From: Halicephalobus mephisto
Taxonomy: Eukaryota > Nematoda > Chromadorea > Rhabditida > Panagrolaimidae
Length of the DNA: 64,000 nucleotides
Direction: 5' to 3'
Assembly: GCA_009193035.1 (NCBI GenBank)
Contig: SWDT01000001.1
Span: 930,001 to 994,000 of the forward strand
Shown: positions 1-64,000 of the stretch, in pieces
Position numbering within the stretch: the first letter of the stretch is position 1
Layout: each line of letters begins with the position of its first letter
The notes under the pieces: generated by a model
Database searches by the model: none
What the model was told of the DNA's origin: nothing
Seen by the model: the letters and a program-made list of their open reading frames with translations, nothing else
Made by a program: the position numbers and the translations under genes

Positions 1-321
1 ATTTCAATAACGAATCTTGATGAAGGTAATAATCTTAAAAAACCCACAAAATTGAGGATTAGACGTGATAGATGGAGTAGTTGGATTGACGGAATTCCAC
101 GGGGACAATTGAGGACTGAAATTGGCTGAATTAAATTCATTATTTATTTTTAAAAATCAAACTCACTTGAGATTCGTATTTCCTTGTTGATATCCAGGGA
201 ACCTCGCCAGAAGGCCACTCATATAAGGAGGAACCCCCTCTGTTCGGCTCCACGGAACTCCCCCAGAAGCCACCGATACAGAAGGGAAACTAAATGACGA
301 CGAAGTCTCTGGAGCAGTCAT
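1..321 (-). CDS. Unknown protein, 5' exons only (cut by window edge)
   Basis: I do not recognise this protein. An ATG at 321 opens an exon (321-167) of 51 codons that ends in a good donor (CTCAA|GTGAGT). A second exon starts at 115 after TTTCAG, keeps the phase, and may end at a donor (GTGGGT) at 47. The visible N-terminus is rich in Ser, Pro and Gly and has no signal peptide or membrane segment; such a composition is common at the N-terminus of transcription factors, but that is only a guess. The rest of the gene lies outside the window. It is the most downstream of four minus-strand genes in a row. Confidence 0.45.
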
Positions 322-996
322 CCTCAATAATTAAGAACTAAAACAAAATAAATAATAGAAATAATAAAATAAGAACTTTGATTTTCGTTGTTCCACCACT
401 TGGGGTCACTCGCGAGCTCCGTTCAAGTCTGAAACACAGTAGGTCAAGTTCTTTTTTTCGTTTTTTTTACTTTTTTAACTGGTCTGTCGACTCGCGTTGG
501 CTTTGCCCGCCAATTTAATTTTCTATAATGACATCAAAGCTTGTTTCAACTCCTTATCCTCAAATATTCCTGTTTTTTATATCAATTTTCGTCCTAGTCC
601 ATGTCTAGTGAGTTCCCCTTCATTCGATCTTTATTATTTACTAAATCTCGAAGAAGTTGATTGTAATTTGGAATTTTTTATTAGAAAGTTGTAATTTTTA
701 ATTTTTGTTTTACTTTATCCGTGATATATGAAGGTTGTCGATCAACTACAGTTCATGGAGAATAGACGCTTATGGCCAAGTTAGTAGTTGATATATCGAT
801 GACTTCAATCCATCGACGAAATTTGTTAACTTTTATATAATCATTTCTGTCCTTATAAGAAATCAGAAACGATTCTCCAAGCAATAACGATCCTGAAATT
901 ACTACAACCTCGGGAAAAGTAAAGATATGCAATTTATGACATAATTCTTAGAAATTCAAAAATTGAAAAAGCTGATATAACAAATACAAGTGGCGT

Positions 997-1263
997 TTAC
1001 AAAAGCATGCATTGAAAGTTGTTTTTGGGACGATAAGGGTTCATTTTGTCGCTTGCAAAACCATTGATCAAGTAATCATCCTTCTGGTATTCTTGAACGT
1101 ACCTGAAAACTAATAATTATCAAAATTGCTCCAAAAATTAAAATTACTTGATCAAATCGCTGGCACAAGCACTGACATAAGTGCGATTGATGTTTTTCTC
1201 GCGTCTGAGTTGTTCGACGACTTTGCGAGCTTGTTGAACACTGTGAATATCACGACCACTCAT
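997..1263 (-). CDS. Heterotrimeric G-protein gamma subunit
   Basis: Two exons (1263-1148 and 1102-997) encode 73 aa. Length and layout are those of a G-gamma (GGL) subunit: an amphipathic helix starting near residue 12 (ARKVVEQLRREKNINR), a second helix with SACASDLIKYVQ, a near-C-terminal NPYRPKNNF in the place of the family NPF/NPW segment, and a C-terminal CMLL CaaX box that predicts geranylgeranylation. The product would pair with G-beta at the plasma membrane and carry signals from seven-transmembrane receptors. The intron has a clean GTAATT...TTTTCAG pair. An acceptor (CTATTTAG) lies 9 bp before the ATG, suggesting trans-splicing or a 5' UTR intron. The gene starts 330 bp after the ufbp-1 stop on the same strand. 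Which nematode gamma paralogue it matches cannot be decided here. Confidence 0.88.
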
Positions 1264-1592
1264 GATTAAAACCTAAATAGATATATTTTTAAATTTTAAT
1301 AAAAATCAAAACGCGATGCATTGTGAGGAAAGGACCTAGAACACACTCGCGAGTCTAGTCAGGGAACACACAGACGTTCAATGTATTTCCCTGGAACAGC
1401 CGGACAAGTCCGAAATCTAAGCGACGAAACAGCTCTATAGCGAAAAATATCATTCAAAAAATTCCCAAAATTCCACCGACAATCTCCCGAAAACCAAAAT
1501 AACTATTGGCTAAAATACCAAACAAAATAAAATAATTAAATTTAAAAAATTTTTTATAATTTTTGCAAATAAATAAAATTATCCAATTGACC

Positions 1593-2485
1593 CTAGTTGT
1601 CCGTTCTTGATTCAAACGAAATAAGTTGATTACTGTAATCCGCAAGGTCCTGAAGACTGATCCTTCCGCGTTGATTGATGAACTTGGCCACAGCAGCCAT
1701 TTCCTCCTCAGACACGTAGATGAACTTCCCACGGTCATCAAACACACCCGTAAGGACTTCATTATCTAAGAAAAATTTAATTTTCTCAATAGCCGATTCC
1801 ACATCAAGCTGGAAACGAGGAGCAAGTTCGTCGAGATAAACAACTTTACTTTTTTTAATGAAATCGACAAAGTTCTTCAGCATGTTCTCTTTCTCCTCCT
1901 CTGATTTCGCGTCTTGTCCTTCTCCTTCGACGACAAAGGATTCTTTTAGCTGAAATGAGGAGTTAAGGACTATCAAAGGAGACAACTACTCACCCTCAGG
2001 TACTCTTCTAGTTCTTTTCGTTCTCGTTCTGCTCTTTTGATTTTTTCTTCTTCTTGACGCCGTTTTTCCTCCATTTCTTCTTTTTCCCGTTCTTCTTGAC
2101 GTTTTCTGTCTTCTTCAGCTTCACGTTGTTTCTTTTCCTCTCTGGCCCTCATTTCGGCTTCTCGGGCAAGTCGAGCCTCGTGTTTCGCCTGCAACTTGGC
2201 TGCCTTCTTTTTGCCAATTTTCTTCTTGAATTCACGTTCCTCTCCTGATTCACTTTCGTTCACAGATTCCTCACTGTCATCGTAATCCCGAGTTGCAGGA
2301 CGATAGTCTCCTTCGCCTCTCATCATCCTCTCAGCTTCAGCTCGAACGGCAGCTTGACGTTCGTCATAATAAAGTTTCGCAATAAATCCACCGATAATGC
2401 TGAAGATTGTAAATAAAAATCCAACCGAAATGTACAGCAAATTGTTATTATTCGCAACCGGAACAGCTCCGTCACCACCACTCAT
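1593..2485 (-). CDS. ufbp-1: DDRGK domain protein (UFM1-binding, DDRGK1/UFBP1)
   Basis: Two exons (2485-1994, 1949-1593) give 282 aa, close to DDRGK1 of other animals. In order: a short lumenal N-terminus, one membrane anchor near residues 16-35, an acidic stretch, a long charged Glu/Arg/Lys coiled coil (about 90-165), and a C-terminal winged-helix/PCI-like domain holding the name-giving motif DDRGKFIYVS. In the family this ER-anchored protein works with UFL1 as adaptor of the UFM1 ligase in ER and ribosome quality control. The ATG follows TTTCAG directly with no spacer, a strong trans-splice signature, and lies only 111 bp after the syntaxin-16 stop, so the two probably form an operon. An in-frame ATG 18 bp further upstream would fall inside the acceptor and is not used in this model. 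Confidence 0.93.
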
Positions 2486-2596
2486 CTGAAAGTCAAGAAT
2501 CAAGGTACAAAATCACGGAAAAAGTATCGAGCAATCTCCAATGCATGGAAAAACAAAACAAATATCGCCATATCTTCATTAAACGTCCCCAAAAAG

Positions 2597-3632
2597 TCAG
2601 AGTTTCGTGGCTATGAGGAGCAAAAGCAAGAAAGCGGCTATACCAGCCAGGATAACTATGAAATGCATTTTTCGGTTTCGCTGATATCGTTCGGCCTTCT
2701 GAATATTCTGATATGCCGATTTTATTTGAATCACGGACTGCTCTATGTTGTAATCAATTCTGTCAAGAATGGTGCCTTGATCAGCAACCAATGAAGCGAG
2801 ATCTTTGAACAACGTGTTTAATTCAAGTATAGATTTGCTAATTTTTACAACCTGAAGAAATCCATATATGGAATTTAAAAATAAAAATTTACCTCTTTTT
2901 CCCTATCCCTAACCATGCTTTCGTTTTCCACAATCGTCTGGAGTTGATCGATTGTGAGTTCTTCGGTAGAATTCCTAACCGGCACGTCGTTGAATATGTC
3001 GAAAGCTCCGGTGCTCTGTTCTGTAGCGAGAAGAAATGAATCTACATTTTTTTTTCTGGCATCAATTTGTCGGACATAATGAGATTGACTAGAACGGAAA
3101 TCATTCAATAAATCATTCAAAGTAAACAGGAACGAGGAGGTTACATTCTCCCTCAAGGCATCGATGCTTCTCCGGTGAGAAGAGTCGGTGTCTTGGAGTA
3201 GTCTTATGAGCCTCCTGACATGAGTGAAAATCGAAGTCAATTCTTCCGTGAGATCTTTAATTTTCTCCTGTTCCTTGGATGAAGCTTCATCAGAGAAATC
3301 CGGACGTTTTAAATGTTTTTGCTGAAGTTCTTTCAGCATTTTTTCTCTTGATTGAAGACGATCGAGTTCGTAAGAAACCTCGTCCACGATGCTCACCCAT
3401 GACGGAGGTGTGTTCGAGCCCGCGACGGCTTTGTCCCCATCCAATGCAATTAACGTAAAACTTTCATCTAAAAATCGATATATAAATAAAAAACCAATGA
3501 AATTTAACCTGCAGGATCGTTGAAGCCTTCATTGAGATAACTTCGATTTTGATGTCGATTATTTCGAAAGTATATAAATACTTCTGTGACATTTCGGAGG
3601 GCACTGGGAGGTTGTGTACTCAAAGTACCCAT
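2597..3632 (-). CDS. syx-16: Syntaxin 16 (Qa-SNARE)
   Basis: Three exons (3632-3509, 3467-2893, 2851-2597) encode 317 aa. The N-terminus has the syntaxin-16 type block (VFIYFRNNRHQNRS) followed by PPSWVSIVDEV, then helices of the regulatory Habc region. The Qa-SNARE motif near residues 220-285 contains VADQGTILDRIDYNIEQS, where Q is the ionic zero-layer residue region, and a C-terminal membrane anchor of about 20 hydrophobic residues ends the protein. In the family this SNARE acts in endosome-to-trans-Golgi traffic. Both introns keep phase with GT-AG borders. The gene is first in a run of minus-strand genes, with ufbp-1 starting 111 bp after its stop, which fits a nematode operon. Confidence 0.93.
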
Positions 3633-4987
3633 TGTGGAGGAATATCAAATTTAAATAAATACAGAATAAATTAGAAAAGAGCTGCCATGGAACACTTCAT
3701 CGGATGACGGGGCAATTCGGAGGAGAATTTTTCTTTTCGAGAGCCATGCGCGCCATAGTCGAGAAGCAAATCCTTATACACGAAATCCTTTTAAAAAATT
3801 GAAGATTTAAAGTCAAGATCGAATGCATTTTTGTTATTGTTTGAGAAAAGCAATCAGAAAGAACGATCTTTTTTCACTGAAAATCGTTATTGCGCAACCA
3901 GAAATGCCAGACAAATCGCGTCAAGTGCCAGTCCGAGGGTTGCAATTTTTCAATTTCTGTTTTCACATTCATGTATTTTCGATTGAATTTTTATTTTACA
4001 AAATCCCACCAATATCTTACAATTTGACAAAATACGTGATTTTCTATGTAAAATTGATAAACTAAGGCAATAATAACCCATCAATTGGCTCGCGTCAGTC
4101 TGGAAAGAATGTCGATGGTTGTTCCGGAGTGGCAGTTGTTGTCTTACGAGACAGTCCTATTGTTCCGGGATATTTAATCCGATTATTGGATTTCCTAATT
4201 TTTGAATTAACCGCGTGACCGTTTTCCGCGAGATATGATTGATATTGGCCCCTTTTGTTTCTGACTGGTTGTGTTTATACCGGTTAATCGACGCGACGGA
4301 AGGGCATTTTTCCACTTTTATATAAAAACGTTCTTTAAAAATTTAGTATTTTCTATCAACATCTACGGGAGTTTGTGACGAGAATTATCGGGTCAGTTTT
4401 GCCCGTGTTCCCTTTGTCCATGTCAAGGACATGTCGGCATTGCCGGGAAGGAACGTCTTGAGAAAAGACACATGCGACTTTTCGGTCATCCTCGGAGGAG
4501 GCCGACCACCTCTTGATTGCTCCGGACTGCGTCATTGTTTCCTGGAAGCAGTTCCTTTCGGTTGCGCATCCTTACTCTGATCGACGGGATTTCTGTTCAA
4601 TACAATCGAAATCTTGTCCGAATTTCCTTCATTTTTTACGATCGTAACAGAAAATAAAAAACGTCGAAAATACAGTTTGGATTTGTCGGATATTTCCTGA
4701 GATTTAGGCAACGGCAAAAAGTAGTTTTGGGTCTATTCCATAACTAGGATTTTGTGTAAACCAGATTTGGCCGGTCCTTGGGGCAGTCGGGGGTCATCTA
4801 CGGCTCGGGAAGGACCTCGCTCGGTCGCCTTCGTCCTTGTTCTGTTTACATTTCTTATCGAGACTATTAGTTAAGAGCTTTTTCCTCAATTTCCCAAATT
4901 TCTAAGTCAGTATTTGTTGATTTAAATTTTTCCGGAATTACACAACAGTAATTTTTTAATTTTAATTTTCAGGGTTACCCGCGTTCA
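3633..4987. other. Divergent intergenic region between syx-16 and mig-22
   Basis: About 1.35 kb between two divergently transcribed genes. Short open frames are present (for example 4532-4717 on the minus strand), but none has a recognisable motif or convincing splice context. An acceptor (ATTTTCAG at about 4971) precedes the mig-22 ATG. I see no RNA gene. Confidence 0.5.
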
Positions 4988-7900
4988 ATGTTTTATGGAG
5001 CGCGGTCCTGTGCACCTTTGGGCGTGGGATTGGTCCTCGGATTGGTCTTCTGTATACTGGTGTCGAGAACTACGGTATTGCCTCTTCTTCAATCAAGTTT
5101 TCAAACATATTCAATATGTCGATTTCCTGTGAAAAGAAATATTAAGGAATTTGTGGACAATTCTGGATCGTGGAAGGTTCGGGTGCGGGAAACTCCGCTG
5201 TTACGGGTACCAGAAGAAGCTTCTGAAGATTTAAAAGTTGGTTATTTCTCATTTTAGTTAGATTTTTGTAAATTTAAATTAAATTTTCATAAATTTTTAT
5301 AAATTTTCATAAATTTTAGTTAAATTTTAATTAAATTTTTATAAATTTTAGTTAAATTTTCATAAATTTTTATAAATTTTAGTTAAATTTTAATTAAATT
5401 TTTATAAATTTTCATAAATTTTAGTTAAATTTTTATAAATTTTAATTAAATTAAATTTTATAGATTAAATTTTTATAAATTTTAATTTAAATTAAATTTG
5501 ATTTTTATAAACTTTGATTTAATTTAATCTTTTTAAAATTAATTAAATTTGATTTTTTAAATTAAATTAAATTTTTTCAGTTTGTTCGGTCGAGATTTGC
5601 AGCGACGGAATTAGGAATCCGTGAGAAGTTGATAGTTATTATTCTCGGCCAGTCTTCGTTGAGTGTGGCTTTGAACGCTTCTCTCGGCCACCACGTCCCC
5701 AGAATCCACCTTTTTGCCGAACAATCTCGGATCGACGTTTATATGAGTGCCTTAGCCGAAAATCTGACCCCATATCGACCAAATGGACAACACGCTCATG
5801 TCCATATTTTGAATTCTATTTTCAACAAGGTAAAAATGATTTTTTTAATTTTAAAGTACTTTTATATATATATTTTAAAGTAATTTTCACATATTTGAAA
5901 ATTAAGTTTTATATATTTTAAAGTTCTTTATGTTTTAAAATAATTTTTTAATATATTTTCAAATTTTTTATGTTTTAAAATTATTTTTTATATATTTTAA
6001 AATTTTTTGTTTTAAAATTATTTTTTTATATATTTTAAAGTTTTTTGTTTTAAAATTATTTTTATTTCAGTCAATGCACGAAAATTACGATTGGTTTCTG
6101 TTTTTACCGGATACGACTTATGTAAATCCTTTTAAATTGATTAATTTCATCAAGCATAAGAACTTTGGGAAACAAATAATCTATGGTATTTCTGATGGCA
6201 ATGACAAATGTTTGCTCAACGCGGGTATTTTGATGTCAAATCCGGTGGTCAGGTCACTCGTTCAGTAAGTGTTTTTTTTTACTATACGACATTTACTCCT
6301 TATAATTTCATAAAATTTATATTATTTCTTTTTTATATTTTTTTCAGTTGGATTATGTTCCAAAAGACCGATCAAATAATTTAAGAAATCCATATAAAAC
6401 AAAAATGGGCTTTGACAATTGCTTCTCACATTTCGTAATATTTCGTAATATTTATCATTTTTATATTTTTTGTAGTTAAATTAACTTGATATATCAATTA
6501 AGAAAAATTAACCTTAAAAAGAATCCTGAAATCAGCACGAGTTGCTGGGAGCACCGCCGCAGGGGAGCGTCTGTCGTACAGTCGTTTTTTTAATTTTTAT
6601 CAATTGTTTTTCCAGACAGCGACATGTCTGTTCTTCTATCGTTGCTTCATCAGACGAAAAAGCTTTCGAAACATGTATCTTAAGAGCGACTAATATTTCC
6701 TGTTCTAAAGATGACGGATATCGATGGTGGAATACGGAAGATAATTCAGATGGAACTTTGGCTCTTCATGACAGGATACAACTGTTTTCAGCTACAACTA
6801 GTTTTAACTTCTCGATGACGGTCTCGAAGTTGTTGTCAGATGCTGACGTCATCGCTCTTCACGACCATTTCATCGAAGTTGAACGGAGAAGACTGGCTTC
6901 TGAGGTGGATGATTTTGTCAAAGAACTTGATGAAGTTTCGAAATCTATTCCATTATCAGAAACCTGGCCCAAGGCCCTTCCTCAAGTGGCCAAACCCCCA
7001 AATCGGTACCAGATCACCTACTGGGAGTACTTTACGGAAACTGAGATCTTCAAAATCGAACCTCATCAGAATGTTTATCCCCTCGTCGACAACGACGCTT
7101 TGGATATTAAAGAAGTAATTGCAGCTGCAAAAAAACTGATTTCTTCGAAGAAACCGGGTCTAGAGTTTATCCGTCTCCGAAACGGATATAGGAGCTTCAA
7201 CGCTATGCGAGGAATGGAGTACATCCTAGATCTCGAGTTCAAAACCTCTTCTAATGAGATTGTTAACAAACGGATAAATCTCTGTCGACCAATTGAACTG
7301 ACTCAATTAGTTCCTCGGGTTGGTTTTTTTATTGTTAGGATAGGGACAGAAGTAATATAACAGTTTTTACTAGAATAATAAGACAAAGATACAATTAATG
7401 CATAAAATCTTAAAACGACAATCGAGAGTCTCGCTCATGTCCTACAGTATTCCGCGCTCCCTGATATTCAGGCTATTGCTTCAATGCTCTCTTAATTCAG
7501 TTTTTGTTCTAACGTCGACATAGTAAATTTCAACACAATACGACCGAGAGTCTCGCTCATGTCCTACAGTATTCCGCACTCCCTGATATTCAGGCTATCG
7601 CTTCAAGTACTCTCTTGTCAGTCTAGTTTCCATCTGAAAATTATGAAATTTAAGTAATGGACGAAATATTATGCTTTTGGCGAAATTTTTTGTTTAGAGT
7701 TCTTATATAAGATTATAGAATATTACACGAGGTTTTAGGATTTTCTAGAATTAATTAAATGCTTTGGAAACTTTTCAGAACCAGATAATTGTTGATTTTT
7801 AGGATTTTTGGTTTAACTGGGAAATTTGGGGAATTCACATTGAAGTATTTTCCTAGAGTTGTTTTATATTTTTTTATGACGATAGAATCTTCTGAAATTT

Positions 7901-8993
7901 CGTGGAGATTTTTAGGATTAACATCAGAAACCGAGAAATTTGAAAATCTCCAGGAAATTCTGATAATTTTTTGGAAGAATTCTATTTTTAATTATTTTTT
8001 CTTTCAGGTACCTTATGTCAAGGAAGACACCGACATAACTCTGGTGATTCCGGTGGGATCTCCGGAGGACGTTATCCCGACGAGGGCTCTTCTCGTCCGT
8101 CATCTTTACGTTTGTAAGTCCTCCATTTCTCAGATGGACACTCGTCGGATGAGACTAGTTATCGCGGTCAGAGAAGTCAGTGCTGTCAATGTCCGTCGAC
8201 TCAGCAACGACCTAGCTGTGCTGAAAGACAAATGCAAGTCGATGCAGATGGAAACATCGTTATTGCTTCTCAAACCTAACGTTGATTTGGCCGTTGAGAT
8301 GGCAGCGATGGATGAAGTGATAGATCATTACGGTCAGCAAACTGTTTATGTCTTATTGTCTCCATATGCCGATTACCAGAGAGAATTCTTCGATAGAGTC
8401 AGGATCAACTCCATCAGACATTTCCAAGTAAGAGTGATTATTATTGAATTTCTTAATTTTTAACTTTTTAGGTATATATGCCCATTCCATTTGCCGAATT
8501 TTCTCCTAAACTTACTTTTGCGGATAAGATTACTTCTGAAGGCAGCGTTGACAGCAATCTGAAGTCTTTCCACCAGAAGAAGCCCCTGGAGGAACGGATG
8601 CGAGAGCTGAACGAAAATGTTCCTCCTGCCGATTCCCTAAATCCCATCAAAGTCCACAAGGATTACGGTATTTTCGATTCTAACGACTTTTCTGTCGTTG
8701 CTATGTACGGAACGGATTACGTCAACATGAGATCCAGGATGTTCCTCAAAGTCCTTGATGGAGAATCAATCCTGGATTTCTCCCAAATGTTCCTTGGTCA
8801 ATCTGACATCCATATCCTACGTGCAATCGAGCCATCTCTCAAGATGAGATATCATCTTCGAAGTTGCCCGAATGTCCTTGCGAATACTGATTTTATCCGA
8901 TGTATGCGTTCTCAAAAACAAACAATCGGAAGCAAAGCTCAATTAGCTAATGTTGTTTTCAATGATCTCGAAGATTTGTCAGTATTCCAGTAA
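4988..8993 (+). CDS. mig-22: Chondroitin polymerising factor (CHPF/MIG-22)
   Basis: Six exons (4988-5236, 5581-5829, 6071-6264, 6616-7318, 8008-8427, 8472-8993) encode 778 aa, almost the length of vertebrate CHPF. It is a type II Golgi protein: a hydrophobic anchor lies at residues 12-30. The first glycosyltransferase-like domain carries LPDTTYV, where active chondroitin synthases have an intact DxD; vertebrate CHPF is degenerate at the same place. Later landmarks shared with CHPF are EYFTE, FNAMRGMEYILDLEF, VPYVKE and, near the end, the LRSCPN region. In the family the protein partners with chondroitin synthase (SQV-5) to build the chondroitin chain, needed for cytokinesis and gonad cell migration in worms. 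Intron 3 holds a decayed family B repeat with a false acceptor at 6349 that would lead to a stop; intron 4 holds a family A element starting 14 bp after the donor. Confidence 0.92.
6440..6590. repeat. Decayed family B MITE remnant in mig-22 intron 3
   Basis: The stretch with AACTTGATATATCAATTAAG, followed by CTGGGAGCACC and CTGTCGTACAG, matches the interior and one terminal arm of the family B elements at 12893 and 51793, with many substitutions and only one recognisable end. Confidence 0.55.
7333..7640 (+). repeat. Family A MITE-like element (two units) in mig-22 intron 4
   Basis: It begins TGTTAGGATAGGGACAG and contains two copies of a ~110-bp unit with the core GTCCTACAGTATTCCG...CCCTGATATTCAGGCTAT. 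The first unit ends in TTTTTGTTCTAACG, nearly the reverse complement of the start. Three more copies lie at 15295, 25894 and 57118 (inverted). Confidence 0.7.
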
Positions 8994-9313
8994 GTGTTCC
9001 AAAAGCGTTTATATCCATTTGCTTTCAATTTTGATCAATAACGGGTACACTGATTGAAGTTTTTGTTGAAAAATTTTATTTATCAATTGAAAAGTATCCA
9101 GAGATCTGCTCATGTGTGATACGAGTCCCGTTTGACTTTCCTAAATCCTAAATCTTGCCATTTCAAGATTAATCTTAGAATAAAGCATATTTCAACAATT
9201 ATTTATTATACATTTCGAACAATTCCAACAATGTCGTTGAGGATTATTGCGATATCGTAAACGCAGAACCGGCTTTTATACAGACCCGATATTACTAACA
9301 ATAAACTTTGTAA
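8994..9313. other. Convergent 3' region between mig-22 and the nuclear receptor
   Basis: About 320 bp of AT-rich sequence between two convergent genes. It should hold both 3' untranslated regions; no other feature is visible. Confidence 0.5.
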
Positions 9314-12023
9314 TTACATTTTTTCGGAAGTATCTGATTTGAAAGGAATAACACCGTTGGAATGCGATAACCCATCTGGAATGGGGTTGTTCTGTTGGGG
9401 ACTCTGTGAGAACCCAAGTAATTCCTTTAATTCTTTACCTGGATCAGAAGATCCAGGGGTAATGAGGCCGCAGATTTCGTCAAACAACCTATCTCGGGGG
9501 ATAATGTCAAAGATCTTCATCATTTGCATATTTTCTCGAGTCTTGTGAGCATGCACCTTAATACTCGAGATGATCATAATCACATGAGCTATTCTGATTT
9601 CTGGATCGTTCTCCATTCCAGAATAATAATTCATCATGTCTTTCAATAACTGATCTCTGACAACTTTCAGTCGTTGTTGAGTTTCTTGCAGGAGATGAGG
9701 AATAGCTAAATTATTCATTAATTCGATTTTTGAATAGAATTCTCACCTGGATCAAAAAGCATCAGCCCGATCAGACAAATCATTTCTACCTTCGTCAGGT
9801 TTATTGCAGACATTGTATTTCCAACAGTTTCCATCGCATGAGTAAATGAAGGTTGAAAAAGTCTAAAAATTATTAAAATCAATAATGACTGTGGATTTCA
9901 AAAAAACATGAATTTTTACAAAATTGTTTCGATGGGGATTTCTAGAAAATTTTAGAAACAAATCTTAAAATTTCGGTTTTGTTTCACCTATTTCATAATT
10001 TATACACTTTTGGGTTTGGATTAGGGAAAATAATTTAGGATTTGTTATTAAAAATTCATCCAATTAGCCAGGTTTGTCATTTCACTCAGAATTGTCAATT
10101 CATAAGTGCGAGAGTTCATTCGCAAGAAACAAAGTTCCGGAAATTAACAAATTTTAGTTATCTTTGAGAATTCAATATTATTCAATTATTAAATTTAAAG
10201 AGAAATACATTACAATAAAATATCACAGCATGTGGGAGGTCTTCAATAAAAAAACCACGCTGAACTTTACTGGAATGGATGATTTGAACTCCGACGGTCA
10301 TGGCCACGTGATACTAGTAATTGAAAATAAAACTTACTTTACAGCTGATTTTTTGTCCAAATTTAATTCCTTCATAATGGCTTTATTGCTATCAAAATAA
10401 TGATCAGTTCTGGTCAAGTCAATGTATGTCCGATTCGGCATCACCCAATATCGATTCTTCTCTCCCCCGAATTTCCATGTCAAATACGGTTCCTCCACCG
10501 CTTGGAAATGCAGGAGAAAATGCGTTAATATTTTCGTCTGCAAAAGATAGTTATCAAAGATCAGTAGATATAAAACTTACCTTCTCGTCACTACTGAGAG
10601 TCGTTAAAAACCTATTTTTCCCTATGAATTCAACGCATAATCGTGGTTCGACTCGGTATAGTTGGAACATACAGTCTCCAAAGTTGTCAAGCTCACGTGG
10701 TTCCTGAAACAAAAATTAATTTTTATGATTTACGGGAGTTAAATTCAGAAATAAAACACTAAATGAGGAACTTACCAATTCTCCAGAATCGAACAGAGAA
10801 CTGACTGAAGTATTGCAGTAAAAAACTTTTCTCCTTTGATTCAGAATGTCATAACGGTCGTTTAACTCTTCTAATACTGTAGGTTGAGCAGCCCTGGGGG
10901 ACTTGGGAGTCAAGGGGCTCTGTAATTGCTGTTCTAGACCACTTGATTGGTAGCTCGATTCTGAAACGGCTGTAATTAATGGTTGGGTGGTTAATCCTTT
11001 CCCTCACCGCCGGTTGGAGTCGAGCATTCCCGTTTCACCGTTGTCGAGTACTTTCCAATGGCGTCCCGTCTATGTTGGACAGCTAAAAGGATTATTTAGA
11101 AACGGCAAATAAAATATTCAAAATTAGGAATAAATATCCCACCTGATCTATCCATTCCTACTTCGATACATTTTCTAAAACGACAAGATCGACATTTTTG
11201 GCCTGTAGGGGATTCTGAAGAAATTATTATTTAAAAAAAAACAATCAACTCTAACCAAAGTTAAAAGGGCAGTTTCCGTCTTTGGGACAAAGATAATTCT
11301 TATTCAAGACTACAGTTCTTCGGAAAAACGCCTAAAATTATTTTTTATTTTTTTTAAACAAAAAAAACTCACAGAACAAGCAGCACAGGCCTCAACCCCA
11401 AAGTGGATCCCGGTCGAATCCGCTCCACAGATGGAACACTTAGGAACACTGGGCAGCTGCAGTACTCCTTGATCGGAGGAGTTACTTGCAGATTCTGAAG
11501 CTTGAGGTCGAGGAACCACTTGTTGACCAGTTGTAGATGGATTTGGTTGAATCTGTTGTGAAGGCATTATAAAATTAGCAGTTGAATCACTTGTAGAAGG
11601 CAGATTAAACAGCATCAGATTCACTGGCAAGTTGAATTGTTGTTTCATCTGGCTTATCTGGATTGGAGAAGCGGCTGTTTGTGCAGTAATGAACTGTTGT
11701 TGAAATGAATTACCAACTTGGCCGTTAGCCATTAACGGAGAATTATCTGGTTGGTTGAGTAGATTAGCGGAAGAGCATGAAGGAGTTGATAAGGATGAGA
11801 TCGAAGAAGGTCCAGAATTGAGGGTGGATACAGAATTAGGCTGAGGATTCGAAGGGGATCTTGTAGTAGAAATCGCTGCAGAAGTGAAGATATTCCGGCC
11901 GTTATCCTGCTGAGATAAAAGGGCAGTTACCATAGAATTATAGCACTGTTGTTGTTCTGCAACCCGAGCCGCGAATACATCAGCTGGTGATTGTGCACTT
12001 GGCACCACTGTCGGAGCATTCAT
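9314..12023 (-). CDS. Nuclear hormone receptor with long N-terminal region
   Basis: Nine exons (12023-11373, 11331-11256, 11214-11143, 11082-11008, 10969-10776, 10703-10581, 10537-10338, 9862-9747, 9705-9314) give 632 aa. Residues 1-195 are a Ser/Gln/Asn/Pro-rich region. The C4 zinc-finger DNA-binding domain starts at CSICG (about 196): first finger CSICGADSTGIHFGVEACAAC followed by SAFFRR, then CPKDGNCPF and CRSCRFRKC, so all eight zinc cysteines are present. The P-box has the nematode form C-AAC-SAFFRR. A ligand-binding domain fills roughly residues 380-632, with LTKVEMICLIGLMLFDP as the signature helix and a soluble C-terminal tail. It should bind DNA in the nucleus; ligand and target are unknown. 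It looks like the expanded nematode (HNF4-derived) group. All phases close without internal stops. Confidence 0.9.
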
Positions 12024-12892
12024 TGTAGATCATGAAGAAAAAAATAAAACTGATTACTACTCTAAAAATCTTGAACAAAGTAATTTAAAAAATGAAACAC
12101 GTCATTGAAGAAATCACGACTGAGCGAATTAGACTACAGTGGAAAAAGGGGTTAACCCATGGCGGAATCAAAAATACCGAGAAGAAATCTCCGTTTATAT
12201 CAGACTTAAATTGATCGACGGAATACAGAAAATCAATGACAACACAATTCGTCTTTTTCCTTCCTTATCACTGTCAAGAGTCAGAAAGCCGTTCTTTGAC
12301 ATCAAGCAACAAACACACTTGACATTAAGCTGACAAATGATAATCAGGACGGAAAATGGCCAAAAAACATAAAGAGAAAAATTTCTACAAACATAACATT
12401 TCTAAAGCGATACACGGACGATCAATGGAACAAAAAATATATTGTTACAAACAGTGATGGTAAACATAGAGAATACGCGACATCGGTTCAGAACAGAGAA
12501 CGTGGAAAGGTAAAACAAAAAAGGGTACGCACTGCTCTAAACTGCAGACATTTATTCACAGCAAATGACTTCTATACAAGGGGCGTGTCTGTCCGTTTAA
12601 GTGGTATTCCTACGGCATCGGAACAGAAACAACAATCTAGTTCGCGCAAACATTCACGTACTTTTTAGACCCATTAACATTGGACAATTGGTACCAATGT
12701 AAGGATGGGTAAGAAGATAAAAAAAGGTAAATAGTACAACTTGATGTCATTAAGGATACTAAAAATAATCCCGTACCGAGTTGTTTCGTTTGAAAACTTA
12801 AGATCGAAACTAAAAATAGTTGAATTAGACTACAATTTTATTTAAATATAGATTAATGTAAAATTCGGATTTTACATAACAAATGAGGATTG

Positions 12893-13266
12893 TAGCCGGG
12901 CTGCACGGCAGTTGCCCCCAGCGACATTTGCTCCCCTCTTTCGCAAGATTTATTTATTTTGTTTTTATATTAATTTTTGTAGTTACAATAACTTGGTATC
13001 TTAGTTAAGAAAAAATTAATTAAAAAGGATTTCGAAATCAGTGGAAATTAAAAAGAAAAAAACGAGGAGCAAATGTCACTGGGAAGCAACTGTCGTACAG
13101 TTCTTTTTCGCAAGATTTACTTCGTTTTTATACTATTTTTTTGTAGTTACATTGATTTGATATTTTAGTTAAGAAAAAATTAATTCAAAAAGAAAGAATT
13201 TCGAAATCAGTGGGAATTAAAAAGAAGAAAAACAGGGAGCAAATGTCGCTGGGAGCAGCTGTAGCC
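12893..13266 (+). repeat. Family B MITE-like elements, two in tandem
   Basis: The left end reads GGCAGTTGCCCCCAGCGACATT and the inner and right ends read AATGTCACTGGGAAGCAACTG and AATGTCGCTGGGAGCAGCTG, that is, inverted copies of the same ~35-bp arm. Each unit is 170-200 bp with a conserved interior (TTAGTTAAGAAAAAATTAAT, TTTCGAAATCAGTGG). The same tandem arrangement occurs at 51793-52201. Confidence 0.75.
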
Positions 13267-15294
13267 GGTGAGGCTTGGAGTTTTGCCATTGCGCAGGCGT
13301 ATTCCCTGAACGCGGGGTCCCGACACGATTCACCGTAATAGCACGAGATACTAATGATAGGTTCGTTATGCTGTTGTTCTTCAATATATAATATATTACT
13401 TCGTTCTAACGAGGAACTCTTTTCTCCTTTTTTCAATGCCTGTCTGGGGCCACAACTTTAATTTTCCTATTTTTAATAGGGAAATTTCATATGTAAAAGA
13501 TTTAAAAATAATTTAAGAGGATTATTATTTTGTAGGATTTTTTTATAATATATTTGAAAAAGTCGATAATACATGGAATAAAGTTGAAACGCGTTGGAGA
13601 CGAATTTTGTAGGAAAATTTTGATTATACTTAATTACTACAGAGTCGAGACTCGTGTTTGTTTTCCGATGTCGCAAAACACGAACAAAATTTATATTCTT
13701 TAAAATCACAATAAATAACATAATTTTTACTAAATTTCATCCTTGTGCTTTAGTTTAAAAAGACAGTCTACCCGTGTTTGATCAGACGGAATTAGGTATT
13801 CTGAAGCAAAATGAAATTGATCCAGAAATCAGTTCATTCTGGGTTTGTCTAGCAAATTGGCAAACAACTAGAGAGAATTTTGCAGGTTGCAGATGAAAGA
13901 GATGATGTGATCTTTGGTGTCGTAATAAAACATGGATCAAAAACGAAATCCTTCAATGAGCTTGTCTAAACAAGAAATACCGCATGACAGTATGCTACAG
14001 ATTTTGCAAAAAATAAACCAGAGATGCTGAATTTTGCATCTCGAGTTAGTGTCGAGAAAGCACCGTATTCGAAAATTGACCTGCAATGACACCGTTCTCG
14101 GGGAAGTCAAGTACACAGCCCTCGATCTTTGACTACGTCCTGACCTTTGGACTACTGTTGCATTTTCCTCCATATATTTCTTTTTGAAGTTCTTCCATCA
14201 AGTCCACGCGGAAAAGATATAGTTCTTCGACAAAAACCAGATAACAGACAACGTCGAGGATCGAAGATTTATGAAAACCTATCGACAGCGCTAAACGAGA
14301 CCATCTAATGATCATTGAACTCTGACTGTAATGCAGACCTGTGCTTTGGCTTGATCCCTCTCGATAGCTTGTTTATAAAAGTAACACTTGCGACAATAGC
14401 CAAGGTATAAAAGTTGAATTTCAAAGATTTTGTGTCAGTAGTCGGTGAAAAGTAGGGAAATTGTAAATATTGGTGGAGAACGGATATAAAATTCGCTGCA
14501 AAATGATGCTATCGCTGGGGACGATCACCTACTCTGACGCAATCATTGGGGTAATATTTGTTTTTATAAAAAATGCAAAAGTTAAATAATTGTATTTTAA
14601 TGTAAAATTACACATATATATTAAAAAAATAAACACGGAAGTGAATTAATTATTATCTGCAAAATATAAATTTGGTTTAAAAATAAAAAAGAAATGCATA
14701 AGTGCGAAGAAAGAACACATTTTCGCCGTACTGCCCCTGGCAAAATGAGAACCAAATGCTCGGGCAGGGAATGTCTGGCGGTCGTCACGAGCCGCAAGTG
14801 AGACCCAATTCTGAACCATAGATGCCAATTACTGGAGGCAAAAGACCGCAACTTCTGAATAATAACCGCAGTTAATTAAAAATTCCAACTGTTAGTCATA
14901 ACTGTAAAGTCCTAAAATTTTCATATATGAATTTTCGAAAATGTCATTCCCATTTTTTAAGTACTTGGTTTTTATGTTTTTTTTCATTAATTTTTTATTT
15001 TAAAACAACAAATGGTCTCTAAAATAGCGCAAAATGGAAATTTAGAAATATTTCAACTTTGTCAGTAGTCTAATAAGCTCATTTGAACTCGGCCGCAGTT
15101 TCGAAAGTAATTCCGTTTTAGTGTTAGATTTTAATGTTTTACTTTATGCAATGAATTTTGAATATCTCACGGTTTTAGGGGTGTATTTCTGAAATTTCAT
15201 TTCCCAAGATCTTAATTTTTTTAAAAGTAAAAATAACTACAGAAAATTCAATTTTTTAAAATTTTGGATTTTTTATTTAGTCATTGTTAGGATA

Positions 15295-15597
15295 GAAAAC
15301 AGAAGTATAATGATAATCTTTATTAGCACAATAAGACAAGGATAAGATTGTTATACGTCCTCTCACGAGACAATCGAGAGTCTCGCTCATGTCCTACAGT
15401 ATTCTGTGGTCCCTGATATTCAGGCTATCGCTTCATTGCTCTCTTTTTAATTCAGTTTTCTGTTCTAACATCTACATAGTAAATTTCAACATAATACGAC
15501 CGAGAGTGTCATTCATGTTCTACAGTATTCCGCACTCCCTGATATTCAGGCTATCGCTTCAAGTGCTCTCTCGTCAGTCTAGTTCCTGTCTTAGCAG
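15295..15597 (+). repeat. Family A MITE-like element, two units
   Basis: The first unit has clear terminal inverted repeats: TGTTAGGATAGAAAACAGAA at 15295 and TTCAGTTTTCTGTTCTAACA ending at 15470 (17 of 20 positions pair). A second diverged unit with the same core follows and ends near CCTGTCTTAGCA. Confidence 0.75.
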
Positions 15598-16426
15598 TCG
15601 CAATAGCAGTAATCAGAGCTGTCTATTTCTGAATTTTCGAATTTATTTGAAATTAATTCGAGTTTGAAAATCGATAGGTTGACCTTCGAACTGATTTCGA
15701 ATTAATTCGAGTTCGAGCCGAATTAGTATGATTCGGAAATCGAGAAGTTCGAATTCAATCCGAACTAGTTCAATTCGGAAATTGAAGATTTTGGGAACTC
15801 GACAGCCCAGGTAATGACTAATTTATCCACCATAGTCCATCCGAAGCTCAGACGTCAATGATCGGATTATGGGTTTTTAAAAAACGAAATTTTCGATCAA
15901 ATTTAAAAAATTAAATGTTTTTTAAAAATTTAATTTTTAATTTTGAACTGAAATTACATAATTAAAATAGAGTTAGAACTTTAATTTCCTAAAAATGCCC
16001 GGGATATTAGTCAAACTTGAATATTTTTAAAATTCCAAAAATATTAAAACAACCCAGTTTTAATATTTAAAAAATATGGATTTTATTTTCGGAAATGGAA
16101 TATCTAAGATATCTTGAATCCTTGATTAGATTCCCTGCTTTTTCAAGTTCAATTTTAAGAGCCAAACTGAATTCTACCGTATCCCAGAAATGGCGGGCTT
16201 TTGCAGCGGCATTCGGCGGTTCATTCATCTAACTACATCGCCAAGTGTCCCCTTGATGGTAAATATTAAATCCCAATGTTGTTCCAATTCACAGTACTTG
16301 GTCACATATTCATTGAAAGAGTCATACAAAGTAACGGTTACACTCAAGAACGATTACAAAAACAATGTTATTCAGAGACCATGAGGATAATGAATCTTTA
16401 CAGTTTGTGACATGGCAGCAACTTCA

Positions 16427-16875
16427 TTAATGCTTCTTTTTGTAGGCAGCCATCTCCTTCTCGTATCGTTTCTTGTCGTCAGCAGCCTGTTTCTCCCATT
16501 TTGATTTGTCGTTGAGTTTTCCCCTGTAAAAAAGTGGATTATTGTGATTTCTAAGCACGACGAAAACAAACCATTCAGCTCCGGCGGCTTTGGTGACATC
16601 GGTAACACTCATTCCAGGCTTGGTTAGACGGGAACGACTCTCAGCAAGCCACAGCATGTAAGCGGAACGGGCACGTTTGGGGGCGTTGGGGTCCTGGAAA
16701 TCTAAGATAGATTTTCTGCAAAAAGTTTAAAAATTACCTTTTCCTTCTTGGCTCTCTTCTTCGGCGAAGCTTTGCCCTTCGAAGCTCCCTTGGTGGGGGA
16801 CTTCTTGGCCTTGGAGACCTTGGCTTTGGCTGGGGACTTCTTGGGAGAAGCAGCCTTCTTTGCTTGTCTGGCCAT
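16427..16875 (-). CDS. Single HMG-box chromatin protein
   Basis: Three exons (16875-16738, 16693-16572, 16523-16427) encode 118 aa. Residues 1-46 are a very basic Lys/Ala/Ser/Pro tail with repeated SPKK/SPTK motifs like those of linker histones. Residues 47-118 are one HMG box: [20 protein letters not shown], then [22 protein letters not shown]. The box resembles HMGB and the SSRP1 C-terminus, while the tail before rather than after the box is unusual for HMGB. It should bend or bind DNA without sequence preference in the nucleus. Introns split the box at conserved-looking places (GT-AG, phase kept). An acceptor lies upstream of the ATG (TGTTTTAG), hinting at trans-splicing. No acidic C-terminal tail is present. 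Confidence 0.9.
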
Positions 16876-18083
16876 ATCGATTGGTTAACAAGAGTAAATC
16901 TAAAACAGTAATTAATTAAATATACTGTGTAAATATGGAGGGAATATTTAGGAGAAATAAAGCAAGCCACGACGATTCCCGCCAAAACGACGGAGTCGCA
17001 TAGGCAAGGACAATTGGCGAATGGTGCAAATTCGGCGCGAATGGAAAATTGTCGCTGGACTGACCAGACCCAACCGAACGAAACTGCCGCGCAGAGAGCA
17101 ACTGAAGAAGCAACTAAATGAACGGAAAATTCGGCCTTATGCCGTGTCCAGCTGACCACTATCCTGCTGTGTATCGAGCACTATGCAAATGAATCTGACC
17201 TTTGTCAACGCCCCTAAGACGCAGGACAGGGCTTTTGGCCTCTTGTTTGGGAAAGATTGGCACAGAATGAGGCAAACTATGTTCACCACAATCTGACCTC
17301 ATTTCCGATCCATGCACGTGGCGATAGCAATTCTGAGTTCAACTTGCAAAAATTATCATTGAGTACATTGTTCAAGGTTGATTATTACGTAATTTACACC
17401 TAATTCCAGAATAACTAAGTGGGAGTCCAGCAGATCGGAGGTATGGAGGAAAAACAGAACCAATGGACTAATTCCATATATAAATTTTCCACAATTATAC
17501 CAGAAAAAGAATTTTGATCATATTTCGTATGGAAAAATTATAACTACAAGAAATTAATATATGAAAGTTGTTATTTGACGACTATAAAGAACTATTTCGA
17601 CTACCTGGTTCTAGAAAAACCCAAAAAACATGGAACATATATACAACTGAGTTGTGATATAATACAATCTCATTGCAAAACTATATTCGAACGGAAATCA
17701 AATGTTCAAATCCAGATAAATAAATAGTAATCCGGGAAACTCGGAATTTGGCAATTGGCCAAAATGCATTGTTGGTTTGTTTTGGCCAGTGCCCGCAAAG
17801 AACGAAAAGGGTAACGCCCCCGAGAGTACACCCGTTCTCACAGGAGAAAAATGGTCAATCGGTCAACACAAAGCTTTCTCCATGGAAGGGCTCGTGGCAG
17901 GACGCCAAGAAATTCCCGCCAAAAAATTTCCCGCCTCATCTATAGTCACTACGAAGGGAATTTTCTGCCGACTTCAAGCTCCAGTGGTCATTGGGTGTAA
18001 AATTAGAGAATACATTAAGTCAACATCGCAATAGTAATCTTTTTAGTACCCGTAAATAAAGTTAAAAATCATAAACACGAACT
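16876..18083. other. Intergenic region between HMG gene and unknown gene
   Basis: Upstream region of the HMG gene and 3' region of the next minus-strand gene. Open frames at 17748-18034 lack motifs and splice support. No RNA gene seen. Confidence 0.45.
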
Positions 18084-19152
18084 TCACTTGTTTTGACGAA
18101 AAAACCAAATATCGAATAATTTGTAAATATTTTTGGTTGTTGAAATCGGTTCTAGAGAGTCGGAGAATTTGGAATGTAGATCTTTCATAAACGAAAAAAA
18201 GGCTTTTGGATCAGTTTTTACTTTCTCCGGAGGAACCACGTGGGTGTCCTTGAGGCCACCGAGAATAATTTTTTCCTCGCTTTTCCTTGCTTTGATTGTT
18301 ACGCTCATAGGATACGGTTTCGGATAATCCACTTCTTGTCCGAGTCTAGTCGTCATCACATCGGTACATTGTAAGGAAGCTTCTACAGTAACACTCTTGA
18401 TGAAGTCGTAATTTTCTGAATTTAATTGCTCTAGGAATTTCTTCAACCATATGATCCCAATTTCACTCGTCATGATCAAATCGAAGAAGAAATCGGCTTG
18501 ATAATGGAGTTGATGGATAGCGGAGATGATGATCGGGATTGGACGGAGATTCTCGGCGGTCGATTGGATCCGCAACAAGGAATACGTGATAGTGACTAAA
18601 AAGTCGTCATGATGAACTAAAAACGAAGCCAGTTCGTATCGATTTTTCACAAATCGATCAATAATGTTTACAGTTTGACTCGTAGATGTGGATTTTCCTG
18701 AAGTAATTAGTTAATTAACAAACAACACGAATAAACACCCACCTTTGAGCATCGCTAGTAAGACGAGGAGAATGGAGACGAATTTCAGACGGAGTTCAAT
18801 GTCGGTTTTTTTGTCGGAAATAATTAACAATGAGGAAAAATCGGATCGGTTGATGAAATCCAACATGAAGGAAAAACTTTCTTCGCATTCTGGATCTTGA
18901 ACGGTTTGGAAACAAGCATCTGACCAGATTCCCCAGATTCGGCTGTAGACAGTCATGAGCTGACGTCTTACAACATTCGAAGACACCGTCCGTGGTTCTT
19001 TCATGAACTCAACCAGTTTTTTGACGGAATTACTCAGAGAATTCTCCGACCGACATTGTTCCTAAAAAATCATAATAATTACGTCATAATAAACTGAATT
19101 AACTTACTTTATACATAGAAATTTCATTTTGAAGGAATTCTACAGGATTCAT
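18084..19152 (-). CDS. Unknown helical protein, 325 aa
   Basis: I do not recognise the family. Three exons (19152-19108, 19061-18743, 18697-18084) join in phase with GTAAG, GTGGGT donors and TAG/CAG acceptors to 325 codons. The start MNPVEFLQNEISMYK has no signal peptide. The sequence is mostly predicted helix with regular hydrophobic spacing (for example RLKFVSILLVLLAMLKG), which could be HEAT-like repeats or a helical bundle; it is not clearly a membrane protein. Near the C-terminus is a more polar part with EKIILGGLKDTHVVPPEKVK. It lies head-to-head with the NOL8-like gene, 483 bp apart, so the two may share a promoter region. Confidence 0.65.
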
Positions 19153-19635
19153 GGATTCAGAAACCGGGAGTTCTGTTCTGTTTTGGTAATTATAGAACTG
19201 TCAAAAATTCTTTAATCTTCACGTCGAGATTTGTCAGTAGTTTTATCTGTGGATTGAAGAACAAATCCCTGGACTTGAATATGGATGGTTTTCAGCTGAA
19301 TACACTTATAAGATACAGGACATTTTACAATTGCAAACTACCTTTGAATGTAATTTGATGAGTTTCGCGGAAATTCAATATATGAAACTTTATTATTCAG
19401 GCTGATTCCGAAAAACATCAGTTTCTTCGTTGTCAAATTCTGATGAAATTTGACGACAATGTACCCAAAAGAAGAACATGAATGGATTTTTCGTTTCAAG
19501 AGTTTTTTCAAAATTCGATATATGTCGTTTTTTCGACTCTTGTTTTCAACTTTATTTTTTGAATTAGATTCTGTCGTTGATTTTTTGTTTTTATTGTTTG
19601 GACTGTGATTATTATTAATCATTACTCTGATATCA

Positions 19636-20783
19636 ATGTCGGGAAATGGAGTGTCAAAACAAGAGGCTTCACAGGCAAAACGTCTGGCCAGCATCCGGGC
19701 GAAACAGGAGCTTCAACGGCAGCAGAAATCCCTTGTGTCTGAAGCATTAAGCACGGATAAGCTTCCTGAAAAGAAGACTACTCATATCGTATTCAAATCA
19801 GATAGCTCGGATGATGAAAGTGAATCATATGTAAGTTTTTTTAATTTTAGAAATTTTTATATATCTTTAGACACCGAGAGTTGCCAAGAAGGTTGATCTC
19901 TTTGGTGGTAGTGACGATGAATGTCCGAATTTGGAAGAGGAAAATCCCGACATTTTGATCACTAGTAAGCTGAAAGGAAAGTCCGCGGAAGAACTGACGA
20001 AGCTCCAGATGACCTATGGAGGAGATGAACGGTTCAAACTGGACAACACTTTCCTCGATGACAAGGACCAAGTGGATGATAACGAATTTGAGATGGAACA
20101 GGAAAAGGAGAGACAGCTCCGGTTACTATCCATGGTCGTCGGTCGTGATATCCATGTCAAACACTCGACTTCGAAGAACCAAGCAACTGCCATGCCGTTC
20201 CAGAGATTCGATCCGTTCAATCCTGATCACATAGCTTGGATGAAAACACAACAGAAAAACGAATCAGATACTGAAGATCTTTCGAAACCCGAAATAGTCG
20301 AAAAACCGACCCCCATTGTCGACGAGAGGCGTTTTTTCAACATCGATGAAGATTTTGTTCAAGAACTTCGTGCAAAAATCGGTGAGTTTCTGATTCTCTG
20401 AAAACAATTTCCCTCTTTTTCTAGCTGAAGGTAAAAAAGAATCATTTACGTTTCTGAAAGAGGAACCGAAATCAAAAAAATTCGATGATGAAGATGAACC
20501 GGAAGAAAAGACAAAAACTGAAGACAAAACTACTGCTTCCATACCTAAAATAACTACTGTGAAATTCAGGACTGGACTGAATCCTTCGTTTTTCTTCCAA
20601 GCAAAGGATCCGGCTATTCAGTCAAAACTCCAACGTTTCTGTTTGCCGCGATCCAGCGATTTTGAAAGAAAAAAGTGGCAGACATTCCGTGTTGCTTTCT
20701 GGAAGAATGCCAGGAATATTCGGCGTCAAAACGCAAGAAAGAAGGATGCCGATCGGATGCAGAGACGTTATTCCAAAAAATAA
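19636..20783 (+). CDS. NOL8: NOL8-like nucleolar protein (C-terminal region only)
   Basis: Three exons (19636-19830, 19871-20381, 20425-20783) encode 354 aa. The order of landmarks follows the C-terminal half of animal NOL8: a basic helix (AKRLASIRAKQELQRQQK), THIVFKSDSS with an acidic run, KVDLFGGSDDE, GGDERFKLDNTFLDDKD, a PDHIAWM segment, and a basic tail (NIRRQNARKKDADRMQRRY). NOL8 works in the nucleolus in rRNA processing. Vertebrate NOL8 starts with an RNA-recognition motif; none is encoded here or just upstream, so the gene is either a short form or its RRM exons are missing from the model. The DNAJC12-like gene starts 161 bp downstream on the same strand with its own acceptor, as in an operon. 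Confidence 0.8.
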
Positions 20784-20943
20784 TACATAAAAATTATCTT
20801 TTAATGTCTTATTTGTTTAATTTTGTTGAGTTTGACAAAGATAATTGAGATGGAATTTTTATTTTAATTGTTTTTTAAATTTGGTTTTGTCCATTGATTA
20901 TTTTTTTAAGTTATGAAATTTGATTACTTTTTAAATTTAGAAC

Positions 20944-21399
20944 ATGTCGAATTTGTATGAGCTGCTCGGCTGTAATTGTCAAGCTACCGTATGTTTCTTT
21001 TGGGATTTAGAGGATGTAGGATTTTTCTAGACTGATCAGATAGTAGCAGAATATCGGGCTAAAGTTACTTCTGTACATCCTGATAAATTTCCAGATGAAG
21101 ATAAAGAAAAAGCTCAAGAAAAATTCAGACAACTTCAGTATGCGAAGGAAATTCTGTGTGATCCGTCGAAAAGACGTCATTACGACGCTTACCTTGCCTT
21201 AGGCAGTGTGATGCCTTTGCAGGACTGGATGGAGAATCGGGAAAAGTTACAACAAACAATGCATTGGGCTGGAAGTAATTCAAGTCCCCAGATGATTGAA
21301 CCCTCTTCAAAATCAGATCCCGTAAATAACAACCGATTAGAAGGATGGACCCGTCATGAATCCCCGACTATTTCTGCATTTCGTAAGTATCAAATTTAA
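20944..21399 (+). CDS. DNAJC12: DNAJC12-like J-domain co-chaperone
   Basis: Two exons (20944-20988, 21031-21399; intron 42 bp) encode 137 aa. A J domain fills residues 3-75: LYELLGCNCQAT at helix I, VHPDKFPDE with the obligatory HPD, and LQYAKEILCDPSKRRHYD. After it comes MPLQDWMENREKLQQTMHWA, a segment typical of DNAJC12, and the protein ends FRKYQI, matching the conserved FRNYEI-type end of that family. The end match argues against using a donor-like GTAAGT just before it (21382). DNAJC12 homologues assist HSP70 in folding aromatic amino acid hydroxylases in the cytosol. TTAAATTTAG stands 3 bp before the ATG, consistent with spliced-leader addition to a downstream operon gene. Confidence 0.88.
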
Positions 21400-22521
21400 A
21401 TACCACAATTTCTGGATGAATTATCCGTCGTTTATATCCATTTATCCCAGTAGGAACTCAAATTTGCTTCCCATTCCATTGAATAAATTTTGAATCGTGA
21501 TCCACATTCCTCAGACTGCTAATTTTGACCTGATCTCTTTCTCGTTTCGGAATTGAACAAAAGTAATTTCTGGATGAAATGGAACCGAACACCAACAAGG
21601 GTCAATTATCCGAGTTTTCATATAATTTCACTTTTTTAGAATATCTGGTCAATGTTTAGAAATTTTGCAAAAAATAAATTTCGATAATTGAATTTTTCGT
21701 ATTTCTCCCTAAAACGAGAAAAATCGGCTAAAAATGAAAACAAGGAAAATTTCACACTGATTTTAGTTTTTTCCCTGAGGGCTGGAACAGATAAATTTGG
21801 TGGATTCTGAAGAAGTACTTGTTGAACAGGAAAAATAAAAATTACGTGAATCCCCTCTGGGCTTAAGGAGTATCTTTTCGATTTTTGGATTGCGAAATTA
21901 ACAAAGAATTTCAAACAATGGGTCTAATAATTTGTGGTGTTTTAATCTTCTGTTGATAATATCGGAAATATCCTTTTTGAGGAAGATTTTTATCGAAAAT
22001 ATTGCATAAACAAAAAAATTTTTATTTAAAAGAGAAATATCCAGAAATATTTCTTCTTATCTGGTAATCGAGGATTTTATGGTTGTTAGGTGGACTTTCA
22101 CTTGTTTGTCCGAAGAAGGAATTTGTCAAGTTCTCGCGAGAATCACGGGGCTTTCTTTTGGAAAAGCGTAATGAAACGCTCCAGATCCCTGTGGGGGCGT
22201 TACTCGCGCTCCTCAATCTGGGTCACTCCAGAAATGGAGAGTTGTTCCCCTTACTGGCTCATCTTATTTGAGAAAAGAGAATTTTTCTGTTTTTACGATA
22301 CGGAACCGTAGTTCTCGCTATTTTGGCGTCCGGGAGCATGCATGTAATGCAACGCCCTTCAACCACTTGATTGTCTTCCTGAACGACGGGAAAGCTCGAA
22401 GACCGGTTATCTGGTTCTCCGGAAAGGATCACCCGGTCACTCTCGCCATTTATATAAAATTAAATCGCCAAGTTTCGCTTTTCTTTAGTACAATTGCTGT
22501 TCAAGAAGAAATTTCTGAATA
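21400..22521. other. Intergenic region upstream of the PAN-domain gene
   Basis: About 1.1 kb. Frames at 22083-22520 are open on the plus strand but begin without ATG or splice support, and I recognise no domain. The last 70 bp contain the TATA-like box described separately. Confidence 0.45.
22451..22459 (+). promoter_or_regulatory. TATA-like box
   Basis: TATATAAAA lies 71 bp before the ATG of the PAN-domain gene, a spacing that fits a core promoter with a short leader. Motif match only. Confidence 0.45.
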
Positions 22522-25505
22522 ATGTGGCTGGAATTTTTATTTTCATTGTTGATAGTTAGACCTATTCTTGGTCAAGCTAATGGATATGCAGCCTATGCTG
22601 GAGGATCGAATAACGATGGAATAAATTCCGAAGCTGCCATTGCTCCTATAGCCCCTATGGCTCCTCCCCGAGTCCCTCTCCCATCAGACGGGGTCAGTTC
22701 TTCATCTGGATCTTCTCTCGGTTACCGTCCTCCCCCACCACCTCTCAGAAGAAACGTCCAAAGCATCGGGCAATGCTCCTTCGGTGAGTTTTTACTTTTC
22801 AATAAACCTTAAAAATACAATGAATGCGGGTAGTAGCAAAACTAATGTAACAGCATACGAACTAGGTCCTGCCACGATAATCCCTGAAAGGTACGGTAGA
22901 AGCGCGTTCGTTGTTCTTTGATAATTGAAGTTGTTGTTAAGATTGTTTGCTTCGGAATTTGATATATCATTTTGGACTGAAGAAGCCCAATAAGTGGACT
23001 CCTTCGATACCCTGACCGGTACTACAATAATAACGTTTATTTCTAGCGAGGACTATATGCTAGACAAGATAGCAGAGATAAACAACTGCATCTGAAGCTG
23101 ATATAATAATTTTGGGTCTTTTTTATATCCTACTATGGATAATTAACTATTGAGGACGAACAACCCCTAAGGCTAGGTAGTAATGCTGTTCTTTCGGACC
23201 CACGATTTTCGTTTGATTTTTAAAAATCGAATGACTTAAGTGAATGCATAATCCCTCCGATTTTTTTCACCGTTCGGTAAATTCATCAAGTGCTGAGTCT
23301 AAGACTATTTCCGGAGAGAAAATAAGTAATTAATGTCTTATTAGGTCAGTTCAATCTGACTCAAGGGCGCGTTATTCTTATATTTGGATACTTTTTTAAG
23401 AGTATCCTGTTTGTTCAAATTTTAAATGATCAATACACAAAATTATAAGTATTTGCGTAGGAATATTGTATTGACCTTGATTCACCGGTTTTTTAGACTC
23501 TTCAAAATGGCAAGTCGAACCTCAGTCGGCTATCGCTCACGCCATTATGTTCGATAGAACCACCGGATTGAGTTGCGAAGAATGTCTCAATAAGTGTGCA
23601 GAATTTCAAGATCCGAGCAGTCAATGGATTTGCAGAACTCTAACTTATGATCATCGTTGGAAGATTTGCGATCTTTTTGCCGTCAATGGGACTGAAAGAC
23701 CGTTTTTCTTGGCTCATTATCACGGAAGGGATTACTTTGTTTATTTGGCTGCTCTTCCTCCTACTGATGCTCAAATTGTTGGAGATAATGCAAATGGAGC
23801 TAGTGGAAATTCTATTGGTTCAGGTTCTGGAGCTTCTTCAGCGACTCCTGCTCCTTCTGGAATCGCTCCTCCAACTGAATCCACTCTTGCCCCACCCGCT
23901 CCGGCTCCAGCTGCTCCTTCAGCTGAATCCACTCCCGCCCCACCCGCTCCAGCTCCAGCTGCTCCAGGTCCAGCCGCCAGTTCTGGATCCTCCAACATCG
24001 TCGGAGAAGAGACACTCAACAGTGAGGTTTCAATTGCTGCAAGTTCCTCCTCCTCCTCCTCCTCTTCCTCCTCTTCTTCTTCTAGTTACAGTTCCTCTTC
24101 AGCCAGTGCCTCTTCCAACTCGGTTCCAGCTTCCAAAGAAGTAAAGGCTTCTGCTCAGTCAGCTGAATATCTTGTAAGTTTTCCTGTAAACATGTAGTTG
24201 TAAATTTATTAATCTTCTAGGCCGTCCATCGTAATAATGTTCCGAAATCCGGACATAGCACCTGTGGGCGTGGTGAGGTTACTCGTTATTTGCAGTTTGA
24301 ATCTTCGGAACGTTCTAATCCTGGGGAAGAAGTCGGATTCTCCCCAGCTAAGACTCGAGAGGAATGTGCTGTTGCTTGTGACAAAGAAGAAATTTTCTCT
24401 TGGTAAATTTTCGTGTTTAATTTTTGTTGAAAATAATTTTTTTACAGTTCCTCTGCCGTGTATTCCCCAGCAGGATGTGAATTATCAGTTTCCGCTGCAA
24501 ATCATTCAGAATCAGATGCTCTTCGAACTTCTAGCACAGCTGTTTATCTTGAAAAATCCTGTTTACCCAAAAACCTGGCTAAAGGTAATTTTAGTTTATT
24601 TTTAATAATTACTTATAAAACCACTAAGGTACTCGTACTATTTTCCCCGCTGTTAAGAACTTTGTCATGGTTGGTCACGTACAGGAAGTTGCTGACGCTA
24701 ACACACTTGCGGAGTGTCAAGCCGCTTGTTTGAGAGCAGAAAAGGATTATGGTTTTATCTGCAAATCCGCCATGTGGTACCCGAGCGATGCTACCCAAAA
24801 CTGCCTGCTCAATTCGCAAAGCCACACTACCAGACCGGAAGTTTTCACCAATGAGGACCAAGGTGTGAATATGGTTTACTTTGAAATTGTGTATGAAAAT
24901 TCCGAATTGAAGAATAATGGGTTGAACAATAGATTCCGGGTAGGTCAATTATAAGATATTATATATGGATGTATATGGATATATAATATATATATATATA
25001 TATGCACATATGCACGTATGTACGTATGTACGTATGCATGTATATATATATCTATATACTTATATACTTGTATACTTGTATAAGTATATACATAGATATA
25101 CATGTATGTATATGTTAATAAGGATTATACTTTTTAGGATAGCCCGATTTCTAATGCTCCAAAAGCTAAGTGGACAAGATGGTCCAAGTGTAAGGACTTG
25201 AGTGGAATGCGTTATCGTTATATGAAGTGTACTGACAAGAAGGACATCCGTAAATGCCCCAAGGAATCCGTCATGTGTCGACACTGTAAGTAATTTTTAT
25301 TTAAAAAGTAGTAAAAAGGAAATGGAGGAGATTAAGAATCCTTTATTATTGAATTTTGTTTTTAGTGCCTGCTATTCAAATCCAGAAGCTGACTAGTGAA
25401 TGTCGGGCTGTTCTTGATTCCCAAGGCCGAAAGCGTTGTCCACATGGAATCCGTACCACCAAATCCGGTCGTAAAGAATATTGTGCAAATCCTGTTGATT
25501 GTTAG
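22522..25505 (+). CDS. Secreted PAN/Apple-domain protein with C-terminal TSP1-like part
   Basis: Seven exons (22522-22783, 23497-24173, 24221-24402, 24448-24584, 24629-24939, 25138-25285, 25366-25505) encode 618 aa. A signal peptide ([17 protein letters not shown]) is followed by a Gly/Pro/Ser-rich stretch and three cysteine-rich PAN/Apple-type modules: about 85-165 ([12 protein letters not shown]...ICRTLTYD), 315-420 ([19 protein letters not shown]) and 425-520 ([22 protein letters not shown]). Between the first and second lies a 130-residue linker of Ala/Pro repeats and a long serine run. The C-terminal 95 residues hold [20 protein letters not shown], like a thrombospondin type 1 repeat, and a last CPHGIR segment. 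It is probably a cuticle or extracellular matrix protein; PAN modules bind proteins or sugars. Intron 1 (713 bp) contains one inverted family D repeat. Confidence 0.87.
22857..22925 (-). repeat. Family D short dispersed repeat in intron 1 of the PAN gene
   Basis: On the minus strand it reads CAAAGAACAACGAACGCGCT followed by TCTACCGTACCTTTCAGG and a TCGTGGCAGGACC tail. Related copies are at 28960-29040, 29125-29180, 54905-54970 and 58140-58225. Confidence 0.6.
24966..25110. repeat. TA/TGTA microsatellite in intron 5 of the PAN gene
   Basis: Runs of TATA, GCACATA and TACGTATG words with no other content. Confidence 0.8.
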
Positions 25506-25893
25506 ACTTCTTTCGCACAATCTCAGTCATAGACGAATTTTGTTGCCATAATGAAAGCCACCGAACTCCTGTTTTTAATTTTAATCCTTATCCATGCTTA
25601 AAGTCCCGAGTATTTTAGCGTTTATTTCGTCAACAGGTTCGTTATACAGAAACACCCCTATTCTGAATTGACATTTTTGAAGAAAATGAATGCCGAGGCT
25701 CTTTCTTTGCCGTCTTCCGGACGTTCGGGCGAAATCAGAGTGTCGGGATTCTCATTTATGCCAAATCATTGCTGTTTGTCGTTTTTGCACTTTTGTAACT
25801 TTATTTATTTCTTTTTTAACAAAAATTACGAAATAATAAATATTATGTTTTAAAATAATGTGTCTGGCTACTTACTTTTTTGTTTATATTAAT

Positions 25894-26078
25894 TGTTGGA
25901 ATAGAAACAGAAATAGTATAATCTGTACTGGCACAATAAGACACAAATACAATTATTGTATATCCTCCTTCATAACTACAACCGAGAGTCTCATTTGTGC
26001 GCTACAGTACTTCAAGCTCCCTGATATTCAGGGCATCGCTTCTGGTCGTCTCTTTCTAGTTTAGTTTTTGTCCAGCAT
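25894..26078 (+). repeat. Family A MITE-like element, single unit
   Basis: It starts TGTTGGAATAGAAACAG and ends TTTAGTTTTTGTCCAGCA, an imperfect inverted pair, and has the family core (GCTACAGTACTTCAAGCTCC, CTGATATTCAGG). This is the only copy with a single unit and so best defines the element (about 185 bp). Confidence 0.7.
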
Positions 26079-26375
26079 TAATTTAAATAATTTCGAAATA
26101 GTTTAAATATTTTAAATAATTTCAAAATATTTTAAATAATTTCGAAATATTTTAAATAATTTCAAAATATTTTAAATAATTATAAAAATTTTAATTATTT
26201 TTGAATCTTTAAATTTAAGAATTTTTTATATATAAAATATTCAAATTTTGTTAAAAAATAAATTTGATTTATGATACTGTATTGAATTGAAATGAAATCA
26301 TTGTGCGTGTTAGGACCTAGATTGAACAACAAAAAAGTTTAATAGTGAAAAACGCAAAAAATTTCAATTGTTTAG

Positions 26376-27378
26376 TTATTCTTTCGGAATATTATTTTCC
26401 TGTTTGAAGGCCCCCAATGGTGGAACAAGCAATGTATTTCCGGTGACTGCAGCAATGGCGGCAGCAACAGAAGCTTGGCTACCGTTTCTTGGGGTTGATG
26501 ACGTAGTTATTAACGTGTTTGCAGTTGACACATTTTGTCGGTAAAGTTCCTTGAGTGATTGTGTCATTTGTTTTTTCCATTTTGTTCTAAAATTGCAAAT
26601 AATCGTTATTTTTTGAATTGATACAACTATGACGAAATAGGATAAGACATAGTAACTTGTAATTTTCTGAAATGCTGGGGGTATTTGACGCGTTTTAGCT
26701 TTAGTTAATAATTACCTACATAATGCTTATTAAAGCGACAAAGGTTTGGATTAAGCCACTTTGGCAAATGCGATGATGAAAATTGTTATTTTACGTGTAA
26801 AACTTGCCTTCTGTTTTGGAACCAAGTCTTAATCTGGGTCTCGGTTAGCTGGAGGGTCTCCGAGAGGTGGACCCTCTTCTGTACACTCAGGTACTTGTCA
26901 TCCTGGAATTGAATTTCATATTTTTCACGATCTCTACAGTACCTTGAATTCCTTTTCTAGAGTCTCTAACTGGGCAGCAGAATAGGCTTGTCGAGGCTTC
27001 CTTTCAAAAATGGTTTTTCTTGAACGTTTATATTCGTGTTTTCTTGCTATAAATAAAATTATAAACCAAAAAAATCAAATTCATAAACCTCCAAATCCAA
27101 AAAGCATTTGAAGCTCCACCAAGGAAGGCTGTTTGATGTCGTTTGCGATGGCGTAGAGGGGGTTCAGGGCGACTGCTGACTGGATTAACGGGGTGATTGA
27201 AGACAAATCTGAGGGAGAATTATTCTCAGATTCCGTTTGTCTACTGTAATTACTACAGTCATCTAGAATACTGTAGGATGAATAAAGTCCAAAAAAAACA
27301 AGTTTTCCACTTACCAGAGAAGACAATGTCCTCTTGGTCTTCTTTTTTATACAAAATCGAATTTATGTTGAAAGCCAT
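26376..27378 (-). CDS. ANTP-class homeobox transcription factor (NK/BarH-like)
   Basis: Five exons (27378-27315, 27208-27089, 27046-26943, 26902-26808, 26586-26376) encode 197 aa. The N-terminus has FNINSIL, a good eh1 (Groucho-binding) motif as in NK-type factors. The homeodomain runs from about residue 73 to 132 with KPRQAYSAAQLETLEKEF, KYLSVQKRVHLSETL and the recognition helix TETQIKTWFQNRRTKWKK; Gln50 and Asn51 are present. The KYLSVQ and RTKWK parts resemble BarH and NK-1, while TWF instead of TWY argues against a strict BarH. The intron that splits the QNRR codons uses a GC donor (AG|GCAAGT). It should be a nuclear repressor of transcription. It lies head-to-head with the neurotrophin-like gene, with 223 bp between the start codons. 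Confidence 0.88.
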
Positions 27379-27601
27379 CAAGACCTATGAGCAATAATCC
27401 GTCGTTCCTGCTTTTATACCAATCCATCTTTGTTTCTTTCTCATCCATTAGTCTATCGGGGTTTATTTTTCCTATTTATTCTTCTCAAAGAGAACCATTC
27501 CAATTTCAGGTAAGCCGAACAAGCGTGAGAAACAAACTAACGGTTAACCCGAGTTACCCAATAATATTTTTATTTTTGTTTGCCGTAAAGACTTGGACAA
27601 G

Positions 27602-28180
27602 ATGAGAAGGACCTCGAATGCCTTCTGTAACGTTGTTTCCATGGTGGTAATTCTCGTCAGTATCGGCTTTCAAGAAGGGGTTTCTGGAAAAAGTTTAGTA
27701 CTGGTAAGGGAGTTTTTAGTACAGTAATCTCAAAGACATGGAATCCTCGTGAAAGCATATTTTGAGAAAACTAAAATTATTATTTTCTTAGAAAAATAAT
27801 ATTTCTTAATTTGTAGGAAGGACGTAAAGTGGATGCATGTGATCAAGTCGCGACTTGGGAGCAGATTACTCACGCTGAATGTAAGTAGACATTACTGTAA
27901 TCGTTTAATCTCCGTGATTCTAGCCATTGATGGTTCAATAGTTGAATTAGCTCAGCACGAAGAAAGTGGACCTCAGGTTTTCTACTCGGTCAGATGTAAA
28001 GCCGAGTTTTATCCTTGTAGAGGGATCGAGGCCGGGATTAGGTCCCGTTGCGAGACCAGGTTCAACCCCACCGCAGCCATCGTCGTCGATGAAAACGCTC
28101 CAAACGGAATGAAGTGGGATGTCGTCCTCATTCCCGGCCAGTGTGCCTGTGCCGAATTCGTCAACACTACGATCTCTTAA
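27602..28180 (+). CDS. Secreted cystine-knot protein with neurotrophin-like pattern
   Basis: Three exons (27602-27703, 27817-27880, 27924-28180) encode 140 aa. A signal peptide covers about residues 1-29 (VVSMVVILVSIGF). The mature part has exactly six cysteines in the neurotrophin order: ACDQVATW (compare VCDSVSVW of NGF), then an I-D-G-S-I-V segment, SVRC, YPCRGIE, SRCET, and the closing GQCAC. CRGI, the C-x-T after cysteine 4, the Trp followed by DVVLIP, and the final CxC match the hallmarks of NGF/BDNF-type domains; the spacing is close too. No furin-type propeptide is seen, unlike vertebrate neurotrophins. By homology it would be a dimeric extracellular ligand. A Spaetzle-like cystine knot is the alternative, but CRGI favours the neurotrophin side. 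The start is the first ATG; the splice phases close. Confidence 0.8.
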
Positions 28181-28350
28181 GCAACAAATCCTCGAATAAG
28201 TAATTTTATCCTATTTCATCAGACAGTTACATCAGTGTGAATAAAAGCAAATTGTTATTTGTAAGAAACCTATTGTTTAATAAATTCCAATAGTCAAGCC
28301 AACAACTGAAAAAATTAAATTTTAAAGTTGAATAATCTTGTTCTGCAATC

Positions 28351-28677
28351 AAAAAAGCGTAACTTTCGGTTTTTTAATAATTGCGAAATGTGACACAATC
28401 GTCATATTCTCTGTGAACATTTTACATTTGTAACAGAAATTGTAACGAAATAGTGACGAAAATTAAGGAATGATAGTGACGAAAATTAAGGAATGATAGT
28501 GACGAAAATTAAAAAATAATAGTGATGAAAATTAAAGAATGATAGTGATGAAAATTAAAAAATGATAGTGACGAAAATTAAGGAATGATAGTGACGAAAA
28601 TTAAAAATAGTGACGAAAATTAAAAAATAATAGTGACAATTTGCATTTGTTACTGTGCAGAAAGTTACGCTTTTTTT
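28351..28677. repeat. Family C MITE-like element with internal minisatellite
   Basis: Terminal inverted repeats AAAAAAGCGTAACTTTC and GAAAGTTACGCTTTTTT flank about 290 bp. The interior is an array of a ~26-bp unit (ATAGTGACGAAAATTAAGGA). The second copy at 52587-52884 has longer, 33-bp ends and the same internal unit. Confidence 0.8.
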
Positions 28678-28959
28678 GTGTGGTGCCGACCAAGTTCTTG
28701 AAAAAATTCATTTGTTCAACTTTTTTATTTAAAAATATATGCCAAAACTTCCAAAAAATAAAACTATAAAAATTTGACTCTATAACGGCTGATTTTATTT
28801 ATTTCATAAAATTTATTTCTTTTGTTTATGTTTTTTGTAATTAGATTGAATTAATACATCAATTAAGTAAAAAAATTAATTTTAAAAAATTTCAAAACCA
28901 GCACGAATTAAAGGAGGAAATGCTATACAACCAATGGTTTCGTTGCAGAAAATTCCAAA

Positions 28960-29180
28960 GAACAACATGGGCACTTCTACCGTATCTTTCAGGAATTTTC
29001 AGGATCGTACTTAATCCGCGTCCTGAATTGATGAATGAATAAATAACATAATTTTAACATATAAACAAATAATATAATTCCAAATATACTTTACTTTTTA
29101 ACGGCTTTTTGTTATTCGATTCACTTTACAACAAGTTCACTTCTACCGTATCTTTCAGGAATTTTCGTGGTGGGACTTAC
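28960..29180 (+). repeat. Two family D short repeats
   Basis: CACTTCTACCGTATCTTTCAGGAATTTTC occurs twice (from about 28971 and 29129), followed by AGGATCGTACTTAATCCGCG in the first and GTGGTGGGACTTACTAGG in the second. Other members are at 22857 (inverted), 54905 and 58140. Confidence 0.65.
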
Positions 29181-29232
29181 TAGGGAGACACATTTATTCA
29201 AAGTGGTCTTTTGAAATTATATATACCATTTT

Positions 29233-29598
29233 AAAGCTCTTGGAATGCATATTCAGAATCCGTTGTCTGTTCCTGCTGAACGCTCTTCTGAAATGCGCAA
29301 ATTAGAAGTCAGAAATTTTATATTTTTTATCACCTCCAAAAAAATTTTCTTTGATTTTTGGACTTTATTTTTCAACATGTTCATTTCCTACGTCAAATGT
29401 GACGAATTTGGGTAATTCTTTTTATAGCTAGGTGTAAATTTGGATCCGGTAATGATCACCTAGTTGATTTCAAAAATCAGAAAAAACAAAAATTGGAAAT
29501 TCATTCTGTCAAAATTCCGTAGATTTTATCGATTATCTTACTTCAGAAGAGCGCTCAACTGGAACAGACGAGACTTTGAATATGGATTTGAAGAGCTA
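29233..29598. repeat. Imperfect long inverted repeat (about 60-bp arms)
   Basis: The left arm at 29233-29294 (AAAGCTCTTGGAATGCATAT...GAACGCTCTTCTGAA) pairs with the right arm at 29541-29598 (TTCAGAAGAGCGCTC...ATATGGATTTGAAGAGCT) at roughly 80 percent. The loop is about 245 bp of non-coding sequence. It could be a MITE or a transcribed hairpin. Confidence 0.7.
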
Positions 29599-29627
29599 CA
29601 AAGTAATACATAACTCATTTGATAAGA

Positions 29628-29903
29628 CTACTTAGAACAAATGAACTTTCTTCGTTGTTTTGTGTTCTGAACCAAATCATCCAATTTCTTTGCTCTTTGT
29701 ACCCGGATAATATCAAATGGAACTATTCTGTTTTCCTTCGTTGAATAATATTCCAGGCTATAGTGATAAAAACTATAGATTTTTCTATTCCTTCCTGTTC
29801 TCCGTAAATAATCACTGCTAACTCGCTTAATGGGCCATGGTTTTATCAGCTGGCCACATTTTGGAGGACTGACCGTAATGTTAAAGAGCGTTTTTGGCGT
29901 CAT
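29628..29903 (-). CDS. Uncertain small ORF, 91 aa
   Basis: A single ATG-started frame of 91 codons, basic and rich in Lys, Arg and Tyr, with two cysteines. I recognise no family, signal peptide or membrane segment. It ends just beside the inverted repeat and its start is about 80 bp from the promoter of the ML-domain gene on the other strand. It may be chance. Confidence 0.2.
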   Translation of the reverse strand: MTPKTLFNITVSPPKCGQLIKPWPIKRVSSDYLRRTGRNRKIYSFYHYSLEYYSTKENRIVPFDIIRVQRAKKLDDLVQNTKQRRKFICSK

Positions 29904-29981
29904 TAGGGCTTATCTCCACATTTTATTCGATGCTTGCTTCAAGGACGTCCGGAACATATTGTCCGTTCACGTCCAGTTCCG

Positions 29982-29987
29982 TATATA
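29982..29987 (+). promoter_or_regulatory. TATA-like box
   Basis: TATATA lies 61 bp before the ATG of the ML-domain gene. Motif and position only. Confidence 0.4.
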
Positions 29988-30042
29988 GTCGGAATAAAAG
30001 AGACACGAGTAGTACAGTTAATCACTTTCCTTGCTTGGAGAA

Positions 30043-30618
30043 ATGTTGCGAACTGTTGTTGTTCTTTTGGCTCTTGTTGGGGTTGCTGCCGCTTGTGATG
30101 CCTTCCCCAACGGCACGGACACTACCCTGAACTGGTGGCAATCTTGTAAGGGGAATTCGATTATTTTCACCCTCCAAACTGATGATGGCAACGGAGTCCC
30201 GGAGTACCCCATCCATCTGGGAAAACCCCTCTACGTCCACCTCAACATCACCAACAACGGACCGGTCTACTGTGGAAGTGCTGGATGTAAACTCGACACT
30301 TCTATCTGGAATTGGGGAGGTAAGTGATAAATTTAAAAATTACGGTAATTTAACGTTACAGGATGGACTGGTTGTGATTGGCATAGTCTCCCAACTCTCG
30401 GATTACTGAGCAATCTTGATGCTTGCAGCAACGGAGTCCCCTGTCCCATCCCCCAAGGCAATCAGAACTTGGTCATTGTCGTAGATTTCAGCAAATTCCA
30501 ATCCATCATCGACTTACTCACCGACGATGCTCCTTACCAACTCCAACAAGTCATCACCGACAACGCCACTGGAGACAAAACTTGTGTAATCGTCCAAGCA
30601 AGAGCTAGAATCCACTAA
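30043..30618 (+). CDS. Secreted ML-domain (MD-2/NPC2-type) lipid-binding protein
   Basis: Two exons (30043-30319, 30362-30618) encode 177 aa. The start is the ATG at 30043: a signal peptide follows it at once (MLRTVVVLLALVGVAAAC). The remainder has the ML layout: CDAFPNGTD at the start, paired cysteines (SCKGN, YCGSAGC, GCDWHSL, DACSNGVPCPIPQGNQNLV, KTCVIVQARARI). The motif CPI.QG then a beta-strand and the late Cys in a final strand are usual for the family. Such proteins are soluble and carry lipids or sterols between membranes or in the extracellular space; nematodes have several. There is no transmembrane part and the ligand is unknown. The TATA-like box 61 bp upstream suggests its own promoter. 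Confidence 0.87.
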
Positions 30619-30934
30619 TTTCGTTTTTAAATAATTATAAATTTTATAAAATTTAACAAAAAATAAACATTATTAAAAAACAAAAATTATTTTAGTCATT
30701 TTTATGCAAATTTTTGGAATTTTTTATAAATCTTTAAAGTTTAAAATTTTGACAAAAAAACTAAATTTATTGAAAACTTTCAAAAATTTGTTTTCAAATT
30801 TTTGATTTTCACAAATGCTTTATTAAATTTTCAAATACTTTCAATTTTTCAACAAAACTATGGCCTATTCATGTTTGTTGTCGAAATAATAGCTTTAATC
30901 CTCAAGTGAATGAAAGTACAGTAATGTAAAGTTG

Positions 30935-31639
30935 TCATGACTTATGATTAAAGAAAAATTCGTCATTATTCCACTTGCTGAAGTTTCCATTTTGGTTGAG
31001 ATAATCTATTGCGTCTTTTTTGTCCTTTGCAATGGCGTTTTTAAGGAGATCTGTAAATTAAAGGTGTAAACAGTGTCACTAGTGTGTAATTACCTAGAGA
31101 TTTAAACTTTTGCATTTCTCTAAGAAGATCAAGAACAACTGCTCTCACTGTCGATTCGTAAAAGTCATTTTCGAATTTATGAAGAATATGAATTTCCTGA
31201 AATTTGATTCTAATACCTAGAGAAAGTAAAAACTCACAATTGATCTTTGTTTATTTCCGTACTGCGGATTGTTGCCGATACTCATGACCATAGGATAAAG
31301 CTCTCCGTTATCAACTTTTGCATACCCGACATATATCCCATCTTCTGCTTCTGGAGGGAATGCTTCTACAGTATCCCCATCTAAATTCGCTAAAAATTAA
31401 AAAATTAAAAATACATATTAAAACTCGAAAAATTACATATTAAATAAAATTAAAAATTATATATTGAATGAAAGTTTAAAAATATACATTAAAAGTTAAA
31501 AATTATATATTAAGTAAAATTTTAAAATTATATATTACAATTCAAAAAACATACCTGTTGGACAATCAAGTTCTCGACCACCTCGACCAAATCCATGAAC
31601 AACTTGACCACTGAACAGATGAGGCATTTTCAGACCCAT
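30935..31639 (-). CDS. rfk: Riboflavin kinase
   Basis: Four exons (31639-31555, 31389-31238, 31196-31094, 31050-30935) encode 151 aa, the usual length of monofunctional eukaryotic riboflavin kinase. Visible signat features are LFSGQVVHGFGRGGRELDCP followed by TANLDGD, which contains the conserved PTAN-type flavin/ATP motif, then DGIYVGYAKV, MVMSIGNNPQYGN and EIHILHKFENDFYES with the catalytic Glu. The enzyme makes FMN from riboflavin and ATP in the cytosol. Two in-frame ATGs (31639 and 31627) are possible; both precede the domain. GTTGTTCAG lies 10 bp before the first. The gene follows the SH2D4-type gene on the same strand, 383 bp after its stop, so a shared operon is possible but weak. Confidence 0.92.
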
Positions 31640-32022
31640 TATCTCAAACTGAACAACATAACAACAGACAGAAGAACCAAAACATCAAAAGGTGAAACAG
31701 CCTCCGTCTAATGTGCATCTCCAGGTCCAATAATTGAGCTTTTATTTAAATCTCGAATCAAGTACATATTATGCAAAAAGACACTGAGAATAAGTTACTG
31801 TCTTGACCAGGAACTGAATCAGTAATATCCAATTGTCAATTCAGTGAAAGAAGACTTTTGGAAAAATGAACCCGAAAGTTATTTTAGAGCTAATCTTAAA
31901 ATTGATTGTGTACAATAAAAATAGCACCGATTTTGAACAAAAAGCACAGTTTCATAACAATTTGCTTAAAAGTAGGAAATTAACACTCGGTGAGAGCCCG
32001 ATAAAGCCATCTCGCACGAATT

Positions 32023-33898
32023 TCAAGAGAGACGAACCGCATTCATACGGCCATTTAGGTTAGTCATGTCGATGAGATCCGCATAATCAGGTCTGTTTGA
32101 ACTCTGACCGACTGGCAATCGTAATATTTCTTTTCCTTTAGCCGTAATTGGGGCAGTCTAAAATGTCAAATAAAGTGACATTAAACTGGAAAAATTTCAG
32201 ATCACAAAAATAACACTTACTTCATGGTACAAAACCAAATCATAGAGTGATTTGTGAACAACTTGATTAGTTCCAAGAAACTGGTAGCCTTCAGGAATAA
32301 CTTCAACTAGAAAATGCTTGCTTTTTCCAGATCCAATGACATAGGATATTGTATATCCCCAGATCTTCTCCGAAACACGAACAAGAAAAGCACCTTGCGG
32401 CTTATCAGAGAGCAAATCTTCAGCTTCACTGCGAGAAATTATACCTGAAAGAAAAACATGCTTTAGTAAAAAGCAAAATCTCACAAACCATGAAACCAAC
32501 GAGCAGGAAGATTCGTCTTTGGATCAAAACCAGTTCCTTTCGGCATTTCGACGTTGATATACCATTGAACAATAGCTTCGCGATTAACAGGACGGGGAGG
32601 ACGAGCTTGTCTTATGGCTTCTTTCAGAGAAGTCGCTTTGCCTTGATTAAGAACCGGCAATAGAGCATCTGAAGTCCTCAAGTTCTTCTGGTACATCATC
32701 CGTGCCTTCTGAGCAAGCATCCGAATCTCTGCTTCAGCCTCTCGAGACTTTTTTTCGCGTTCTTCGAATTCTTTACGACGTTTTTCTTCTTCGAGTTCAG
32801 CTTCCTTCTTCCGACGTTGTCGTTCTTCCATCAACTGCTCGAATATCTCCGATTGGCGTTTTTCAATATCTTCTTCCAGAGGCTTAATAGGAACACGGAA
32901 CTTGACCGGTTTAACCTGAGTAGTAGTTTCTGCATTGCCATTAACTGTAGATTCATTTGGGACACTTTCTTGTACTGGCTTGACAGGCAACGCATTCGTT
33001 TCCTCGACTGTCGGGAAAGGTACAGGACCCGTTCGGTTTGAAGGATATGTAGTAGATTCACGTCCTGGTATGTAGGATTTCACAGTTTGACCAAACTCCT
33101 CCTTGGGTTTCTTTTGAAGAAACGGCGGACGAGTAGGAATAGGTGGAGGAGTAAGTTTCTTCCCGTTAGATAAGTAATCAGGAGCTGAGTTGCCATTGGG
33201 GAAACTTTTCTTGGGAGTCTGAGACTGATTTTGCGACGAGAAATAATTCACCGGTTGCTGTACAGAGTTGACAAAAGACGTTTGAGCAGTATTTTTCTCC
33301 GGGAAGGATACACTTGGCTGCTGAAAAGAATCCAATAATCGATAATTTCTAAGAAATCCTACCAGATTCGTCAGGAAATCCCGAGTCGTTTCTCTGTCAT
33401 TCTCAGGAATGTCCAGAAACTGCATTTCAGAGAGTTGTTTTTTCAAAAATTGCTCATTCATACTGTCATCGCCCATGGAATCATCCAGTTCGGTTAGAGG
33501 CGGATGCTCAAATTCTCTGGCTCTTCGGGCTTCATTTTCAGCAAGTTCTCGAGCTCGACGTTGGTTTTCTTCCTCGATTATCTGTTCAATCGATGGATCA
33601 TCCGGATGTTCACCCATAACCCAAACCCAGACTTCACTATCACGACCAGTAAGCCACTGAATGCCTCTTTTGGCTCTCTTCGGCTTTGGGTTTCTTCTTT
33701 CTTCCTCCTCCGCTCGGGCTTCGTTCATTTCCCACCGTCGTACCTGTTCTTCTCTCATTTTTATGAATAAAGTCTGCTTCTGTTCTTCGTCAAGTTGTTC
33801 AAGCAGCTCAGGCTCGACATACATCTGGAACAAATCGTTTCATATATCGAAATCTCTAGGAAACTTACCTTGTCGAGAATATCCTGAAGCAAACTCAT
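32023..33898 (-). CDS. SH2D4: SH2 domain-containing protein 4 (SH2D4A/B) homologue
   Basis: Four exons (33898-33869, 33824-32489, 32444-32221, 32157-32023) encode up to 574 aa. The N-terminal block matches SH2D4A closely: MSLLQDILDKMYVEPELLEQ, EEQKQTLFIKMREEQVRRWE, then EVWVWVMGEHPDD. The middle is a charged coiled-coil and Pro-rich region. An SH2 domain fills about 453-545: ARWFHGIISRSEAEDLL, GAFLVRVSEKIWGYTISY (FLVRVS holds the phosphotyrosine-binding Arg) and KHFLVEV. It is a cytosolic adaptor that binds phosphotyrosine; it has no kinase domain. A 42-bp stretch at about 33320-33362 begins GTAGGA and ends TTTTCAG and is in frame, so it may be a removed intron (560 aa) or retained. Confidence 0.92.
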
Positions 33899-34936
33899 CT
33901 TGGTAGCTTTATTCACCAAATCAGCTAACCATAATCAAACAAGAAAATATCTAAACGGCGATCGATGAGATAACGAGGATAATCGATTAGGATGCGCGAA
34001 TAGAATGAAAAAAGAAAATGAAAGAAGGAAAACTTTCGCGCTAAGTTCCAATTTTTAGGTTTTCGGAAATCACATATGAAACTTAAAAATGGATTTATGA
34101 AAACCAAAACTATAAACACATCAGATCTTGTTCTGGCCGATGTGCAGCAGTCGAGCGATCGCGCATATGCTTTTGTCAGGTTCGATGGAGACATGGGAGA
34201 GAAAGGAGAAGGAATCCAAATTGCGAGAAGGAAAACCGGCCTTGCGGGTTGGTAGACCGACCCGACGAACACGCACAAGGTGTTCGTGGATTTCTTCCAA
34301 CGTTTTAGTGGACGAGACATCCATCACTGCAGCACTTTCAAATGGCTGTCACTATGTCCTAGCGTTTTCGTTCGATCGTCCGTCAAGTCCTGATTTACAC
34401 ACATATCGCTCTAAATGGTTAATTAGTCCGTGACGACATTGAAAGTTTGTCCTCGGGAACAGCCAACGGGGATCGAACAATTGTCACACGGCCAGGTCAC
34501 AGCAGATCGTGGTCATTCAAAATTTCGTTCGCTTTTGGCTAGTCCGCTTCGCTCTCGAAAGGATTTCGAGAAGACAGATTACTCAAGAGCTTGCTCGTGA
34601 AATTTCCCAAAGTTTGGCAGCAAATAAATGAAAAGCTTGTAGCCGACAGCGAAAAAAGATAAAACTCTAAAAGGATTTTCGAAAGATGCAATTTTGATAT
34701 CAACTGGTTCGGATAAAAAATTAATTCGACAGAAACGACGGTCGCTCGATCGGAATTTGAAAAATATCTTCGAAACTAAAATGAATAAAAATAAAAAGAT
34801 AATTACGACTTTTTTCACCAACAATACTGACTGGGAAAAATGCGATATATCGGATATCCAGGATTTCCTTCGAAAAAACACATTTTTTATTCAAATTCAA
34901 TTCGAAATAAAAATTCTATCTTGTCAGGATCAAAGT
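33899..34936. other. Intergenic region upstream of SH2D4
   Basis: About 1 kb with long but unconvincing frames on both strands. No splice-supported coding, RNA gene or repeat family was seen. Confidence 0.45.
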
Positions 34937-35347
34937 TTAACAATTGTCAGTTATTTTCAATTCTTCAAACATCCCGCAGATTTCGTCAACAGGACCAGCA
35001 TATATGTCATCAAAATCCTCAGGTTTAAAGTAATTTGCATGTTTATCTTCCAAGGGAATTTTGAAAATAATCCTCTGGTCAGTGGGGATGTCAAGAAGAC
35101 AGACTTCTATGTTCTCGCGGAACTTGACTTTCTTGGCCAGTCGTCGTTTCATGAAGGGCCCTAGGATCAAGCCCCTCTGTTTCTCGTAGCTTCCGATCCT
35201 CTTCAAATTAGACTTCTTCGTTTTACGCTTTTGTATGGGAATTACGATAGATCTCATTTTGCAAACTTGACAAGGCATCTTTGCTTCCAGAAAAACCACT
35301 TCAGAGATTAAGAGGATGAGAACCGTATAGACGGATTCCACCAGCAG
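34937..35347 (-). CDS. Protein with PP1-docking RVxF motif, 5' end unsure
   Basis: The last exon is open from an acceptor (CTGACAG) at 35348 to the stop at 34937; the first ATG in it is at 35278 and gives 113 aa (MPCQVCKMRS...). The middle contains RRLAKKVKFRENIEVCLL. KVKF is a textbook RVxF docking site for protein phosphatase 1, and the pattern VxF-xE-x-I/V-x-V-x-x-L after it recalls PPP1R15 (GADD34/CReP), the eIF2-alpha phosphatase targeting subunits. The acidic C-terminus (PEDFDDIYAGPVDEICGMFEE) has no known match to me. Upstream, a second open exon (about 35501-35352) lies in another frame, and a tandem repeat follows, so the 5' structure is unresolved. Family assignment is weak; the motif is clear. 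Confidence 0.5.
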   Translation of the reverse strand: MLVESVYTVLILLISEVVFLEAKMPCQVCKMRSIVIPIQKRKTKKSNLKRIGSYEKQRGLILGPFMKRRLAKKVKFRENIEVCLLDIPTDQRIIFKIPLEDKHANYFKPEDFDDIYAGPVDEICGMFEELKITDNC

Positions 35348-35531
35348 CTGTCAGTGAGGACGTGGGAAGAGAAGAATGAAGTTGAATAACTTTGTCCATT
35401 TTTGAAGAATAAGAAGTTGAAGAAAAACAGACTTTTGCATAACAGACCATACTAGAAGCTCTATGTCCTGGAAAGCTTGGATGATCTTCTGACTTCATCT
35501 TTTCTTCAATTTCGTCATCGTAGTCTTCAAC

Positions 35532-35690
35532 TCATATATCAGAAAAGGTTCAACTTTACATATATCAGAAAAGGTTCAACTTTACATATATCAGAAAAGG
35601 TTCAACTTTACATATATCAGAAAAGGTTCAACTTTACATATATCAGAAAAGGTTCAATTTTACATATATCAGAAATAGTTCAACTTTACA
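35532..35690. repeat. 26-bp minisatellite, six copies
   Basis: CATATATCAGAAAAGGTTCAACTTTA is repeated about six times head to tail with very few changes. There are no spacers, so it is not a CRISPR array. It lies directly upstream of the RVxF gene, perhaps in its first intron. Confidence 0.9.
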
Positions 35691-36010
35691 AATCTAGACG
35701 TGACGTAAGTTAATTCAGACGAGATTCCGTCACTATTTCGTAAAAGATCCTTTCCATAAAAATCTTCATTGAAATTCAATATTTTTTCGAATTTATAATT
35801 TTCTCTGCAAAAATAAAATTTTAATCATTAACAATGCAACATCTGAAAAACTTACTAGATCATCTGTCATTTTTTCGCGCATTTTTTTCAAAAAATATAG
35901 TTTGGTTTTGTGTTGTTATCCTTCAATGGATATCCGGATGTTCATTCAAAAAATAAAATCTCAAATGAAAACAAAAAAATTGACTGCAAGTTAATGTTCT
36001 CAGTTCATGG

Positions 36011-36045
36011 AAATACCGTAGTGTTCGTGGTGTCTCAGGACGAAT
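36011..36045 (+). repeat. 35-bp direct repeat, copy 1
   Basis: AAATACCGTAGTGTTCGTGG continuing TGTCTCAGGACGAAT. Copy 2 (38655-38689) differs at one base. The two bracket 2.6 kb with the retropepsin-like gene. Confidence 0.85.
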
Positions 36046-36418
36046 AGGGAGAGATGTACTTGGGTCCTTACAGGATGACAAGCCGCAATCCTCTATAAAT
36101 ATATATTAAAACAACAACACACAAATGTAAACCTTGAAGAATTACAGTAGTCGTGCTAAGATCACCTAATTAGGGAACACCACCTCCACGGCGTCTCTTC
36201 AAGTCTTAAGAGGTTCTATATTTATTTCATCATCAGGTTTAAATGTATAAATTGAATTAAATTCTTTATTATTGACGTAAGCATCTTCTATTAAATTGCA
36301 CTTAGTAAACAAAATACATTAGCTAATATTTTTGGATTTTGTAAAGTGTTGAAAAGTGGTAAACATGTCTCTGAAAATAATTTTAATTAAAAAACTACTG
36401 ATAATATTTATATTAAAA

Positions 36419-36800
36419 TCAATTATGTTTTTTTATGTCCATAATAACTTTATTGTCCTTTAAATTTGTTTTGAAAAAATTTTTATTCCTTTTTAGTAAC
36501 CTATTAATTTTCATAATTAATTCATTAAAATTATATTTTCGTCCTGGAATATCTATAACATTGTCTTCATAAATTTGATTATCTTTTTTATCAACTCCAT
36601 TAACGATGTAATAAAATTTGTTTTATTGATATTAATTTTATTAATTTCTAATTTACCGTTTAATTTTAATAAACAGATTTGATATTCCTCATCTAAAAAT
36701 TTCTGTGAAAATAAGTATTCAAAAGTAGATTGATCAGAAGTTAGTTTTAAAGAATACCATTGGAAAAAATTTAAACTATTTTTGACAATAAATCATAAAT
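36419..36800 (-). pseudogene. Broken viral/transposon-like ORF
   Basis: On the minus strand two adjoining open frames (about 36800-36615 and 36635-36419) read as one protein interrupted by a frameshift or lost intron. Base composition is far more AT-rich than the neighbouring genes. The second part has a Y-x-F-N-E-L-I-x-x-I-N pattern after a short IPG strand, which recalls the N-terminal region of structural proteins of Polinton/Maverick-type elements and related DNA viruses; this is only a pattern resemblance. No start or full domain can be defined, so it is treated as a relic. Confidence 0.4.
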
Positions 36801-36938
36801 TAGCATTTTTGTGCTTAAATCAGGACAGTTCGACTAAAACTTCAACGAAATATAAATTAAAAATCAGCGACCATCAAATAAACCACAAATGCATTTATTA
36901 GAAAAAAACCCGGACATATGAGGTATAGAAGACAACAA

Positions 36939-37617
36939 TTATTTCTTTACAAGTTGAAATTGTTTCCTGTTGACGATGTCAATCGAAAAGCCCAAGTCTA
37001 GTATAGCATTTGCTCCAAGAATGTTCACTTCTTTGAAATGATCATGAGATCGATGACATTCGATAACAATTTCCGGATCCTAAACATTCAGCATTAATGA
37101 GTGAATTTCAAGTAGCAATTCAAAAAGCGTAGTAAAAGTTACTTGAATAGCGACGTCAACCTGACGGGGAGGCGCATTTCCAGGACCAAAGAGTGATTCC
37201 ATTGATTTCTCAGTGAGATACGTGTGGGGCGAACCAGTATCAAGCAGGAACCATATATTAACAATCGGCGCACTAGGCTTTTTAGCACGCCGGCAAACAA
37301 AACATACCATGAAACGTAAGTTCAAGCTATGAATCACGCCATTAACCGGAAAAGCTGGAGAGGAGAAGAATCCGGCACTCAGATTTCCGATTTCTTGCTT
37401 TTCGCCAAGCTAAAATTACAGGGGTTAGTAATCTTAAGGTAGATAAAGTAGATCACCTCTTCGAGTTCTGTCTCGTTTATATCAGTCACGAGGACGTCAT
37501 ACTCATTAGGCGGAATAGCCAACTTCTCCCATGAACTGTCTGACGAAGAACTCTAAAAAGGGATGAAATTAGTAAAGAAATATAGCATCAAATGCTTACT
37601 TTATTGTGATCGCTCAT
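36939..37617 (-). CDS. Retropepsin-like aspartic protease, stand-alone
   Basis: Four exons (37617-37600, 37552-37457, 37409-37143, 37079-36939) encode 173 aa with all introns in phase 0. The catalytic motif is FLLDTGSPHTYL (DTGS) near residue 98; a hydrophobic strand with ILGANAILDLGF (ILG before a Gly-Ala turn) near residue 147 matches the second part of the retropepsin fold. There is no reverse transcriptase, integrase or gag part next to it. Multiple intact introns and TTTCAG 17 bp before the ATG suggest an expressed host gene, perhaps domesticated from a mobile element. As in retropepsins it should act as a dimer. It lies between two nearly identical 35-bp direct repeats and beside a broken viral-like ORF. 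The substrate is unknown. Confidence 0.75.
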
Positions 37618-38654
37618 TTTGACGCGTTGGAGGAACAGAACTGAAACATAAAACGAATACAGCAGAAATCGTGATATTCAAGCGAACATGAAACATTTGT
37701 AACAGATTGCTTTTCCGGCAAAATGGCAGCGAAAATACTTCAACATAATGCCAAAAATATGAAGGCAGAAATTCAAATCTACACAGGCACAGCACGGCTA
37801 AAATACATAAATTCAGCTGGTTTTTTTCGTTCCGAGAGCACTCGCCAATCGGTGCGATGACAATAATCTATGTCACATTTCGCCAATTCGCCCAAAATGG
37901 CGAACTTTGAGATTTCTCTTTTTTCATGCTAGGACCATTCAAATCTTATTTTCAATGATTTTTAACTTTTTTTTTTCAAATCCTTGGTAAAAATTTATTT
38001 TTAATATTTTTGTAGTAAATAAAGCATTTAGAAACCGAAAAGGTTCATTTTTCATATCAGTATTATCATATTTGTCTTAAATTACAAGTTATAATGAATT
38101 TTATCAATATTTTAAAGGGAATTTTATGCATCTATCAATTGCCGTAATTGTAATAAGATAGTGAATAGTAGTTCCGAACAGTTGGTCATTTTATCTAATG
38201 CTTGTTAGTGATGTAAGAGGATATAAATAAAATAGTTAAGCTCATGGTTATATATTTCGAGCTTTTTTCAAGCTCTTAGTTCAAACTTAGACACAATTCA
38301 CTGGCAGTTAATCAAGTTCTGTCACTAGATACATGATTTTTAACCTGAACTTTTAAATTGATATATGAAATTTTACTGCAAAGCACTCATCATTTTGCAA
38401 CTAAATAGATCAATAGTAATAATTGGATATATTGAATATTTTGATATAAAAATACATCTAAATGATTATTACTAAGTACGAAGATAGAAAAGATTGCAAA
38501 ATATATTGTAACAATTAAGTAACAAGAAGAAGTAGATTTAATAGTAAATAATTCTAAAAACTGAGAAATTTGTGATCCTAGCACGAAAAAATGAGAAATC
38601 TGTGGAATTCGCAATTTTAGGCGAATTGGGCTATAGACAATCGTCCTTCCTCCA
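37618..38654. other. AT-rich region inside the direct-repeat island
   Basis: Upstream region of the retropepsin-like gene. AT-rich with short decayed frames; no motif recognised. Confidence 0.4.
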
Positions 38655-38689
38655 AAATACCATAGTGTTCGTGGTGTCTCAGGACGAAT
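38655..38689 (+). repeat. 35-bp direct repeat, copy 2
   Basis: AAATACCATAGTGTTCGTGG continuing TGTCTCAGGACGAAT; 34 of 35 positions equal copy 1 at 36011. Confidence 0.85.
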
Positions 38690-41218
38690 GATTGTTTCTA
38701 CAGTATTATGATCAGTTGTTTCATTTGTCGTTCGTTATTACTTTTTTTCTTGCGGTGTACAGTCCTTTTTTTGCTTTTGATTTCTTTGTTTTCATTTTTT
38801 CAAGATGAATCTCCTTGAAGAAATCTTCTGCCATGAATGTTTGAATAATCTTTTTGATGTGAACGAGTATGTTTCCTCTTCTTGGGATTTATCATGAAAT
38901 TTACTTTTTTAGTTGAACGTCATGCTGACTGCACCTAAGTTTCTATACAGTGTTTTTGATCTAAATAATCGTCACTTACAGCAGTGAACTATCAGAAATC
39001 GTATTTTAAGGTTTGAATATTTTGGCGATGATAAATTTTCTTTTCAGAAATACCCAGTAATTCATGGAAGAACTCATAATTTATGTCAATTGTAACGAAC
39101 GATATATGGATGAAAGTGAGTACTACACTGCTGAAGAATATGACGAAATACCACTTTACAACGTATGTTAAATTGTATCTAATTGTCTTGGTGATTCTTT
39201 ATAAGCAGCTCTTTGATTTGACCTTTATTTTTTAGGTTCTTGTGATCTGACAAACTTTCTATCATTTCGGAAGCTAGTTCAGAAGACAGCGTCTTCATGG
39301 AAGATGATATTCTTTATGACGAATATATAGATTATCTTATTGAAGATGTTACTTTCCATCAATATATACTATCTTTTGACGGTTAATAAAGAAAACTATA
39401 GGACATAAGAATCTCAGAAAGAACGTAAGAGGATATTTAAGAACTCGGTACGATGTATAACTGACTTTACAAAAATCATTTGAAACTCCATAAGTGGCTT
39501 CGAAATTACGGCAAGTTAATTGGAGATTAATCTGTTTATTATTGGTTATTTTTCGTAAAATACCCTTAATTCGTTGTGATTTAGTATTGGTTAGAACTTT
39601 GAATACTGGATTGACATGAACGCTTAATTTTCCGATGTTAGTTTTCTTAGTAGAATCCAAGCTGATTCTATGTTCACGTGATTTTACTTGCCAGAAAGCT
39701 ATACACCACAGTTATTTTCATTGATTCTCCACAATGCGAAGTGTACCGTAAATTGTGTGGCATCTTCTCAGTGTTATTTTTTGTGATTTTGGATATTTAA
39801 ATATTGATAAACATGAAATTTTTACTTCAAATGAAATGTCATACAATTCAGTATTTTGTTTTTCATCGTTTGTTGTTCTTCTATCCGATTCTTTGCCATG
39901 AGATACTGATTGAACTATTAGAGAACAATATTCATAGGAACCTTCTCAGATAGTTCTATAACACGAGGAATCTGCGGTAATTGCGGGAGAATATTCAAAT
40001 TTAGAGTAAATTTTACGACAGCAGAAGCTTTTATAGCGTTTCCATGTATAAGCCCTCATTTTTAGTGAATTCACATTGTGAAGTCAGGCATGCAACTACT
40101 TATAAAAATAAAGCAGAAACTGCGTGGTCCAGATTTTGAGCTTTACGGATATTAGGAATGTTGCTGAAGATATTGATTTCTTTTCCGAAGGTTCCTGAAT
40201 TATCTGTTAAATGTGTCTTCAACGGATTTAATTTACAATGCACAATAGTGGGTCATTTCTGTTCAATTAACAAGATTTTTTAATTCACGGTGAGGTTTTC
40301 AATTCGCAAATGTGGTATTTTAGAATATGATGAAACCAACACCAAAAGAAAAAGATATTTATGAATTTTTTAGTTGCAATTGGAAAATAACAAAAAAATC
40401 TAGATCTTAATTATTTTTAGGTACTTGTTTAAATTTCGAAATACAGTTAATAAAACAGTCTGCGAAGAAGCCAATACAGAAAATAAAAATTAATATAAAA
40501 GTTAGTACTCAAATATTTTGGAATTTGTTTCCTCATAAGTTAGATTAAAATTTTTATAATTTTTATTTTCTATCTTTGTTTAGTTTAATGCTGAATTGCA
40601 AGTTATTTAAAGTTTTTTTAAAACAAAAATGAATTATTTAAACGGAAAATATTTTTTACATGAAATCGGAGTTTTAAAATGAAGGTCGACAGATGGACCA
40701 TGAATCCAAAGACATTTGTTTTTTTACTGAAATTAAATAGAATATTTTTTTTATTGAAATTAAAAATATTTTTTTACTGAAATTAAATAGAATATTTTTT
40801 ATTGAAATTAAAAATATTTTTTTATTGAAATTAAATAGAATATTTTTTTTACTGAAATTAAATAGAATATTTTTTTATTGAAATTAAATAGAATATTTTT
40901 TTACTGAAATTAAATAGAATATTAAAAATTAACATGTTTGAAAGAAAAGTAGACTTTAATCGGAAATTTTGTGTCCAAAATTATTTTAAATTTAGTTTTG
41001 AATTTTTGCTCTTGGGGTACTTTCGTAAAAGAAGAAAGAGAATGCCGAACTCGTCTGGTTTGCTGCACCGGCTTCAACTGCAACTCTGCAAAATCAATTT
41101 TTAGACTAGAGGGAGTCGGCTTGCTGACTACTCCATTTGGACTTTTTCAAAGAAAAATTTTTGTTTTATTTTGAAACTAAATGTTTATTTTTTGAATTTA
41201 TTTGTTGTGAATTCGATA
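38690..41218. other. AT-rich region with decayed frames
   Basis: Plus-strand fragments at about 38804-38870, 39064-39174 and 39265-39387 carry acidic, Tyr/Glu-rich frames separated by stops and may be the remains of one small gene; I cannot join them in phase. At 41030-41100 a frame reads ECRTRLVCCTGFNCN, like the end of a three-finger (Ly6) domain, with no upstream exons found. A minisatellite lies at 40718-40925. Confidence 0.4.
40718..40925. repeat. AT-rich minisatellite
   Basis: TTTTTTTATTGAAATTAAATAGAATA-type units of 25-30 bp repeated about eight times with small length changes. Confidence 0.85.
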
Positions 41219-43926
41219 ATGCTGGCCAAAGTTCGGTCAGTAATGAGTCCAAGAGGCCAGCCACCCCCGAATCCTCTTCCTGAAGACCAGGAAACAATTC
41301 CACCTCCGAAGATTGGAATGGTTGTTGACATGTCCGATACTCATCTACTAGGTGGACTTATTCCGGGTAAGATAAAATTTAGGCTGTGTGGCACATGTCC
41401 AAAGTATTTAGGTTCCAATTTGAACAACTTTAATCAAAAAGAGATTATAAATGTTTTTATATGGAATTTTAAATTAATTTGAGTAAACTTTCATTTTTTA
41501 TATAAAATTTCAGAGTTTTAGATGTTTTTAGAATCAGGGGGTTGGTCTTCGGAATCCAGGGTTCTGAAGGTCATCTAACTTCAGATTCACAACAGAGTAA
41601 TCAGACCTGTAAATTCTAAGTACTTCTGTTTAGTTTTCAAAATTCTAAAACCAGAATCCTGAATTCTGAAGGTCATTTAATTTCAAAATTTGAAAAAGTA
41701 TGATTACTCTGTTACAAGTAATTTTTGTTTAGTTTTAACTTCAGAATTGGAACATAAATCCATAGCATACAAGTGTTCGACATGGAAATTTACATTATTT
41801 ATGAATAATTTGATTTAGTAGTAACTGGAAACGAGAAACAGAAGCATCCCTATTGTCGACCGGAGTTTTTATATCTTTCTGAAGATGAAATTACTCTCTC
41901 TGGAGACCAATCAGTCAGACCGATTATATCTCCCAAATACCCAACACAGATGCCTGCTTACGCCGGCTATGCGGAAGTTATTAATACTGGTTGTTATTTT
42001 AAATTTTTTTTGTAAAATTACTTTTTTAGGTAAATCCGTGGAAAACGAAGACATGGGCTCGGCAAAAGTCTTGACGTTAATTCAACAAGGTTATGAAGCT
42101 GAGAAAGCGATAGAACTCGATGATGAGAAGAAAAAACTCGATCCAAGGATTGAAAGGAAGAAATCAGACGAAGAGTTGTTAGATATTACTCAGAGTTTTT
42201 CCGTAAGTTGTTGAATTATCAGCTTTTCCATGAAAGTTGATATAAAACAACTTTCAGAGCGATGATGGACCTGTTGCTCCGAAAGCAGAAGCAGCTTATT
42301 TCGGGATTTTTGACGGACATGCCGGAAGTGGAGCCGCGATTATGGCTTCTAATTGTCTTCATGAACACATCAGAAGCAGATTGAATGAAGTACTGGAGTC
42401 GACTCTGCATCTATGTCGACAGGAACAGTTATTCCGGACTAGCCGAAGGTCCTCCTTCCATAACGCCGGAAACTTGAATGATCAAAGAAATTCTACTTGC
42501 ATTACAAGCGACAGTCTGGTCATTGGAGCTCTAGAGGCTTCATTTGTCGACATGGATCAGCAAATCGCAGAAGAGAAAATGCTTGCGAAAATTCCCGGAG
42601 GATGTGCAGCTGTGGTTTGTTTAGTCTTCTTAGGAAAGGTCTACATCGCCAATGCGGGGGACTGTAGAGCCATATTGGTGACTCCGGATCAAATGAAGCA
42701 GCTTAGTAACGATTTCAATCCTGTTTATGAAAGAAAACGACTCCAATATATAGTATGTTTTTTGGATATATGTCACTTGTATGCTATGGATTTATGTTCC
42801 AATTCTGAAGTTAAAACTAAACAAAAATTACTTGTAACAGAGTAATCATACTTTTTCAAATTTTGAAATTAAATGACCTTCAGAATTCAGGATTCAGGAT
42901 TCTGATTTTAGAATTTTGAAAACTAAACAGAAGTACTTAGAATTTACAGATCTGATTACTCTGTTGTGAATCTGAAGTTAGATGACCTTCAGAACCCTGG
43001 ATTCCGAAGACCAACCCCCTGATTCTAAAAACATCTAAAACTCTGAAATTTTATATAAAAAATGAAAGTTTACTCAAATTAATTTAAAATTCCATGTAAA
43101 AACATTAAAATCTCTTTTTGATTAAACTTGTTCAAATTGGAACCTAAATATTTTGGACATAAATGTTTCAGCACGGTTTTTCGGATATAACTGATACTTG
43201 TAATTTTCCAGGCATATCGTAACAATGACATAATCTCTCAGTACTTTTCTCGTCTTGAATTCAGCAGATATTTGACAATTAAGGACTTGAATAGGAAAGT
43301 CTTATTCAGGGATTGGTATATGGATGGGTGGGCAGCAAAGACAGTCAGAGAACCAGATTTGAAACCTCCTCTCATCAGCACAAGAACAAGAAAAGTTTGA
43401 AAATTAACAAAATCGAAAATAAATACTTTTTCAGCCTCGATTACTGAATACGATAGGAGTCTGTAGAGGATTCGGAGATCATCACTTGATGACTGCAGAT
43501 GACAAACTTGCAATAAAACCTTTTTTGTCTCCTTTTCCTGAGGTACGGTAGTTTTGTTTCTTTTTAAAAAATATAAATTTCCAGGTCCAAGTCTTCGACA
43601 CAAGAGAACTGGATTCATTAACGGACAAGGAAGTCATTGTGATGGCTTCAGACGGTCTCTGGGATGTTTTGACGAACGAAGAAGTCGCCATGATCACAAG
43701 ATCCGCCTTGTCTCACAGCGACAACGACGACTTCTCCAAGTACACCCTAGTTGCTCAAGAACTAGTGGCCGCCGCTAGAGGAGACCAAATTGGTCAGTTT
43801 AAATGGAAACTTGCGAGTGGAGGAATGGCTTCTACTGACGATATTACTGTATTTGTAATTCCACTCAAATTTGCTGTTAACATGCCCAAAGGCGATGATG
43901 ACGACGATGAAGAAATGCTGTCATGA
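41219..43926 (+). CDS. PPM1H: PP2C protein phosphatase, PPM1H/J/M group
   Basis: Seven exons (41219-41366, 41819-41989, 42030-42202, 42258-42752, 43212-43394, 43435-43542, 43585-43926) encode 539 aa. PP2C landmarks: GYAEVINTGKSVENEDMGSA, AYFGIFDGHAGSGAAIMAS with the metal-binding Asp-Gly-His, GKVYIANAGDCRAIL, TIGVCRGFGDHHL, VIVMASDGLWDVLTNEEV and ASTDDITVFVIP. The gaps after the first strands and the RDWYMDGWAAKT block before the RGFGDH motif are those of PPM1H/J/M rather than PPM1A. It should be a Mg/Mn-dependent Ser/Thr phosphatase of the cytosol. The tail ends in a run of Asp/Glu. Introns 1 and 4 contain long inverted copies of each other (separate entries). The first ATG of exon 1 could lie slightly upstream (41171 frame). 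Confidence 0.93.
41393..41790 (+). repeat. Inverted duplication, arm 1 (intron 1 of the PP2C gene)
   Basis: About 400 bp whose reverse complement reappears at 42777-43172 with only scattered differences. It fills nearly all of intron 1 and is itself made of two diverged sub-units sharing TTCTGAAGGTCATNTAANTTCA. Confidence 0.9.
42777..43172 (-). repeat. Inverted duplication, arm 2 (intron 4 of the PP2C gene)
   Basis: Reverse-complement copy of 41393-41790; the pair flanks exons 2-4. Identity by eye is well above 90 percent. Confidence 0.9.
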
Positions 43927-44034
43927 ACAAACAATACATTTCACTGGTTTATTCTTTTTTCTGGGAACATCAGTAATAAATTGTTATTTATTATGTACAT
44001 AAAAAGATGCATTACAACGACTCTAATGTATCAG

Positions 44035-44420
44035 ATATGTTATTTTTAATTTATCAATATATTGAATATGATATGCCGATATCGATGTAATATATCGGTA
44101 CAGTAAATATAGTGCATATGATGAACCAGAGTTGTTTTTATATATCTTATACATTATATACAATATACTGATATCAACTTAATATATCGATAGAGTAAAT
44201 ATAGAGCATATGATGAACCAGAATTTTTTTAATCTATCTGATACATTATATACAATGTACTGATATCAACTTAATATATCGATAGAGTAAATATACTGCA
44301 TCTGATAAATTAGAGTCGTTTTTATATATCTGATACATTATATACAATGCACTGATATCAACTTAATATATTTATATCTAAAGTATATTGTATCTGATGC
44401 ATCAGAATCTTTTTAATGTA
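44035..44420. repeat. About 92-bp tandem repeat, four copies
   Basis: Units with GATACATTATATACAAT, ACTGATATCAACTTAATATA and AGTAAATATAGNGCATATGA recur with a period of about 92 bp between the convergent ends of the PP2C and DB-module genes. Confidence 0.85.
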
Positions 44421-44468
44421 TTGATAGTTATGTACCATATACCCATTTTTTGTGTTCAGGGATAGTCT

Positions 44469-45564
44469 TTAAGTCAGTCCAGAGAGATGACAGTACATCA
44501 GTACGTTCCAGTTTTGAAGACAAATTAAATCCGCTTCATTCAAGAGTCCGACCTTCTCGCTGGGGGGATTGCAGAATCTCATGCAGTTTTTTGTTTCCTG
44601 TATTAAAATTTTCGTTTTATCTTGAAAAAATTACTTACGTTAGTGCTACCGTAATCCAGATGCCTACAGCAAAGTCGGTTGTTTCTGTTTTGAGAAGCAC
44701 AGTAAAGAATGGGACTGATGTTTTTCAAAGAGCAATTTTTTTTCTTGACTTCCCGGAACTGAAGTTTACTGTAATTTGGAAATAGTTCAAAATCATACAA
44801 TATTATGTGATTTTAATTCTTTTGTTTCGTAATGACAAAGATCGAGACAGTTTTCGTCGACGAATTTTCGACAACAATTTTGAAAATTTAAATCTGCTTT
44901 TTTTCGAGATACACAAGGAATGAAATTCGAACTGGATGTTCCACACTGAAATACGGTAATTTAAAAAAGAAATTTATTTTTATAAACCATTCCAAATTGT
45001 TTGTACTTTTGAGAAGGAGTCAAAAATGAATTTGTCGAAAAAAGCGGTCGGGAAATCTGATGACCAGAAGTAAATTGCCGATGATACATCTCAGGACAAT
45101 GTTCTTCAGCAATTAATTGACACTAAAAAATTAAAAAACAAAATTAAAATAATCTAAAATAAATTCTAATTTTTTTAAAGAAAAATTTTAAAAATAAATT
45201 CAATTTTTTTAATAAAAAAATAAAAATAATCTAAAATAAATTCTAATTTTTAATAAAAATAAAAATAATTCGAAATAAATTAGTTTTTTTGCAAAAAAAA
45301 ACAAAAAATTTTTAAATAAATTTAAATTTTTACAAATTTTTTAAATAAATTTAAATTTTTATAAATTTTTAAAATAGATTGAAATTTTTATAAATTTTTT
45401 AAATAAATTTAAATTTTTATAAATTACGAAACCTCCTGAAAACATGTATTCAGGATAGCTATATTGCAGCATTCTTGACTCGTCATTGAGTAACTACAGT
45501 TGTGCATTAGTCCCCAGTTAATTTCCATCAATGAAAATGAAATAATTACGACAAACATCTTCAT
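44469..45564 (-). CDS. Secreted DB-module protein
   Basis: Five exons (45564-45433, 45122-44988, 44945-44799, 44758-44639, 44597-44469), all joined in phase 0, encode 220 aa. A signal peptide (MFVVIISFSLMEINWG) is followed by cysteine-rich modules with the nematode DB (PF01682-type) spacing: CSYSMTSQECC...CFQE, FQNCCRKFVDENCLDLCHYE, ILYCASQNRNNRLCCRHL and CMRFCNPPSEKVGLL. Cysteine pairs (CC) followed by C-x-x-x-C at the usual distance recur three times. The introns inside are only about 40-42 bp. Because exons are short the gene does not show as one long frame. DB modules are found in extracellular nematode proteins and can bind cell-surface receptors; this ligand or partner is unknown. It converges with the PP2C gene. 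Confidence 0.8.
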
Positions 45565-45754
45565 TGTCGACAGTGGGCGAAAGTCAATACCAATCCACAA
45601 AGGATTCCATCTTCCACAAAATCCCCAAACAATGAGGTTAATCTGTTAATTATGGATTCCCTCTTTATTTCGTACAGAATGTAGGAATTTTATCGTACAA
45701 AATATCAGTTTTTATAATTATGACCAAAATTGTCGGTTTCGGATTTTTAAGTAA

Positions 45755-46080
45755 TCAAAGTCGAAAATCGAAAATTCGGAATTCGAAATAAATTAATCAA
45801 AGTCGAAAATCGAAAATTCCGAATTCGAAATGAATTAATCAAAGTCGAAAATCGAAAATTCCAAATTTGAATCAAATTAGTTTATTTCAAAAGTAAAAAT
45901 TTCGAAATAATTGAAATTCGAAAATTGAAGATTCTGAATTCGAAAATCCAGAATTTCAAATTTGAATTAAATTATTTAAATTTCGAACATCTACAATTTT
46001 TGAATTAAATCAAAATAATCCAAGTTTGGAATTCGGAAATTTTTTTTGATCAAATTGAAATTCGGAAATTTTAATCATGA
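45755..46080. repeat. Degenerate GAAAATCGAAAATTCCGAATTC repeats
   Basis: Units of 35-40 bp built from TCGAAAATCGAAAATTC and GAATTCGAAAT repeat about six times with increasing decay between the DB-module and Rho-like genes. Confidence 0.7.
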
Positions 46081-46121
46081 TATTTTGTAATGTAAAAATA
46101 TGGAATTTTAAAATATTTTTT

Positions 46122-47078
46122 TCAACTTAAACAGCAATGACTAGAGTGTTTCCGATGACGAGGTACAGCGGTTCTGGTTGCCAGTTCGAAGACTTCACGG
46201 ACTCCCTGAAGACTTAATTTATAGAAGACCAAATTTCCCATTTTAGAAACCTTATTTTTTATTTTTAAATCGTAAAAATGAAATTAAATACCTCACGTGT
46301 TTTCGCAGAGCACTCGAGGTAGCCGACGGCCCCGATCTTGTTCGCCATTTCCTTTCCTTTTTCGAAACTCAAAGGTTCGAAGAAGTCACCCGACTCCTGA
46401 ACGGAAGATTCATTGCTTACAGTAATCGCTGGAGGATGGTCATTACGGGTGTCTTTCTTGTTACCGACCAAAATTATAGGCACATTCGGACAAAAGTGAC
46501 GTATCTTAATTGCATTTGTATTTATTTTTAATAAAATTAAATACCCAGTACCTCAGGATACCACTTGTCCAGAACATTACTCAAGGAATCAGGGGCATTA
46601 ATGGCGAAACAAAGAAGGATAATATCAGTATCTGGGTAACTCAAGGGACGTAAGCGATCATAGTCTTCTTGTCCGGCAGTATCCCATAGAGCAAGTTCAA
46701 CCTAAAACCCAACTTTCATATATCAATTTTTTTTTAGAAATTAAAATCCAACTTTCATATATCAATTTTTTTAAAATTTAAATTCAACCTAACCTAAAGT
46801 TTCATTTCCATATATCAACTTTTAAATTTGAATCTAACTCAACCTAAATTTTAATTCTCATATATCAATTTTTTTCAAAATTGAAATTTCATATATCGAT
46901 TTCCTCCAAGTTTGAATCTAACCTTCTTTCCGTCGACTTCAAAATCAGCGACATAGTTCTCGAATACAGTAGGGACATAAATATCCGGAAATTGATCCCT
47001 ACTGAAGACAATCAAGAGACAAGTCTTGCCACAACCCCCGTCTCCGACAATTACCAATTTTTTTCTCAGAATTCCCAT
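46122..47078 (-). CDS. Divergent Rho-type small GTPase (rho-1 paralogue)
   Basis: Four exons (47078-46923, 46701-46552, 46504-46292, 46205-46122) encode 200 aa. Nucleotide-binding motifs are complete: GDGGCGKT (P-loop), PTVFENY (switch I), [18 protein letters not shown] (switch II), GNKKD and ECSAKT. The Rho insert helix is longer and different from rho-1 ([19 protein letters not shown]), and the protein ends CCLS, a CaaX box in place of the Lys-rich CTLL tail. It should be a membrane-anchored switch, possibly with its own effectors. An upstream in-frame ATG (47111) would add 11 residues; the inner one fits Rho proteins better. Exon 2 with the start of the following intron, and part of exon 3, are almost identical to rho-1 3 kb away. 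Confidence 0.9.
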
Positions 47079-47760
47079 TTCAACAGTGGATTGTTTGTGA
47101 TGACAAAACATGTGTATTATCAGGAATTCAACGATTTCAGAGAACTTTACAGATGAAAAATGAATTAATATAAAAATAAAAAATTAATCAGGACCGACTT
47201 AAGTGAATTCCAAATTTTGATGAGTCGGATTTTTCTACAACATCGTGAAGGGACAGAAATCCCGGAATCAAACGGATAAGCAATAACCACCTTTAAAATT
47301 TAATGTTGAATCCGAGGAAGCAGGACTCGGCCGGAAAGACCTCATTCAAGCTTTTATCCGAAAAACCCAAATGTCGATTTATGCAATTAGCACTCTGGCC
47401 ATAGTCCGACGGATTCCGTGTTTATCCCAAAATTTGGCCTTATTCAGAATCTTCGGCTAACGTGATGTCAACTAGCTCGAAGAAAATCTTCTTGATCGAC
47501 TCTGAAAAACCGCTAATTTTCGAGAAAAAAAATTTCTTAATTTTCTATTTTTTTATCTTGTCAATTTCTATTATTTTATTTCATCCATATTAGTTATGTG
47601 TTATTTATTTGAGAATATTTTTCTATTTCCGGGTTTCTCATTTTATATCTGAAAATTGGCCTTTCCCAAAACAAGAGCCAATAATGAAGAATTTCGTAAT
47701 CCATTGTTTCCGAGTAAACAAGTCCGAAAATTCCAATATATCACCTGTCGTGGAAATCGA

Positions 47761-48075
47761 GAAGACTCTCACCGCGAAAATCCCCAAGATGTAAGGAACA
47801 AATCTCAGTGTTAATTTCAAGTTGAAAATTTCCACCGCGAAAATCCCCAAGGTGCGGAGAATTAACTTATATGTCAATTCTAAGTTGAAAACTCCCACCG
47901 CGAAAGTCCCTGATGCCCAAAAAGTTAATTTACGTGCTAATTCTAACTTGAAAACTCCCACCGCGAAAGTCCCAGAAATGTGAGGAATGAATCTGAATGC
48001 TAATTTTTAATTTAAAACTCCCACCGCGAAAGTCCCTGACGTTCAGGGAACCAGTTTGCCCGCCAATTTGAACAC
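47761..48075. repeat. About 62-bp minisatellite, five copies
   Basis: CCCACCGCGAAAGTCCCTGA-type cores occur at about 47771, 47832, 47896, 47958 and 48021, joined by TTAATTTCAAGTTGAAAA-type linkers. The GC-rich core stands out in AT-rich surroundings. Confidence 0.85.
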
Positions 48076-48981
48076 CAAAAACTTGTAGAACTATCGTTTT
48101 TCGTACTCTCCTACGAAATACAACAAAAAATTACTGTTAGTTCGAACCAGTCTATTAAGGAACACATCAAGTTCCTCATATACCTGTCAAGTTCGTCAGA
48201 ATTTCTAGTGTCCGAAACCAAAACACACTTTTAAACCGAAATTCCTCATTTTTGGCCACTTTAAGGACCAATTGTTGATAAAAGAGCAAAAATGTCAGTC
48301 AACAGTTTCACCCTGGAGAATCGACAATGAGAAGAGTCTTGAAATAGAACATTGTATGATGTCGAGTCAGCGCCAACGAGCCCAAAAACGAAATTACTGT
48401 TTCTGGAAAAAGAAGAGACTTCACAAGCGATCCTCCATCTCCCCAAATAAATCTAATTTTGCATTTTCCTGCTTTGTGGCTTTTCAAAAACTATTCAAAC
48501 AAGCCAGATTAAATAAACTTTTCTCCCAGCAATGAACAATAAGTTTTGTTTCAAGCTCACGTTTTACAGCCAATAGCATTTTTAACGAAACAACAAAGGT
48601 TTCAAAAAACAATACTTTTTTAAATTTTTTTCCAGGACGAATAATAAAAACAATAAATATGTAAAGAAAGTTTGTTAGATAAGACTTTGGAACCATTAGC
48701 ATAGCAGGCTTTGTGCACAAGTTAGATCTCAATATTAACTTTATTATCCAGCTAAAGCTACTGAAAAGCACTGCGAAATTGTATTTTAAAATGTGAGCAT
48801 ATGCGGAGTAAACCAGCTTATCACTCATGTGCTTACGTTGCGATTTTTCAGAACCGATAAAAATGCAAAATATATTTTTTAAATTTAAAGGAGAACGGCA
48901 GGTTGAACAACAAAAAAATCCCTAATAGTGAGGATTTCAGAAGATTCAACTCCACACCCTCAAAGTATATTGTCTGATTCC

Positions 48982-49227
48982 ATGTTTCTCTATCAGAAAC
49001 AATTTCAAAAATTCAATCAAACAATATCAAATCTTCTGATCTCCTCAATCCAACAGGTTAACGCCCTACTGATTCATCCCAGAAAAAAGAAGCAATTAAA
49101 ATTGAGCAAACTGAAAGCATTAGCAGCAATCTGTCCAAACCCTCATTCTTTGAATAATCCGATCAAAACGATGCTTGGCTATGGACTCTACTCAATTATT
49201 TTACCTTTCATTATAATTTTAGGATAG
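48982..49227 (+). CDS. Uncertain small ORF with C-terminal hydrophobic segment, 81 aa
   Basis: From ATG at 48982 the frame runs 81 codons; it is open further upstream to an acceptor-like GGATTTCAG at about 48940. A basic central part (HPRKKKQLKLSKLKAL) precedes a hydrophobic C-terminus (YGLYSIILPFIIILG), which would suit a tail anchor. I recognise no family and found no upstream exon. May be part of a real gene or chance. Confidence 0.3.
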   Translation: MFLYQKQFQKFNQTISNLLISSIQQVNALLIHPRKKKQLKLSKLKALAAICPNPHSLNNPIKTMLGYGLYSIILPFIIILG

Positions 49228-49545
49228 ATTTCGCGAGCAGAGGTCAGTTCCATCAATGACAGACATTCAAGTCAGGATCTGAATCTAATACAACAGAATC
49301 TTTAGAACAAACATTTACCAAGATTAAACAATAAACAGTGATATTCTCGCCTAGAAATAACGGCTACAATTGAATAATTGCGAAGAATTGACCCCGTCCT
49401 GTGGCGCTAGGACTTGAAAAAAATAATAATTTCAATCTTACTTCGAAATACAGATTGCTTCCAGATTTCGCCGCAACTGTTCCTCATAGACAAGATTTAA
49501 AAATGTAAAAAATATAAAATTAACAAGATCGATCATTAACCACAG

Positions 49546-50276
49546 TTACAAAAGCGTGCAACGGCTTTTCTTCTTCTTCTTCTGTTGCAGGGCAGCTTGG
49601 GTGGCCTTTTCAAAAACTTCACGGATTCCCTAAAAAAATCAATAAACTCGAACGCTAATCAATACACAACCAGACCTCTTTTGTTTTCGCAGAACACTCC
49701 AAGTACGCGAAAGCACCAATTTGATCAGCTATAGCTTTGCCTTGTTCTGGCTTGACGGGTTCTTGCTTGTTTCGTGCCAAATCCCTGATAGTTTGAGGGT
49801 CATTGCGCAAATCTTTCTTGTTACCGACCAAAATTATAGGCACATTCGGACAAAAGTGACGGACCTGCAAAACAAAGAATGAGTAATCTGCGATCAATAG
49901 TGAAATCCATGAATCATACCTCCGGAGTCCACTTTTCAGGAATGTTATCCAGAGAATCTGGCGAGTCAATGCTAAAGCACATAAGAATCACATCAGTATC
50001 TGGGTAACTCAAGGGACGTAAGCGATCATAGTCTTCTTGTCCGGCAGTATCCCATAGAGCAAGTTCAACCTAAAACCCAACTTTCATATATCAATTCCCT
50101 TCCCAAGGCTTAAATCTTGCCTGTTTTCCATCGACTTCGATGTCTGCGACATAGTTCTCGAAAACGGTGGGCACATACACATCAGGAAACTGGTCCTTGC
50201 TGAACACGATGAGCAAGCAGGTCTTACCACAGGCACCGTCACCAACTATAACCAACTTCTTGCGAATGGCCGCCAT
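49546..50276 (-). CDS. rho-1: Rho GTPase RHO-1 (RhoA)
   Basis: Four exons (50276-50121, 50069-49920, 49864-49676, 49629-49546) encode 192 aa, the RhoA length. Complete motifs: [52 protein letters not shown] with the Rho insert [27 protein letters not shown], and a C-terminal polylysine run ending CTLL for geranylgeranylation. RHO-1 controls actomyosin contraction and cytokinesis. Intron 1 starts with a GC donor (CAG|GCAAGA). TTTTAG stands 3 bp before the ATG, consistent with trans-splicing. It shares identical tracts, including intron sequence, with the paralogue at 46122-47078. Confidence 0.96.
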
Positions 50277-51792
50277 TCCCTAAAATCAAACACTAATTCA
50301 GTAAATGTGAATCCAATACTATCAACAATCTCGTAAGAACGCGCAAAATCAATTGAAAAACTTCCAGACAATATTAGTGATGAAATACAGAGCGCAACAC
50401 AGATTATGATGATTCACGCGTTCCATGTCTCTGTTCCGACCGCCCAAGAATATTTCTCTCATATTGGGTGTCGATATCTTTACAAAAAATTAGAAAAAAC
50501 GAAAATACCGACAATATTGGAATAAAAAATAAATATTGCTAGGAAAACGAACGAATAGATCGGGGAAAATCGTCGAGTTGGAGTGACTGGCAAAAACTAT
50601 TGCAGAGGGATGATTGGCGGGCGCGCACTCATTTTCTATCTGAAACAAGGACAAAAGGTTCGAATCCAAATTTGGCGCCAAATCTATTTGTTAGTTCCTA
50701 TGTATACAACGAAATTATAAAAAATATAAACTAAAAACGATACGAATGAATAAAACAAAGAATCAATCAATAGTTAGTCATTCAAACAAACATCTAGCTA
50801 GGAGCCAGTCTTTCAGTTTTAATACGCACGTTTGGGAATTTGACGGACAAAAAATCGAATGATGCTTTTAAAGAAGCATATAAAAAAATAATAGTATATG
50901 GATTTCTGCGCATCAACCTTGTCAGGGGAAAACAGAAATGTTTGCTATGTGTTCAGTCGTGAATATCGATTAGAAGTTCGTCAAGACAGCGACAAGCTTG
51001 CGTCTTTTTCGGCAAGCAAGAAAGAGGAAAGAGAACATAAGCGTTGTCGCATAGACTTGAGCCAATGTGCCAGACCTTGAGGCAGTTCTATACCCGCCCA
51101 TCTAAGAAAAGACGCGCAATTGAGACAAACTGAGCAGCGTCATTTTAGGAAATTCATTTAGATAGCCGTCGCAAAAAGCAGTGAAATACGTTGGCTCAAG
51201 TTGAGCCAAAAAACTGCCAATGTGCATTCTCCACCTCATCACTAGAACGATGAGCAACTACAGCTAACACCCAAAAATACACGCATTCAAAGTCTATTAA
51301 AGCCTGACACCAAATTTTTCCGCGGGCATCGATGGCACGCACTAGGAAAATATATAAAGACGTATTATATATCAAAAGTCTGTCCATGCAATTACGAGTA
51401 ATGCGAGATGAGCTCGGACGGTCTTTTTCAATATTGAACCATTACGACGGATGTGCGCGAATAAGGACACATTTTCCATTTCATCAAATCGGCGAAATAC
51501 TAGGGCAAATTGATATGCCGGGGGTGGGAAAGGAAAAAATACAAGAGACGATGGCCAGTGAAGGGCTAAAGCGCGAAACCGCGTGAACACGACCTTGAAA
51601 AATTGTAGTCCTGCTGTGACAGGATGAACAAAATTCCCGAAAACCACACATAAAATAACGGATGAGAAAGAGTAGGAAAGAAATTCGGCGTGAATCATTT
51701 GTCCGAGCTCGAGAAGTACGAGAGTCTACGGACAGTGCGAGAGAAAAAGAAATAAAGAATGGCAGAGAGAGCGAACTGTGACCGAGGAAAGC

Positions 51793-52201
51793 GGCTGTAC
51801 GACAGTTGCCCCCAGCGACACTTCCTCCCTTCTCTATTTCGCAAGATTTATCTCGTTTTTATATATAGATTTTTTTATGGCTAAATCAACTTGATATCTT
51901 AGTTGAGAAAAAATTAATATTAAAAAATTTCGAATTTAGTGGAAATTGAAAAGAAAAAAACGGAGAGTAAACGTCATTGGGGGAAAAACTGTCTGCGTAG
52001 TTGTCCCCAGCGACATTTCTTCCCTTTTCTATTTCGTAAGATTTATCTCGTTTATTTCATTTTTATATCGATTTTTTGTGGCTAAATCAACTTGATATCT
52101 TAGTTAAGAAAAAATTAATATTAAAAAATTTCGAATTCAGTGGAAATTGGAAAGAAAAAAATGGGGAGCAAATGCCGCTGGGGACAACTGTCGTACAGCC
52201 G
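51793..52201 (+). repeat. Family B MITE-like elements, two in tandem
   Basis: The outer ends are near-perfect inverted copies: GGCTGTACGACAGTTGCCCC at the left and GGGGACAACTGTCGTACAGC at the right. The middle has a junction of two diverged ends (GGGGGAAAAACTGTCTGCGT next to AGTTGTCCCCAGCGACATTT). Both units share AACTTGATATCTTAGTT and AAATTTCGAATTNAGTGGAA. Confidence 0.85.
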
Positions 52202-52586
52202 AGAAAAGCGGCCGTATTGTGACCAATATCTGAGTTTTTGTTTGTTTTTGAGAATTGAAACCAAGCTCTGGGTTTTAATTCTCATTATTTTTGAATTCAT
52301 CTATTTTTATTAAAATACATAAATGAAAAATCCTTGTAATTAAATTTTATAAAAAAATAACTAAGAACAAAGTTCCCGACAACGACTAATCCACTCAAAA
52401 TGCACTCTAAAATTTGTTTGTCCGACCACTTGATTACGACTTTTCTCTGGAAACAAAGACCGAAATTTATCTTTGTTTAGACAACAAATTGTAGTAACGT
52501 TAAATTGGTATCACGAAATTTTATTTCCAAGTAGAAAAAAATAAAAATCCCGTTGAGGAAGAATTAAGATGAAACAGAATTCCTAA

Positions 52587-52884
52587 CACAAAAAAGCGTA
52601 ACCTTTGGTCCAGTAACAATTGCAAAATGTGACAATCGTTACATTGTAAATATTCGACATTTGTAACGAAGATTGCAACTTAATAGTGACGAAAACCACA
52701 ACTTGATAGTGACGAAAATCACGACTTAATAGTGACGAAAACCACAACTTAATAGTGACTATTTCTACCCAATAATGACAAAAATTTCAACTTAATAGTG
52801 ACTTCTACTAAATAGTGACGGAAATCACGACTTAATAGTGACTATTTGTATTTGTTACTGGGCCAGAAATTACGCTTTTTTGTG
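52587..52884. repeat. Family C MITE-like element with internal minisatellite
   Basis: Terminal inverted repeats of 33 bp: CACAAAAAAGCGTAACCTTTGG.. at 52587 and ..GGCCAGAAATTACGCTTTTTTGTG ending at 52884, with few mismatches. Inside are about seven AATAGTGACGAAAACCACAACTT-type units. Confidence 0.88.
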
Positions 52885-53423
52885 TAATGTGCCATTCTTT
52901 CCCTTTTTGCGCGGAAAAGCCGGAACAGTTGAACGCTAAATTTGTGCTGAATGAATAAAACAAAGATGTCTTCTCAAGATTGAGTATTCAGCAACCAAAG
53001 CGAAACAAATCGCGATGGTTGCAGACTGCGCAAAACGGGGAAAGTTTTATATCGCTTCATTTGCTCATTGAAGCAGCTTGGTAGGAGTATTTCTTCTCTC
53101 ATCTTCGGACAAAACATATATAATAAAAATGAAAAATTTTTGATTGTCGAAAAAAGTATAATCTCTGGAAAAATTTAAAAAATAATTACATTACAGGAAA
53201 ATTAAACATGTAACATTTGCGTTAGTAATGACCCGAGAGTGAATTGAGGCAAACAGAGCATCAAATGAAACGGGAACAATCGAAAATGGGATAGAGGCAC
53301 AACAAACTCGAACAAAACAGTGATAGCATTAACGGGTCGATGGCGGCTGTCTAGGACGAACAGAGTAGTCACTCCCGGTTTGAGAGAAATGAGAACTAAG
53401 TTCCAATGGTTTTCATTGGTTGG

Positions 53424-54032
53424 TTATTGGTAACATTGAGGCATGCCCTGAGGCGGTGTCAATGAGGTCCCGGTCACTGAAGGAACTTGTTGGCAATATT
53501 GGTTTAGTTGGAATCTCAAAACTTGGATTTCTTGTTGGAGTTTCATATTATGAGCCTCGAGCATCTGTATTCGAAGTTCTTTTTCTAGTTCTTTTTTACG
53601 TCGATTTTCTCTCGATCGTTTCGCTGAATCGTTGTTTTTATGTCGTCTTTCGAAATATGCCTGAAATTAATTTTACAATTAAGTTTTGTGGTTTTTAAAA
53701 CCTCATTTTTTTCTTCGTCAGGAACAGGTTTCGGTTTCTTTTTGTTTACTGTATGATTGGAGGTACCGGCAGGATAGGGGGAGGGGGTGAAGGGGAAGCT
53801 GATTGCCCCGAATTGCTGAGCAAAGGCATTGTAATGTTGTTGTTGGAACTTGGAAAACTGGAATGAATTAATTAACTCCCTCAAGGGACTTAAAAGTAGA
53901 TAGACTTACTTCGGCTTCATTTTTGATCCCGGGTGGAAAGAAATTGGACGTAGGAGTCTGGGGACTGTAGCTCCCGGCACTGGTGTTGCTGTTGGTTGGG
54001 CTGTAGTCGAATCCAGGCCAGACCATGTGCAT
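53424..54032 (-). CDS. bZIP transcription factor (PAR/CES-2-like)
   Basis: Three exons (54032-53910, 53857-53702, 53660-53424) encode 171 aa. The N-terminal half is Ser/Pro/Gln-rich. The basic region reads AYFERRHKNNDSAKRSRENR, very like the YWERRRKNNEAAKRSRDARR pattern of PAR, NFIL3 and CES-2 proteins, and is followed by a leucine zipper (KELRIQMLEAHNMKLQQEIQ). It should bind DNA in the nucleus as a dimer. The third exon begins exactly at the basic region, as in related genes. Two in-frame ATGs (54032, 54026) are possible. The Gln-rich C-terminus has no further domain. Assignment to the family is good; the exact orthologue is not known. Confidence 0.88.
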
Positions 54033-56019
54033 TAGTTTCCGGCGATTGTGGAGTAATTTTCTAAATTAACTTTATTAAAAACCCGGATATGATGGTGATT
54101 TTAACACGTAATTATCTTGTGGATAATGGTGAATTTACGACCGAAAAGTGTGACTATGCTCTGAGAGAAAAAAAGCATGTTGGATGAACACGACCTGATC
54201 CGAGGGCATTATCGCAGAATTTTTGCCAAAAAAGTTCCCACCTTTGTTTGGCAGGTATTAGAACAGAATGACCGACATGGTACTGATGTCCCTTGATCAT
54301 TAGCGTCCACTTGGAACCCTCTGCTTCGTAAGGAAGATGAGGACACAAAAGTGCGGTAGATGAAAGGCCTCCGCGACATGACCTCAGCGGGCGGCTCTTT
54401 TCCTCGCCGATCTCACCCTTTGTGCCGGCTTTGCGTAACGGCCAAACCACGGAAACTGTAATCTAGGCCAAGTGGCAACTGAGACAACAAAAACAACTCT
54501 GCTTACTTCTTTACTTTTGCAATTATTATGGTTTAATTCAACATATGCTTAGGAAATCACATATGATGGTACATGTCAAGTTGCATTCTTTGAGGACCTG
54601 GTTGATGAAAAAGTAAAAAGTAACAATAATCGCTACAGTACTGAGATGGAATAAAAGACAACTCCCATCATGAAAGCCCTCTGAGAAACCTAGTACGAAT
54701 TCTCATGTGTATTTTTGTGGTTTTTTATAGTTTTATATTTTTAAAGTTGTAAAATTTTGGATATAAAACAATTTTAACCAAAATATCCCCGAAAAACCAT
54801 GAAAGTCTACATCAAACACCAACTGTTCCTTGGGGGTACTTGGATCAGGTTGGATTTACTGAAAATCAAACTATTACGAAATACAAAGTTACGTGTCAAT
54901 TTGAAATTCTCATGGGAGCTGCTACCGTAACCTCCTCAGGGACTTCGTGGTAGGAGCCAGTTCATGTTTTGCAGCAGTAAGATTGGATGTAAATTTGTTA
55001 ACAATCTGGAAGTTTATAGTCATGTAATCCAGAAACGTGAAACTGGACCCATTGCGTGACCTCAGGACATCAAGGGTCTCTTACTGTAAGTATTTAAAAT
55101 TTAATCTTTTACAAATAAACAGTTTTTTATTTTTAATAAAACCACCTTGGTTGTAAAATTAGTAAGGTCATTAAGACAACTGAATGCCATTTTTGCCGTT
55201 ACGTAATCGGATGACCTGGCGTTTGTCCATCTGCTGACCGGCTACCGAATTTACTCTTTTTGATGCCGCTCTGAAATTACTTGGTCTGGATAGAAATTGT
55301 ATTAACATGGTAATGGATTTGGAGTTTCCGGTTGCATAGCGCCTTGTCCCGAGAATCCGACCAAGACATGCCTTCGGTGACAAAGTGCCTACGCAACCGT
55401 AAGTCTCCAAACGATGAAGTTACTGAATAAGATACAACAGAATCCAGAGAATGGTCAGATCCATAATGTCAAGTCTCGACTCAACTACACCATCGAGAAC
55501 AGACAACCCACTTGTTCCGGCGTCACATTGTTCATGCGCGAATATACTTTTTGTGGAAATAAGAGGGAGAAAGTTTATTTTGCCTTGTTTTCTCGTCTAA
55601 TGTCCATAAAGAACTTGGAAAAGTGGGCGAAAACTCATTTCTCGAGCACTTAGTTGATCCATTCTACCTTTCAGATTCTATTCACACATACTGCAATGAT
55701 CCAAAAGAGGTTTTCATGTGTACATAGATTGTGAATACTTTGTCTGTTTTGAAAAGTTGACACAATGACAGTAGTTCAGTGTTGACTCTCGTGTCGAGAC
55801 CGAATAAAGTTCCAACGAATCTAATAACTTGCAATAGTACAAAAAATAGAAGAAATTAAGTAATTTTATAAAAATAAAAAACTTCGGCTTTCTTGAGGGA
55901 GAATTATTTAACGACTCGAAGGTCTGTTTGCGCGACGGTGTCCACGGCAACCGCCTTCGGCGTTATCCAGTCCAGGCTCGGACTCTTCTTGAAAGCTTTA
56001 ATTGGGAAATCTCCGTGTA
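54033..56019. other. Divergent intergenic region between the bZIP gene and mks-1
   Basis: About 2 kb with several short frames on both strands (54154-54450 minus, 55171-55410 minus, 55414-55653 plus) that lack recognised domains; some begin without ATG. One family D repeat lies at 54905-54970 (GCTACCGTAACCTCCTCAGG). Confidence 0.45.
54905..54970 (+). repeat. Family D short repeat
   Basis: GCTACCGTAACCTCCTCAGG then GACTTCGTGGTAGGAGCCAG, related to the copies at 28971, 29129 and 58160 but more diverged. Confidence 0.5.
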
Positions 56020-58992
56020 ATGTCGGCTAAATATTACGTTGCTAATGGAGTTAAGAATCTAAAGCTCAGGTAATTTAGGATTTTCCAATTTTTACATTTT
56101 TGGATTAAACTTTTTCAGCGTGAAAATCGAATATGTCGGAGCTGCTTTTGGGAATTTTCCTAATTTTGCACAATTTTCCCAAACACCTGTTCAGAAAACA
56201 CATTCCACAAGTACAGGAGGTATATCAGCAACAAAAACTCAATACGAAAGCATAACAGTCTCATGGCAACAGAAATTGATTCATCCTCTGGTTCGTGAAT
56301 GACGGGATTATTTAACTGGATTAATATTTTAGAAAAAATTGACGCTTCCGAAGGTGGAAATAACCCCCGAAGATCCGGGTACAGACAACCGAAGCAATAA
56401 CGAAAATGAAAAATTTGAAGATGACAGAAAATCCAGAATTTTCACATACGTCAACAGTGAACTCGAAGCAAAGAAGGTCGGTACTTTCGGATTTGCCCTG
56501 GAAATTCGAATTTAAACTTACTCCAATTTTAATTTTATAATTTTTCGTTTTATTCAAATAACACTTTTAAATCGAAAATATTACAAAATTAAGTTACAAT
56601 TATTTCGAAATTAATGAAATTTGTACATTTTTAAATTAAATGAACCTTGGGACAGAAGACTAAAGTTCAAAAACGCCTTTACGATATGAAAAAAGTTTTG
56701 AATTTTCTTTGAAAATTATTTTTTTAATTTTTAAAATGAAAGTAAAATTCTATGAAAATTAAATCTAGAATTTCACACAAAAGTCGTTTAATTAGAGTAA
56801 GTTCGAATTTCTTAGGTTTTGGATTGTGATTTATTTAGGATTATATTCAGATTGCCAACAGTGAAGTTCCAGCGTCATCTACTGGTCCCCGACAGAGGAA
56901 AGTCGGTCCAATGAGGTTTGTGGATTTTTATGATTGTAAAAATCATATATGATTTTTTTACGAAATTATCTCAACACGCATTCTTGAACTTGATGGAGAC
57001 TAAAACAACCTACGTTACAATTTTAGGTGGTAATTTTACGTAATTTCAAAATCAATATTTTGGAACTACATCTGTTTGGGTAGATCTAGAAATTTCCGAA
57101 TCGCAGTTATATGGAATCCGTCGGGACAAAAGCTAGATTAAAAAGAGAGGATATGAAGTAACAGCTTGAATATCAGGAAATGTGGAGTACTGTAGGATAT
57201 AAACGAGGATCTCAGTTATTAGGTGTTGAAATTTGCTATGTAGATGTTGAGACAGAAAACTAAAAAGAGAGAATCTGAAGCGACAGCTTGAATATCAGGG
57301 AGTGCGGAATACTGTAGGACAGCGTGGGGACCTCCGTTGTGTTGAGATTAATATATTAATTCTATTTTTGTCTTATTGTTCTAGTAGAAATTACTCCATT
57401 ACTTCTATATCTATCGTGAGAGAATCTAGAATTCTATCTGCCTTCGAGGGTTAAAGGTTATATATGAAAATATTAACGAATATTCAAAAAACCATAACTA
57501 GCATCCATAGAACATTCGAAGACAAGCTGCTGTCTTTGTTGATTGTAATTTCGGGATTTTCGAATAAGTTATTTTTCAGTTCATCTGCTCTGAAGGATCC
57601 TGTGGCGTTACTGAATGAAAGACAAAGGAAAACCCACAGAACTATCCCGTTCAATCAACAGTCGATGCAGATAATGGCTTATTTCGGACCTTTGGACAAA
57701 TCCAGGTTGGTTAAAAACTATAATTATTCTAATTAATTTCTTTAGCGAAGAAGCAGAAGAAGCTGATGAAAGGACACTCTGTAGAATAGTCGCTACAAAC
57801 AAGAACACAATTTTATTCGAACCAGATATCGGTACTTTCAAAATAGAAACTCGTTACGGTCTCTACAGCGTCACCATCGGCATTCACGAAGAACCTAAAT
57901 TCGACTCCATCATGGCCATAGGGACAGTCGAGGAAGACAAGGAGATCGACGAAGATGCCACAGCTTTCGAATTGCCGAATCCGAGGAAGATCTGGGTGCA
58001 ATACTTGATTACAATAGGTATGTGGTAATTTCAACAATAACTACATTGTTATGGTATTGACTAGGTTCTTGAGAAGATCACTTATTGAACTTTATTTAAA
58101 AAAATATATATCAAAACTTTCAAAGAGAACAATAGTGATTTCGTTGCGAAGATTCAACAACAGCACATGCACTTCTACCATACATTTCCGGGACTTTCGT
58201 GATAGCACCTGGTTCGCGTTCCTCGTCACATTAACAGCAACTTTTCAGAAGAAGGAATCAACTTTCCTCATGATGGACTTTATATCGAATACGTATTCCA
58301 ACTGCCTCCTCACGTGAGATTTGCGGAGGGATATGAGGAACTAGCAAGGGGAAGAACCCAAATCTGCTTCACAAAGGAGGAAAATGGGGTAAGTAATGAA
58401 CTCCACCTCATTGATACAATAATTACTTCAGGATGACATCGCAAAATTCTCCTTTCCAATAGAAATGGTTCTTGAATTTTCTGATAAACCAAAAAGTGGA
58501 TGTCCGACCAAATGGCCTCATCTTCTCTGCAAAGTTATCTCTGAGGATTACTGGCAGAGATACTTCGTCAACGGATACGCTCAACTATCTCTTCCAACAA
58601 CTGTCGGAAAACATTCTTTGGAAGTTTTTTGTTGGAGACCAGTCAATTCAAACAATCATTTGGCGAAAATGAAGGATTTCTTCCTAGGACAAGCGGTCGA
58701 TCTGCATTCAATCGATAACCAGGGCATAATCGACAGTGTCATCGGAAACACTATCTCCAACATCAGTATCCTCTCAGAAAGCAGTGGAAAGCTAACATTT
58801 ACTGTTCATTGCCTAAAGCAAAGTCGACAGTTTATCTCGAAAGCAGTTCTTCGTTCACTTCAATATGGAACCTTGTTGAGTAAAGTCGGACTTAGTGGTT
58901 CCCTTCACTGGAGGATTATGAAAGTCCTAATGCAATTCGAAGAAGCAAGACTACAGTTAATTCGTCTTCGATCACAAAGACTGCCTAAATAG
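56020..58992 (+). CDS. mks-1: MKS1 (B9-domain ciliary transition-zone protein)
   Basis: Seven coding exons (56020-56069, 56119-56290, 56333-56476, 56851-56915, 57580-57705, 57746-58017, 58249-58388, and 58432-58992 as the last, eight in all) encode 509 aa. Recognised parts: MSAKYYVANGVKNLKLRSVK at the start, a segment with GTVEEDKEIDE..., EGYEELARGRTQICFTKEENG, and a C-terminal B9 domain with PTKWPHLLCKVISEDYWQRY, VNGYAQLSLPTTVGKHSLEV, CWRPVN and LTFTVHCLKQSRQF. MKS1 sits with other B9 and MKS proteins at the transition zone of cilia and gates entry to the cilium; in worms this means sensory neurons. Exon 3 ends in a weak donor (GTCGGT), so that junction is the least certain. Intron 4 contains an inverted family A element. 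The gene converges with pezo-1, 127 bp between the stops. Confidence 0.9.
57118..57400 (-). repeat. Family A MITE-like element, inverted, in mks-1 intron 4
   Basis: On the minus strand the two core units GTCCTACAGTATTCCGCACT and ATCCTACAGTACTCCACATT appear, each followed by CTGATATTCAAGCTGT, as in the copies at 7333 and 15295. Confidence 0.7.
58140..58225 (+). repeat. Family D short repeat in mks-1 intron 6
   Basis: GCACTTCTACCATACATTTCCGG then GACTTTCGTGATAGCACCTGGTTCGCG; matches the copy at 28960, with TTCGTTGC upstream in both. Confidence 0.6.
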
Positions 58993-59119
58993 ATAAATAA
59001 CACGCTTTTACAAATATCGAATTCATGAAAAAACAATGAACTGAAAATCATAAAATCAGGATAAAAGACCGGTTTTGACCCGAATAAAGGCATTAGGCTT
59101 ATCTTTTGAGCATCCAGGC

Positions 59120-62100
59120 TTATTCTTGTTTGGGCTTGTATCGAGTCCACTTGATCAGAGTGGCTGGGGAACGGAAAAGGAATATCAATTTCGCATACAT
59201 ATCCTGTTCCAAAATAAAGTCTTTGGCTTCTCTGACAAGATAAATATCCAAACAAATCTTCAGTAAATGATCTGGATTAGGGATTTCGTTGATAATCACA
59301 TCCAATGGTTCATTGGCAATCATTCCTCGAATGAACTTTCCAGCCAACAAAACCAAGGCAACATACATCGCAATGATTCTAAAAATTAATAACAATAAAA
59401 AATAAACCTAATCGTTACTTACCCTCCTTGAGCATACTTTCCAAGAACATCAGGGAAAATTCTATCAACAAACATGATGACTTCAATATATGAAACATTT
59501 TTTGTGTCATATTTGATCTGATCAAATCCTATGATGTCCTTGTACAATCTCAAAGGTTCAGTGGAGTCCGCTTGAGTATCCCAAACCATCGTTCCATCAA
59601 CACCAGCTTTTCTGCTTAAACGCAATCTCAAAGTAGAGAATGTCTCATTCATGTCTGGTTGTGGATTATCAGGCGATTCACGACGTAAAGGAACTTCAAG
59701 AAGAGCATCACAAGCTTTGATTTCACCTTCATTTGGAACAGAAAGGAAAAATGGAAGAATACGTGGAATATCAACTTGAACAGAAGTTGATCCTGAAGTA
59801 ACATTCAAAATTTCCTTCAACCCATTCCATACTCCTTCTGGATATGTCGGTGATAATTCAAGAGAAAACGATGTAGTTTGTGAAAGTGGTTCTTTAGAGC
59901 CATCTCTTTCTCTCATAACCATCAAATTCGCACTCATTCTAATAGAAACATCAGTACCATTATCCGGATTTTCAGAAAACTGATATTGAAGAGCTTTCAT
60001 CGAATCTCCAGAAATTGTCCATATAAATTCAGAAACAGGACGAAATTTAACACGCTAAAAAGTCATTCAAATCTTTAAAAACCAAATAAAAACTTACATA
60101 AATATCTTTTGGTTGAAAATCCTCAATAAACGACACTGCTCTTCTAACTCTTGTTCGAACCAAAGTTCTATCATCCTGTATAATAGAATATTTTGGATCA
60201 TCAAGACTATTGGATACAATATTCTTCAATTTTTCCTTCTCATTAGAATTAAATGGAATAATTTCATATCCTTGAGCTTCCATTGTATAAATAGCCGGGT
60301 ATCCTTCCAAATTCAAGGTCAATTGAACTCTTTCAGGAGGTAAAAATGTACCAATTTGATTAAGAAGAGCAAAGGCAAGAAGTGGGAAGAAAATAATAAG
60401 GATAATTACCAAAATCAATGGAATTCCAATAGCATACTTGACAATTGTTCCTTTAGGAACACCACGAGGAGCAGGGAAAGATTGTTCAAAAGTTCTAGCA
60501 CATTTCAAGTTATATATCACACTGTAGAAGTTTTCCATTGAGAAAAAGTCCAAAATTGGCATTGAAGTATCGGTCCAAGTCCAATCAATCGCAGTTCGAA
60601 GTTCAAACAAGAATGGACAGGCCATAAAACTAAAATTACAAAATCAAAATAATCAAATAACAATAAAACTTACACTTTAAAAAGAACCATATTCACAAGA
60701 CCATACGAATGAGTCAACAAATTACCAATACAAAGTTGTGGATATCCATTTCTAATTTGCCAAGCTGATATAATAAAATAAATGCACTTCACAACATAGA
60801 GAATTTGCGCAGTCGTGTTATTAGCAGCATTAGTCTTGGTTATCGTTGGAAGAACAAAGAATATCCATATATGAATAGCAATAACAGTCACTAATTGATA
60901 TATCAATTTCCAGAATATTGCCTTTCGAAGATACAAACCTCGATCAACGACAATCATGAGCGAAATAATAAAAAGCAATACAACAAAAGTTATTGGAACT
61001 CGATTTGATGAAAGATCCGAAAGAACATCTCCAGAACCACCATCACCGAAAGAAGAAAATCCAAAAATAACGATCAAAAAACATGTTACATCCGAGAAGA
61101 ACATCAATGGATACAAATCACGAATATATCGGAATTTCGGATGGAATAGTTTGTAAATAAATGAACTAATAACACCACGTTCTTCATCCGGAATAGCTTC
61201 AGTTATCTCACCTTCAACAGCAGTTCGAACTTCAACATCTTCAATAGACAATTGTCGCGGATTCGTAGATGGAGGCTCAATAAAGGTATCTATAATATTC
61301 GCATCTTTCCACAAACCAAGTCTTCTCAGCATATATCGATGGAAAAATAGAGCAATTAGAAGAGCAACATCCCAGAATGCAAAATAATTTGCTTTTTGAA
61401 CACCAAACACATCAGGAAGAGCCATCGGTGAACGAGCATTTGAATAAACTGAAGATGGCTTATTCCATGCAAAGAATCCAAATTGGAATATAAACTTGAT
61501 AACAATTTCAAATTCAGTATAGGTAATCAATGTAACCCAGAAATTCTTCGATGGTCTTGGACTTGCCAAAGTGCCCCAAAAGAAAATCAACGCTGGAAGA
61601 GGCAAAGTAATCAAACCAGCACATCTAGCATGAGCAATACAAGCAATAACATAAGCAATCATATCAGTATGAGCTGCAATACAATTTCCAACAGCTGTAA
61701 TAAATCGTGCAATAAAATGTCGTTCAAGTCCTTTTGCAGCAGCTTCATCTTCAAGTCTTTCAACATCACGTTCACTAGATACCAAATGCATACTTCTTCC
61801 TTCCCATTGTTCTCGAAAATCCTTCATCGGAATATTAATATCATAAAGTTCGTTACTCATCTCTTCCTTCAGACGAACTTTCTCCATATTAAGGACATAT
61901 GCGACATAACGATGTTCACGGGACAGCCGGTTCAAAAAAGCAGTTAACCATTCAATTCCAGATTTGCACATCTTGACAACAAATCTCAAAACATTCGTGA
62001 TCATGTCACTTTCTTCCTTTTCTTTCTGTTCTTGTTCTCCATCTTCTGCAGGTTCTTGCGATTGTTCCGGAGGTTCAGAAATAGCCTTAATCATCCGTTG

Positions 62101-64000
62101 TTCCTCATCCTTAATCTTTTCAGCAGTTTCAACAGCATTCAAAGTTCCTTGAAGATCCATATCTTTCGAAATTGCAGTATGCAACAGTTGCGCCGGATCA
62201 AGTTTATTAAAGTCTCCAGCACCCGGAGTAACTTCAGGAACAAAAGATTCAACAGGAGCAACAAGTTCATCAGTATCCGGTTCATAATTGAACATGTAAT
62301 AATCTCCAGCTCGTTTTGCTAAAAAATTAAGGATTATCTTCGTTAACAAAAATAAAAAAATAATTGTTGCTGCAAAAACGAAGGATTTCCAACCAAATAA
62401 GGGAACCAAAGTGGAAATAGACCCAATGTGAGTTAATAAAAACGTTAATGTGAACAGTTACCACATAGACAAAAAAATATTAGTACTAGAAAATGTGAAA
62501 GCGCAGAAACCGTAGATAGAAAAAAGAAGTAGCCAAAGTCACAAAATTAAAAAAGCTCAAAAACATTAAGGTGTTACAAACCAGGCACAAGATCCTCTGC
62601 TACTCTGGGATCATAAGCAGGAAAAGGATCGTCGACATCAATGGCAGATAAAGGTCTTCTTCTTCTCTTTACACCATCTGTATTAGTGATATTGCAATTA
62701 GCAAATTTTTTAAATCATTTCCTATCACCCCTACATAACAACCACAAAAAATGGCAATGATAAAAGACTAATAAATCGAAAACATTAAATACCCAAGGAT
62801 AAAAATGCAAATTTTAAAACAAACACCCAAGAAATTAAAAAATTAAACCAACCTTGTCCATATGTTTTAGCATCAAAAGCAGCTAATGATCCTCTTTTTT
62901 GTTGTTCTTCATATTGTTTTCTTATAACAGCAGTTCGAGTTCGAATTTCATCAAATTTAGCTTGTTGTTGAATATTCTGTTCTTTCATTTCCTTCTCAAC
63001 CAATTGATTAATAAGCAAAGCACCTCGACTAGATTGAACAATTTCACATCTAAAGTCAATCATACATCTCTGGAAGTACCATGAATGCAGAATTCTCAAT
63101 TGAAACACTAAAAATATAAAAGCAAATGTATCAAATCCAATCTTCGCTTCTATCGGTTCAACATCACAGGAAGAACTGTCTTTATAGACAGATACAATAT
63201 TGTCTGCTGATTGTTTGTCAACACAGACAATACTGAATAACTGTCTAACAACACATCCAGCATCACCTCCAAGCACATTAATAAAAACACATCCAAGAGC
63301 TTGAGTGCCAATCTTGCAGAAAATAACAACAACATTGTATATCAATAGACAATTCCATCTCGTCAACGTCTTTCTGTAATTCTTCATTGTGTACAAGTTA
63401 TTCCCTTGCCAAAGCATCCAGAAAGCAAGAATCAAATAACCAAGAGCAAAAAGAGACGTTCCACCAAGTCCAGCAACAAGAACCATGATCAATGTCACCC
63501 AATGACCATACATGAAGATTGCAATTTTGAAATAATCCACAAAAGTTCGTTGTTCAGTAACGAAATCATAACGAGGATTATTCTTCCGAAGACTGTAATC
63601 ACCAGAAGTATAGATAGAATAATTATCACCTCCAGGATGAGCTGAACTTTCTTTTCTAAAAACTCTTTCTTGAGCAGCAACAAAGAGAATCAAGAAGAAA
63701 TCAGCAACAGCTAATGATTTCGTTATAGAATAATCAATTGGAACTCGATAATTGGCCAAATCAAGCAACTTTAGTAAATTATCACTGACTTTAGTACCAT
63801 CTGTAGTCCCATTATCAGGAACTAACCAATTCGACCATGGATAAAGAAGACATAGATCCTGCGGTAATCCAATCCACATAGCATATTGAAGTGGAAGCAT
63901 TATAGCCAAATAAAGTAGTAATATCGGCCACAAAGCTCGATTAAATCTCCGAGGCATCAAAACAAGGACAAAAAGCCAGCCAATGATGATTAAGCCCAGT
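59120..64000 (-). CDS. pezo-1: Piezo mechanosensitive channel, C-terminal part (runs off window)
   Basis: Six exons are visible (64000-62853 open to the edge, 62677-62582, 62318-60674, 60629-60098, 60054-59423, 59378-59120), about 1,436 aa of a protein that should exceed 2,000. They hold many membrane segments, a charged intracellular stretch ([20 protein letters not shown]), the beam/anchor region with [20 protein letters not shown], an extracellular cap after [20 protein letters not shown], the pore-lining helix ([20 protein letters not shown]) and the conserved end [36 protein letters not shown]. Piezo forms a trimeric stretch-gated cation channel in the plasma membrane. The open frame upstream of 62318 has no acceptor and was treated as intron, because 62582-62677 joins in phase to 62318. 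Confidence 0.95.

Follow-up and report, generated by a model that had tools for sequence, protein, structure and literature searches.

The gene at positions 27602..28180 of the analysed 64,000-nucleotide stretch of Halicephalobus mephisto DNA (the window) probably encodes a predicted secreted protein of the neurotrophin family (NGF/BDNF/NT-3), which is likely to be a dimeric ligand of a Trk-like receptor tyrosine kinase. This is the best explanation of the family match found in the sequence and in the predicted fold; secretion, dimerisation and Trk-type signalling are the parts that we infer. At the family level, the profile, the predicted folds and the diagnostic sites support placement in the neurotrophin branch; for the single sequence, the Pfam score leaves the choice undecided.

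Gene structure and predicted protein

A sequence-only reading of the window had proposed a three-exon gene for a small secreted protein, with six mature cysteines in the order of NGF/BDNF-type domains. Both proposals were confirmed on the gene model listed below: the frame is intact, the splice sites are consensus and two related sequences (P0001 and P0002) agree with the model.

27602..27703, + strand: exon 1, start codon and signal-peptide-like stretch, residues 1-34 (signal peptide from hydropathy alone)
27704..27816, + strand: intron 1, 113 nt, GT-AG (GTAAGG..TTGTAG), phase 0; missing from the P0001 and P0002 proteins
27817..27880, + strand: exon 2, where the knot domain begins; contains Cys I (C42, 27838-27840) and Trp48
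27881..27923, + strand: intron 2, 43 nt, GT-AG (GTAAGT..TTCTAG), phase 1
27924..28180, + strand: exon 3, Cys II-VI, then the stop codon TAA at 28178-28180
28016..28027, + strand: CRGI motif (Cys III, residues 87-90), letters identical to NGF, BDNF and NT-3
28115..28117, + strand: Trp120, equated in our own mapping with Trp130 of Wilson 2009; nine residues upstream of Cys V, likewise in NGF
28142..28150, + strand: Cys V and Cys VI (C129-A-C131), preceded by Gln and not Cys
28240..28245, + strand: AATAAA, possible poly(A) signal by consensus only, 60 nt past the stop

The three exons, spliced by script from the reading of 26800-28800, resulted in a product of 140 aa. Its cysteines are Cys42, 80, 87, 98, 129 and 131, ending in C-x-C, plus Cys9 within the presumed signal peptide. 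The six were aligned to those of NT-3 with the single sequence and to those of NGF and BDNF via the family profile. The loop between Cys II and Cys III has 6 residues in the window protein and 9 in NGF. The most hydrophobic stretch of the protein was located at residues 11-23 by hydropathy, and an in-frame stop lies at 27545, 57 nt before the ATG; taken together, these make a complete secreted protein plausible, and the 140-aa protein would be secreted via its N-terminal signal peptide. Three of the six acceptors tried for intron 2 leave the frame open, and the one chosen in the sequence-only reading is that backed by P0001 and P0002. The window gene has an intron inside the knot domain; to our knowledge, vertebrate neurotrophin genes have none there.

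Relatives in other nematodes

Three protein searches yielded eight distinct relatives from the genera Halicephalobus, Panagrolaimus, Panagrellus, Steinernema and Plectus, so that relatives of the gene, which had been suggested to be sought in other nematodes, were found in four genera besides Halicephalobus.

P0001: Halicephalobus sp. NKZ332, 140 aa, 91% identity to the window protein, equal length, ungapped; itself a gene prediction
P0002: sequence of JGI/ENA source, 127-aa protein on a 1008-base contig, all three exons read through ungapped
P0003: sequence of JGI/ENA source, same as P0002 from IDGS to the end, with 15 additional residues where intron 2 would lie
P0004: Panagrolaimus sp. JU765
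P0005: Panagrellus redivivus
P0006: Panagrolaimus davidi
P0007: Plectus sambesii
P0008: Steinernema glaseri

The 15-residue insert of P0003 begins like a translated GT donor. Its presence at intron 2, compared with its absence from P0002, points to one unspliced and one spliced record, P0003 probably being the unspliced and P0002 the spliced one. The alignment of all eight relatives has 26 invariant columns, and P0001 is 37-66% identical to the relatives from the other four genera. By taxonomy, Plectus belongs to the order Plectida, and Halicephalobus and Steinernema to Tylenchina, as presumably do Panagrolaimus and Panagrellus. The UniRef names of P0004, P0005, P0007 and P0008 refer to NGF or to a nerve growth factor-related domain, that of P0006 to a Spaetzle domain; automatic annotation therefore predates the present analysis.

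In the search of the whole 59.9-Mb assembly with the single protein, the gene was found at one place only, corresponding to its own three exons. Several gene copies in the H. mephisto genome were thus rejected at single-sequence sensitivity. The six-frame profile search of the whole genome with PF00243 gave no match, the window gene included, which indicates that such a family search overlooks genes split like this one. No relatives from C. elegans or Trichinella were returned by the three protein searches, which require shared five-residue words, and for that reason absence from these species cannot be concluded.

Sequence scores against neurotrophins and Spaetzle

The proposed profile check with PF00243 (NGF) and PF16077 (Spaetzle) resulted in a near tie for the window protein alone, whereas the family profile favours neurotrophins. 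The scores of the window protein were 23.6 bits (E 6.1e-5) for NGF and 23.8 bits (E 7.2e-5) for Spaetzle, both below the curated Pfam cut-off of 27 bits. The NGF score was the higher one in six of the eight relatives (P0002, P0003, P0004, P0005, P0007, P0008) and the Spaetzle score in the remaining two (P0001, P0006). The NGF cut-off was passed by six relatives and the Spaetzle cut-off by one, P0006, where both are passed. The clearest case was Plectus P0007, with 36.9 for NGF and 19.1 for Spaetzle.

In the comparison with solved structures, the single window sequence gave five rows, four of them neurotrophins, and profile A1 gave seven rows, all neurotrophins. With profile A4, built from the eight relatives, 20 rows were obtained, of which 18 were neurotrophins with E values from 2.6e-10 to 3.9e-6; the other two were Aedes Spaetzle with E about 0.6 (best 0.59). 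The best neurotrophin and the best Spaetzle row of profile A4 are thus nine orders of magnitude apart in E. The identity to the vertebrate neurotrophins (NGF, BDNF, NT-3, NT-4; PF00243) was 21-28% over the aligned structures.

Run against stretches of three neurotrophins, the eight-relative profile scored 41.1 bits for BDNF, 39.9 for NT-3 and 39.6 for NGF. As a control, its columns were shuffled 100 times while the six cysteine columns stayed fixed; against the same stretches the maximum of these shuffled profiles was 8.9 bits compared with 39.6-41.1 bits for the real profile. A chance cysteine pattern was rejected by this control.

Diagnostic residues

The available text of Wilson 2009 (PMC2772990) names three separating sites: Pro13 marks Spaetzle, site 133 holds an aromatic residue, Phe or Tyr, in Spaetzle versus Ile/Val in neurotrophins, and Trp130 marks neurotrophins, being absent from all Spaetzle. 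The sites were mapped via NGF in the profile A4 alignment, and the mapping is ours and not that of the paper's figure. The Trp which had been noted before the last cysteine pair, Trp120 in the window protein, is located at CysV-9 and is present there in all nine nematode sequences (the window protein and its eight relatives). Site 133, at CysV-6, is occupied by Val or Ile in 9/9. If NGF Asp30 is taken as site 18, site 13 corresponds to NGF residue 25 and falls on Ile51 (CysI+9). At CysI+9 and +10 none of the nine sequences carries Pro; in Plectus a Pro occurs at CysI+8, adjoining the Spaetzle Pro site. The window protein accordingly carries neither of the two Spaetzle marks, Pro13 or an aromatic residue 133. 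The extra Cys beside Cys V, which is present in some Spaetzle paralogues, is replaced by Gln128 in the window protein, and GQC-x-C is present in 9/9 sequences, the string itself having been used to locate Cys V.

Two sites fit the neurotrophins less well. The position of the Spaetzle-type Pro136, at the dimer interface, corresponds in our mapping to Pro126 of the window protein at CysV-3, and Pro is present there in eight of the nine sequences. Pro136 is described in the available part of PMC2772990 for all Spaetzle proteins and also for some protostome neurotrophins. The equivalent of NGF Asp30 (D30) in the profile A4 alignment is Ser56. As the same text reports Asn instead of Asp for some deuterostome neurotrophins, Asp30 was treated as typical and not as defining. 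CRGI had been called a hallmark of true neurotrophins; the window protein does share it with NGF, BDNF and NT-3, but it varies within the nematode family, its counterparts being CHGI in P0006, CLHM in P0007 and CTGV in P0008.

Predicted fold

The fold comparison was performed with the predicted models of P0001, the ortholog, and of Plectus P0007, which stood in for the window protein. In both rankings neurotrophins were placed well above Spaetzle. The structure prediction which had been advised as a check thus yielded a neurotrophin fold for both modelled relatives. IL-17, gremlin-type and other knots appeared only further down the fold rankings and were rejected.

The predicted disulfide pairing would be I-IV, II-V and III-VI. 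All the mature cysteines would be taken up by the knot, due to which the dimer would be non-covalent, and it would act on a Trk-like receptor tyrosine kinase.

The N-terminal region

The vertebrate neurotrophins have a furin-cut propeptide, and the sequence-only reading had seen none here. This apparent difference was upheld: the lead before Cys I consists of 41 residues, it is preceded by the stop at 27545, and no furin-type R-x-K/R-R site is located before the knot of the window protein, where the only dibasic pair is RK at 37-38, near Cys I. As Cys I lies about a dozen residues past the presumed signal peptide, the protein would be made directly as the mature form and released without prodomain cleavage, unless an exon further upstream has gone unrecognised.

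The hydrophobic N-terminus begins no more than 30 to 41 residues ahead of Cys I in four proteins, namely the window protein, P0001, P0005 and P0008. The N-termini of P0001, P0005 and P0008 were judged by eye, and R-x-K/R-R is absent before the knot in all four proteins. P0007 lacks an evident signal peptide, and its model may be incomplete; the N-termini of P0003, P0004 and P0006 are short. On the current gene models, these results suggest that the prodomain is lacking in three genera.

Candidate receptors in the genome

A Trk- or p75-like receptor in the same genome had been proposed as a further check, and the outcome was weak. One kinase was marginally Trk-like and one TNFR_c6 repeat was detected, but the TrkA query gave no clear Trk. 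The following candidates are discussed below.

C315:93500-103400, - strand: receptor tyrosine kinase with a marginal likeness to Trk in the comparison with solved kinases; transmembrane stretch by eye
C269:243919-244023, - strand: TNFR_c6 repeat, 30.4 bits with a cut-off of 29.4
C199: Toll-like gene that combines leucine-rich repeats and TIR with a transmembrane stretch; no further TIR match with E of 0.01 or below in the search

The human TrkA kinase query resulted in 140 genome matches. The best were two kinases of 42-43% identity, insulin-receptor-like by eye, and kinases resembling the insulin receptor, DDR and ROR headed the matches or ranked among the better ones (labels except ROR by eye). 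Out of the 140 matches, 12 candidate places were examined at length, so that a Trk could have escaped notice.

The joined exons of the C315 kinase scored 179.6 bits with TrkB, 176.4 with TrkC, 173 with TrkA and 169.9 with the insulin receptor. The top row was a chain labelled EGFR (9p9u_A) with 227.7 bits, and a reconstructed Src-Abl ancestor with 177.9 bits was placed between TrkB and TrkC. With the ancestor among the Trk rows and the EGFR-labelled chain on top, the Trk margin is small. The control kinase on C113 scored 233.6 bits with ROR2, below 9p9u_A (248.5) and 36 bits above the next family. The method is thus able to tell families apart, and as a Trk candidate the C315 kinase is weak. 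The extracellular exon upstream of this kinase gave no match to a Pfam family, and the genome search with LRRCT_2 (PF16920), conducted without a positive control, gave no match.

Near the TNFR_c6 repeat on C269 lies a frame that includes a transmembrane-like segment and a stretch rich in Asp and Ser; no death domain was visible by eye at this place.

Discussion

The reading of the gene as a neurotrophin over other cystine-knot families agrees with the family profile, the predicted folds of two relatives and the three sites of Wilson 2009. Counting against it are the Pfam tie below the cut-off, Ser56 for Asp30, the lack of an evident prodomain or furin site and the Pro at CysV-3. The Trk link is weakened by the TrkA-query matches, which contain no clear Trk, and by the Toll-like gene in the same genome.

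It is unlikely that the neurotrophin-fold protein acts through a receptor other than Trk and Toll, such as the TNFR-like product on C269 or an unrelated one, the lineage having lost the Trk link. The absence of a convincing Trk with the human TrkA kinase query, the empty LRRCT_2 search, which had no positive control, and the repeat on C269 that passes the cut-off are in line with such a receptor. They are opposed by the marginally Trk-like kinase on C315 and by C. elegans TRK-1, for which binding of cystine-knot proteins is reported in the available part of a preview of Nawrocka et al. 2026 (PMC13174251).

Similarly improbable is a Spaetzle-type ligand of a worm Toll-like receptor, in which case the neurotrophin resemblance would be shared superfamily inheritance. 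The likeness to Spaetzle (PF16077) and coagulogen consists of the superfamily knot, the single-sequence Pfam tie and the Pro at CysV-3; P0001 and P0006 have the higher Spaetzle score. The gene on C199 with leucine-rich repeats, a transmembrane stretch and TIR also fits, and with a Toll-like gene present a role as Toll ligand has to be considered. In contrast, the neurotrophin-specific Trp and Ile/Val sites are found in 9/9 sequences, the Ile/Val standing in place of an aromatic residue; there is no Pro at CysI+9/+10, and Gln instead of an extra Cys precedes Cys V. The Spaetzle profile and fold scores are lower, with the nine-order gap in E to the best neurotrophin row and with both fold models favouring neurotrophins. 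The available part of PMC7056985 reports Spaetzle homologs only from panarthropods; its authors mention the stringency of the search as one possible reason, and nematodes were perhaps not among the mined genomes. Spaetzle as the better label was rejected on the family profile, the predicted folds of the relatives and the diagnostic sites.

A pseudogene or a mis-spliced reading without expression is hardly credible, as the reading frame is intact with consensus splice sites, an ungapped 140-aa ortholog of 91% identity exists in a second species, P0001 retains its 37-66% identity to four other genera and 26 columns are invariant in the eight relatives.

Compared with the vertebrate neurotrophins, the neurotrophin-like window gene has Ser for NGF Asp30 and is without an evident prodomain or furin site. 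The protostome neurotrophins of Daphnia, Ixodes and Capitella, which were compared by their description in the available text of PMC2772990, have the diagnostic sites in common with it, and some protostome members would share the Pro at CysV-3. According to the same text the Ixodes and Capitella proteins have a signal peptide and a prodomain, whereas the nematode gene is without an evident prodomain.

C. elegans had been described in the sequence-only reading as having a Trk-like receptor and no accepted neurotrophin. By sequence this is in agreement with the available parts of PMC13174251 (a Trk receptor kinase and no neurotrophin) and PMC2772990 (neurotrophin absent from the genome), but the former also updates it, since TRK-1 is reported to bind cystine-knot proteins. 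These partners are nematode proteins proposed as functional neurotrophins (Nawrocka et al. 2026). Judged by the preview's description, the window family is set apart from them in that its neurotrophin homology is visible in the sequence. The preview aside, no description of a nematode neurotrophin family was among the matches listed in open-licence papers, by which absence from print is not implied.

What is new is a tested, sequence-recognisable neurotrophin family in nematodes, some relatives of which already carry automatic NGF labels in UniRef. The gene is unusual for its phylum and for being apparently without a prodomain. As a recognisable family is present in five nematode genera, the ligand seems not to be simply missing from the phylum, and its disappearance from view would fall within the nematodes. 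The related genes suggest that the neurotrophin signal was retained in roundworms, C. elegans having probably lost it or altered it past recognition. The accessible part of Heger 2020 (PMC7535936) places neurotrophins at the base of bilaterians. We give about even chances to a history in which a true neurotrophin was inherited by nematodes, dropped its prodomain, was kept in Plectida and Panagrolaimomorpha and was lost or became unrecognisable towards C. elegans, where TRK-1 would then use divergent cystine-knot proteins. In Panagrolaimomorpha the holders are the free-living Panagrolaimidae and the insect-parasitic Steinernema.

The family provides concrete proteins for testing the ligand-Trk pair in culturable worms. 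It is also a likely case of a neurotrophin produced without a pro-form; if true, such a mature-only protein would be a natural test of the purpose of the proneurotrophin signalling branch.

Neighbouring features in the window

The surroundings of the neurotrophin-like gene contain the following features.

23481-24951, + strand: two PAN-domain frames (E 1e-4 and 5.1e-11), the first with Ser-rich stretches
26789-27074, - strand: frames with WFQNRR, which we take to be a homeobox signature, apparently in two exons, about 530 bases upstream of the gene
28430-28640: downstream of the gene, a short tandem repeat with units like gatagtgacgaaaattaaggaat
32200-33839, - strand: frames that hold an SH2 domain at 32200-32523 (PF00017, E 1.3e-12) and, at 32484-33839, a long charged region matched by no Pfam family
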